Assembly: GCA_025526915.1 (NCBI GenBank)
Contig: JAHLKH010000193.1
Span: forward strand, 1-48,177
Source: Entophlyctis helioformis
Taxonomy: Eukaryota; Chytridiomycota; Chytridiomycetes; Chytridiales; Chytriomycetaceae
Direction of reading: 5' to 3'
DNA: 48,177 bases
Shown here: positions 1 through 48,177 of the stretch, piece after piece
Layout of the letters: every line of letters begins with the position of its first letter
Numbering within the stretch: the stretch's first letter is position 1
Notes under the pieces: generated by a model
What the model saw: only the letters and a program-made list of their open reading frames with translations
Told to the model about the DNA's origin: nothing
The model's database searches: none
Program-made: the position numbers and the translations under genes

Positions 1-1360
1 TGACAGGTTGGAACAGCAAAAACAGCAGCAGCAGGCCATCAACGCACGGAACCGGCGTATCAAGCGGTATGCGCGTGCAGTCGGCGTCATCCAGCTTGTT
101 GAGGCGTGCCGCGATGTGCAAGTATATAAGCAAGGCGTGCGAGTGGACTGGGACGGCTTGCTTGCTCGGCTGAGGGCCAACATGAAGGCACGAATGGCGG
201 ACGACCAGAGGCGTGCGGCAGCCAGGGAGAGCCAAGAGGGGTTCCTTGGACGGTCAAGAAAGCGACAGGGAATGCCTAATGCAGATGCAGACGGCGGGCA
301 CGGCACGGACTCGGATTCGGACTTGGACTTGGACGAGGATGAGGATGGAGCGGATACAGGTGTGCCAGACTTGGATGCTGCTCTTGAATCGCTCGAACTC
401 GGTGGTGGATCCAAAAGTAGTGCAGTGCAAGAGGGTCTTGGTGGTCCTCACAAGCAGATGATCACGATTGGACTTGTTGGACATCCGTGAGTGTGCTGTG
501 GCATGATCTGTGCAGTGTGTTTGATCTGGCGCAACCGCATGTTGGCTGACAGCCATCCAAACAGCAATGTCGGCAAGTCATCGCTCATTAACGGGATCCT
601 GGGCCGCAAAGTCGTGTCGACATCTCGCACGCCTGGACACACAAAGCACTTTCAGACAATCCATCTGACGCGCGAGCTGCGACTTTGCGATTGCCCCAGG
701 GCTGGTCTTTCCGTCGGTCATACCAAGACCTTTGCAAGTATGGATACGGCGTGTACTTTCATCAACGGCTGACCGACCATGCTTACACTGTGTGGCTGGC
801 AGATCTTGAGTGGCATGTACCACATTGCACAGGTGCAGGATCCGTACTCGAGTGTTGGGTTTCTTGCCGAGCGCATTCCAGTGGCGGACATTCTGAGTCT
901 TGATCCGCCAAGCTACACCGACGACAATGACGCAGGCAGTACAGGCGGTGATAGCCACCACCCAACTGCAACGGCAACCAACAGGCAAAAGGCCAGTGCG
1001 AGACAGCAGTTTGCATGGAGTGGATGGACCATCTGTGAGGCATTTGCTCTGCAGCGAGGATTCCTCACAACGCGCGCTGCACGGCCTGACGTGTACCGGG
1101 CAGCAAACCTTTTGCTGCGCATGGCGAATGACGGACGGCTCCTGCTCGTGTATCGACCGACAGGATACAGCCAGGGGCGTTGGGCTGATTCAGCCAACAA
1201 TGTTCCCAAGCATGTTGATGTTGGTGCAGCCATGGACGAGCTGTATGCAGACCAAGGGGATACGGACGGCGATGAGAGTGATGGGCACAAAGTCGAGCAT
1301 GAGCGCGTTGCTCACGTTGTCACAAACAGCAATCCATTTGATCTTCTGAATGATGAATGA
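1..1360 (+). CDS. GNL1: GNL1-type circularly permuted GTPase, 5'-truncated by window edge
   Basis: Exons <1-486, 565-737 and 803-1360. The order of G motifs is that of the circularly permuted YlqF/YawG GTPases: NVGKSSLING (G1) is followed by the SRTPGHT switch and then LCDCPG (G3), with an acidic Asp/Glu linker before G1. The C-terminal half (GMYHIAQVQDPYSSVGFLAE, then WTICEAFALQRGF and DVYRAANLLLRMANDGRL) matches GNL1/HSR1 closely. GNL1 relatives act in the nucleolus in ribosome assembly; the exact role of GNL1 is poorly defined. The phase of both introns agrees (cc|c for Pro; 65 nt second intron). Odd: between CDCP and GLVFPS the frame shifts by one base in a CCCC run at 694-697, so an extra C is likely. 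The frame is open at base 1, so the true start lies upstream. The next gene starts 104 bp downstream. Confidence 0.88.
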
Positions 1361-1464
1361 GAACGCATTGAGGAAACAATCATCACGCGACCTGCCACGG
1401 CGCGATCCTCTTTTGTTTGTTGTTTGAGAGCCCGACTTTGTGCGCCGAGCAACAACATCGCCAG

Positions 1465-4400
1465 ATGTACAGCCACAGTCCGCCAGAGGCCTCGGCGCTC
1501 AAAGACAACGAGGCGCTTGTTCAGGCCCTGCTCGCTCGGGTCGACAGACTTGCAACAGCCGTTGAAGCCCACCTTCAGCTGCCCGACCCTGCCAGCAACA
1601 GCGAGGCGTTCGCCACCAGTGCAGCTGTAGAATCCAGCGCGATTCAAGCCAATAGAGCCGCTGCCATCTCTGGAGAGGATGCCGAGGGCGAGCTGGCAGA
1701 CGAGTCGTACATGTCGACACTGCACTCGCTGATGACCAGACGCACCATTGTGAAGAAGCCGACACTGGGCACGACAGAAACCTACCTCGCGCCGTCTTCG
1801 GCAGGAAACACGCTCATGCGGCCACAGCCACAGCCCACAAGCCAAGAGGCTCCAAGCGTCGTATCTGTCCAAGACCGCCTTGCCACAATTGAGCAGCAGC
1901 TGTATCCAACATTCCGCCGCATCGGCGAGCCGTTGCAGCGGCGCACGCTTTGCCGACGAAAGAGGTCGCCGTCTGTCGAGACCACACCCGTGCTGCCCGA
2001 GTACGACAATTTTCTCTTCTGGGGACGCCTGCAGTCACCCATCCCAGAGCTCTTTGTCGAAGACGACACTGAGATGGTCGAGTCGGTTGAGGAGCACCCA
2101 CATCCCGATCTCGGCCTGGCTTCAGAGTATCTCCAAGTCGCGCTCCAAGACGCGTCAATGACAACAGCAGCACCAACAGCCAGCGATGGCGTGTCAGCTT
2201 CCGGTGCAGAGATCTCAGCACTCCAGCGTCGCATTGCCCTCCTCGAGTCTATTGTCGAGAAGCAGTCTGCTGCTGTGCAAACGTCTGTCGCTGTCAATGT
2301 CCAGGTATCCAGTCCGCCGTCTGTCGTGCCAGACACGCTTGCACAGATCCAGCTGGAGCAGCATCGCGCACAGATAAATGCCCTGGAGCAGTCGATTCAG
2401 ATCCAGCAGGAATGCAGAAACAGCAGCTCAAGCAGACCGCGCTTCTTCAGCAACAGCTGCAGGATCAGCGCAAGGAGCAGGCCGACCGCCAAGCTCAGCT
2501 GGAGATGCAGCAACGGTCTCACGAACAAGAAATGCGGCGACAGAGAATGGCGCTGCCCAACCACCACCTGCTCTGCAGCCCGTTGTCGTCCAGCACGTTG
2601 TACACGTCTCCGGCATTGTGCAACCGCCTCAGTCTCTACCCAGTCTGTCCAGCCAGCTGGTCTTCAAACGCACAAGGCATTCAGTCGCAGCCGCTTCCAG
2701 CCAAGCCGGCAACAATGGAGATTGAGCCACGACATGCTGATCCACAACTTCGCCCACCAGAACTCCCAGAAAAATGGATCTCTTACGGCGACAGCTGGGT
2801 CACGCAGTCGTACTATGACGAGTTGATGGCCAAACGTGAGGCTGAAATGGCCAGCAAGAAACAGCCCCAAGACGTCGCAATACCTGCTGGAATTGTCGGG
2901 TTGTCAGCGACTGGCGGACGTCCAATCGTCATCATGCAAGCCCCTTCTGCGGTTCCTGCTGCGTCCGATCGTGGTACACCATTGACAGCAAGACCGCAAC
3001 CGCCAATACATCCACAGGACGTCTCGCCTGCTATCAAAGAATCTACCGTGACGTCTACAGCATCGCAGCCCGGAATCGCTGGTCCAAGAATTACGGCGTC
3101 TGACCCATCACTGGAGATCCAGCCTGTGGCAGTAGCGGCAGTCGTTGCAGCCATCCCCAAGCAGCCGAGACAACAGCAACAAAGGGATGTTCCAAAGAAA
3201 CAGGCACAGCAAAGGACGCAGCCAAGCAAGAGCCTGAAACCAAAGGCACCTCATGGTCCGCAGACCGCCATCTCGACCACGACACTTGTCTCTGATCGCT
3301 CGTTTGAGTCCTTGTTGGGCGAGCAGCGGCCATCACAGACAACCCACACGCCAAAACGCAAGCTGTCCGAGTTCATTCAGTCGTCGCTGCCGCCACGGCC
3401 GCCTTCTGGTTCAAGCACAGAAAGAGACGCTGAAGCCACCAAACCAGACAAGCTCGATTCCGACCACATCCGAGACGATGCCACGCCTCTCTTGCGCCGC
3501 TTTGTCAAGGTGTTCCGTGCGCTCAACTTCCTGCGCGCGCTAGCCTCGGCTGGATACTCCATTACACAGGTATACAAGCGCTCAGCAATCCGTACATGAT
3601 CGCGCTCGGGCAAGCGGGTTCTGGACAGCCACCATATTCTTTGTGTGTGTAGACGTGCTTGTCACGTTTGTGCGAGTGTTTCCAAAGACGCTTTGGGTGT
3701 TTTGGGACGTGCGCACTTGGGATCCTGTAAGTATAGACTGACGGGTTGCGTGAGAGTTCGCACATGCTGACAAGAATGATCGGATACAGTATGCAAGGAC
3801 GTGGACGATCTGGGCTATTGTTGCTGATCACGAGCTGCTCATTGATGTTCTGCCTGTGCTGGTAAGCAGACCGGCGCTTTGTCCCTGTAAATTCTGGCTA
3901 TTGCGACATGACACATAAACTGACATTATGGGGTGCGGCAGGCAAACGTTGTGCTCAAGGTGTACGGCTACCGCCTGACCGAGATTGTCGACAATCCGAA
4001 CGCACGTGACTCGATCACGCAGACCAGATTCCGCTTTGAAGATGTCACCAACCCATCATACAGCAGCTTTGTGCTTCTTGTCGTGTTTGGCATCACGCTG
4101 CTGTACACGATCCTGTTCCACGCGTTCCGGGTGTGGCGTTTGGTGACATTCCAAAAGCGCAGTCCCAACGCTCGGCGTCTTTGTTATCCTCAAGGCTCTG
4201 TTCCTCATCTTTGATATCCTGACCAACGCCCTGCTCCTTTACCAAGTACTCTTGTATTCGGGTCTACGGCTTCTGGCAAACGACGTGCATCTGCAGCTCA
4301 TGCTGTCCGTGGTAGTGCCATCGCCCGTCATCACGCTCACGACCAACACGCTCATCAACCTGCCCATGCACTTTGCGTTTCTGCGCATGCAGTTGCAGGG

Positions 4401-4818
4401 CAAGAGCGATCCAGAGACTGGCCAACGCGGCGAAACCATCAGTCCATGGCGTCTGCTCCGCGCAGCAACACGCCGCACGTTCCATCCACTTATTGTGCTG
4501 CTCTTTGGATCGTACGCGGCATACATGTCCGTTGCGCTCTTTATGCTCCTGGGGCTGATGCTGGGCTTTGATCCCGTCGCGCAAATCAAGGGCGGCGCAG
4601 TCCCGCAAGGCGTGCTGCCAACAACGGGGTTCTTTGGATGGGGCGGCGACGACTCGAACCGTGGCGCGCTTCTGAGCGGAACAAACATCCTCATGGGAAT
4701 GGTTTGGCTGAACCTTGTGATCAACTACCTCGTCGGCGTTGTCTCTGCGATTGGATACTGGACATTTGCGTTTGGCACTGGCGTTGCTGTGACGGCCTGT
4801 GGCTACAAATCGGTGTGA
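1465..4818 (+). CDS. Coiled-coil/Gln-rich protein with C-terminal multi-pass membrane domain, unrecognised
   Basis: Start taken at the first ATG (1465) after the upstream gene. The N-terminal ~650 residues are hydrophilic, with coiled-coil heptads around 2220-2530 (many Gln/Glu) and Pro/Ser-rich linkers. The C-terminal part from about 3590 holds several hydrophobic segments (FFVCVDVLVTFVRVF, FVLLVVFGITLLYTILF, VFVILKALFLIFDILTNALL, LIVLLFGSYAAYMSVALFML, MVWLNLVINYLVGVVSAIGY), so it is a polytopic membrane protein. Clear introns are 3727-3789 and 3862-3941. The frame changes near 2410, between 2530 and 2660, near 3570-3610 and near 4157 (an AAAA run); the first and last look like single-base indels, while the 3570-3610 region could hide a small intron. 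I do not recognise the family. Stop TGA at 4816-4818. Confidence 0.6.
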
Positions 4819-4838
4819 GTGTCCAAGCCTCGTCAAAA

Positions 4839-5157
4839 GCAATAAACCCATCGCGATCCATGTCCGTCGAGTGCATCCCGAGCAGCTGGAGCGTGCCGAG
4901 AGGGGCAAAAGGAGACGTGGCCGATCTATCCTTGTGTGGATCGATTGCCGACAGAGCAAAAAGGAGACTCGCGGAATTGAACCACGGACCTATCGATCTG
5001 CAGTCGATTGCTCTACCGCTGAGCTAAGCCTCCCTTCTTGTCAAATTTTCGCGCTATGACAATATGTACAGTGGTTGCAATCAAGTGGGGGCGATTGTCA
5101 ACCGGCATGTTGGGGGCATTCCAAGAAGCCCGGCTTATGGCTGAGGCTAAAGGATGC
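4839..5157. repeat. Inverted duplication, left arm (contains tRNA-Cys)
   Basis: This stretch is the reverse complement, with scattered substitutions and indels, of 13069-13400. Shared landmarks in the same order are the block beginning GCAATAAACCCATCGCGATC, the CATGTCCGTCGAGTGC block, CTTGTGTGGATCGAT, the tRNA, TCAAATTTTC, and CATTCCAAGAAGCCCGGCTT. The tRNA bodies are identical while the flanks have diverged, so this is an old duplication with selection (or gene conversion) on the tRNA. Confidence 0.85.
4963..5033 (-). tRNA. tRNA-Cys(GCA), copy 1
   Basis: On the minus strand the 71-nt sequence folds as a cloverleaf: acceptor GGAGGCT pairs with AGTCTCC (one G-U), D-arm GCTC/GAGC, anticodon stem ATCGA/TCGAT with loop CTGCAGA giving anticodon GCA, and T-arm CGTGG-TTCAATT-CCGCG. 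CCA is not encoded. A run of five T follows the gene on its own strand, as expected for a Pol III terminator. No intron. Confidence 0.95.
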
Positions 5158-5242
5158 TTTCTAAATATGCCTAATCGCAGATACTTGAGCAGGCAGACGA
5201 TGAGGAATGTATTCGAATTGGAGACGAGGGGCATGCCGGACA

Positions 5243-6514
5243 TTAGTCTCCATAGAGAACAAGCATGCCGTCATACATGTTCTCAATCCAGCTGGTGATG
5301 TTGAGAAATAGGCACGGCAGCAACACAAAGAGCGAGTCCTTCTGATCGAGTCTAGAGTCTGCGCTCGTCACGACACGGATCGCCGCACAGACAGCGACGA
5401 TGATGACGACCTGCACAGTTCCGGTCATAAAGTGTGTTGCTCGGCGCCACTTTGCAGCCATGGTCTTGGATTTGGCGATCACGTCTGCGTCGTAGGATGC
5501 GAGGGAGAGGAGCACGGCGGCAGCGCCACAGCAGCCGTCTTCAATGCCGGCGAGGTACTCTTCGCCTTTGCCACGGCAGGTGAAGAGGAAAAAGTAGAAC
5601 GAGATGACCGTGTGGATCGTGACGAGGATGACCGTGAGCAGGGCGACGAGGGTCACGGCGCCAAGCTCGCTGGGAGGACGAGATGGCCACGTTGTGTCGT
5701 TCCGATGGCATTGCAGATGGCGGCGGAGTTGAAGGCGCAGAAAGGCAGTGACGTGACGTGTGGGCGGACACAAGGCAGGCGGGCGGGACGGGCGGAGGTT
5801 GCGATTTCGAGCATGTTGCGGTGAGTGAGCGAGCGAGCGCAGACAGGTGGGTTGAATGCAGCACCAGTGTCGCATTGGGGGGCGGTTGGCAGGATGTGAG
5901 GACAGAGCATGCATGCAGGTGGTCCAAGTAAGCAACGGCGAGCGACGTCGGCAAAGGTGGACGTGGCAGATGCCGAGCAAGGTGACGTACGTGTAGAGCG
6001 TCCATTCTGAGCCGAGGCTGTCGAGGCAGACGAGCGGAAAGAGCAGGCGACTGCATTGACCGCCTGTGCCAGCCCTGTAGATGCGAAAGTACTCGTCCAT
6101 GCCGTACTTGATGAGCGGCAGGACGTTTGTGCCCATGACGGTGAAGTAGAAGACACCGCGATGGAGCAACGTCACGCTGACCATCTTGCAGGCGTTCTAG
6201 TTGAAGGTGTTGTGCAATACGGAAGCAGCAGTGGGGCGGGGCAGATGGAGGCGCAGATTCTGGTCAGGATGCAATGGCAGCGTGTTATGTTGAGGAAAGT
6301 TGGCAGCCAACTTCGAACCCACTGTCCAAGCTCCGCCATTGGGCAGTCAAGTGACCGCCTCGACCAAGGACAGCAACAACAGAGGCTCGACGGTATTGGC
6401 CGGCAGATATGGCGCACAGCGGAAAGCATCCTGTGTTGTTCAGACTTTTTCGAGTGACGCTGCACTTGCCCTGACAAAGGCAAACTCGAGACACACGAGA
6501 CTGAGCAGCAGCAT
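5243..6514 (-). CDS. Multi-pass membrane protein, unrecognised
   Basis: The best-supported exons on the minus strand are 5991 to about 6195 and 5243-5669, joined by a 321-nt intron (5670-5990) whose phases match (ac|c, Thr). The spliced product has hydrophobic segments AVTLVALLTVILVTIHTVIS, VQVVIIVAVCAAIRVV and LFVLLPCLFLNIT, and ends MYDGMLVLYGD. Upstream, frames join as LLLSLVCLEFAFVR, then DAFRCAPYLPANTVEPLLL, then NACKMVSVTLLHRG. This requires a 39-nt GC-AG intron (AGG|GCAAGT donor) that removes an in-frame TGA, and a second intron ending CTAG near 6196. The provisional start (ATG at 6512-6514) is weak: the frame remains open to about 6703, overlapping the first exon proposed for the metallothionein on the other strand. 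No family recognised; a small polytopic protein of the plasma or an internal membrane is likely. Confidence 0.5.
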
Positions 6515-6918
6515 GGATCCGTCACAAAAGACATTGGCTGGCGAGCAGCAGAGCGGCGAGGCTGTGGATACTTGCGCGCAGATCAAGTGCTCGTGCATTC
6601 GAGGCAAGTAGTCCAGATGCCACCACTCGCCCATTGGGTCGCGGACAGACGCGCCGACCCTTGAACCACCCTTGCACAAGCAACGCTGCACATGATGACT
6701 CACGCGACGAACTCGCAGAGGGCGTCACCGAGTGCCCTTGTGTGTCGAGCAGCAGCTGCAACTGCCAGAGCTGCCACCCCGAGACCCTTCGCAGTCACAG
6801 AGAGACTGAAGAGTCTGCCAAGCGTCTCTCGACGCCAATCCACAACGAGGCATGCGCGTGCCACGGCTCTGGCGTTGGCTGTTCTTGCACAGACCACTGC
6901 ACCTGCGGCCAGGCTTGA
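6513..6918 (+). CDS. Putative metallothionein (Cys-rich, CxC clusters)
   Basis: The strong part is the second exon, 6719-6918, encoding CPCVSSSSCNCQSC, a ~30-residue Cys-free spacer, and ACACHGSGVGCSCTDHCTC before the stop. Repeated Cys-X-Cys pairs in two clusters with almost no aromatic residues are the hallmark of metallothioneins, which chelate Cu(I), Zn(II) or Cd(II) in the cytosol. A first exon 6513-6603 starts at ATG and ends KCSCIR plus one base. A GC-AG intron 6604-6718 (GAG|GCAAGT donor, CGCAG acceptor) joins it in phase 1, adding three more Cys for a total of about 14 in a ~67-residue protein. Caveats: the first exon lies antisense to the open frame of the neighbouring minus-strand membrane gene, and without it the start is unknown. 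The protein has no close match in my memory. Confidence 0.5.
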
Positions 6919-7046
6919 TGCGCGACTGACTGGGCCATGCGATTCTTCTTCGTTGCTGCGTCATCACCAATACCCGCTTCTTGCACAAATGAACATTTCT
7001 TTGCTGTATTGCAACCGCCGATCTATATACAGAGTATTGGCTACGA

Positions 7047-8054
7047 TCATGCCTCGGAAGGCATGTGGTCAAAGTGCCGGCACAGGATGATTCTGCGGGC
7101 CGGTGGCAGATCTGCAGCTGCCGACGCTTGGATCGATTCCCGTGCTTGACGTGACAACACACTGATGACAGGAAGCGCAGTGGCCGCATCGCTTTCCGCA
7201 GACGACCTTGTCCACGATGCTGCTGCGGGCAGCTCAAACTCAAGCACAGGATGGAAGATGTGCAGCTGATCGCCCGCCCTCAGCCGATCCTTGAGCGACG
7301 CCGACGTGCGGATGCCGATCCGCTTCGGCTGGTCGGTGCCCTTTGAAGGCGAGACGCCGCTGTGAGCATCGGCTGTCGGCTTGCACAAGAGCACCACCAC
7401 CAGCTCGTCCTCGTCAACGTGCACCGACGTCTCGATATCGCAAATTGTCCAGACGGGCGGACACACTGCACGGCCCCGGACATACGAGGCCGCGAGCTGC
7501 GTTCTGAACCTGTCGGACAGGCTGCCGCTGCCTGTGCTACCGTGGCCCACACCGCCGCCCACCCATCCACCAGATGCGGTCTCTGTCTCGTCCATCATCG
7601 TCGTTGCTGCCTGGGTCATGTGGTGCAGACTGCCGAACCGTTGCGACGGCCGACTCGGAGACTTGAACGCGGCCGTGCTGCGGCCTGCACGGGCCGACCG
7701 GGGCGACACCTCTTTTGCCGCCTGCTGCTGCTGCAGCTGGGCCTGGGATGCCTGCGTTGGCCGCAACGTCTTGGCAAACTTGGACAGGGGCGATGTGGAC
7801 GATGCAGGCGTGAATAAGCGCTTGAGGTTGATGGGTGTCTTGGATTGTTGCTGCGGCTGGTCTTGCGAGCCGCCTTGCGTTGCGGCTCTTGCATCTGGTG
7901 CGCCAGCGGCCAAAGAATGCTGCTGTCTATGACCAGCACGGTCGGCATCGAATGCCGACTCGAATGCCTTGTCAAACGCAGCAGACACGGCCGACGAGTC
8001 TGCCACATTGGACGCTGCCTTTGCTTTGGTCTTGGGCAACACGAAGCGATGCAT
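7047..8054 (-). CDS. Low-complexity protein with a small folded C-terminal region, unrecognised
   Basis: One continuous frame of 336 codons from an ATG at 8052-8054 to TGA at 7047-7049; an in-frame ATG at about 8103 is an alternative start. The first ~190 residues are Ala/Gln/Ser-rich and basic (SPLSKFAKTLRPTQ, AFKSPSRPSQRFGSL), likely disordered. From about residue 205 the sequence looks folded: VWTICDIETSVHVDEDELVV and VLLCKP, then RIGIRTSASLKDRLRAGDQL, HIFHPVLEFELP. The alternating hydrophobic pattern ending in a GDQLHIFHP strand is reminiscent of an OB-fold, but that is only an impression. No membrane segments or signal peptide. It is divergent from the ABC transporter, with about 380 bp between the two starts. 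Confidence 0.55.
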   Translation of the reverse strand: MHRFVLPKTKAKAASNVADSSAVSAAFDKAFESAFDADRAGHRQQHSLAAGAPDARAATQGGSQDQPQQQSKTPINLKRLFTPASSTSPLSKFAKTLRPTQASQAQLQQQQAAKEVSPRSARAGRSTAAFKSPSRPSQRFGSLHHMTQAATTMMDETETASGGWVGGGVGHGSTGSGSLSDRFRTQLAASYVRGRAVCPPVWTICDIETSVHVDEDELVVVLLCKPTADAHSGVSPSKGTDQPKRIGIRTSASLKDRLRAGDQLHIFHPVLEFELPAAASWTRSSAESDAATALPVISVLSRQARESIQASAAADLPPARRIILCRHFDHMPSEA

Positions 8055-8435
8055 TGCGTTGTGAGAGTTTAGGAAACACGTGTTGCACGTTTGGCAGCGG
8101 CTCATGCTGCATCCTGTGCGGCGAGGGTCTGGGAAACACGCTGGAGAAAGTGCACCTGGGGCTCGAGTACACAGAGGAGCGGAGTGTGGCTATTCGCACA
8201 GCGCATGGGCAGCGTGGCTTGGACGACCGGTTTGCAGCACGCCTGCCTGCTGGTGCACGCCGATCAGAGGACTGTAGGTGTGTCTTTGTCGTGTCACCGC
8301 TGTCACCGCTGTCATCGTCGTCACCAACTCTTGCCTACGTGGCGGGAAAATTTGTCCCGCGGCGTCAATCCGTGGAGCACTACAAAAGCACCTCGTTCGT
8401 GCATCATCCTGCCTCCACACTCCGCATTGACCAGT
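8055..8435. promoter_or_regulatory. Divergent intergenic region between 7047-8054(-) and ABCC(+)
   Basis: No convincing coding exon. It must carry the promoters of both flanking genes by position. A short direct repeat of CTGTCACCG/GTCATCGTCG type units lies at about 8297-8322, about 115 bp upstream of the transporter ATG. No TATA box that I can defend. Confidence 0.35.
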
Positions 8436-11400
8436 ATGGATACCCGCAACTCTCCCACTGTCCGCCCGCAGATCAAGCGCAATGTGTTCTCGTTCGTCAC
8501 CCTCTCATGGATGTCGCCCACCTTCTCGCTCGGCTACAAGCGTCCGCTGCAGGAAGACGTGCGTCTGAGACTGCTCTGTCCACTGGCTGCTTGCAACCGA
8601 ATGCTGACGCTGACACTTGCATGCAGGATCTGCCCGACCTGAGCGACAACGACAAGGCCGAGAGCATTGCCAAGGTTCTCGACGGTTTCTGGGCCCAGCT
8701 CAGAGCCCACTCTGCCAACCCGCAGCAGGTCAAGCCGCCGTCGCTCTTTACCACGCTTGCCTCGTCGTACATCGGCTACTTGTAAGTGCACTCTTGCTGG
8801 CAAGCTGATTGCGCCCACCCCCGTCGTTCTTGCAACTCCGACACACACCTTTGGCTCACATTGCAGTGCACCGCTCGTCCACCACTTGCCATTCACTTCG
8901 CGACATGCAGCACCTCTCTCTTCTTCATCAGTGCGTCCACCATCACGGCCAACATCCTGATCCCGCTCCTTGTGCCGCAGATCATCACGGCCATCCTCGA
9001 CGGCCCTGATGCCCCTGGCCTGCTCATCGCCAACGTCTACGGTCTCGCCGGTCTCTTCTTTGCCGCCAACCTCGTCCTCGTCCTCCTTCGTGCTGCCGAA
9101 ACTGCCGTCGATCTCAACTTTACGATGTCCCTGCGCGCTGTCATCATTGACGCCATCTTTGGCAAGTCACTCCGCCTCTCGCCCAAGGCCCGCGGCGAGT
9201 TCTCGGCCGGCAAGATCAACTCGTTCGTCGATGCCGACGCCGATGTCATCATAAACTTCCCGCCCGTCCTGCTCATGCTCATTGGTGGCATCGTGCAGAT
9301 CGTTATCGGTCTCTACTTCCTTGGCCGCGTGCTTGGCGTCGCGACCTGGGTCACCATCGGCGTGTTCTGCGTCTTCTTCTCCTTTGTGCTCGCCATGGGT
9401 CCCATCCAAAGCGATGCCATAGATGCCTACATGGAGATCATGGATCTGCGCACTCGCAAGCTCCGCGAGTTCCTCTACGGTGAGCCAGCCCGCCATGCTT
9501 GCATTGCATTCCACACACTGCTCTTGTGCTGACAGTCTGCATCCAACGCCTCGCATCGCCACTTCAGGCGTCAAGATCATCAAGTACCAGGCGCCGAAGA
9601 GTTCTTCCATTCGGCGATCCTCGGCGCTCGTGCACAGCAGCTCGTCGCTCTCCGTAAGGTCCTGGTGCCGCTCATCTTGATCATGGTTGCTTTGATCGTC
9701 CAACAGACTAGCATTTCTCCCGTCTCCATCATCGCGTATGCCGGCTTTGGCAACGAGATCACCGCGAGCAACATCTTTGGAATCATGGCTCTTCTGCAGG
9801 CCATCAGTGCTCCGACGTTTTACATTGGCGAGGTGTTCACGTGAGTTGTGCTCAGCATTTGGACCGTGTGCATGCATTGTGTTTTGGCGGCACACTGACG
9901 ATGTGGCTTCCTCTCTGTATCCGTTTGTGTCTGCAGCGACACTTTGCAGTTCTTTGTCAGCTACAAGCGTGTCAGCGCGTTCCTGATCGCTCCTGAGATC
10001 CAGGATGATGAGACCACTGTCATGCTTGCCAAGGACCAGTCGGACGACGGATCTGCCATCAAGATCGACAGTGGTGCGTTCACTTGGGAGATCGTCGAAG
10101 AAGAGTCCGACATGCCCGACAACCCTGCACAAAAGGGCGACAAGAAGGACGCGGAACCTGAGCCTACTCCCGAGTCAGCCATCATTGCCAATTCCAACGA
10201 TGCGTCCTTTGATGCGATTGTTGTAGCTGCCGTGAGCGATACCGCCGAGGCGACCAAGGAGCAGGAGCCGTTCAAGCTCGAGGACATCAACCTGTCCATC
10301 CCGCGCGGCTCGCTTGTTGCTGTTGTCGGCTCTGTTGGATCGGGCAAGTCGTCGTTCCTGTCGGCTCTCATTGGCGGCATGCGCAAGACGGCCGGCTCGT
10401 CGTCCGTCTACGGATCCGTCGCCTACTGCGCTCAGGAGCCGTGGATCCTGACCGGCACCGTCGAGGAGAACATTGTGTTCAGCGACGACTCGGTGCGTCC
10501 CAACATCGCCAAGGCCGTGTCTGCCTCGTGTCTCGAGCACGATCTCGAGCTCCTCCCCAACGGTCTCGGCACGCAGATTGGCGAGAAGGGCATCAACCTG
10601 TCTGGTGGCCAGAAGGCTCGTGTGGCACTCGCTCGTGCCATTGCCCGCGACGCCGACATCTACCTGCTGGACGATCCCATTGCTGCCCTCGATGCGCACG
10701 TCGGCAAGAAGGTGTTTGACGAGGCCATCTGCGGCACGCTCAAGAGCAAGACGGTCGTGCTTGTCACGCACCAGCTGCACCTGCTTCCCAAGGTCGACTT
10801 TGTCGTCGTGCTTGACAATGGTCGTGTTGCCGAGACGGGCACGTTCAAGGATCTCATGGCTGTCCCCGAGAGCGCTCTCTCTGGCATCATGAAGGACTAC
10901 CACTTCGACGACGAAGACGCCAAGGACGACGAAGAGGACAAGGAGGAAGCCAAGGAGGACGACGAGATCATCAAGGCCATCGAGGAGTACAAGACCGAAA
11001 AGGCAATCGAGGAGGACCGCCGCGTCGGCGCTGTCAAGCTTGATACGTTCCGCTCGTACTTTATCGCTGCCGGTCCCTTTTACTTTGGCCTGCTCGTCAT
11101 CCTCTTTGCCTCTCCGTGGCTGCCTCGAGCATGGTGCAGATCATGATCACGATCTGGGCGGACAACAAGTGGGGATGGGCACTTGGCGACTACTACAAGC
11201 TGTACATTGGTCTTGGTGCTGCAGAGACAGTTGCTGCCAGTAAGTCGTCATGCTTGTGTTGCATGAATGTTTGTGGCATACCAGAGAACTGATCCATGCA
11301 CTCTCCCATCCAGTCCTTATGATGTTGACTACCATCACAATCGTTGGCTACAGATCCACCATCACGCTCCACAACACTGCTCTGGCTGGTCTCGTTCGCG

Positions 11401-12946
11401 CTCCCATGTCGTTCTTTGACGGTCAGCCTATCGGTCGCATCCTCAACCGCATGACTGCCGATGTCCGCAACCTTGATCTGAATATGGCCATGCTTCTGAT
11501 CAACACCGCGGAATGCCTGGCTGGTTTCGCCACATCCATCATTATCATGGCATACTCGCTCCCTCTTCTGCTGAGTAAGTCGCCACTGCCACTGACCAGA
11601 CCGTGCTGGTCAAAGACTCTCCGACTGACACTCCTTGAACAGTCCAATTCGCCATCATTTTCGGCCTTGCGTTCGTCATCTACCGCTACTATCTGGCTTC
11701 GTACCGCGAGCTCAAGCGTCTGTCGTCCATCATGAAGTCGCCGCTCAACTCGCACGTCTCCGAGACGCTCAACGGCATCCCCACCATCAACGCGTATGGT
11801 GCACAGTCGGCATTCATTGCCACTGAGCACGTCAAGATGGATCTGCTCAACAAGTCGGTTCTGTTCCTCGGCAGCTCGCGTGTCTGGCTGTCGCTTCGTC
11901 TGCAGCTCCTCGTGTCCACCGTCGTTCTCGTCGTCATCGCACTCTGTGCTACCAACGTCATCACTGGCTCGGCCGTGGGTCTTGCCATCTTCGGTGCTCT
12001 CAGGATTGGCGAGAACGTTGTAAACACCTTGGGCAATGTCGCCGAGGCTGAGGCTGCCTTCAACGCCGTCGAGCGTCTCAACCACTACGCCAATGAGCTG
12101 CCGTCTGAAGCACCTCGCAAGATGCCCAACGACCCTGCGACCAAGGACGAGTGGCCGACTGCCGGTGCACTTGCCATCCGCGACCTGCAGATCTGCTACG
12201 ACTCGCGTCCCGACCACGCCGTCATCAAGAACCTGTCGCTCGACATCCGTCCTGGCGAAAAGGTCGGCATCGTCGGCCGCACCGGCTCGGGCAAGAGCAC
12301 GCTCATGACGGCCCTGTTCCGCATCATGGAGGCATCCAAGGGATCCATCACCATCGATGGCCGCGACATTGCGACGCTCGGTCTCAAGACGCTGCGCTCT
12401 CGCCTGCAGATCATCCCGCAGGAGCCCGTGCTGTTCAAGGGAAGCGTGCGGTCCAACCTCGACATGCTGCAGACGGGATACACCGACGACCAGCTGTGGG
12501 AGTCGCTGTCGCTCGTGGGTCTCAAGGACTACGTGGCTGCGCAGACGGACAAGCTGGATGCGGCGATCGAGGAGAACGGATCCAACCTGTCGATGGGCCA
12601 GCGCCAGCTGCTGTGTCTTGCCAAGGCCATTCTCGCGCGGCCCAAGGTGCTCATCATGGACGAGGCGACGGCGTCGGTGGATGCCGAGGCCGACAAGCGC
12701 ATCCAAGAGTCGATCCGGTCGCAGTTTGCCGACACGACGGTGCTGAGCATTGCGCACCGTCTCAACACGATTGCGGCGTTTGACCGCGTGCTTGTGCTTG
12801 ACCAGGGCGAGATTGCCGAGTTTGATGCGCCGCATGTGCTGCTCGGCCGGGCTGGCTCTGTGTTTGGCGAGCTTGTGGATGCGACTGGTGCTGCCAACGC
12901 TGCCGTCATTCGCGAGATTGCGTCTGGCCACTACAACAACGCATGA
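8436..12946 (+). CDS. ABC transporter, subfamily C (MRP-type full transporter)
   Basis: Exons 8436-8558, 8627-8781, 8911-9479, 9568-9840, 9937-11239, 11314-11574 and 11643-12946; all intron phases agree. About 1,330 residues with TMD1-NBD1-TMD2-NBD2 and no TMD0, like short MRPs (ABCC4/5 type). NBD1: Walker A GSVGSGKSS, Q-loop CAQEPWI, signature LSGGQKARVA, Walker B IYLLDDP with Asp in place of the catalytic Glu, the usual degenerate ABCC site 1. NBD2: GRTGSGKST, IIPQEPVLF, LSMGQRQLL, LIMDEATASVD and a switch His in SIAHRLN, so site 2 is canonical. An acidic Asp/Glu/Lys linker (about 10905-11020) joins NBD1 to TMD2. MRPs export organic anions and conjugates across plasma or vacuolar membranes. 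Two one-base breaks interrupt the frame, near 9591 (after GVKIIKYQ) and near 11114 (before VAASSMVQIM). Both fall in conserved membrane-domain sequence and are probably assembly indels. Confidence 0.93.
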
Positions 12947-13068
12947 AACCGTCGTGCTAATGTGTACCACCAATGAACAACGAGTCAGATCTGCCAACGT
13001 GGCTGTTCCATTACCGGTGCGACGTGCCATGCGCGCACTTGAAATGAAGTGTCCATAAACATAAAACT

Positions 13069-13400
13069 GCATCCATTAGCCTCAGATGTAAGCCGGGCTT
13101 CTTGGAATGCCCCCCAACATGCCCGGGTTGATAATTGGCCCACCACTGGTATTGCAACCCACTGTTGATATTGTCACAGCGGCCGGAAAATTTGACCAAG
13201 AAGGGAGGCTTAGCTCAGCGGTAGAGCAATCGACTGCAGATCGATAGGTCCGTGGTTCAATTCCGCGAGTCTCCTTTTTGCACTGTTGGCGATCGATCCA
13301 CACAAGGATAGATTTGCCACGTCTCCTTTTGCCCCTCCCGGCACGCTCCAGCTGCTCAGGACGCACTCGACGGACATGGATCGCGATGGGTTTATTGCGC
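13069..13400. repeat. Inverted duplication, right arm (contains tRNA-Cys)
   Basis: Partner of 4839-5157 in opposite orientation, about 8 kb away; the two arms bracket the membrane, metallothionein-like, low-complexity and ABCC genes. Similarity starts near the GCATCCATTAGCCTCAG block and ends at the TTTATTGCGC block. It extends about 130 bp beyond the tRNA on each side, so it is a segmental copy, not just two tRNA genes. Confidence 0.85.
13204..13274 (+). tRNA. tRNA-Cys(GCA), copy 2
   Basis: All 71 nt are identical to the copy at 4963-5033, in the opposite orientation. The anticodon loop CTGCAGA gives GCA. The 3' end runs straight into TTTTT, a Pol III terminator. A-box (TTAGCTCAGCGG) and B-box (GGTTCAATTCC) promoter elements are intact. 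Confidence 0.95.
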
Positions 13401-13786
13401 TGACTGGCAGGGAGTAATGTCTGTTGATCAAGAGATGAGCAGGATTGAGATCAGCCTTTGTGGCATGAGAGTTGCCTGTGAGCCACAAGGATGCGGTTGC
13501 AAGATCGGCATGGTTGACAATGTGTCAGGCTTCATCCAACCCTCCTGTTCGGGGAGCCACTCTTTGCCAAGGAGTACTCGTGTAGCTGATGGCGCGCCAT
13601 TTTACAGCTCATCGTTGCTTGAGGACTGCCTTGTGTGTGGTGTAAGCGAGCTGGTGGTGCCTTGTGACTGCCTACTGAGAGTCGGTTGGTCCAGGCTCGC
13701 CAATCGCCGCGGCCGCTGAACGCACACCGGCCAGAGCGCCAGCAAGCGAACGGGTTTCCCGCGTTTTCAACCAACCAACGATTCAT
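13401..13786. other. Intergenic, no feature recognised
   Basis: Between the right repeat arm and bS6m. Short open frames exist on both strands but have no splice-linked continuation or recognisable sequence. Presumably holds the bS6m promoter in its 3' part. Confidence 0.4.
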
Positions 13787-14454
13787 ATGCCGCTGTACGA
13801 GCTCGTCGTTATTGCACGAACAAGAGCCAAGGTCATGGCGCTCAGCCAAGAAGCCATCCAGACAGACAAGGTGCGCTTCGCCCGCCCGCCGACCTGCCTG
13901 CCCGCCAACCCACACACACCTACGTCTCTCTGCCGCTCGCTCTCGCACCGCTGCACACACACACACTTGGTGTCTGCCGGCATGCCAGCACCACCAGACT
14001 AACACACTGTTGCTGATCACCACGTTGGCAATGGCATCAACGGGCGACACCTACGACACTGACCCAGGTCGTCCACAAGAAGCTGCTCAAGTTCTGTGCA
14101 CAGAACGTGCTCGACAACAACGGCGTTGTCCGCCAGTTTGTCAACCTGGGCAAGCGGTCATTGCCCTACCGGATGAAGCGTCACCAGGAAATCTTTGAGA
14201 CTGGCTCGTGCGTATCCGGTTCATCTTGGCTGTCTGGCGCTGTCTGGCATGCTGTCTGCTGCTGTCTGTTGCCGTGATGGCTGACATGGTGGATGCACAG
14301 GTACTACGCAATGCATTTCGACTCGTCGCCGGATACCATGTCGCAGCTGTCGCGGTCGCTTGCCCTCAACGAAGACGTTGTCCGCCACACCGTCATCAAG
14401 GTGGGCGACTCGCTCAAGGCCACAACTGCATTCACAGCGCCCGAGAAGCTGTGA
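13787..14454 (+). CDS. MRP17: Mitochondrial small-subunit ribosomal protein bS6m
   Basis: Exons 13787-13870, 14068-14207 and 14301-14454 give 125 residues; introns of 197 and 93 nt with consistent phases (tc|g makes Ser). The start MPLYELVVIAR is the characteristic first beta strand of S6. The rest follows mitochondrial S6 closely: GVVRQFVNLGKRSLPYRMKR, then YYAMHFDSSPDTMSQLSRSL and RHTVIKVGD. It is the central-domain S6 protein of the mitochondrial small subunit, homologous to yeast Mrp17 and mammalian MRPS6. The length is typical. It converges with RPN6 (stops 146 bp apart). An alternative reading of the first intron as coding gives no conserved sequence. Confidence 0.92.
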
Positions 14455-14600
14455 TGCGGATCAATGCATACATACGGAATGACAGACTCGAGTATCATGG
14501 ACATCCGTCCGTCCGTCGGTCGCTGCATTCATTCATTCAGGGACAGGCTGGATCCACAAGCCGGCTGGATGGCTGGATAGATGGCTGGATGAACAGATTC

Positions 14601-16539
14601 TCAGTGGCTGAGGGTTCCAGCCTTTGCGTAGAGAGACTCGACAACGTGGCCCATGTGCTTGATGGTCTCGAGCGTGGCCTCGTATGTTTTCTGGAATGCC
14701 AGCATGCCCGTGGGGCCGGCCGGCCAGCCAGTCTACCAGTCAGTCTGCTGCTGCTGCTGCTACTTCGAGCGATTAGATGCATGGCGAGAGCAGCAATCAA
14801 CTCACGTCAGCATGCGTCTCGTCAAAGACCTCGAGGCAACCCGCGCCTTGGTCCAGGATGCCGCGGAAAACCTTGTCCAGAATCATCTGCGAGAGCTTGG
14901 CCTCGACATGCGCAGTGGGCAGCTTGACCACCGTCGCAATGTAGCTGATCTCGACGCGAGAGTACGGCTCGATGACGCGCAGCAAGTTCTGCTCAAGCAG
15001 CGTGTCGTAGAGAGACGCCAGGTGCGTGCGCACAATGGGGTCGCTGCCGAGCTCTGCCCGTGCATGCATTACAACCACTCAGTCACACAGACCGCAGACG
15101 CCAGTTGATCATTGGTCGGCAACCCACCATCCTTGAACTTGGCAAGCGCCTGCTCAAACTCGAGAAGCGAGCGGTTCTCCTGCGCAGTTGCAATGGCCTT
15201 CATGGCCTCGACGTCCGGGCCAGCATGCTTTTGCGCAATCTTGGTGTTGACAATCGTGTGCACATCCTCGGGCAGGTTGATCATGACCTTGCACAGAAGC
15301 ATGTACTTGAGGGCAAGCACGGCACGCTTGTCTTCCTGCGACGAGTAGCCTTCAAGGGTCTCGTAAAAGTACGAGAGACTAGGAGGCAGATGCACGAAAC
15401 AATGAGCAGGACCGTCAAAGTATTCTGTCCATAACAACAATGCACTTACGCGGTCTTGTAGTCCTTCTCTTCGGCGTGCAGGATACCCGACTGCATGTCC
15501 AGAGCTGCCTGCATGAGCGGCGGGCAGTAGATGGAGTTGGCAGATGTCTTGGCAGACGTAAGCGAAGCCTGTTTCATCGCAACAAACACGCAGCCGTCCA
15601 TCCCAGCAGAACAAAAGAAGCGTCAGTCAAGGGCGGAAATGCAAGGCAAAGAACAGCCACACGAGACCATGTCATCGTAGAAACGTACACGCGACTTGGC
15701 CAGGTTCTTGAGGTTGTGGTACACACGGCTCTCAAGCAGCTGCACCTCAACAAGCACGCTCTTGTCATCAAGACGCTTGAGCTCCTTGAGAAGCGTCGAG
15801 ATGAGAGCAAGGGACTCGCTGTAGAGCTTGTTGTCCAGGTACAAGCTGCAGAGACGCGTCTCAAGGGATTGTCTGAGGTAGATGCGCTTCTCAGCAACGG
15901 CCCACTGGATGGTCTCCTTGCAGACCTCGACCTGCAGAGGAGTCGAGTTGGGGATATCGGTAAAGTTGTCAATCAGCGTGCGCACTGTCAAAGGGACGGG
16001 CGTGTGTCGGTCAGCATGCCACATAGCGCTTCAAACAAGGCAGACAGAGGAGCCAGACAGACGCGCTGGGCTGGCAACATACCGATCTTGGCGCCTTTGG
16101 CCTTGGACACGGTGGTCAGCAGGCTGTGAGACGAGCGGACAAGGTTGGCCAGATCCGCAGGCTGCCTGGAGCAGCCAGATGCGCCGTCCAAGACACCGCA
16201 TGTCCGTCGCACATTCAACAGCAGAGCGTTCCGATGGACACATGGCCGCGCGAGACACCGGCCAGGCACGACGCCATAAGCAGTGGCAGAGCGAGCATGT
16301 CAGTGGCTGTACCAGCAAGCCCTGCAAGGCCGACCGCACATGCGCAACATGCAGCCGCTGGTTCGAGCACATGGTCAGGCCAGACAGCCAAGACATACTT
16401 GAGATCACGGTACAGCTCGCCCAGACGCAGGATGCTTCCCTCGCGAATCTTGATATCGTCCTCGGTCTTGCCTGCAGCATGTCAGCCAGCATGTCAGCCA
16501 GCATGCCAGACACTGCGCCAATGCAGAGTGGCCTCCGTG

Positions 16540-16591
<52 letters not shown>

Positions 16592-16927
16592 TGTGCGCTC
16601 CGGTTGAGGGGCACTTCTGTCGCAGCACACAACGACGCAGCCGCAGAAGCGTCCAACAGGCCGGCGTTTGCCAGGGTGTTGCTGCATCTCGCGTCGGGTC
16701 CACGCAGCCCGGCCTGGAGCGACAAGGGTGGGTTCGCAGGGCCGTGTGTGGTGCCTGCCCCCTCCCTCCCTTCTCCATACACACACACGCTCACGCTGCC
16801 AGCCAGCCAGCGGCAGTCGTCACACACCCGTGGCAGCAGCCAGGAGCGTCTTGAGCTTGTCGACCGCAGCCGCAGGCGACGTCTTGGACAACTCGCGCGC
16901 AGCATCCAGCTCAGCAACGGACGGCAT
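14601..16927 (-). CDS. RPN6: 26S proteasome lid subunit RPN6 (PSMD11)
   Basis: Eight exons on the minus strand: 16828-16927, 16399-16471, 16083-16165, 15689-15984, 15450-15568, 15128-15378, 14806-15053 and 14601-14690. They sum to 1,260 nt, exactly 420 codons (419 residues; human PSMD11 has 422). Diagnostic stretches: [57 protein letters not shown], then the PCI domain with [20 protein letters not shown] and [23 protein letters not shown]6 is a TPR-like/PCI scaffold that clamps the lid to the 20S core and ATPase ring. All intron phases fit and no frameshift is needed. Intron 1 (356 nt) contains a CGTG microsatellite. The start [14 protein letters not shown] is the first ATG upstream. Confidence 0.96.
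16537..16592. repeat. (CGTG)n microsatellite in RPN6 intron 1
   Basis: About 14 uninterrupted tetranucleotide units within the first RPN6 intron. It creates long spurious open frames on both strands (Thr-His-Ala-Arg or Val-Arg-Ala-Cys repeats) that are not genes. Confidence 0.95.
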
Positions 16928-17036
16928 CTCGGTTGGGGTGTTGGCGTTGAAGCTGAAAAGCGACCTTTGAGTTGGGGCTATTATTAGGGGTTGGCTTGGA
17001 GATGGGGGGCTGCCATAGAGGCACTTGTTGGTCGGG

Positions 17037-17096
17037 ATGAGGGATGAGGGATGAGGGATGAGGGATGCAGACATGCAGACATGCAGACATGCAGCG
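17037..17096. repeat. Short tandem repeats GGGATGA and ACATGCAG
   Basis: Four to five heptamers (GGGATGA) followed by three octamers (ACATGCAG) fill the ~170 bp between the stop of the myristoylated-protein gene and the RPN6 start. They therefore lie in the RPN6 promoter or 5' leader. Confidence 0.85.
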
Positions 17097-17097
17097 G

Positions 17098-18285
17098 TCA
17101 TGCAGTGCCAAGGATCTCGTTCATGAGGTCTTCGTCCGTCTCGTCCAGATACACGGGTTTCGCGGCCGACGCTTCCAACGGCGCAGCCGCATGCAACTCG
17201 AGGCGGAATGCCGCTGCACTGGCCCTGCATCCCACAACCATGTCCACTGGCGCGTCAGCATGCGTGGCTGGCTACAGTACACGGGCTGGGCTGCATGCAC
17301 TTACAGCTGATCTGTCCTTGACACATCCTGTGCTGCGTGTCCAGGCTCTTGGTTCTGTGCCAAACACACACACATACACGGATACATGCATGCATCAGCA
17401 CCATCAAAAGGAACGCACAGTTCCATAGTCGTGCCACCACACACCTTCTCCTTGTTGGCCCTCTTGAACTTTTCCTTGTCAAACTTTTGCGGCCGGTATT
17501 GCTGCAAACACGCCGTGTTAGACCGCTCAGCAGACTAGTGCCGGCACGCAGTGCAACAGCAAGCCGATGCACGCACTGCTTCTTCCATTTCATAGTAGCT
17601 GTTGGGTGTCATGGCGCGCTGGCCGAGCACGCCTTGCTGCGATCCGACCGTCAGGTTGGCTGACGCGCTTGGTGGCGGCGCAACGGGCGTCTTGGCCCTT
17701 GCGGCCAGATCTGTTGAGTGAACGAGCCAACGCATCGATCGATCGATCCATCCATCCATCTATCCGTCAGCTAAACTGCCTGCCTGCCACGATCAACACG
17801 CAGACAACTCCATGCCAAGGCCAACAACCCGATCAGCCACCCACTCTCGGTTGATGTGCGCTTGATCGACAGTTTCCGTGCCATGGACGTCTCGGCGCGA
17901 TTGAAAGCCTCGTCCTGGTGATGCTGTTTAAGCGGCATCTGTTTCTGTGCAGCCTCGTCGATGCGCGGGAGAGACGGTGCGCGCGACGATCGCCGCGCCA
18001 GGACGGGCAGGTCGTCTTCGTACTTGGCGTCAAACGAGTGCGTCGTTGATGTGTGGCCGGAGCCCGGTCGCTGGGATGGGTCTGCATCGCCTGCTTTCCC
18101 GTCGCCCTGTGGATCGTGGCTGGACTCGTCGCCGACGCCGTCTTGGTCTTGGTCGCCTTCTCGGAGCTCTTCGTCGGCGAGCGTGGAGGCTGCCGATGCC
18201 ACAGCAGCGTCGCCGGGCAATGCTGTCGAATGATGTGCGTTGTGGTTGTTGTGGCTGTGGGTTGTGGATGGCACGGCGGCTGTTG

Positions 18286-18328
<43 letters not shown>

Positions 18329-18754
18329 GCTGGCTGATGTTGGCACTGATCCGTGTGCTGGCACGGGTGAGCGCGATGATCCGCCACTTGATCCAGACGC
18401 AGACGCAGACGCAGACGCAGATGCTGATCCAGATGCCACTCCGGAGCCCGGGGCAGAGGCGGCCAAGGGGCTTCTCTGGCTTGCGGGCTGCGATCCCCGT
18501 CTCTCGTCATACACAGGCCGGCTCGCCTCGTGAAGCTTATCCGGCGGCGGCCGACGAGTGGGGACAGAGTTCTGTCTGGCTGCTTTCTGGTACTGCTGCT
18601 GATGCTGCTGATGCTGCTGCTGTCCCTGGCTGTAGGCATGCAGCTGCTGCGACGAGTAGCTGTGCGATCGCTGGTGCGGATCATACGACGACGACGGAGG
18701 GTGGTGGCCCTGCTGCCCCTGCTGGTGCAGGTCCTTGCTGGCACCGCTGCCCAT
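17098..18754 (-). CDS. Predicted N-myristoylated, low-complexity adaptor-like protein
   Basis: Exons 17845-18754, 17577-17710, 17445-17501, 17305-17354 and 17098-17224 sum to 1,278 nt (425 residues), all phases consistent. The start MGSGASKDL fits the N-myristoyltransferase consensus (Gly2, Ser/Ala at 5-6, Lys7), so membrane tethering is likely. The first ~270 residues are Gln/His/Ser-rich with an Ala run encoded by a GCT/GCA repeat, then a basic LSIKRTS segment, a candidate AGC-kinase site. The last three exons are compact and charged ([19 protein letters not shown]) and end [17 protein letters not shown], which looks like a short acidic helical docking motif. I do not recognise the family; the short lipidated N-terminus and conserved-looking C-terminal helices suggest a signalling scaffold, which is inference. 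Small exons (50-57 nt) make the 3' half easy to mis-annotate. Confidence 0.7.
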
Positions 18755-18968
18755 GACACTGGCTGCGTGACGGGGTTCTCTGCAAGGCTGCTTGTCGATG
18801 GCCGAGGAAGGAACTCCATTGTTCGTCCGCTCCTCTGGACGCGGCAAAAACAGGCAGCTGGGCCACGCGCCGACGTCACACTTCCAACAGGACTGCACGC
18901 ACTGCCCAGCGACACACGCGGCGATTGGCAAAATAAGAAGGGGTCGCGTTCATTGAAAGGCTGGCGGC

Positions 18969-21256
18969 TCAAGCGTACTTGGGCTTGAGGAGCTTGGCGA
19001 TCGTCTGGAGCTGGATGTTGGAGGTGCCCTCGTAGATGGCGCCAATCTTGCAGTCGCGGTAGAACTTCTCGACAGGGAACTCGCGGGTGAAGCCGACACC
19101 GCCGACCCACTCGACGGCCTTGGAGGCGGCCTTTTCGGCAACCTGCGACGCGTACAGCTTGGCCATGGCGGCCTCCTTGACAAAGTCCTTGCCCTGCTCC
19201 TTCAGGCGAGCGGCGTTGTAGGTAAGGAGACGGGCAGCCTCGATCTCCATGGCGACCTGGGCAACCTGGAATTGCATGCCCTGTTGGATGATCAAGCGTC
19301 ATTGCAGTGTCAGCTGTCTGCCGGTTTGCTCGCTCGTTCAATCTCGGCAGTCCACCGCCTGCAACACCAACTGACCTGGAAGTCGGCAATGGCAGTGCCA
19401 AACTGCTTGCGCTGGTACATGTAGGGAGCGCATTGTCGAATGCACCCTGGGCAAGACCAAGCATCTGTGCCGCAATGCCAATCCGGCCCTCGTTGAGGAT
19501 CTCAATGGCGTACTTGTAGCCCTTGCCGACCTCGCCAAGAACGTTCTCGGCGGGAACCTCGACATCGTCAAACGACAGCGAGCAGGTCGACGAAGCCCTG
19601 ATACCAAGCTATATCCAAGCAATCATGAAAACACGCGGAATGAGTTAGATGGTGACGACGGCAGCGCGGCCAAGGGGAAGCCTGCCAACGCACCTTGATC
19701 TCCTTCTTGGCAACCTTGACTCCCCAGTCCTTCTCGACAATGAAGCAGGTGATGCCCTTGTAGCCCTTGGTCGGGTCGACGTTGGCAAACACGAGGAAGA
19801 TCTCGGCCTCGTACGAGTTGGTGATCCACATCTTGGAGCCGTTGATGACGTACTTGTTGCCGTCCTTGACAGCGCGGGTCTGCAGGGAGAAGGCGTCACT
19901 GCCCGAGCCGGCCTCGGACAGGCAGAAGCAGCCGACCTTGCCGCTGGCGAGCTGGGGAAGGTACTTCTTCTGGAGCTCCGCGGAAGCGTACTTGCGGAAG
20001 AGCGTGTTGACGAGCGTGTTCTGGACGTCACAGATCACACTGATGGAGGGGTCGACCTTGGCAAGCTCTGTCGACGATTACAGCCAGATGGTCAGCCGAC
20101 TGTCCCCGGCAGACGGCATGCAACTGCGATCGCGTGCATCGTACCCTCGACGACAATGATGGCCGAAGTGAAGGAGCTCTCAGAGCCGCCGAGATCGGCA
20201 GAGGTCTCGATGCCCATGAACTGCACATTGGCAAGCCAGAGCAAGAGTCAGCAGCAAGACCAATGGCCAGCAACAGCGACATCAAATGCAGATTGGCAGC
20301 CAGACAACGTACGCCCTGCTCAAAGAGGCCGTTGAGCACCGACTTGTCGAGAAGCTCGTTCTGCAGTCCAGACACACACGATCGTCAGTCCACGCACACG
20401 AGCGACATCCGATCAGCCCAGCACACAAGCGCACCTCGTCCATCTGCTGGACCTTGGGCAGCACCTGCTCGCGAGAGAACTTGGCGACTGTGACGGCATT
20501 GGTCAGTCAACGCAGTCCTTGTACACGTGCGGGGGATCAACCAAAACAACGCGGCAACGAGGCGAGGCGAGGCGAGGCGTGGAGGAGGGCAAACGCATCG
20601 AGGACACGGATCACGGCGTGCGCAAGGGAATCGGTGGGCGGGAGGAGGGAAGAGTGTGGACGAGGGGGGAACTCACCAGCCTCGCGAAGCATCGTCTCCT
20701 CTGCAGGGCCATGCACAGGAGCAGCCAGCAGCCAGCAGCCGGGCCGTTCGAGCAGCGGACGATCAAGCACGGCGTTGCAACGAACGAACAGGCACATGTC
20801 AGCGGCGTGGATTGAACGGCCAAGTCACATGCGCACGCCTGCACACGCAACGAACCCTCGGTGTACGTGTTGAGCGACGGCAGGACGGTGCGGGCGGCCG
20901 ACGACGCCGAGAAGAGGCTGCATGGCGCATGGTGTCCGTGCGGTGCGCATGCAAGGACGGCGATTGCATGTGTGTGAGTGTGTGAGTGTGAGTGTGTGTC
21001 AGCGCATGCTCGGACGGATTGGCAGTCGCCGGCGTTGGTTCGCACCGACAGCGCAGCAGATTGCAGCGAGCCGCCGGCTGTGCAAGGCAGCTGTGCGGGC
21101 TGCATGGTGCCATGTGGGCAGGCTGGTGCTGGCAGGCAGGCACAGGCAGAGACAGACACACGGACAGACACACGGGCACACTCACCGCGAGGGGGCCGCC
21201 ATGGCGATGCGGGCCGAGGCACGGCGCTGGGTCTGGGTGGCGAGTCTGGCGAACAT
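18969..21256 (-). CDS. ACADSB: Short/branched-chain acyl-CoA dehydrogenase, mitochondrial
   Basis: Minus-strand exons 21186-21256, 20856-20917, 20677-20700, 20435-20487, 20313-20360, 20145-20220, 19694-20067, 19376-19608 and 18969-19280. The product is about 417 residues. The N-terminus [19 protein letters not shown] is Arg/Ala-rich without acids, a mitochondrial presequence. Family signatures: [12 protein letters not shown] (flavin site), [49 protein letters not shown], and [15 protein letters not shown] carrying the catalytic Glu. It fits ACADSB best; isobutyryl- or short-chain relatives are possible. It would oxidise 2-methylbutyryl- or isobutyryl-CoA from Ile/Val, passing electrons to ETF. 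The summed exons are one base short of frame: a CCC run at 19424-19426 after FDNALP probably lost a C. The start lies only 32 bp from the stop of the upstream gene. Confidence 0.93.
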
Positions 21257-21288
21257 GGTGGTATTGGATGAGAGGGAAACGACGGCAT

Positions 21289-24200
21289 TTATTGGGTCGC
21301 AAGGTCGGATCGGCTGGCCGGCCGCGAAACGGCATGGCCGAGGGCGGGCTTGGACGGCTGTCTGGGCAGCGGCGGCTCTGCAGTTGCTGCGACGCTGGCC
21401 AGGCTCTTGCTGGACTGCGATTTGGCTAGCGACGAGGGCTGATCGTCGGTGCTTGCCAGGGCGCTCTTGGACGCGCGCAGCGACTTGACGCTCTTCTTGG
21501 ATGTTGATCTCTCAAGTCGTGCCGTTGTGTCAATCGTATCGGCCGTGTCACTCGTGCTTGCGAGTACGTCCTTTGACGTGTGCAGCGACCTGACGCTCTT
21601 CTTGGACCTGGATCTCTCGAGCCGTGCGGTCGTGTCAGTCGTGTCGGCCGTGTCACTCGTAGTCGCGAGTACATCCTTTGATCCCAGTAGATCAGCGCGA
21701 CTGGCAGGCAGTGCTTTGGCGGCAGCAAGTGCGACTGGGTCGCTGTCAACCAGGTCGCTCTTGGACGCGTGCAGCGACTTGACGCTCTTCTTGGATGTTG
21801 ATCTCTCGAGCCGTGCCGTCGTGTCAGTCGTGTCGGCCGTGTCACTCGTAGTCGCGAGTACGTCCTTGGATCCCAGCAGATCAGCGCGACTGGCTGGCAG
21901 TGCTTTGGCAGCAGCAAGTGCAACCGGATCACTGTCAACGAGATCGTTCTTGGACGTGTGCAGCGACTTGACGCTCTTCTTGGACGTGGATCTCTCGAGT
22001 CGTGCCGTCGTATCGGCCGTGTCACTCGTGGCTGCGAGTGCATCCTTGGATCCCAGTAGATCAGCGCGACTGGCTGGCAGTGCTTTGGCGGCAGCAAGTG
22101 CGACTGGGTCGCTGTCAACCAGGTCGTCTTTGGACGCGTGCAGCGACTTGACGCTCTTCTTGGATGCTGATCTCTCAAGTCGTGCCGTTGTATAGGTTGT
22201 GTCAGTCGTGTCACTCGTGCTTGCGAGTACGTCCTTTGACGCGTGCAGCGACTTGACGCTCTTCTTGGACGTGGATCTCTCGAGTCGTGCCGTCGTATCG
22301 GCCGTGTCACTCGTGGCTGCGAGTGCATCCTTGGATCCCAGTAGATCAGCGCGACTGGCTGGCAGTGCTTTGGCGGCAGCAAGTGCGACTGGGTCGCTGT
22401 CAACCAGGTCGCTCTTGGACGCGTGCAGCGACCTGACGCTCTTCTTGGACACTGATCTCTCGAGCCGTGCCGTCGTGTCAGTCGTGTCGGTTGTGTCACT
22501 CGTGCTTGCGAGTACGTCTTTGGATCCCAGCAGGTCAGCGCGACTGGCAGGCAGTGCTTTGGCAGCAGCGAGTGCAACCGGATCACTGTCAACGAGATCG
22601 TTCTTGGACGTGTGCAGCGACTTGACGCTCTTCTTGGACACTGATCTCTCGAGCCGTGCCGTCGTGTCAGTCGTGTCGGTTGTGTCACTCGTGCTTGCGA
22701 GTACGTCTTTGGATCCCAGTAGATCAGCGCGACTGGCTGGCAGTGCTTTGGCGGCAGCAAGTGCGACTGGGTCGCTGTCAACCAGGTCGCTCTTGGACGC
22801 GTGCAGCGACCTGACGCTCTTCTTGGACACTGATCTCTCGAGCCGTGCCGTCGTGTCAGTCGTGTCGGCCGTGTTACTCGTAGTCGCGAGTACGTCCTTG
22901 GATCCCAGCAGATCAGCGCGACTGGCTGGCAGTGCTTTGGCAGCAGCAAGTGCAACCGGATCACTGTCAACGAGATCGTTCTTGGACGTGTGCAGCGACT
23001 TGACGCTCTTCTTGGATGTTGATCTCTCGAGCCGTGCCGTTGTGTCGGTTGTGTCGGCCGTGTCACTCGTAGTCGCGAGTACATCCTTGGATCCCAGCAG
23101 ATCAGCGCGACTGGCAGGCAGTGCTTTGGCAGCAGCGAGCGACACATCGTCATCAACACGAGGAGAAGCAGCCGCCAGACGCGATACACTGGATGTGGAC
23201 CACGGCCGGTCGCCGGCGACAGACGTGCGGAGGGAAGCCGTCAGATCGCGTTTCGAGCCTTGCGATACAAAGGATACGGTGCGCGAGCCTGGCCGGCTTG
23301 ACGGCCGTGACGGTGGCTCTGCTTGCGCTTGTGCAGGCTCTGCCGCTGCCACGTTCTCTGCGTCTGTCTTGGCTGGCTCGTCGACGGAGTCGGCTGGCAC
23401 GTGATCGGCGTCGGCAGCTGCAACCTGATCGACAGTGTGCACCTCGAAATCGTCGGCCGAGTATGCGTTGGCGGCTCGTCTGTCGGAGGGATGGGCTCGG
23501 TCACAGCCGCCGGTGTCTCGACGTGCGCAGGGAGATCAGGCTCGGCATCGGCAGCTGTTTCAGCAGGGGCAGCCTCGACCATCGGGCTAGCATCGACAGC
23601 CGGCGCAGCTTCGACAACAGAATCAACAGGCTTGCTGTCCATCTCGTCGAAGCCCTGGAACGGATCGGCGTCATAGGCAGTCTCGTCGGCTGTTGGCTGC
23701 GGTTGCTGCTCTTTGCTGCTCGTGTCTTGTGGCGGTGGGATATCACCCAGCGATAGCGATGGCATAAGCGGCGGTGAGACCGACTCTGTCGGCTGCACTG
23801 GCGTGTCTTGAGCGACGGGTTCGGCCACTGCCAGCGTGTCAGGAACGGGCAGCGGAGGCATCTCGTTCACAGTCTCTGCGACCGGTACAGCTGCCACTTC
23901 CGGGTCAGCCGCCGACACCGTCGCCGTAGGCTCCGCGGCATCTGCTGGCTGTTGTGCACTGCCATCGCTTGGAGGGTCAGACGCGGTGCTCTTGACGGCC
24001 ACATCCTCCGTCTCGGCAATGGTTGCAATCTTGGACAGCGAGCCGACACTGCCGCCGAGAGCACGCCGACCGGCGTTGGGCGGTGGCTTGCTCACCACAG
24101 GCGCAATTGGCGTCTGCACCTCGCGCGACGGCGGAACGAGGCGATCCATGTTGGCGCTCGCCGACGGCGCGTTGGGCGTTGTGTTTGCGCTCGGAATGTA

Positions 24201-27200
24201 TCCGGGCAACTGCATGGCCTGTGTCTGCTGCCCGGCAGGCTTCTTGGCCGGCTTGGCTGGCGTCTTGTGCACTGCTTGTGCGGGCTGTGCAGCGCGTTTG
24301 ATCGGACCGGGCGAGTTTGCTGCCATGGTCACTTTGCGTTTCGCCTCGTTCTCGCCCTGTGCGTTTGTGTTCCATGAGCCAGTTAGCACATGCATCGCGT
24401 GGGGTGTGTGTCAGTCAATGCCGACACTTGATGTAACGCGATGATACGCGACAGTTGACAGCAAGACAAACGTACCCGCACTGGCCGCTTGATTTTGGTG
24501 TGCGATGGACTGTTGTGCTCAGCAGTCGTTGCGCTGTGATCCACGCCAGATGACGAAGAAGGTGGTCGATCGCTCGCCGCGGCTGCAGCAGTCAGGTTGT
24601 TGTTGGACTGCGGATCGATCACGGGCAGCGAGCCGCTCTCGGTCGATTCCGCCGTTCCGACTCTCGCAAACGCCACACGCGCAGCCCCATCGCCACTCCC
24701 GCCACGTGTCCCGCCGGCCGATCGTGATTCAATATCAGGCAGCTGCGTCTGCGTCTGCGTTTCGCCACCGGCCGCCGCCGCCGTCTTGCCACGTCCACCA
24801 CCGCGTCCACCACCACCGCCATTCGACTTGCCCGGCCGCAGACTCTCGGTCAGCTTGGACTGCACGGTATGCTTCCGGTTCTCCGAATGAAAGATCTGCT
24901 CGCGGAACTTTTTGCGAAAGCTTTCCTTGAGCACGTGCAGCTCGGCAATGACCTTTTCGCGCTGCATGCGGATCTTGAGCTGGCGGGTGTCGTCTTTCAT
25001 GGACTGCAGCTGCGCCATGCCGGTCGTGGCTGGCCGGTTGGGCTTGGCGCATTCCTCCATCGCGTCTTCGTACACCTTGGGCACCACCTTTTGCTTTTGG
25101 TGGCCCGTTTCCTGTGGGCCGGATGTGGAGTGCGAGTGTATGGTTGTGTGTGTGTGTGTGATTGTGTGAGTGAAGGAGTGCGGGGATGATGGGAAGCGGG
25201 AACAGGTGTGAGTGGCTTACACAGTCGTGACACAGGAGCTCGCCTTCGCCTGTCTGGTACGTTGGCTGTGCAACAAACCGCAGTGCATTGCTCAACAGCC
25301 TGGCGCCGTCTGTCGTTTTGTCTACAGACACGCCGCGAGTGTCAGCAGCCAAACACATGACACGGCATCGCGTGTCGGCCATGCAGACGCAGGGATCGTA
25401 CCCCAGAACGAGAGGTTCATCTGCTCGCCGCGCCGTTTGAAGGAGGCTTCGGGGATGGGCCAGTAGTTGAGCGAAATAACGCGGCCGCGATCCACCATGG
25501 GGTGGTCGTCCAGCACCACGACAAGAGGCAGACCATTTGACCACCTGCCATGCCATGTCATGCCGTGGAACACCAGCCAACCACTGTGTTAGTCACGACA
25601 CTGCCAGCCATTACGTGGTGCACAACGGCAAACAAGCAAGCAGGCACGCCAACGCACCGAGCAATCTCGTTGGCACCGGCCTCGTTGACGGCACCCGACA
25701 CATGGTATGAAAAGTTGCCGCCAGCAAACTTGTTGACGCCGGTCATGACAGCATGCCCAGCCTTGTCAATCTTGCCAAGTACCAGATGCGCCGTATTCTT
25801 CTGCCTGCCCGGCAACAGCGGCGCAATCTTGTGTTTGCGCCATCGCCCGCCAATGGTCTCCCAGTGCGTGAGTGGGCCAAGCACAATACCGCCGCGATGC
25901 GGGGGCGGCGGACGTTTGATGGGCATATCATCCTCATCGACGAGCTCGTCCTCGCTCTCCTTGGGATGCAGCACAAAATCAGCGAGCAGATCGCCGAGCG
26001 TGTCGGGCTCGGGCCAGCCGCCCGTCAGGCTCGGCGAATTCGCATTCTCCTTGTTGAGCGCCAGCACGAGCACGGCGTCGTAGGGTTTGAGGAAATCGGG
26101 CGACCGCGGCTTGAGCGACTGCGCGTCGATCATGTCCACTCGCGCGAAATGGCCGTCGGCCAGCAGCATCTGCTTGACGGGCGTCACGTCCACGTGCTTG
26201 GCTGTGCAGTGGATAATGAGCACTGATAGGTTGCTGATGGTGATGGGCAGCGACGGCAGGCAGCAGACATGGAAAAACCGTTGGCAGCGCGTGCAGATCT
26301 TGATGGGGCCTTGGTCGCATTTCCCGCACGAGGCACATGTGGCGTGCGAGGCGTACTGGTGGCATGGCGTTGGATTGCCGTGTACATCCATGTAAGACAA
26401 CGGTTGCACTCATGCAAGATGTGATGCCACGGCGTTGGCACGTGTGGAGGATCGCATCCAAGTGACTTGCCAAAAACTCACCCAGCCGTTCTTGATGAGG
26501 TGCTTCTGCACCTTGGGACGCGCGAAAAACTCTTCGAGCGCCGGATCAGCGAGCGCGTTGTACGGGATAGGGCAGTTGTCATGAAAGTATCGCTTGCGCG
26601 CAATGGGCTGTTTGGGCAGCAGCCTGCGACGACCAACGGGTTGCCGGCCGCGTGCATGTTCGAGCGGGTCCGATTGGAGGTGATTGTTTAGCGAGACAAT
26701 GGCGCGAAGGAGAGGATCAGGAGCGTGTAGATGATGCGCCGAGAAAGTGGAGCAGGACGCAGCAGGAGCAGATCAGGCAGGCGAGCGGTGCGCGGATAGC
26801 GCGATCAGGACGGTGATTGTCAGCACGAATCGAGACGCATGGTGCTGGGAAGGGCATGTCCGAACCGCAGGACAGGCAGACACGCAAACACAGCCAGCCA
26901 GGCAGCCAGCCAGCCAGCCAAGCAGTCAGACAGACAGGCAGGCAGACAGTCAGACACGCACCCGCTTGGATACAGATTCGACAGTTTTGAGCGAAAGGCG
27001 GGCTGGTCCGCCTGCTTTGTTGACGTCTTGCCGCTGGGCGTCGCGGTGCTGTCCGCGATCGCAGTGCCGGGCCTAGCAAACTCTGCGTTCCGCTGTCTGA
27101 TCCCTGCCGCACCTGCACCTGCACCTGCACCAGTACCTGTACCCACGCCACCGCTCGTGCCCGATTCGGCGGCCACGGCCGCTGCCACTGGCCGCTGCTG

Positions 27201-27536
27201 GCCAGGCGGCATGGTCAATGGGGCATCCGCCGCGACCAACGGCGGCGGGCCGCCGCCATGCATGTACTGGTGCTGCTGCTGATGGAAATGATAGTGCTGG
27301 TCATGGTAGTGCAGGTGGTGCTGGTGCAGATGGTGGTCCTGATCGTGCTGGTAGTGGGCGAGCGGCAGTACGCCAAACATGTTGCTCGAGGGCGACGACG
27401 TGGCGGATCGCGACGGCGGCCGGATGATGGGCCACGTGAGCGAGGCGGCGGCTGAGGAGGACGGGATGGGCAGCTCTGCGGATGGCCAGGAGAGCGGCGA
27501 TCGTGCCGACGTGGCCGGCGGTGCTCGCGCAGTCAT
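21289..27536 (-). CDS. Giant multidomain protein: Cys cluster, GATase-like domain, coiled coil, C-terminal 60-aa repeats
   Basis: Exons 26962-27536, 26482-26623, 25658-26408, 25402-25544, 25221-25321, 24476-25111 and 21289-24356. Phases fit throughout if two one-base losses are allowed (near 26395 and near 23472), giving about 1,805 residues. Order: His/Gln-rich disordered start (MTARAPPATSARS); a conserved-looking block RKRYFHDNCPIPYNALADPA; a Cys cluster (CNRC, CASCGKC, CTRCQRFFH) that should bind zinc; an alpha/beta domain (SVLIIHCTAKHVDV, YDAVLVLALN, LGDLLADFV, GRVISLNYWPIPEASF) resembling ThuA/GATase-1-like folds; a second CHDC pair; a basic coiled coil (REKVIAELHVLKESFRKKFR); a Gly-rich linker; a Pro/Ala/Glu region; and the tandem repeats. 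I do not recognise the whole. N-terminal exon 1 is the least certain. The stop codon TAA lies inside an AATAAA hexamer. Confidence 0.65.
21470..23150 (-). repeat. Coding tandem repeat array, ~180-190 bp unit
   Basis: In the reading frame of the giant gene the unit is about 60-63 residues: KKSVKSLHTSKNDLVDSDP, VALAAAKALPASRADLLGSK, then D(V/A)LATTSDTADTTDTTARLE-RS. The core KKSV(K/R)SL occurs ten times and ADLLGSKD eight times. Two units are short, lacking the DLVDSDP-to-LLGSK part. Units alternate in type (HTSKND versus HASKSD), implying block duplication of pairs. Ser/Thr- and Lys-rich composition suggests disorder and many phosphorylation sites. Confidence 0.93.
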
Positions 27537-27896
27537 GGGTCTGGCCAACGTAGCATACCCGTGCCCGGTTCGAGTCAGCCGCCCGGCATGCACCAGCGGC
27601 AGACAGAAAGCATGCCGGCTCACCAGTCACGATGGCTTTGTGGCCTGTTTGGTCGATCTGGAGGATCTATAAAACGATTCCGAGCGTGGCTGCGTTGCTT
27701 ACGGATCACGTGATGGGCATGTGACTGGATGATGGCAGCAAGCAGTGCTCTGACGCCTGCAAGGTGCGCTTGTGCGGCGAGACGCAAGCTGGCTTACCGG
27801 CTTGCTGTCTGGCGGAGTGCGTCAAGGAGAGCAGCCAGTGTCCAGCCGCAGATGCCACAGCGCGATCCACCGAGCACTTTCCGGCGAAGTGCAAAA
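27537..27896. promoter_or_regulatory. Divergent intergenic region, giant gene(-) / UXT(+)
   Basis: About 360 bp with no supported exon, between two divergently transcribed genes, so it should contain both promoters. The minus-strand frame of the giant gene stays open to about 27623, so its start could lie further into this interval. Confidence 0.4.
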
Positions 27897-28862
27897 ATGG
27901 CGACACAGGGACCGCTGTTTGTCGATGTATGGGACGACGGACTTGCACAGCGCTGGCGTGCGATGGACCACACGGCATGACTAACACCTACACACACATA
28001 CACATACACCGGCATACACCTAAACACACATACACCTACTCACAGCCGCAGGTGCAGCGCTACGAGTCGTTTGTCAACGACCGACTCCGCAAAGACCTCA
28101 CGGACATTCTCGACAAGCGAGACAAGCTGTACGACCGGATAGCGCAGCTGTGGGTTCCTCTCTTTGAACTGCGAGCCAGTACCTACACCTACACACACAC
28201 TCACACTCACACACTCGTTGATACAGGCTGCAGCTGCGCAACCAGATAGAGGTCATGAACACCGACAAGGCAGGGCCCGAGCTCAAGACGATGATGAATG
28301 TCGGCAGCGACTTTTTCATCAAGGCCCGGATGTGAGACGAGGACATGTGTCGGCATGTGTCGGCATGTGTCGGCATGAGTCGGCATGTGTGTGTATGGCA
28401 CACTGACGCTGACACTGGAACGGACACTGGCATGGATGAGCAGACCAGACACCTCCAAGATCATCATCAACGTCGGCGCAGATGTGTTTCTGGAGATGCC
28501 GTTGGACGAGGCCATGAGCTTCACGGACCGGCGTGTCAAGCGGCTGGAAGCGTATGTCGACTGCCGTGGCTGGAATGGCTGCATGGCTACACGGCTGCAT
28601 GGCTACTGACGCAATGCACATGCCTGGCGGATGATCGCACCTTCAGACAAGCGGAGCAGTTTACAGAAAAGGCGGCCGAGATCCGTGCACACATCAAGCT
28701 GGTGATGCAGGCCATTGAAGATGTAGGTCGTCTGCGTGACTGTGCATGGCCGTGCGTGGGCCGTGCGTGGCGGCGTGCCTTGCTAACCAGGCTGTCTGTC
28801 CGTGTCTGCAGTTGATGGCGCTCGGGGGCAGCCAAGGGCAACGCACACAAGCCGCCTTCTGA
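27897..28862 (+). CDS. UXT: UXT-type alpha prefoldin
   Basis: Exons 27897-27926, 28052-28149, 28227-28331, 28444-28551, 28647-28722 and 28812-28862 sum to 468 nt (155 residues; human UXT has 157). Family matches: QRYESFVNDRLRKDLTDILD followed by KRDKLYDRIAQLLQLRNQIE (first coiled coil), IPDTSKIIINVGADVFLEMP (beta hairpins), and a second coiled coil EQFTEKAAEIRAHIKLVMQ. UXT is a prefoldin-like subunit of the R2TP/URI co-chaperone complex and affects transcription factors and assembly of Pol II and PIKK complexes. Five introns of 73-125 nt with consistent phases; the first and second hold CACACA microsatellites. The 5' splice site of exon 1 (GAT|GTATGG) is the best of several and leaves a short MATQGPLFVD leader; the rest is secure. 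Confidence 0.88.
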
Positions 28863-28984
28863 CGCTGCACAGCCGCATAAACTGTGCTACTCATCCGACA
28901 TTCATTTGCTGGTTCCATGTGCAACATACTCGTGACATCATCATCATCGTCATCATCATCGTCATTACCACCCTCTCACAGACT

Positions 28985-31491
28985 CTACTGATCCAATGGA
29001 AGGCCGCACATCTCGCACGTGTCGATGCCTGGCCCGTTGACATAGGTGCAGTGCCTGCACGCAACCGGCGCAGCAGAGCGCGCTGGTGCACCACCGCTGC
29101 CAGAGCCAGACCCGCCATCCATGCCGCCAGGCGTGGCACTGGTTGTCGACGTCTCTTGCAGGATCATCATGAGCGTCTGCCAGGACCCGCGCTGCGACAG
29201 TTCTGCAAAGTGTGCCTCTGAACCCGTCTTGACGTACTCTGTCAGCAGACGCAGGTCGTCCTGCATTCCAAATGCGACCGCATATGTCAGACACATGATT
29301 CTCAGGGGGGCGAAAGCAGTCGTCCATGCAGATACGTACCGAATCGAGGATGCCTGCCTCGCTGATAAAGAGCAGTGCGTGGAAATCCGACAGCGCGTCC
29401 ATCGGCTGTGCACCGTTGAGCAGGTTCTTGAGCGCGGCCATGTCGCGCGGCTTGTCGATGCCCATACGGTTTTCGACAGGGAACCCGCGCGAGTTTTTGA
29501 AGAATGGCGACGGCGACGACGGGAATCCGTGCGACACTGTCACCAAGAGGTACTCGACGGGGAACGTGGGCTTGGCGGCGTTCTTGACCATGATGTTGTA
29601 CTCGTTTTTGTACTTGTAGAACACCTCGGGGACGTACTGCTTGTCTGTGGACTCGCACACGCGAACAAGGGATGGGTCTGTGGTGGCCTCGATGACGCTG
29701 TCGCGCGCCATGGCGACACAGGTTTCCGACACTTGGTACGAGAAGATGTCGATGCCGCCGTCATTGTTTCCTGTCGACGCCAATGATGGTCATGTGTGTG
29801 TGTGTGTGAGTGAGTGAGTGGGCAAGACCGAGTGCACGGCCAGCAAGCGAGGCCTACCACTAATGACACAGGTCACAAAGCGGCTGCCAAAGGTGCCGGT
29901 GGGCGAGTACTTTGAGGCGACGGGGTATCTGGACTGGAACTCGCTGGCAAAGAGACACTCGGCCGACGACAAAAAGTACGAGTCGGCATGGCGCTTGCAC
30001 ACGACGGTGCCTGTGCCCGAGCCGTCGTCGGTCAGATCGGTGTAGACGATGCCGACGCGCACGAGGCCGAGGGCAGCGGCCATGGCATCGACCGAAGCCT
30101 CAGCGGGGTCGGGCAGGTCAAGCTGGATCGAGTCGTGAGTGGCGTGTTGGGGCGGCTCGTAGATGGCGGACACGACGGCCTTGACGCCGAGGGGCACTTC
30201 GGAGTAGGGCACGTAGCGGCCGTAGAGGATGCCGGCGCGCTGAGAGCCGGTGGCGCGCCAGAACTGGATAAAGGCGTCGATGATGGCGGGCGACTCGAAC
30301 TCGATGTGGTCGACCATGCGGAAGCTCTGGCTCTGGAGGGTGATTGCCGAGGGCTGGCACTTTGTGCAGATGCCCTGGGGGAAGGGGGCGTGTGCCTTTG
30401 AGGGGCAGGGGGCCTTGACCTTGAAGTCGAGGACGTCGAGGGGATGGACAAAGGCGGGGGAGGAGACGGGGGCGGTCTTGTTCTGCTGGGTGAGCAAGCG
30501 CAGGTAGGCGTGGAAGGACATGTGCTTGATCTTGTTCTCGTCGAGGAAGGCGGCGTCGTACGGCTGCAGGGGCAGGCAGTACTCGCACATGCCAGCGGAG
30601 CCGTGCTTGCAGCTGGTGCGGTGAGATGAGTGGGATGATGGATAGTGAGTGGATGAATGGATGGTTGAATGCAATGGACAGTTGAATGAGGAGATGGACA
30701 GTTGAATGGATGGATAGATGGATGCACAGATGAGACATACAAACGCGCATCGCGGCCGCGCTTGATGGTGCCGTCGAGCTTCTCGAGGTGGTTGTCGAGG
30801 GGGTCCTGCTTGACGAGGAGGGGAGACAGGGGCGTGGCGGTGGCAGAGGGGGCAGAGGGGCAGCAGGAGAGGCCGAGGGGGCTGCAGAGGGGAAGCGAGG
30901 ACAGAGCGATCGTAGACGACGTGGACCAAGTCACCGTGGCTGAGCGAGCGAGATGAGACAGGATGTGTGAGACAGCAGAGAGAGAGAGACCCAGAGAGAG
31001 AGAGAGACACAGAGAGACGCACAGCAGGCCCAGCGAGGCCAGCGGCAGGCCGGGCAGAGCGGACAGGGGCGAGGCACCGGCGGGATCGCGGGCGAGGACA
31101 AAGGGCTGGCTGTCGGGGTGGTGCAGGCCGATGGCGCGGGCGACCTGGGGCGGTGGAGAGACGTGAGACAGATGCGAGCGTGTGGCGAGAGACAGATGCG
31201 AGCGTGTGGGCGAGAGAGAGACGGTCGGAGAGAGAGAGAGAGAGAGAGAGAGACATCAGCCAGTCAGTGTCAGTCTCATAGACAGTCTCATAGACAGCCA
31301 TCAGTCTCACCTGCGCCTTGAGCCCGGCAGCGTCGGTCGAGGCAGCGTCGACCGTCACGCGGGTCTGGCCCGTGGGCGAGCGGATGCGCAGCAGCTGTTG
31401 GTTATCGAGTGTGTGGTTGTGGTTGCATCGTGTGTGAGTGAGTGTCTGCCACACCCTGGCTGGCAGACTGTCCCTCTGTCCCACTGACCAT
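28985..31491 (-). CDS. NPL4: NPL4, Cdc48/p97 cofactor
   Basis: Minus-strand exons 31489-31491 (the ATG alone), 31311-31394, 31023-31144, 30741-30939, 29858-30612, 29340-29770 and 28985-29260; about 622 residues. A UBX-like N-terminus (LLRIRSPTGQTRVTV) leads into the zinc region (CKHGSAGMCEYCLPLQPYD, KHMSFHAYLRLLTQQNK), then the catalytically inactive MPN domain (IIDAFIQFWRATGSQRAGIL, YGRYVPYSEVPLGVKAVVSA), the C-terminal domain, and a terminal NZF finger CRHCTYVNGPGIDTCEMCGL. With UFD1 it delivers ubiquitinated substrates to Cdc48 in ERAD and ribosome quality control. The exon sum is one base over frame: the break lies in exon 30741-30939, between HGDLVHVVYD and PLLVKQDPLDNHLEKLDG, in a C-rich stretch. 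It converges with UXT (122 bp). Confidence 0.94.
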
Positions 31492-31893
31492 GTCCAGGCG
31501 ACGCGTGTGCAACTTGGGCTCGCTGGGGGAAAGAGCGAGAGCCCGGTTCTCATACCAGTACCCCTGGTGGAATCGCTGTGATTGGTGGAATCGCTGTGAT
31601 TGGTCGATCTGGAGAGCCGTTGCGCGGTGCTGACACTGCGAGATGCGAGCACAGCAACGGCAGTGGTGCAGGCAGCAGCGTCTGCTGTCTCGCTGGGCCG
31701 TGCGTGTGTGTCCTCCATGAATAGAGATGGGCGAATGCATAGCCATGTGCAACGCTCTCTCTCTCTCTGAGGAGCATGCCATTCCACACACACACAGACC
31801 AGTGCTCCATGTGTTGCTGCCAACCATCAGTCTGATATTACGAGAGCAGCTTGCCCGTAAAACGACCGACACCAAACACACACAACAACACAC
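31492..31893. promoter_or_regulatory. Divergent region between NPL4(-) and the XPG-Fanzor locus(+)
   Basis: About 400 bp without a supported exon. It contains an 18-bp tandem duplication (TGGAATCGCTGTGATTGG, about 31568-31603) and a CT dinucleotide tract near 31755. If the Fanzor locus is a mobile insertion its left boundary should lie here, but I see no terminal inverted repeat shared with the right side. Confidence 0.4.
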
Positions 31894-33250
31894 ATGGGAG
31901 TCGACGGCAGTCTCCCCACCATCGACAAGAGAGGCGGTGTCAAGACATACAAAGCAGACACCCCTCTGCCCACTGCCATTCAGGCCATTGCCCAGCAGCA
32001 GCCAGATGCAGTAGAAGCAGCAGCAGCAGCCGACTCGGAGCCCATCAGCTGCATCATCCATGTCGACATCGTTTGCCTGCTCTTCATTGACATTATGAGA
32101 GCAGCAGCCGCAAAGCCGCCCCAGTCTGACGACGACTGGAGGCTGCTACTCGAGCCGCTCATCAGCAGCCTCGCCGCAGCCATTGGACAGCTGCACACAG
32201 TTCAGCTGCACGTCGACGGCTCGCAGCTCGACACTGCCACCAAGGCTGCTTATGCCGGGCGGGCCTGGGCGGCATTGGAGGCGGCATCCTTTCTCATGGC
32301 TGAGGCAGCCAAGCGAAATGCCGGCCAGAAGAGCGGCAAGCTCTCGAGGTATGCTCTTGGCTTCTGTTGATCTGCATGCTGTACTGACTCAATGCCATTC
32401 CAGAAACGAGATGCAGCGCCTGCAGAAGGCATACCCCCTCACACGCGAGCGCAAGGCAGCCATCTCGAAGGCCCTGGGCAGTCTTCTTGGATACTTCAAA
32501 GGCGGGTCATCTGTGTGCCTTTGCGAGAACGAGGCGGATGTTTGCATTGCACGCCATTCCGCGAAGCAAGGTTGGTTGGTCTTCTGCATGCTTCTAGAAT
32601 CCATGGCTCACGCGCTTCTTGACAGCGATGTGTCAGTCATGGTCATCAGTGGCGACTCCGATCTGGTGTTCCACTGTGCCGGCTATTGCCCTGTCCTGCT
32701 GCTGAAACTGCGCAGTGGGCAGATCAATGATGCGATCTACAATCACCATGGGATTGCCTCTATTGCAGCCGCCTTAGGCTTGCCAGACATTCCCTTTGTC
32801 TGCCAGTTGGTGGCCGCAATGGCGAGCAATGATACTTTCATTGTGTTGGGATTGGTAGGTTGGCTTGCCTGCTTTGCATTTTTGGATGTCATGCACTGCG
32901 ACCTTGACTTACTCGTGATGCTGCGATGTGGACTTGAAAGGATTGTCACGGCTGCAAAGTGCATCATGGCATGCATTCGTTTGGAGGCAGAGCAGCTGGG
33001 CATCTCTGTCGCGGATGTCTGTCAATGCCTCCAAGACCCCGACATTGCCAGGATGTTTGTGCATGTCATCAAGATCGCATTCATGTGGCAGATGTACAAG
33101 ATCGGCGGCAAGCCTCTTGCTCAGTCATTCAGCAATGCCTTCGCGGTGTTTCTCAACCGTGACGAGAGAGGAGCTGATATTGGAGAGATCACAGCCCCAG
33201 CATGTGGCCATTATGCCAGTGTGTTTGCAGGACAGATGCGGCAGTAAGTC
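31894..33250 (+). other. XPG/FEN1 nuclease domain (N and I regions)
   Basis: The protein begins MGVDGSLP, the XPG-N hallmark start. All seven acidic positions used by FEN1 for its two metals appear present: Asp in IHVDIVCLLF (32064-32066), Asp in QLHVDGSQLDTATKAAYAGR (VDG near 32212, with the following Lys/Arg), two Glu in CENEADVCIA (near 32525), two Asp in ISGDSDLVF (32651-32662) and Asp in AMASNDTF (near 32830). The spacing from ENEAD to GDSD is normal only if a 51-nt intron (32575-32625) is removed, which also keeps phase. A second small intron may lie after 32845. It should cleave branched or flap DNA near ss/ds junctions. It is most like divergent XPG/asteroid-type proteins, not the host's own FEN1, EXO1 or RAD2. 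Confidence 0.75.
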
Positions 33251-36200
33251 TTGGTTTGGATGCACTTGAACAGCATGGCATTGACATGAATGCATGCACC
33301 ATCCAATGGCAACAGCATACTGCCAACAGGACCATCTCGCCCCAAAACAGGTAGGCACGGCTGCGATCTCTGCAGGATTCTTGTGGCACTGACTCTGATG
33401 GATGCCACTGGCAGATCTGCCTCTGCATGCACGCCTACAGCGACTGCTGCTTGAGCCACACGGCACAGCAGCTGAAGGGAAATGCCAGTGGTGCGGTTTG
33501 GCACATCACACGGGACGCAGTCACAGAGCTCGCCAACCACACTGTCAGCAAAGGCGGATGGACGGCGTTTTTGGCAATTCAATGGCTGCCGTGTCGTGCT
33601 TGGCTGCATCCTCCGGTGCACAGCAGATCAGCTTGCCAATGACAGCATCAACGGCCGCGACATTCTTGCTGATATCTGCGAGAATGCAAGCAAGCAGCTG
33701 CTCCAGGCTGTGCACGAGAAGGATCTCGCTACAAAAGGATATGAGATACTCAGCCCAGCTGAGCAGAGCCTGTTACACGCCTTTGTGAGTTTTGGGTGGC
33801 TTGGATGCGTGTCTTGACTGTCCACTGCATGCTGTTGCTGATTTTGAGCATGGCTGACTTGATCCATCACTGGGTGAGCAGATGGTGATCCTGAGACTGC
33901 AGGAACGGCTCAAGAGGTATCCAGGCATCGCATGTGCACCATTCAGGCGTTCAAGGAAGCCAGGTTCGCTCTGCATTTGTTTGGCACAGTGCGACCTTGT
34001 GTATTCACAATCAATCACGGCATTCTTCTGGCAGGCAACCGCAAGGCTAAACAGCACCGCAGAAAGAGCACACGGATCGCACTCGAAAGGCTGTTGCTGC
34101 CATTCGCAAACAGGCCGTAGATACGCTGAATCTCTTGGAATGCCAAAAGAAACACAGCCCGGACGACTTCAAGCCGCCGGCACTTTCTGAGCAGTATCAA
34201 CAAGCCACAGACACGCTGAAACTGATCATTGAGCGAGCTCCAGTGCGTCTTTGCATTTCTATGCTCTGTTTGCATGTGGCGGCTTGATGCACCTGCTCAT
34301 TCTTTGACTTGACAGGTCGGCAAGCCACCGAAAGCGCCAAAGATGCTGCTGCCATCTCCAGCCGCAGCTGATGGCACAGATCGCGACAAGATCCTCTACA
34401 TTGGTGTGCTTCAAGACACAAAGACAACCGTGAGTTGAACTGCAGGCTTGTGATCATGAGCATCTTGCGCACATTCAGAATGCACGCCTAAGATTGCATC
34501 CAAACCGGCAGGAGCCATACCTCGTCACACTGGCCAGACAGGCTGTATTCAAGAAGGAGCGAGAAGAGCGTGCAGAGAAGGCCGGACGGACAAGACCATC
34601 CAGGAGCACAAGAAGGATGCGAGCAGCAAGCCCGCCAGGCTCAATCTGAGGATGAGACACGGGCGTAAGTGGCATAAGGCATGTTGCTGCCTTGAATGTG
34701 CATGCTGACCAGCGCGTTCTTTGACAGATACGAGCGTGGTGAGAGATCAGCAATACGGCAGCTACTGGAAGCAATCTATCGCCTGATTGCATTGCCAGTC
34801 ATGACGGGTGCCGCTGCCATCCATGGCGACGAGCCAAGGCCGGTGGAGAGCACATATGATCGTCCTGAGCAGATTGTCAATCTCGCGGTATGGTTCTGGA
34901 TTGGCATGTTGATCTGCGCATCTGGTTTTGTGTGTGTTGACTTGTGCGATGTGCAGGAAATGCTCTCTGCCGACCCCATCTTTATGAAGGCGTTTGGATG
35001 CCAAGTCAAGACGCTGCCGGCGATGCAGACGCGCGGCACGGTCGTCGAGGACATTTTCAATGCCGTGTATCGGTTTACGGCAAGCATATGGCGCGCGGGT
35101 CTCATTCTGATTGCCGCGATGATCGAGGAGCTGGTCATGCTCAAGCCAGACGCGCCGCTGCCACTTCAATACTGCGTCTTGGAAGCAACAAAGGACGGCA
35201 TGACAACATTCTGTTTTGTCAATCCGGACGACCTTGGCAAGAAGGAGAGCATGGGACTCTATGCCAATGGGTGCGTCCTCAGACAACCATCACCGCGTGG
35301 CAGATGTACGGCGATGGCCCACGCAGCAGCAACAGCAAGCTGCATCGGTATGGCGACTTGGTGACCCTCAGAGCGGCACGGTGCTCAAGATCTGCGAGTT
35401 CAAGGCAGCCAAGAAGGCCACACAGCCTGATGACCACGGCGATCATGGCCACGACAACCACAACGACCACGGCGACCACGACGACCACGGCGAGCATGAT
35501 GAGCAGGGCGTGTCACTCGAGATCTCCTTGCACAATGTGCCCGAGCTGCCTGTGCAGCCTGACGACTTGGACACCCATGACGAGCATGATGTGCACAATC
35601 CAGCAGCAGCATCCAGCGGCACCAATGCTCCACCACAAGCTGTCCAGCGACCAGCCATCCCAACAGCAAATGATCTACTCGCGGCGCTCACCAGCAGCGT
35701 CTCTGGCGGCGAGGGAGCTGTCACGATGCTTCTGCGATACCTCGCGTACATTCTGGCAGGTGGCCAGATGGTCAAGCCACAGCGTACAAGCATGTTGTGC
35801 ACTCATGGCTTGTTACGACCATGCAGATGATCATTCATCGCACTTGGACAAAGGGGATGGTGCAGGACAGCATGGCGCAGATGCAGGAGGATGCAGCCAA
35901 GCTGCGCATGTTTGCAATGGATGCAGACACGGCGGCCGCAACGCAGCAGGCAGCCACAATCCAGGCGTCTGAGATGCAGGATGACGCGGTGCAGATGGAG
36001 GCAGTGCAGATGGAGGCAGACGCCATGGATGGCGTTTTGCCTGGCATTCTTGACAACAGCTTATGCGCAGATGCCATGACCAGTATCTTCAGCAATCTGG
36101 CCAGGGATATCTGCGGCACCCTCTCTACGCATTTTATCTCAAACCAGTCGATGCTGGTGGACGCGGCGATCCACCGCCTGGTTCCTGGCTCGTCTGCCGA

Positions 36201-39055
36201 GGATGTCAAGAAATGGCGCGAGATCATGTCCAAGACTGCCAATGTTGCCAAGGCCGCAAGGCTGCAAAGACGCCGGAGGACGCTAAGGCTGCCAAGGCCG
36301 CCAAGGCTGCTGCCGCCAAGGACGCCACACCACAAGCCACTCTGGATGCCGCCTCTCCCACAGCACGCTGCAAGCGGCCCGCATCAAGCTCTTCATCGGC
36401 CACCAACAGCGCCAAACCCAAGAGGCAACGGCGCAGGAAGGACAAGGCTACCACCAAGGACGGCACGCCTGGCACAACACAAGCCACAGAGGGCCAGGAC
36501 GACGCTGTGCTACCGCAAGCATTGCACAAGCTCATGGCGGTCGAGTGCAACGCGTCATTGTCGCCGGCAGGCAAGTTCAAGCAACTGCGAGATCTCGCAG
36601 GCTCATCCCTCAAGCTGTACCCGCAGCCGGCGAGCCGCGATCCCTTTGTCCTCATCACAGAAACCACCCTCTTTTGGGCTGTCATGGGGGCAAAGAAGGA
36701 TCGCGTACCCACCAAGGACAATGCTGTCTTGCAAGCGTTGAGAGAGCAGCTCCTTGCTGCACTCAGTAGGTCGCATTGCCTGTAAATGCCATGCTTGTAT
36801 GATATGATGCTGACTCTGCACTTTTATCGTATACTACAAAGATGAAGACTTGACACTCGAGTCGCCAAATGACACGATCGAGAAGGCTTCAGCAAAGCGG
36901 GAGCTGGATCCTCGACATCCTCCTCCCTGGACTCTGTTTGAGCGAGCGACGCTTCCAGACACCTGCGGAGGCCAAAGCGCGAATGGACGCGGTTGCCAAG
37001 GCCACAGCCGATGCCACAGCCAAGGCAACGCGAGAGGCTGATGGGCGGGGTCTGGTTGGCAAGGAGCGCGAGGAGCATATCAAGGCTGCGATTGATGCCG
37101 TGTGTCCAGCGAGGCCAATCAAGACAATCAGACTGGGCAGCATCATGACGGATGGATACAGCATCTACCAGCTGGCTCTCGATGGCCGCACAAACCGTCC
37201 AGAGTCGCCTCGCAGTATGTGGCGTGCTTGGATGCTTTGGTTCACACGTTGATTCTGACCACTGCCTTGATCTACAGATCCCAACGCTGCGTCTTCAGGC
37301 GAGCAGCACAGTATTTTTGATGATGGAGGTCTTGGTGGCCTTGGTGGCGTGAATAATTGCTTGGATGATGGCTTGGATGGCGAATGTGAGTTGCTGTGCC
37401 AATCCAGACGCGTTCTTGTTGTCCACACCGACTGACATGCCATCCACAGCCGCCGATCCAGCCGACCCGTCAGCCGCCAAGCCATACACGCCCAATCCTG
37501 TAAGCCACTTGCATGCTAACCTCGCGCATTGGTGCACATGCATTGCACATTCCTCACTCATGCCATGGCATGACAGGGCAAGCGCAACTTTTACGCTTCT
37601 CAGCGACTGCCCAACATTGTCAACGCCAACAATCTGTTCACTGACCAAGGCTACCAGACTGTTCGCGTTGTCAGCTTTGACTGGGGCAAGCGGTACCTGT
37701 ATGGCGCGTCCAGTATCTTGGTCGATCTCAGAGACTTTTCGTATACGCTCGAGTCCAACTACGTGCTCTCCTCTGGCATGGCACATGCTGAGGGCATCTT
37801 TCAGCGGTGGTATGCATGCAATGACTCTGCCACGCGCACTCTTGACCAGATCAACTCACAGTGCCTGCCTCTTGTGCCAGGTTCGCTGACCGACTTGCCA
37901 AGGCAGCCGACATCCAGGCGGCCATTGCATTCAAGACAACAAAGCATGCCGTTCCAGGCGTCAAGCCTGGCGAGAGAGCCTTTTGGGATCTGCGCTGCCA
38001 TGCGTACTGCACGCCATTCTTGAATGCACGGGTACGTTTTCTCTGGTTCTGGATGCCCATTGCCATGGCTGCCATGCTGCTTGATTGCCTGCTGATCACA
38101 CTGGATGGCATGGCATGGCATGGCATTCCACAGAAGGTCAAGGACAAGCGGTTTGCCATGCGCTGCAAGCGCACGTCTGATCGCGGAAACGCTCTTGAGG
38201 GCATCATGAAGCTGGCAGGATCGACCACTGGCAAGCGCGCATCTCATGCGTCTCAGGGCCTCCCTGTCGACCGAACAAAGCCGGCAAAGGACAACATTCC
38301 CGTTGTGTGGGCATTGGGCATCGACTTTACAGGCCAAGGTGGCCGGCACGCTGTGTTTGAGAAGTTTCTCATCAGGCATCTGCGGTCGTCTGGATATGCC
38401 TATGTGCGTCTGATGCCATCCATCCATCCATCCATCCATCCATCTGTGCACCAACTGACACACGATCATGCACACGCACACACACACACAGATCTACCGC
38501 TGCAACGAGAACCTGACCAGCCAGATGTGCCCGCAGTGCAAGCAGCGGATCCCATACGAGAACCGCACCAACCTGCGACGCTACGAGTGCACAGACTGCA
38601 AGACCGTCTACCACCGAGACGTGCTTGGAGCCACCAACATCGGGATGGTCGCACTGTGGCATCTACTCTTTGGACACCGGCCGCTCTACTTGACACACAC
38701 CAAAGCCGACAGCAATCCAGCCACGCCAGAGCACCTCAAACGCATCGCAAGAATGCATATCTCCATCCAGCTGCGTGCACGAGATGCTCCGTCTGTTGTC
38801 CCACAGCCTCAAACGCGGAAACACTTCAAGTCGCATGTGGCCTCATGGGATCAGATCAGCCTGTCGACCAGCAGCGTTCAAGACGTGCTGTACAGCAGCG
38901 TTCAAGACACGGACCATCCGTCGTCCAGCTGCGACCAGCACGCAGACAGCCTGCCCTCAAGTCACTTGACCTGCATCCCACACAGTGACTTGTTTGACCA
39001 CCAACACTTTGAATCGGGGGACCTCCCGATCGACCTAACGGGTCACTTTTTCTAA
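31894..39055 (+). CDS. XPG/FEN1-like nuclease joined to a Fanzor (TnpB-like) RNA-guided nuclease; multi-exon
   Basis: Coding sequence can be followed with phase-compatible introns from an ATG at 31894 to a TAA at 39053-39055, about 2,000 residues if one protein. Securely placed exons include 31894-32348, 32404-32574, 34957-35270, 37577-38031, 38134-38403 and 38492-39055. Order: XPG nuclease domain (to about 33250); a region with a CQWC motif; a Lys/Gln-rich helical region (34000-34730); a helical block; an Asp/His-rich linker (about 35440-35515); a Lys/Ala-rich basic segment (KPKRQRRRKDK, probable nuclear signal); then the Fanzor RuvC core and zinc ribbon. The alternative is two genes, with XPG ending TGA at 33815-33817 and Fanzor starting ATG at 33882; against this, GTGAGT at 33784 and CAG at 33881 form a phase-0 intron. 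About nine one-base frame breaks occur (e.g. near 33620, 33940, 34087, 34575, 34620, 35363, 35783, 36255, 36960, 37870), so decay or assembly error must be resolved. Confidence 0.7.
37577..38850 (+). other. Fanzor RuvC catalytic core and zinc ribbon
   Basis: Three exons (37577-38031, 38134-38403, 38492-39055). RuvC-I: VRVVSFDWGKRYLYGASS with Asp at 37679-37681. Bridge region: KVKDKRFAMRCKRTSDRGNA. RuvC-II region: IPVVWALGIDFTGQGGRHAV followed by FEKFLIRHLRSSGYAY and YRCNENLTSQMCPQC. Here Glu at 38507-38509 sits just before TSxxC, the displaced Glu position described for Fanzor proteins as opposed to bacterial TnpB. Zinc ribbon: CPQC (38528) and CTDC (38588). RuvC-III: VYHRDVLGATNIG with Asp at 38618-38620. 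Together these identify the TnpB/Fanzor family, programmable RNA-guided DNA endonucleases. All catalytic residues are present. The frame shifts once between RuvC-I and the following helices (near 37870). Confidence 0.85.
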
Positions 39056-39060
39056 CGATA
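38950..39060 (+). ncRNA. Candidate omega-RNA / structured right end of the Fanzor locus
   Basis: Known Fanzor and TnpB guide RNAs derive from the 3' end of the gene and its flank. Here the last ~100 nt of the frame hold nested inverted repeats: AAGTCACT (38959-38966) with AGTGACTT (38984-38991); the same AGTGAC with GTCACT (39042-39047), so the two helices are mutually exclusive; and a hairpin ATCGGG/CCCGAT (39013-39030). A TTTTT run follows at about 39048. The guide would then be copied from sequence just downstream. This is structural suggestion only. Confidence 0.3.
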
Positions 39061-39282
39061 AAGGTGAGCACTTTGTTGGATGTGCATCGCCCGCCTGTCG
39101 TCGCATGCTCGTTGCTGACTCGAACCTGCCATCGTGTGATGTGCGGGCTTGCATTCGACGCCTCTTGCGACGAATTGTATTCCAAAATGCTTGGTAATTG
39201 TATGAATATCGGGCCACAAGAGCGAGCGATTGCGCAACTAAACTCAACAACAACCACTTGAACGCTGTTGCTGCTGCCGCCC

Positions 39283-41429
<2,147 letters not shown>

Positions 41430-41736
41430 AGGAGCGAGTGGCTGTGTGTGATGCCAATGAAGGCTTTGCCGACTGTGGCTGTTTTTTCGGGACTGGGGAC
41501 TGGGGTGCTAGCGAGCCGAGACCGAGGGCCTAAACCCAGTGCTTGGCTGTGGCGGCATGCGTGCATCAGCGAGACAGGCAAAACGATGTCGGTAGCATGA
41601 CGCCGATCGTGACGGCCCGTATCTGGAGCAGTGCTTTGCAGTGTAGGGCTATAAGGCCAGAGCCAGAGTCGTACTATCACTATTATTAGGGCAGCGCAGA
41701 TAGATAGAAGAGAGAGAGAGAAGGGAGAGAAGACAG
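41430..41736. other. Convergent 3' intergenic region
   Basis: Between the NKAP stop and the cytochrome b5-domain stop. It holds a TATTATTAGG tract and an (AG)n tract near 41707-41726 that fit 3' untranslated or terminator functions for the convergent pair. No other gene seen. Confidence 0.4.
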
Positions 41737-42336
41737 TCACTCTATAGCAGACACGTCGCCTGCCGCCGCTGCCGTCTCTGACACGCCCATCGCCGCCACG
41801 GACGCCGCAAGAGCGCCGACCTCACCACCAGCATTCGCAGCATTCGCAGCATTCGCCGCCGCAGCAGCGGCATTCGCAGCGGCAGCATTTGCAGCAACCA
41901 ACTCCTTGTCGTCGTCAGCGGCCAGCCGCCCAAGCCGCCGCCCGACACCCAACCGCTTGGGCACATTCACATGCGCATGATACTTGCGCACCAGCAACGT
42001 GGCGTCGCGGCCCACGCCCTTGAGCAGATAGTCGAGCCCGCCCGGATGGTCAAACGTCGACACGTCGTACACGACCCCGTCGACCGCCATCCACTGGCCC
42101 GACTCTTCCGTCTTGTGCGACGCGAGCGCTGAGGCGCTGATGGGCGGCAGGTCGGACGCGGCGGCGGTCGGCGTGGGCAGCCGCGCGTGCGAGGATTTGG
42201 GCGAGTGCGATGTCGAGCCGCCGCTGTTGCCGCTCTTGTCGAGATCGTCTTTGCCGGGCGGTGTCGATGGCGAGACTGCCGATGCCGACGGGCTGCCGCT
42301 GCCGCCGCCACGAAACTTTTGCAGCCAGGATTGCAT
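41737..42336 (-). CDS. Cytochrome b5-like heme/steroid-binding domain protein
   Basis: One exon, 199 residues, start MQSWLQKFRGGG. After a Ser/Pro-rich N-terminus a cytochrome b5 core runs from about residue 97: QWMAVDGVVYDVSTFDHPGG with the axial-His HPGG motif, then LDYLLKGVGRDATLLVRKYH, where the second His (KYHAHVN) would be the other heme ligand. The C-terminal tail is Ala/Asn-rich (AANAAAANAAAAAANAAN) and probably disordered. No membrane anchor. The domain resembles the small soluble b5-domain proteins (CYB5R4 N-terminal domain / CYB5D type); partner and pathway are unknown. The domain is slightly short, so heme binding is likely but not certain. It is a single-exon gene, unlike its neighbours. 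Confidence 0.85.
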   Translation of the reverse strand: MQSWLQKFRGGGSGSPSASAVSPSTPPGKDDLDKSGNSGGSTSHSPKSSHARLPTPTAAASDLPPISASALASHKTEESGQWMAVDGVVYDVSTFDHPGGLDYLLKGVGRDATLLVRKYHAHVNVPKRLGVGRRLGRLAADDDKELVAANAAAANAAAAAANAANAANAGGEVGALAASVAAMGVSETAAAAGDVSAIE

Positions 42337-42667
42337 TGCGTTGGTGCGGTGTCGGTCAGTCGGTCGCCTTGCGTTGGAAAGGGTCGGCTGGCGTCTGGGC
42401 AAGGTCGCAATATATCCATGCCCGCACAATCAGCTCGTCATGCCTGTCATGCCGTCATGACGCAGCCAAATCTCGCCGAGATCGTCGCGCTATTGACGTC
42501 ATTCTTATCGGCGCGCCGAGTCCAGGTGCAACACGCACGCTGTGAGCGCGCAGAGGGTGAAGCACATGTCCATGTTCGTCCATATTGTTTCATTGCCCAA
42601 GTCTGGCCAGCACCGCCGCGTTATCCAGAGACAAACACTGCCGCACTGGCCAACGCTATGCATCCAT
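42337..42667. other. Intergenic, tandem minus-strand genes
   Basis: About 330 bp between the start of the b5-domain gene and the eL33 stop. Presumably the b5-gene promoter plus eL33 3' UTR; no recognisable gene on either strand. Confidence 0.4.
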
Positions 42668-43723
42668 TTAAACACGCGAGGGGTAGAGCATCTGTTCACG
42701 CGGACAAGCGATCGCATCCATCCAGGCAACACGGCGTTAGCCAGGCGTCCAGTCTCTGCGACAGCAGCAATGGCAACAATAGCAACAACAGCAACACGCG
42801 GCACCAGTCCACTTACAACGCGGACAGAGGCACCGAAGCTCTTGGCGGGAAGGTTCGAGGCAAACTTTGCACGGACACCGCCAGAGTTGCCGTGGGTTCT
42901 GGTGATGCGGCCCCAGATGACGCGGATCTTGGAGCCGTCAATGGCGCGCTCGGCACGGTACACGTAGGCGACACGCTTGCCAAGGTAGAACTCGGCATCC
43001 TGGGGAGTTCTGACACCCTCGACCTGGAGGAGGGAGGTGTGCTCCTTGGTGTTGCGCTTAGAGCGGCGGAAACCGAGGACACGGCCCTTGGCGTAGAGTC
43101 TGTCGTTGGACGCAGGGCATTAGTCATGTTTGCTCCTTGTTGCAGCAGTGGCTGGTTGGTAGGTTGGTTGGAGCAGCAGCAGTTGTTGTTGTCGTATGAT
43201 GTGGTTGCTTGCAGCCCATGTCGGCACAGGTGGTGCGTTGCTGCTGTGCATGTCGCCTGCGGCCCAGTTGAAGCTGAATCGATTCAACACACAAGTCGTT
43301 GCTGCTGGGTCGAGCCGGCCTGTCCATCCCATCCCATCCCATCCCATCCCATCCAGTTGCCGAGCGGTCGGGCATCAGGACAGCACGGCATGGGTGGGGG
43401 TGTGTCGTAGCATCCATCCCCGCTCGTCTGTATAGTGCAGGACGGCGTGTCGCCAGCCCATGCATCCATCCATCCCCGCCGGCCGCCGCAACGTTGCCGA
43501 TTCCCAAGTCGATTCCTGTTCCAGGCTGCTGCTGCTGCTCAAAGTCGAGTCGGAACGTCGCAAGTCGGCTGCTGCTGGCTGGGTCGCTGCTGCTGGGTCG
43601 GCCGGCGTACGTCTGCTGGTCGTCCCCACCACTACTGCTGCTCCTGCTCCTGCTGCTCCTGCTGCTGCTCCTGCTACCGTCGTTCGAGGTTGCTCACCGT
43701 TGGGGACGCGAAGTAGCAACCAT
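42668..43723 (-). CDS. RPL33: 60S ribosomal protein eL33 (L35A)
   Basis: Exons 43698-43723, 42817-43099 and 42668-42691 give 110 residues (yeast 107), phases exact. The product starts [19 protein letters not shown] and carries [39 protein letters not shown] and the family-typical end [15 protein letters not shown]. The last exon of 24 nt encodes only MLYPSRV plus the stop. Intron 1 is 598 nt, by far the longest in the window; long first introns just after the start are common in fungal ribosomal protein genes and may be regulatory. It contains CCCAT pentamers and CTG-rich tracts. The protein sits near the tRNA E-site side of the large subunit. Confidence 0.96.
43321..43352. repeat. (CCCAT)n repeat in eL33 intron 1
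   Basis: Five to six CCCAT units in the long first intron of the ribosomal protein gene; source of a spurious minus-strand GWDGM repeat frame. Confidence 0.85.
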
Positions 43724-44507
43724 CTTTTGAGTGAGTAGTGTGAGGGCGGAAACCACTGCGGCTGCTCGTCAAATTCCAAACTGGCTGGCCGAAATTGGCG
43801 CTCGTCACGTGACCCGATGGCCGGTTTTTGTTGGCGTGCTTGGCGTTCCGCTGGCTTGCCGGCCGTCTCGCCTGCTCTGTCCTCGGTCGGTCGGTCGGTC
43901 GGTCGGTCGGTGCACCAGCAGTGCCGTGTTGTGTCGTCCTTCTGTGCGCTGTGTGTTATGTTGTCCTGTCCTTCTGTGTGTTGTCCTTCTGCTGTGTGTG
44001 TTGTCCTGCTGCCCTTCTGTGTGCGACTGCGAGTGCACCAGAGCACCACAGCGTCTCCAACCGGCACGCCTATTGCCTGCTGTCTTGACTATGCGCCGAC
44101 CCCCGAGTACGGTCCATACAACAGGCAATACGCTTGCGCATCCTCTCCATCTCCCTGCTACCTCCCTGGTACCTCCCCACATCCCGACCCACGCTAGATC
44201 CAAGCTTGCCTCCTCCCATTGGGCACACTTGTTTGCAACCGTGGAAGATCGACCCACCCAGGCACCCTGTCTGCCCCACCGGCCTGTGCTGGCTTCCAGA
44301 CTCTCCCTTCACCCGGAAGCTGCACGCTCGCTGCCGGTGGGAGCGTTCTGTTTGGCGGTCGGCATTCGCAATGCTGATCTCTGAGCGGCGCTTGTCACGG
44401 ACGCTGCCACATCACACATCACATCACATCAACTGCCAATAAAAAGCACCCGTTGTTGCAGCAGAAGCAGAAAAAGTAGTGTAAAAAGAGGGAGCAGAGG
44501 GAGCGGG
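43724..44507. other. 784-bp intergenic region with simple repeats
   Basis: Between the eL33 start and the RIO2 stop, both on the minus strand. It contains (GGTC)n at about 43884-43911 and TTGTCCTTCTGTGT-type repeats at about 43930-44025. A 217-codon open frame exists on the plus strand, but it is Cys/Pro/Ser-rich low-complexity sequence generated by those repeats, so I do not call it. The right part must serve as RIO2 3' UTR, and the left part as eL33 promoter. Confidence 0.5.
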
Positions 44508-46641
<2,134 letters not shown>

Positions 46642-46873
46642 GGCGCTGGTCTGTCTGGTGGGGGTCTGTCCGTCGGGCAGAGGAGCGTGCACGATCGTCA
46701 GCGTCATCTTCGTAGTCCTGCCAGCAGAGTGCCAGCCAGCCAGCCCAACTGCCATCCAGCCATCCAGCCAGCCAGCCAGCCAGCCCAACAGCGCCAGATG
46801 CACGTACGGCCTCGTCGTGGTCTCGCAGGCAAGAAAGAAAAATGTTTGATTTTGTTTGATTCAGTTTGATTCG
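46642..46873. promoter_or_regulatory. Divergent region, RIO2(-) / downstream gene(+)
   Basis: About 230 bp separating two starts in opposite directions. It contains repeated CCAGCCAGCCAG/CATCCAGC units (about 46733-46790) and a TTGATTTTGTTTGATTCAGTTTGATTC-like T-rich tract just upstream of the plus-strand ATG. Confidence 0.4.
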
Positions 46874-46916
46874 ATGGACGCCAGCGCAGCGACACAGGCA
46901 GCGACCACAACCACTG

Positions 46917-46952
<36 letters not shown>

Positions 46953-48150
46953 GCTGCTGCTGCTGTTGCTGCTGCAGGCGACGCACCTGCCCGGCCAGAG
47001 TCTGTAGATGTGGCCGCTCTGTGGGTGCGTTGGCGCCCGTCTGGCGCTGTCTGTCCTGCGGACGTCTGGCGCACTGGCACTCGCACTGACACACCGCATC
47101 CAACCAGGCGCAGGTCCAGCGGCTGGCGCAACAGCAGGCCGAGCTGCAGGCGACCGTCGAACAGCAGGCTCTGGCCATCGCCGCCCTCAGGGCTGCTGCT
47201 GACGCTGCTGCGAGGCTGCCCAGCACGATCCACGGTGAGCGCTGCCGTCTGCTGCTGCCTGCCGATGCTGCCTTGCGTCTGCTGTGGCCTGCTGCCGCTC
47301 ACACAGCCCACGCACGGCTCACACGCAGATCCAGCGATGTCACAGCATCCGCACCTGCTGCACCTGCTGCACCTCCTGCACCTCCTGCACCTGCTACACC
47401 TGTTGCACAGGCTGCACAGGCTGCCCTGTCGGCAGCTACTCCCCAGCCAGCAACGCCGTTCACGCCCACCATGCAGGCCGTCCTTCCAGCCGTCGGCATG
47501 GACATGGCGACGTTCATCTGGAACTCGCTGCAGGCAAACATCGCCATGCAGGCCACCGCGGCCGCCCATCCCTCCGCACTGCCTGCACTTGCACCTGCTC
47601 CTGCTCCTGAAACGCCCACGCACCTGCCATGGCCACCACGCCGCTGTCTGCAGTGACACCCGTGCTGACGACCCGCAAGTCGGCCAAGCGGTCGCTGCCG
47701 TCATCGTCCATCTCCAGCCCTTCTGATCTCGCGTCGGCACCTGCATCGGCCGCACCAGACGCCAAACGGCCCCGCTCGCGCACGTCGTTCTCGTACCAGA
47801 CACTCAAGGAGCTGCCCATGACCGAGGAGCGTCAGGCTGCGTTCGACAAGCTCAATCTGCCGTCGGCTATCCTGGACGCAACGATTGAATCGCTGTCCGA
47901 AGGCGACAAGAACCTGGTGCAGATTCAGTTGTCGAACACCAAGACCCGCACCATGTCGCTGATCTCGCCGAGAGGCGGGCTGATGGGCAACGAGCTGATC
48001 GACTCGGCGCTGGACGAGATCAAGCGGAAAATCATCGGGAGCCGCTTGTCTGCATGGTCGTCTGTCGAGCCAGCTGACCAAGAGGTGCAAGAGTCCGAGT
48101 ACGTCATTGAGCGGTTTCTGCACGCATCTCTCTTGGCGGCATTGGCTTGA
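46874..48150 (+). CDS. Ala/Pro/Gln-rich protein with conserved-looking C-terminus, unrecognised; 5' structure uncertain
   Basis: The 3' part is secure: from about 47626 an open frame encodes SAVTPVLTTRKSAKRSLPS, the basic DAKRPRSRTSFSYQ, and a compact C-terminus LKELPMTEERQAAFDKLNLP, DATIESLSEGDKNLVQIQLS, NELIDSALDEIKRKIIGSR, ending LLAALA at 48150. Upstream, a coiled-coil exon (QVQRLAQQQAELQATVEQQA, about 47108-47231) and an Ala/Pro exon (about 47327-47625, APAAPAAPPAPPAPATP, then GMDMATFIWNSLQ) fit the same gene, but the joins need one or two frame adjustments (a one-base loss near 47628). The proposed start MDASAATQAATTTT at 46874 is followed by a CTG run (46919-46975) that gives poly-Cys, poly-Leu or poly-Ala depending on frame. 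Composition suggests a nuclear protein; no family recognised. Confidence 0.55.
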
Positions 48151-48177
48151 ACTGGGCTCTTGTGTATCTGACTCTCT

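Follow-up and report, generated by a model that had tools for sequence, protein, structure and literature searches.

Among the described systems closest to the element reported here is SPu-1 of Spizellomyces punctatus, which is likewise a multi-copy element with terminal inverted repeats (TIRs) encoding a Fanzor1 protein, with no transposase between the inverted repeats in the excerpted accounts of it (PMC3627910, PMC10432273), and which is itself given as ~2.1 kb long, with one 633-aa ORF, 33-bp TIRs and putative TA target-site duplications (TSDs; PMC3627910). Other TIR elements in excerpts of the former source resemble ours in the same way, carrying Fanzor1 without a transposase, but have 9-bp TSDs as against 8 bp here, and those excerpts name no second nuclease for them (PMC3627910). 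The Mariner element PGv-1, like ours, carries a Fanzor and another nuclease within a single transposon, but in the same excerpts that other nuclease stands as its own GIY-YIG protein next to the Mariner transposase, whereas here an XPG-like domain lies in the same frame (PMC3627910). Unlike SPu-1, the element described here measures about 7.2–9.8 kb, has a TSD of 8 bp and a gene with 18 introns, and encodes an XPG-like domain as well as a ~970-aa middle region. We take the Fanzor of SPu-1 to be SpuFz1. The combination of Fanzor with XPG was not found in the literature searched, in keeping with a preliminary description of this locus that knew of no XPG or flap nuclease partner for a Fanzor.

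The window analysed here, 48,177 nucleotides from the 29.57-Mb genome of the chytrid Entophlyctis helioformis, contains one copy of a DNA transposon at positions 31,540–39,215, a member of a TIR transposon family that is large in this chytrid. The observation first made for 31,894–39,055 is confirmed and reaches further, since the feature is the whole transposon. Comparison of element ends revealed an imperfect 23-bp TIR common to the copies. The left TIR of the window copy (31,540–31,562, + strand), AGCCCGGTTCTCATACCAGTACC, has two mismatches to GGCCCGGTTCTCATACCATTACC, for which there are 86 genome-wide matches at ≤3 mismatches; the right TIR (39,193–39,215, + strand), GGTAATTGTATGAATATCGGGCC, has 199 genome-wide matches to its first 21 bases at ≤3 mismatches, and the reversed-pattern control gave 0 in each case. 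The TSD is 8 bp, with at least seven of eight flanking positions matching in 13 of 18 copies as against 14 of 306 mismatched pairings. In the window it reads AGAGCGAG at 31,532–31,539, and flank comparison places the identical 8-mer at 39,219–39,226; this right 8-mer stands 3 nt outside the TIR, so that the register is imperfect. Sequence comparison also delimits a 5′ region (31,563–31,893, + strand) that opens with short tandem repeats, CTGGTGGAATCGCTGTGATTGGT..., whose number varies from copy to copy. Genome-wide there are at least 145 matches to XPG exon 1 (with the L044 version as query), at least 150 to the zinc-ribbon family TNB and at least 199 to the right end. The element length given above was obtained by pairing left ends with right ends, taking in 73 of the 86 left ends and 75 of 100 listed right ends. 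Since the TNB list comprises 150 scored of 205 candidates, and the right-end list 100 of 199 matches, fractions from such pairings are lower bounds.

The gene opens with what appears, from its acidic motifs and a sub-threshold XPG_I_2 match, to be an XPG/FEN1-like nuclease domain. Its frame begins at the ATG at 31,894, and motif alignment together with alignment to copy L039 assigns the first D and DG..K..R to exon 1 (31,894–32,348), ExEAD to exon 2 (32,404–32,570), GDSDL and the D of the NDY-equivalent to exon 3 (32,626–32,854, with a 4-nt length difference from L039), and a helix-hairpin-helix-like segment together with the end of the domain to exon 4 (32,941–33,243), for which XPG_I_2 matches on other copies lie below the cut-off; all exons are on the + strand. 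Using what we take to be the XPG/FEN1 order of seven acidic metal ligands, all seven positions claimed at the outset can be placed in the window copy by alignment to L039, at codons 32,065 (D), 32,215 (D), 32,525 (E), 32,531 (E), 32,654 (D), 32,660 (D) and 32,831 (D), and all seven are found in groups A and B as well. When eight sequences drawn from several subfamilies are aligned, six of the seven columns are invariant; the remaining one, which holds the first E of ExE, shows E, D, N or A.

Pfam XPG_N and XPG_I, the two parts named when the domain was first noted, gave no match in the proteins tested. XPG_I_2 ranks first among the Pfam matches for three proteins (P0001, 0.0038; P0002, 0.038; P0003, 1.9e-4) and occurs at E ≤ 1 in six of eight alignment members, yet its best score, 21.5 bits, lies under the Pfam cut-off of 24.2, as do its scores in every protein tested. 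One alignment member matches the unrelated Pfam family Alpha_kinase at 0.0083. A six-frame search of the genome with PF12813 gave three matches, none inside mapped element copies, and hhalign against 60 FEN1 sequences aligned the DY..GIG segment at a non-significant P of 0.11 (reversed controls, 0.59 and 0.44). With the XPG part as query, a PDB sequence search gave no match and a PDB profile search no nuclease and one unrelated match; the AlphaFold model of this part, built from a shallow alignment of six rows, has a pLDDT of 38.7, too low for it to inform on the fold. We call the domain XPG-like rather than a superfamily member because neither XPG_N, XPG_I nor XPG_I_2 reaches its Pfam cut-off. 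It is like the XPG/FEN1/EXO1/Asteroid superfamily in the order of its acidic motifs, its helix-hairpin-helix-like segment and its best Pfam match, and unlike it in falling below the cut-off and in having a Fanzor attached to it as part of a transposon.

At the other end of the gene, the Fanzor core with its Asp/Glu/Asp and zinc ribbon is borne out, with catalytic codons at 37,679, 38,507 and 38,618. Exons 13–15 (36,842–37,214, 37,278–37,308 and 37,391–37,499), placed by alignment to L039, carry a TDG at codon 37,148; exons 16–18 (37,577–37,809, 37,881–38,031 and 38,134–38,403) encode the RuvC with its first D; and exon 19 (38,492–39,055) holds the E, a C4 zinc ribbon at 38,528–38,599, the D of RD and the C-terminal tail. 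Pfam Cas12f1-like_TNB matches over its cut-off at 38,489–38,641 (E 2.2e-10; 4.4e-10 in L039), and a PDB sequence search with the Fanzor part returned one weak zinc-ribbon match (E 0.79). L039 fits the Fanzor motif D-X(125,275)-[TS][TS]XX-C4-X(5,50)-RD, as given in the excerpted source (PMC3627910), with D1573, 188 residues, TS, C4, 5 residues and RD. TDG, which in excerpts of another source marks the Fanzor1 WED domain (PMC10711439), stands at L039 residue 1470, which is 103 aa N-terminal to the D of RuvC-I, and is found in other subfamilies too. RuvC-I, described in those excerpts as DPG in Fanzors and DPhiG in most TnpBs (PMC10711439), is here DWG, invariant in five aligned sequences, and we therefore label the protein diverged, Fanzor1-type. 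The TIR and 8-bp TSD also show the protein to be encoded, as expected of a Fanzor, in a eukaryotic transposon other than IS607. E1759 of L039, three residues before TS, is likewise invariant in the five sequences; it is presumably the equivalent of Ealt, the alternative RuvC-II glutamate.

A candidate omega/reRNA scaffold is the conserved 3′ end of the element (38,995–39,213, + strand), which leads up to the right TIR. An alignment of 20 copies gives it a mean column identity of 84%, and two short hairpins are retained in 19–20 of the 20; among 43 predicted pairs two have double changes, which amounts to little covariation, and Rfam gave no match within 38,400–39,400. Exchange between groups may account for part of the identity at this end. 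Judging from this conservation, the 3′ end probably supplies an omega RNA, whose guide would be host sequence at the insertion point.

The arrangement of the two nuclease parts across the family is more than chance would give. XPG follows the left TIR in 65 of 86 left ends, with 0 at the mirror position and 1 on the opposite strand, when all 86 left ends are set against 145 XPG exon-1 places and six further XPG places; the exon-1 list of 145 by itself gives 61 of 86, and an earlier count of 62 of 73 rested on a shorter XPG list. Two left-end matches without XPG are right ends read backwards. The Fanzor part sits towards the right end: TNB lies 4.5–9.5 kb downstream on the same strand in at least 58 of 144 XPG copies (median 6.6 kb; one overlapping piece of the 145 left out), whereas among the TNBs listed it occupies the same-strand mirror position in 0 of 144 and the opposite strand at that distance in 1 of 144. 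With another list of XPG places (n = 103), TNB is 3–12 kb downstream in at least 48, in the wrong order in 0 and on the opposite strand in 2. An XPG-like fragment that merely came to lie beside a Fanzor in a repeat-rich genome might be suspected from the window copy, which on its own is frame-disrupted, but such repetition of order and distance leaves virtually no room for that account, and the mirror controls speak decisively against pairing by chance. The pair co-occurs across a repeat family of the Entophlyctis helioformis genome. No other species was found to have it: a full-length search of ~5.8 billion proteins gave no match, and the proteins retrieved by profile searches (3 for XPG, 10 for RuvC) are all from Entophlyctis helioformis. 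Such protein searches depend on shared words of 5 residues, and each scored 7990–7996 candidates, so distant relatives could be missed.

Within the element, one gene probably spans both parts, as L039 indicates with an intact spliced frame of 19 exons and 1925 aa, interrupted by 18 introns of 55–204 nt. Introns were set from conserved GT/AG columns across the window copy and seven others, an alignment that upholds the earlier observation of phase-compatible short introns on the same strand; unguided splice models were fragmented or read-through and were discarded. A linker mini-exon (exon 5, 33,316–33,350, + strand), placed from the L039 model, leads from XPG to the rest, and its equivalent, read by eye, runs in frame to the downstream exon in L044, L045 and L054, which are divergent subfamilies; L064 is laid out alike. 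It is followed by the middle, exons 6–12 (33,441–33,784, 33,882–33,963, 34,035–34,242, 34,316–34,429, 34,512–34,664, 34,728–34,887 and 34,957–36,765), in which two L039 pieces match no Pfam family at E ≤ 1 and L044 and L045 give weak, unrelated matches only. The window copy itself is probably decayed, to judge from 9 of its first 18 exons, which differ from L039 in length by a non-multiple of three; its stop (39,053–39,055) falls beyond the L039 stop position. With the introns as first set, all seven copies aligned with L039, the window copy being one, run into an earlier stop. A few of the length differences could be exon-edge alignment effects. Public gene models split the gene into separate hypothetical proteins, with Fanzor in fragments, so that two transcripts could still be made: an XPG-like gene of ~400 aa ending just inside intron 5 with a Fanzor gene starting downstream, or an XPG-only isoform produced by intron-5 retention. 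Of the public models, P0001 terminates there after 397 aa and P0002 after 349 aa, and a stop follows soon past the exon-5 donor in groups A, B and L044; yet the linker exon and frame are retained in divergent subfamilies, L039 is open across the junction and an intergenic region would not fit. We consider this arrangement unlikely, and of the initial alternatives of a fused or a directly joined pair, the fusion is best supported.

Inactive XPG-fold relatives exist, and an XPG-like domain that now acts as a binding module without nuclease activity would suit both the loss of the first E of ExE (A in L044, N in L065) and a best Pfam match to XPG_I_2 rather than XPG_I; we find it doubtful, given that six of the seven acidic positions do not vary in any of the 8 sequences and that the domain is under purifying selection, with dN/dS of 0.37–0.41 between groups A and B (dS 0.65–0.73) and 0.17–0.21 when L039 is compared with four further copies from group A. 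The middle region gives 0.25–0.56 between groups A and B. No transposase profile was found in this middle region (Pfam, L039 pieces and L044/L045). The gene takes up the whole element in short subfamilies; long subfamilies have an extra 5′ region, with one stretch common to all ten examined (10 of 25 pairs). Four of these ten copies were translated, with frames listed for two, and seven open stretches within the shared part had no Pfam match. The XPG–Fanzor protein might be imagined to transpose the element itself, its middle being a very diverged transposase or its XPG domain nicking the TIR ends. The filled short elements, the left ends leading to XPG and the unmatched open stretches of the shared 5′ region favour this, but the profile-free middle tells against it, and a hidden protein may be encoded on the minus strand of the shared stretch, where L067 is free of stops for 339 aa and L076 for 229 aa; we regard self-transposition as quite improbable. 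More speculative, and very doubtful, is a self-contained mobility enzyme in which Fanzor guides and XPG cuts structures, together replacing a DDE transposase. If true, the element would move by an RNA-guided, branch-nuclease route, and we know of no transposon mechanism that resembles it.

Given the observed ends, TIR, TSD, copy number, gene order, single intact frame, coding selection and motifs, the best explanation of the whole, and one we think likely, is a TIR transposon encoding a single ~1925-aa protein, in which a long middle separates an N-terminal XPG/FEN1-like nuclease from a RuvC/zinc-ribbon nuclease of Fanzor1 type at the C terminus, with a guide RNA from the 3′ end of the element and re-cutting of empty sites. 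As for guide, catalysis, R-loop or flap processing and repair outcome, most likely the 3′ end would give rise to an omega RNA whose guide is taken from flanking host sequence, and the Fanzor part would find and cut an empty site, excised or sister, matching that guide. The tethered XPG-like domain would then act on the R-loop flank or on 5′ flaps, cleaving them and trimming ends at the Fanzor cut, and repair would copy the element from the occupied homologue back into the cut site. In excerpts of one study, purified XPG cleaves the 3′ R-loop flank robustly and leaves the 5′ flank largely untouched, and a Cas12a-like architecture is associated with PAM-distal 3′ flanks (PMC7286691). Movement to new sites would need a transposase, and none was found.

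In the excerpted account of Fanzors their natural role is an open question, and cutting at the sister chromosome is suggested to promote propagation of ssDNA transposons or to aid other transposons in trans (PMC10432273). Here a Fanzor that appears to be physically linked to a second nuclease, of a structure-specific type, has expanded to well over 100 copies in a small genome. In the XPG–Fanzor element a repair or homing step would be directly testable, and the element would offer a natural example of a guided cutter carrying a built-in end-processing domain.

Entophlyctis helioformis carries the element in many copies. Within the assembly searched (29,569,594 bases, including the window's contig, C193), there are at least 150 matches to Cas12f1-like_TNB, the Pfam profile of the Fanzor zinc-ribbon end (205 candidates, 150 scored), 176 stretches matching the spliced XPG N-terminus (identity 99% to 25% among the matches listed), and 145 matches to an exon-1 query from the subfamily of copy L044 (149/149 candidates scored). 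Matches with no more than 3 mismatches number 86 for the left end, GGCCCGGTTCTCATACCATTACC, and 199 for the right end, GGNAATTGTATGAATATCGGG, with 0 for the reversed-pattern control of either; the two are imperfect inverted repeats with 4 differences in 23. Of the 18 copies with both ends, 13 are flanked by an 8-base repeat that agrees in at least 7 of its 8 positions, as against 14 of 306 mismatched pairings. An XPG exon lies 0.2–4 kb downstream of 65 of the 86 left ends (mirror direction 0; opposite strand within 4 kb 1), and at least 58 of 144 XPG copies are followed, 4.5–9.5 kb further on and in the same orientation, by a listed TNB match (none in the mirror direction, 1 on the opposite strand), at a median distance of 6.6 kb among the matches listed. 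With listed right ends counted as well as TNB matches, the figure is at least 73 of the 144. The element is therefore ordered with XPG first and Fanzor last. Across eight fetched copies aligned to the window (L039–L046), the right end (39213–39220) is common to all and the left end (31540–31565) aligns in six, L044 and L045 having no nucleotide match to the latter. Six further copies, L047–L052, group with L043: two of them (L047 and L052) are full length, and the other four (L048–L051) are interrupted, cut or partly fetched.

The preliminary description placed an XPG-like nuclease from 31894 onward and, likewise on the plus strand, a Fanzor that ends at 39055; open frames and sequence bear this out. 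The window's zinc-ribbon end matches Cas12f1-like_TNB (E 2.2e-10); its XPG exons, translated unspliced, have no XPG match in Pfam, and spliced copies match weakly. This copy sits between Pfam-annotated host genes for NPL4 (29790–31823, minus strand) and an NKAP C-terminal domain protein (40671–41381, plus), the latter followed by a cytochrome b5 domain gene (41737–42426, minus). The window contains another repeat, 151 bp long (8088–8238), which shares 84% identity with a stretch lying some 0.2 kb to the right of the element at L043.

The phase-matched short introns noted earlier recur on alignment of the window with seven copies, which yields 18, GT/AG being mostly conserved and single splice sites shifted in some copies. 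L039, on contig C26, is stop-free through 19 exons, giving 1925 aa (MGVDDSLPTI to SDLFDYQL) with the splice sites chosen at introns 5, 12 and 14; an alternative intron-5 acceptor gives 1934 aa. Under a first set of 17 introns, the seven other aligned rows, window included, reached an earlier stop. Read by eye, a small linker exon joins the XPG exon in frame to the downstream exon in L044, L045 and L054, and L064 has the same layout. The XPG-like protein and the Fanzor could instead be the products of two genes, as the public gene models P0001 and P0002 terminate just past the XPG domain; the P0001 stop is a TAG that we take as part of the intron-5 donor. The proposed fusion is thus upheld by the intact L039 frame and the linker elsewhere and opposed by these models, and a single gene probably spans both parts, as judged from sequence.

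The Fanzor core of L039 carries the published motif. A TDG sits 103 aa ahead of the RuvC-I aspartate, E1759 lies three residues ahead of TS, and RuvC-I reads DWG in place of DPG. The C-terminal part is therefore a diverged Fanzor. The 3′ end (38995–39213) has a mean column identity of 84% over 20 copies and two short hairpins kept in 19–20 of the 20, with little covariation and no Rfam match. In the available text of PMC10711439, Fanzor1 reRNAs run ~15 nt beyond the TSD, the scaffold being predicted to include TIR and TSD, so a guide taken from the flank at the element's 3′ end is plausible here by analogy.

Variant copies were also seen. The subfamilies of L067–L076 have an extra 5′ region of 1.2–1.5 kb that is ~85–95% alike from copy to copy and has no Pfam match, yet includes long stop-free minus-strand runs. 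L007 and L076, internally deleted to ~1.0 and 2.2 kb, still have a TIR at each end, together with the final Fanzor exon and the 3′ end, and are possible guide-only passengers. In the clade of L001, L004, L005, L006, L008 and L044 the right end is ~38–48 nt longer (CCATTTGCCGGCGGTTTGCC...CCCACCCC), so its terminus differs. L040, whose left TIR was not found, is flanked on either side by an imperfect direct repeat of ~28 bp (TATATGGTT.GCAATGC...GGGGAACC).

In the N-terminal domain, D59, D109, G110, K118, R124, E196, D198, D219, D221, D279, G287 and A291 are invariant in all eight subfamily sequences, in XPG family order; position 194 varies among E, D, N and A, and a rival reading is a domain inactive as a nuclease. 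XPG_I_2 (PF12813) is the top Pfam match of the related public models P0001, P0002 and P0003 (0.0038, 0.038 and 1.9e-4, all below cut-off) and reaches E≤1 in 6/8 members of our XPG alignment, always under the Pfam cut-off; single members also have weak unrelated matches (best Alpha_kinase, 0.0083). The acidic motifs and sub-threshold XPG_I_2 matches favor the assignment. An hhalign comparison with 60 FEN1 sequences was not significant (P 0.11), and PDB sequence searches gave no supporting match. An AlphaFold model built from six alignment rows had a pLDDT of 38.7, too low to speak to the fold. On sequence, support for an XPG-like domain is good but not final. A six-frame PF12813 search of the genome returned 3 matches at two places, both outside mapped copies. 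The PF00867/PF12813 matches outside mapped copies (C1:247972–248253, C43:113076–113324, C2:291198–291499 and C38:89474–90367) probably belong to repair genes of the host itself.

Comparison of groups A and B gives dN/dS values of 0.37–0.41 for XPG, 0.25–0.56 for the middle region and 0.46–0.80 for RuvC. A coding signal is present along the whole gene, but selection on RuvC is not well supported by this comparison, because its ratio, besides being high, is poorly pinned down by the small number of changes. As dS is only 0.09–0.15 for RuvC versus 0.65–0.73 for XPG, the 3′ third looks recently exchanged between the groups. L043, L044 and L046 look mosaic, with 5′ and 3′ parts from different subfamilies, and the groups resemble each other much more closely in RuvC and the 3′ end than in XPG, a pattern that gene conversion would give.

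All protein relatives found in database searches come from Entophlyctis helioformis. The literature searched, with subscription papers and preprints mostly outside it, contained no paper that mentions both Fanzor and XPG, as the preliminary description had supposed, and none that mentions both Fanzor and Entophlyctis; one paper, in the portion available, mentions TnpB and XPG in separate passages. FEN1 is named alongside Fanzor in one review, and flaps alongside Fanzor in 15 papers. The closest prior case in this literature, PGv-1, differs in that its GIY-YIG nuclease is separate from Fanzor in the available text (PMC3627910). Within this literature we rate the element a previously unreported variation on Fanzor-bearing transposons.

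What such a protein would do can be argued by analogy. The available text of PMC10432273 raises the idea that, by cutting at the sister chromosome, Fanzor could favor ssDNA transposon propagation or aid others in trans, and that of PMC7286691 reports robust cleavage of the 3′ R-loop flank by purified XPG, the 5′ flank being largely untouched; a tethered XPG-like domain could therefore find a substrate at every Fanzor target. Alternatively, the protein itself might carry out transposition; Pfam searches of the middle and extra 5′ regions recognized no transposase in the element. We consider it most likely that the Fanzor part would re-cut the empty site and that the XPG-like domain would process the R-loop flank or flap at the Fanzor cut.
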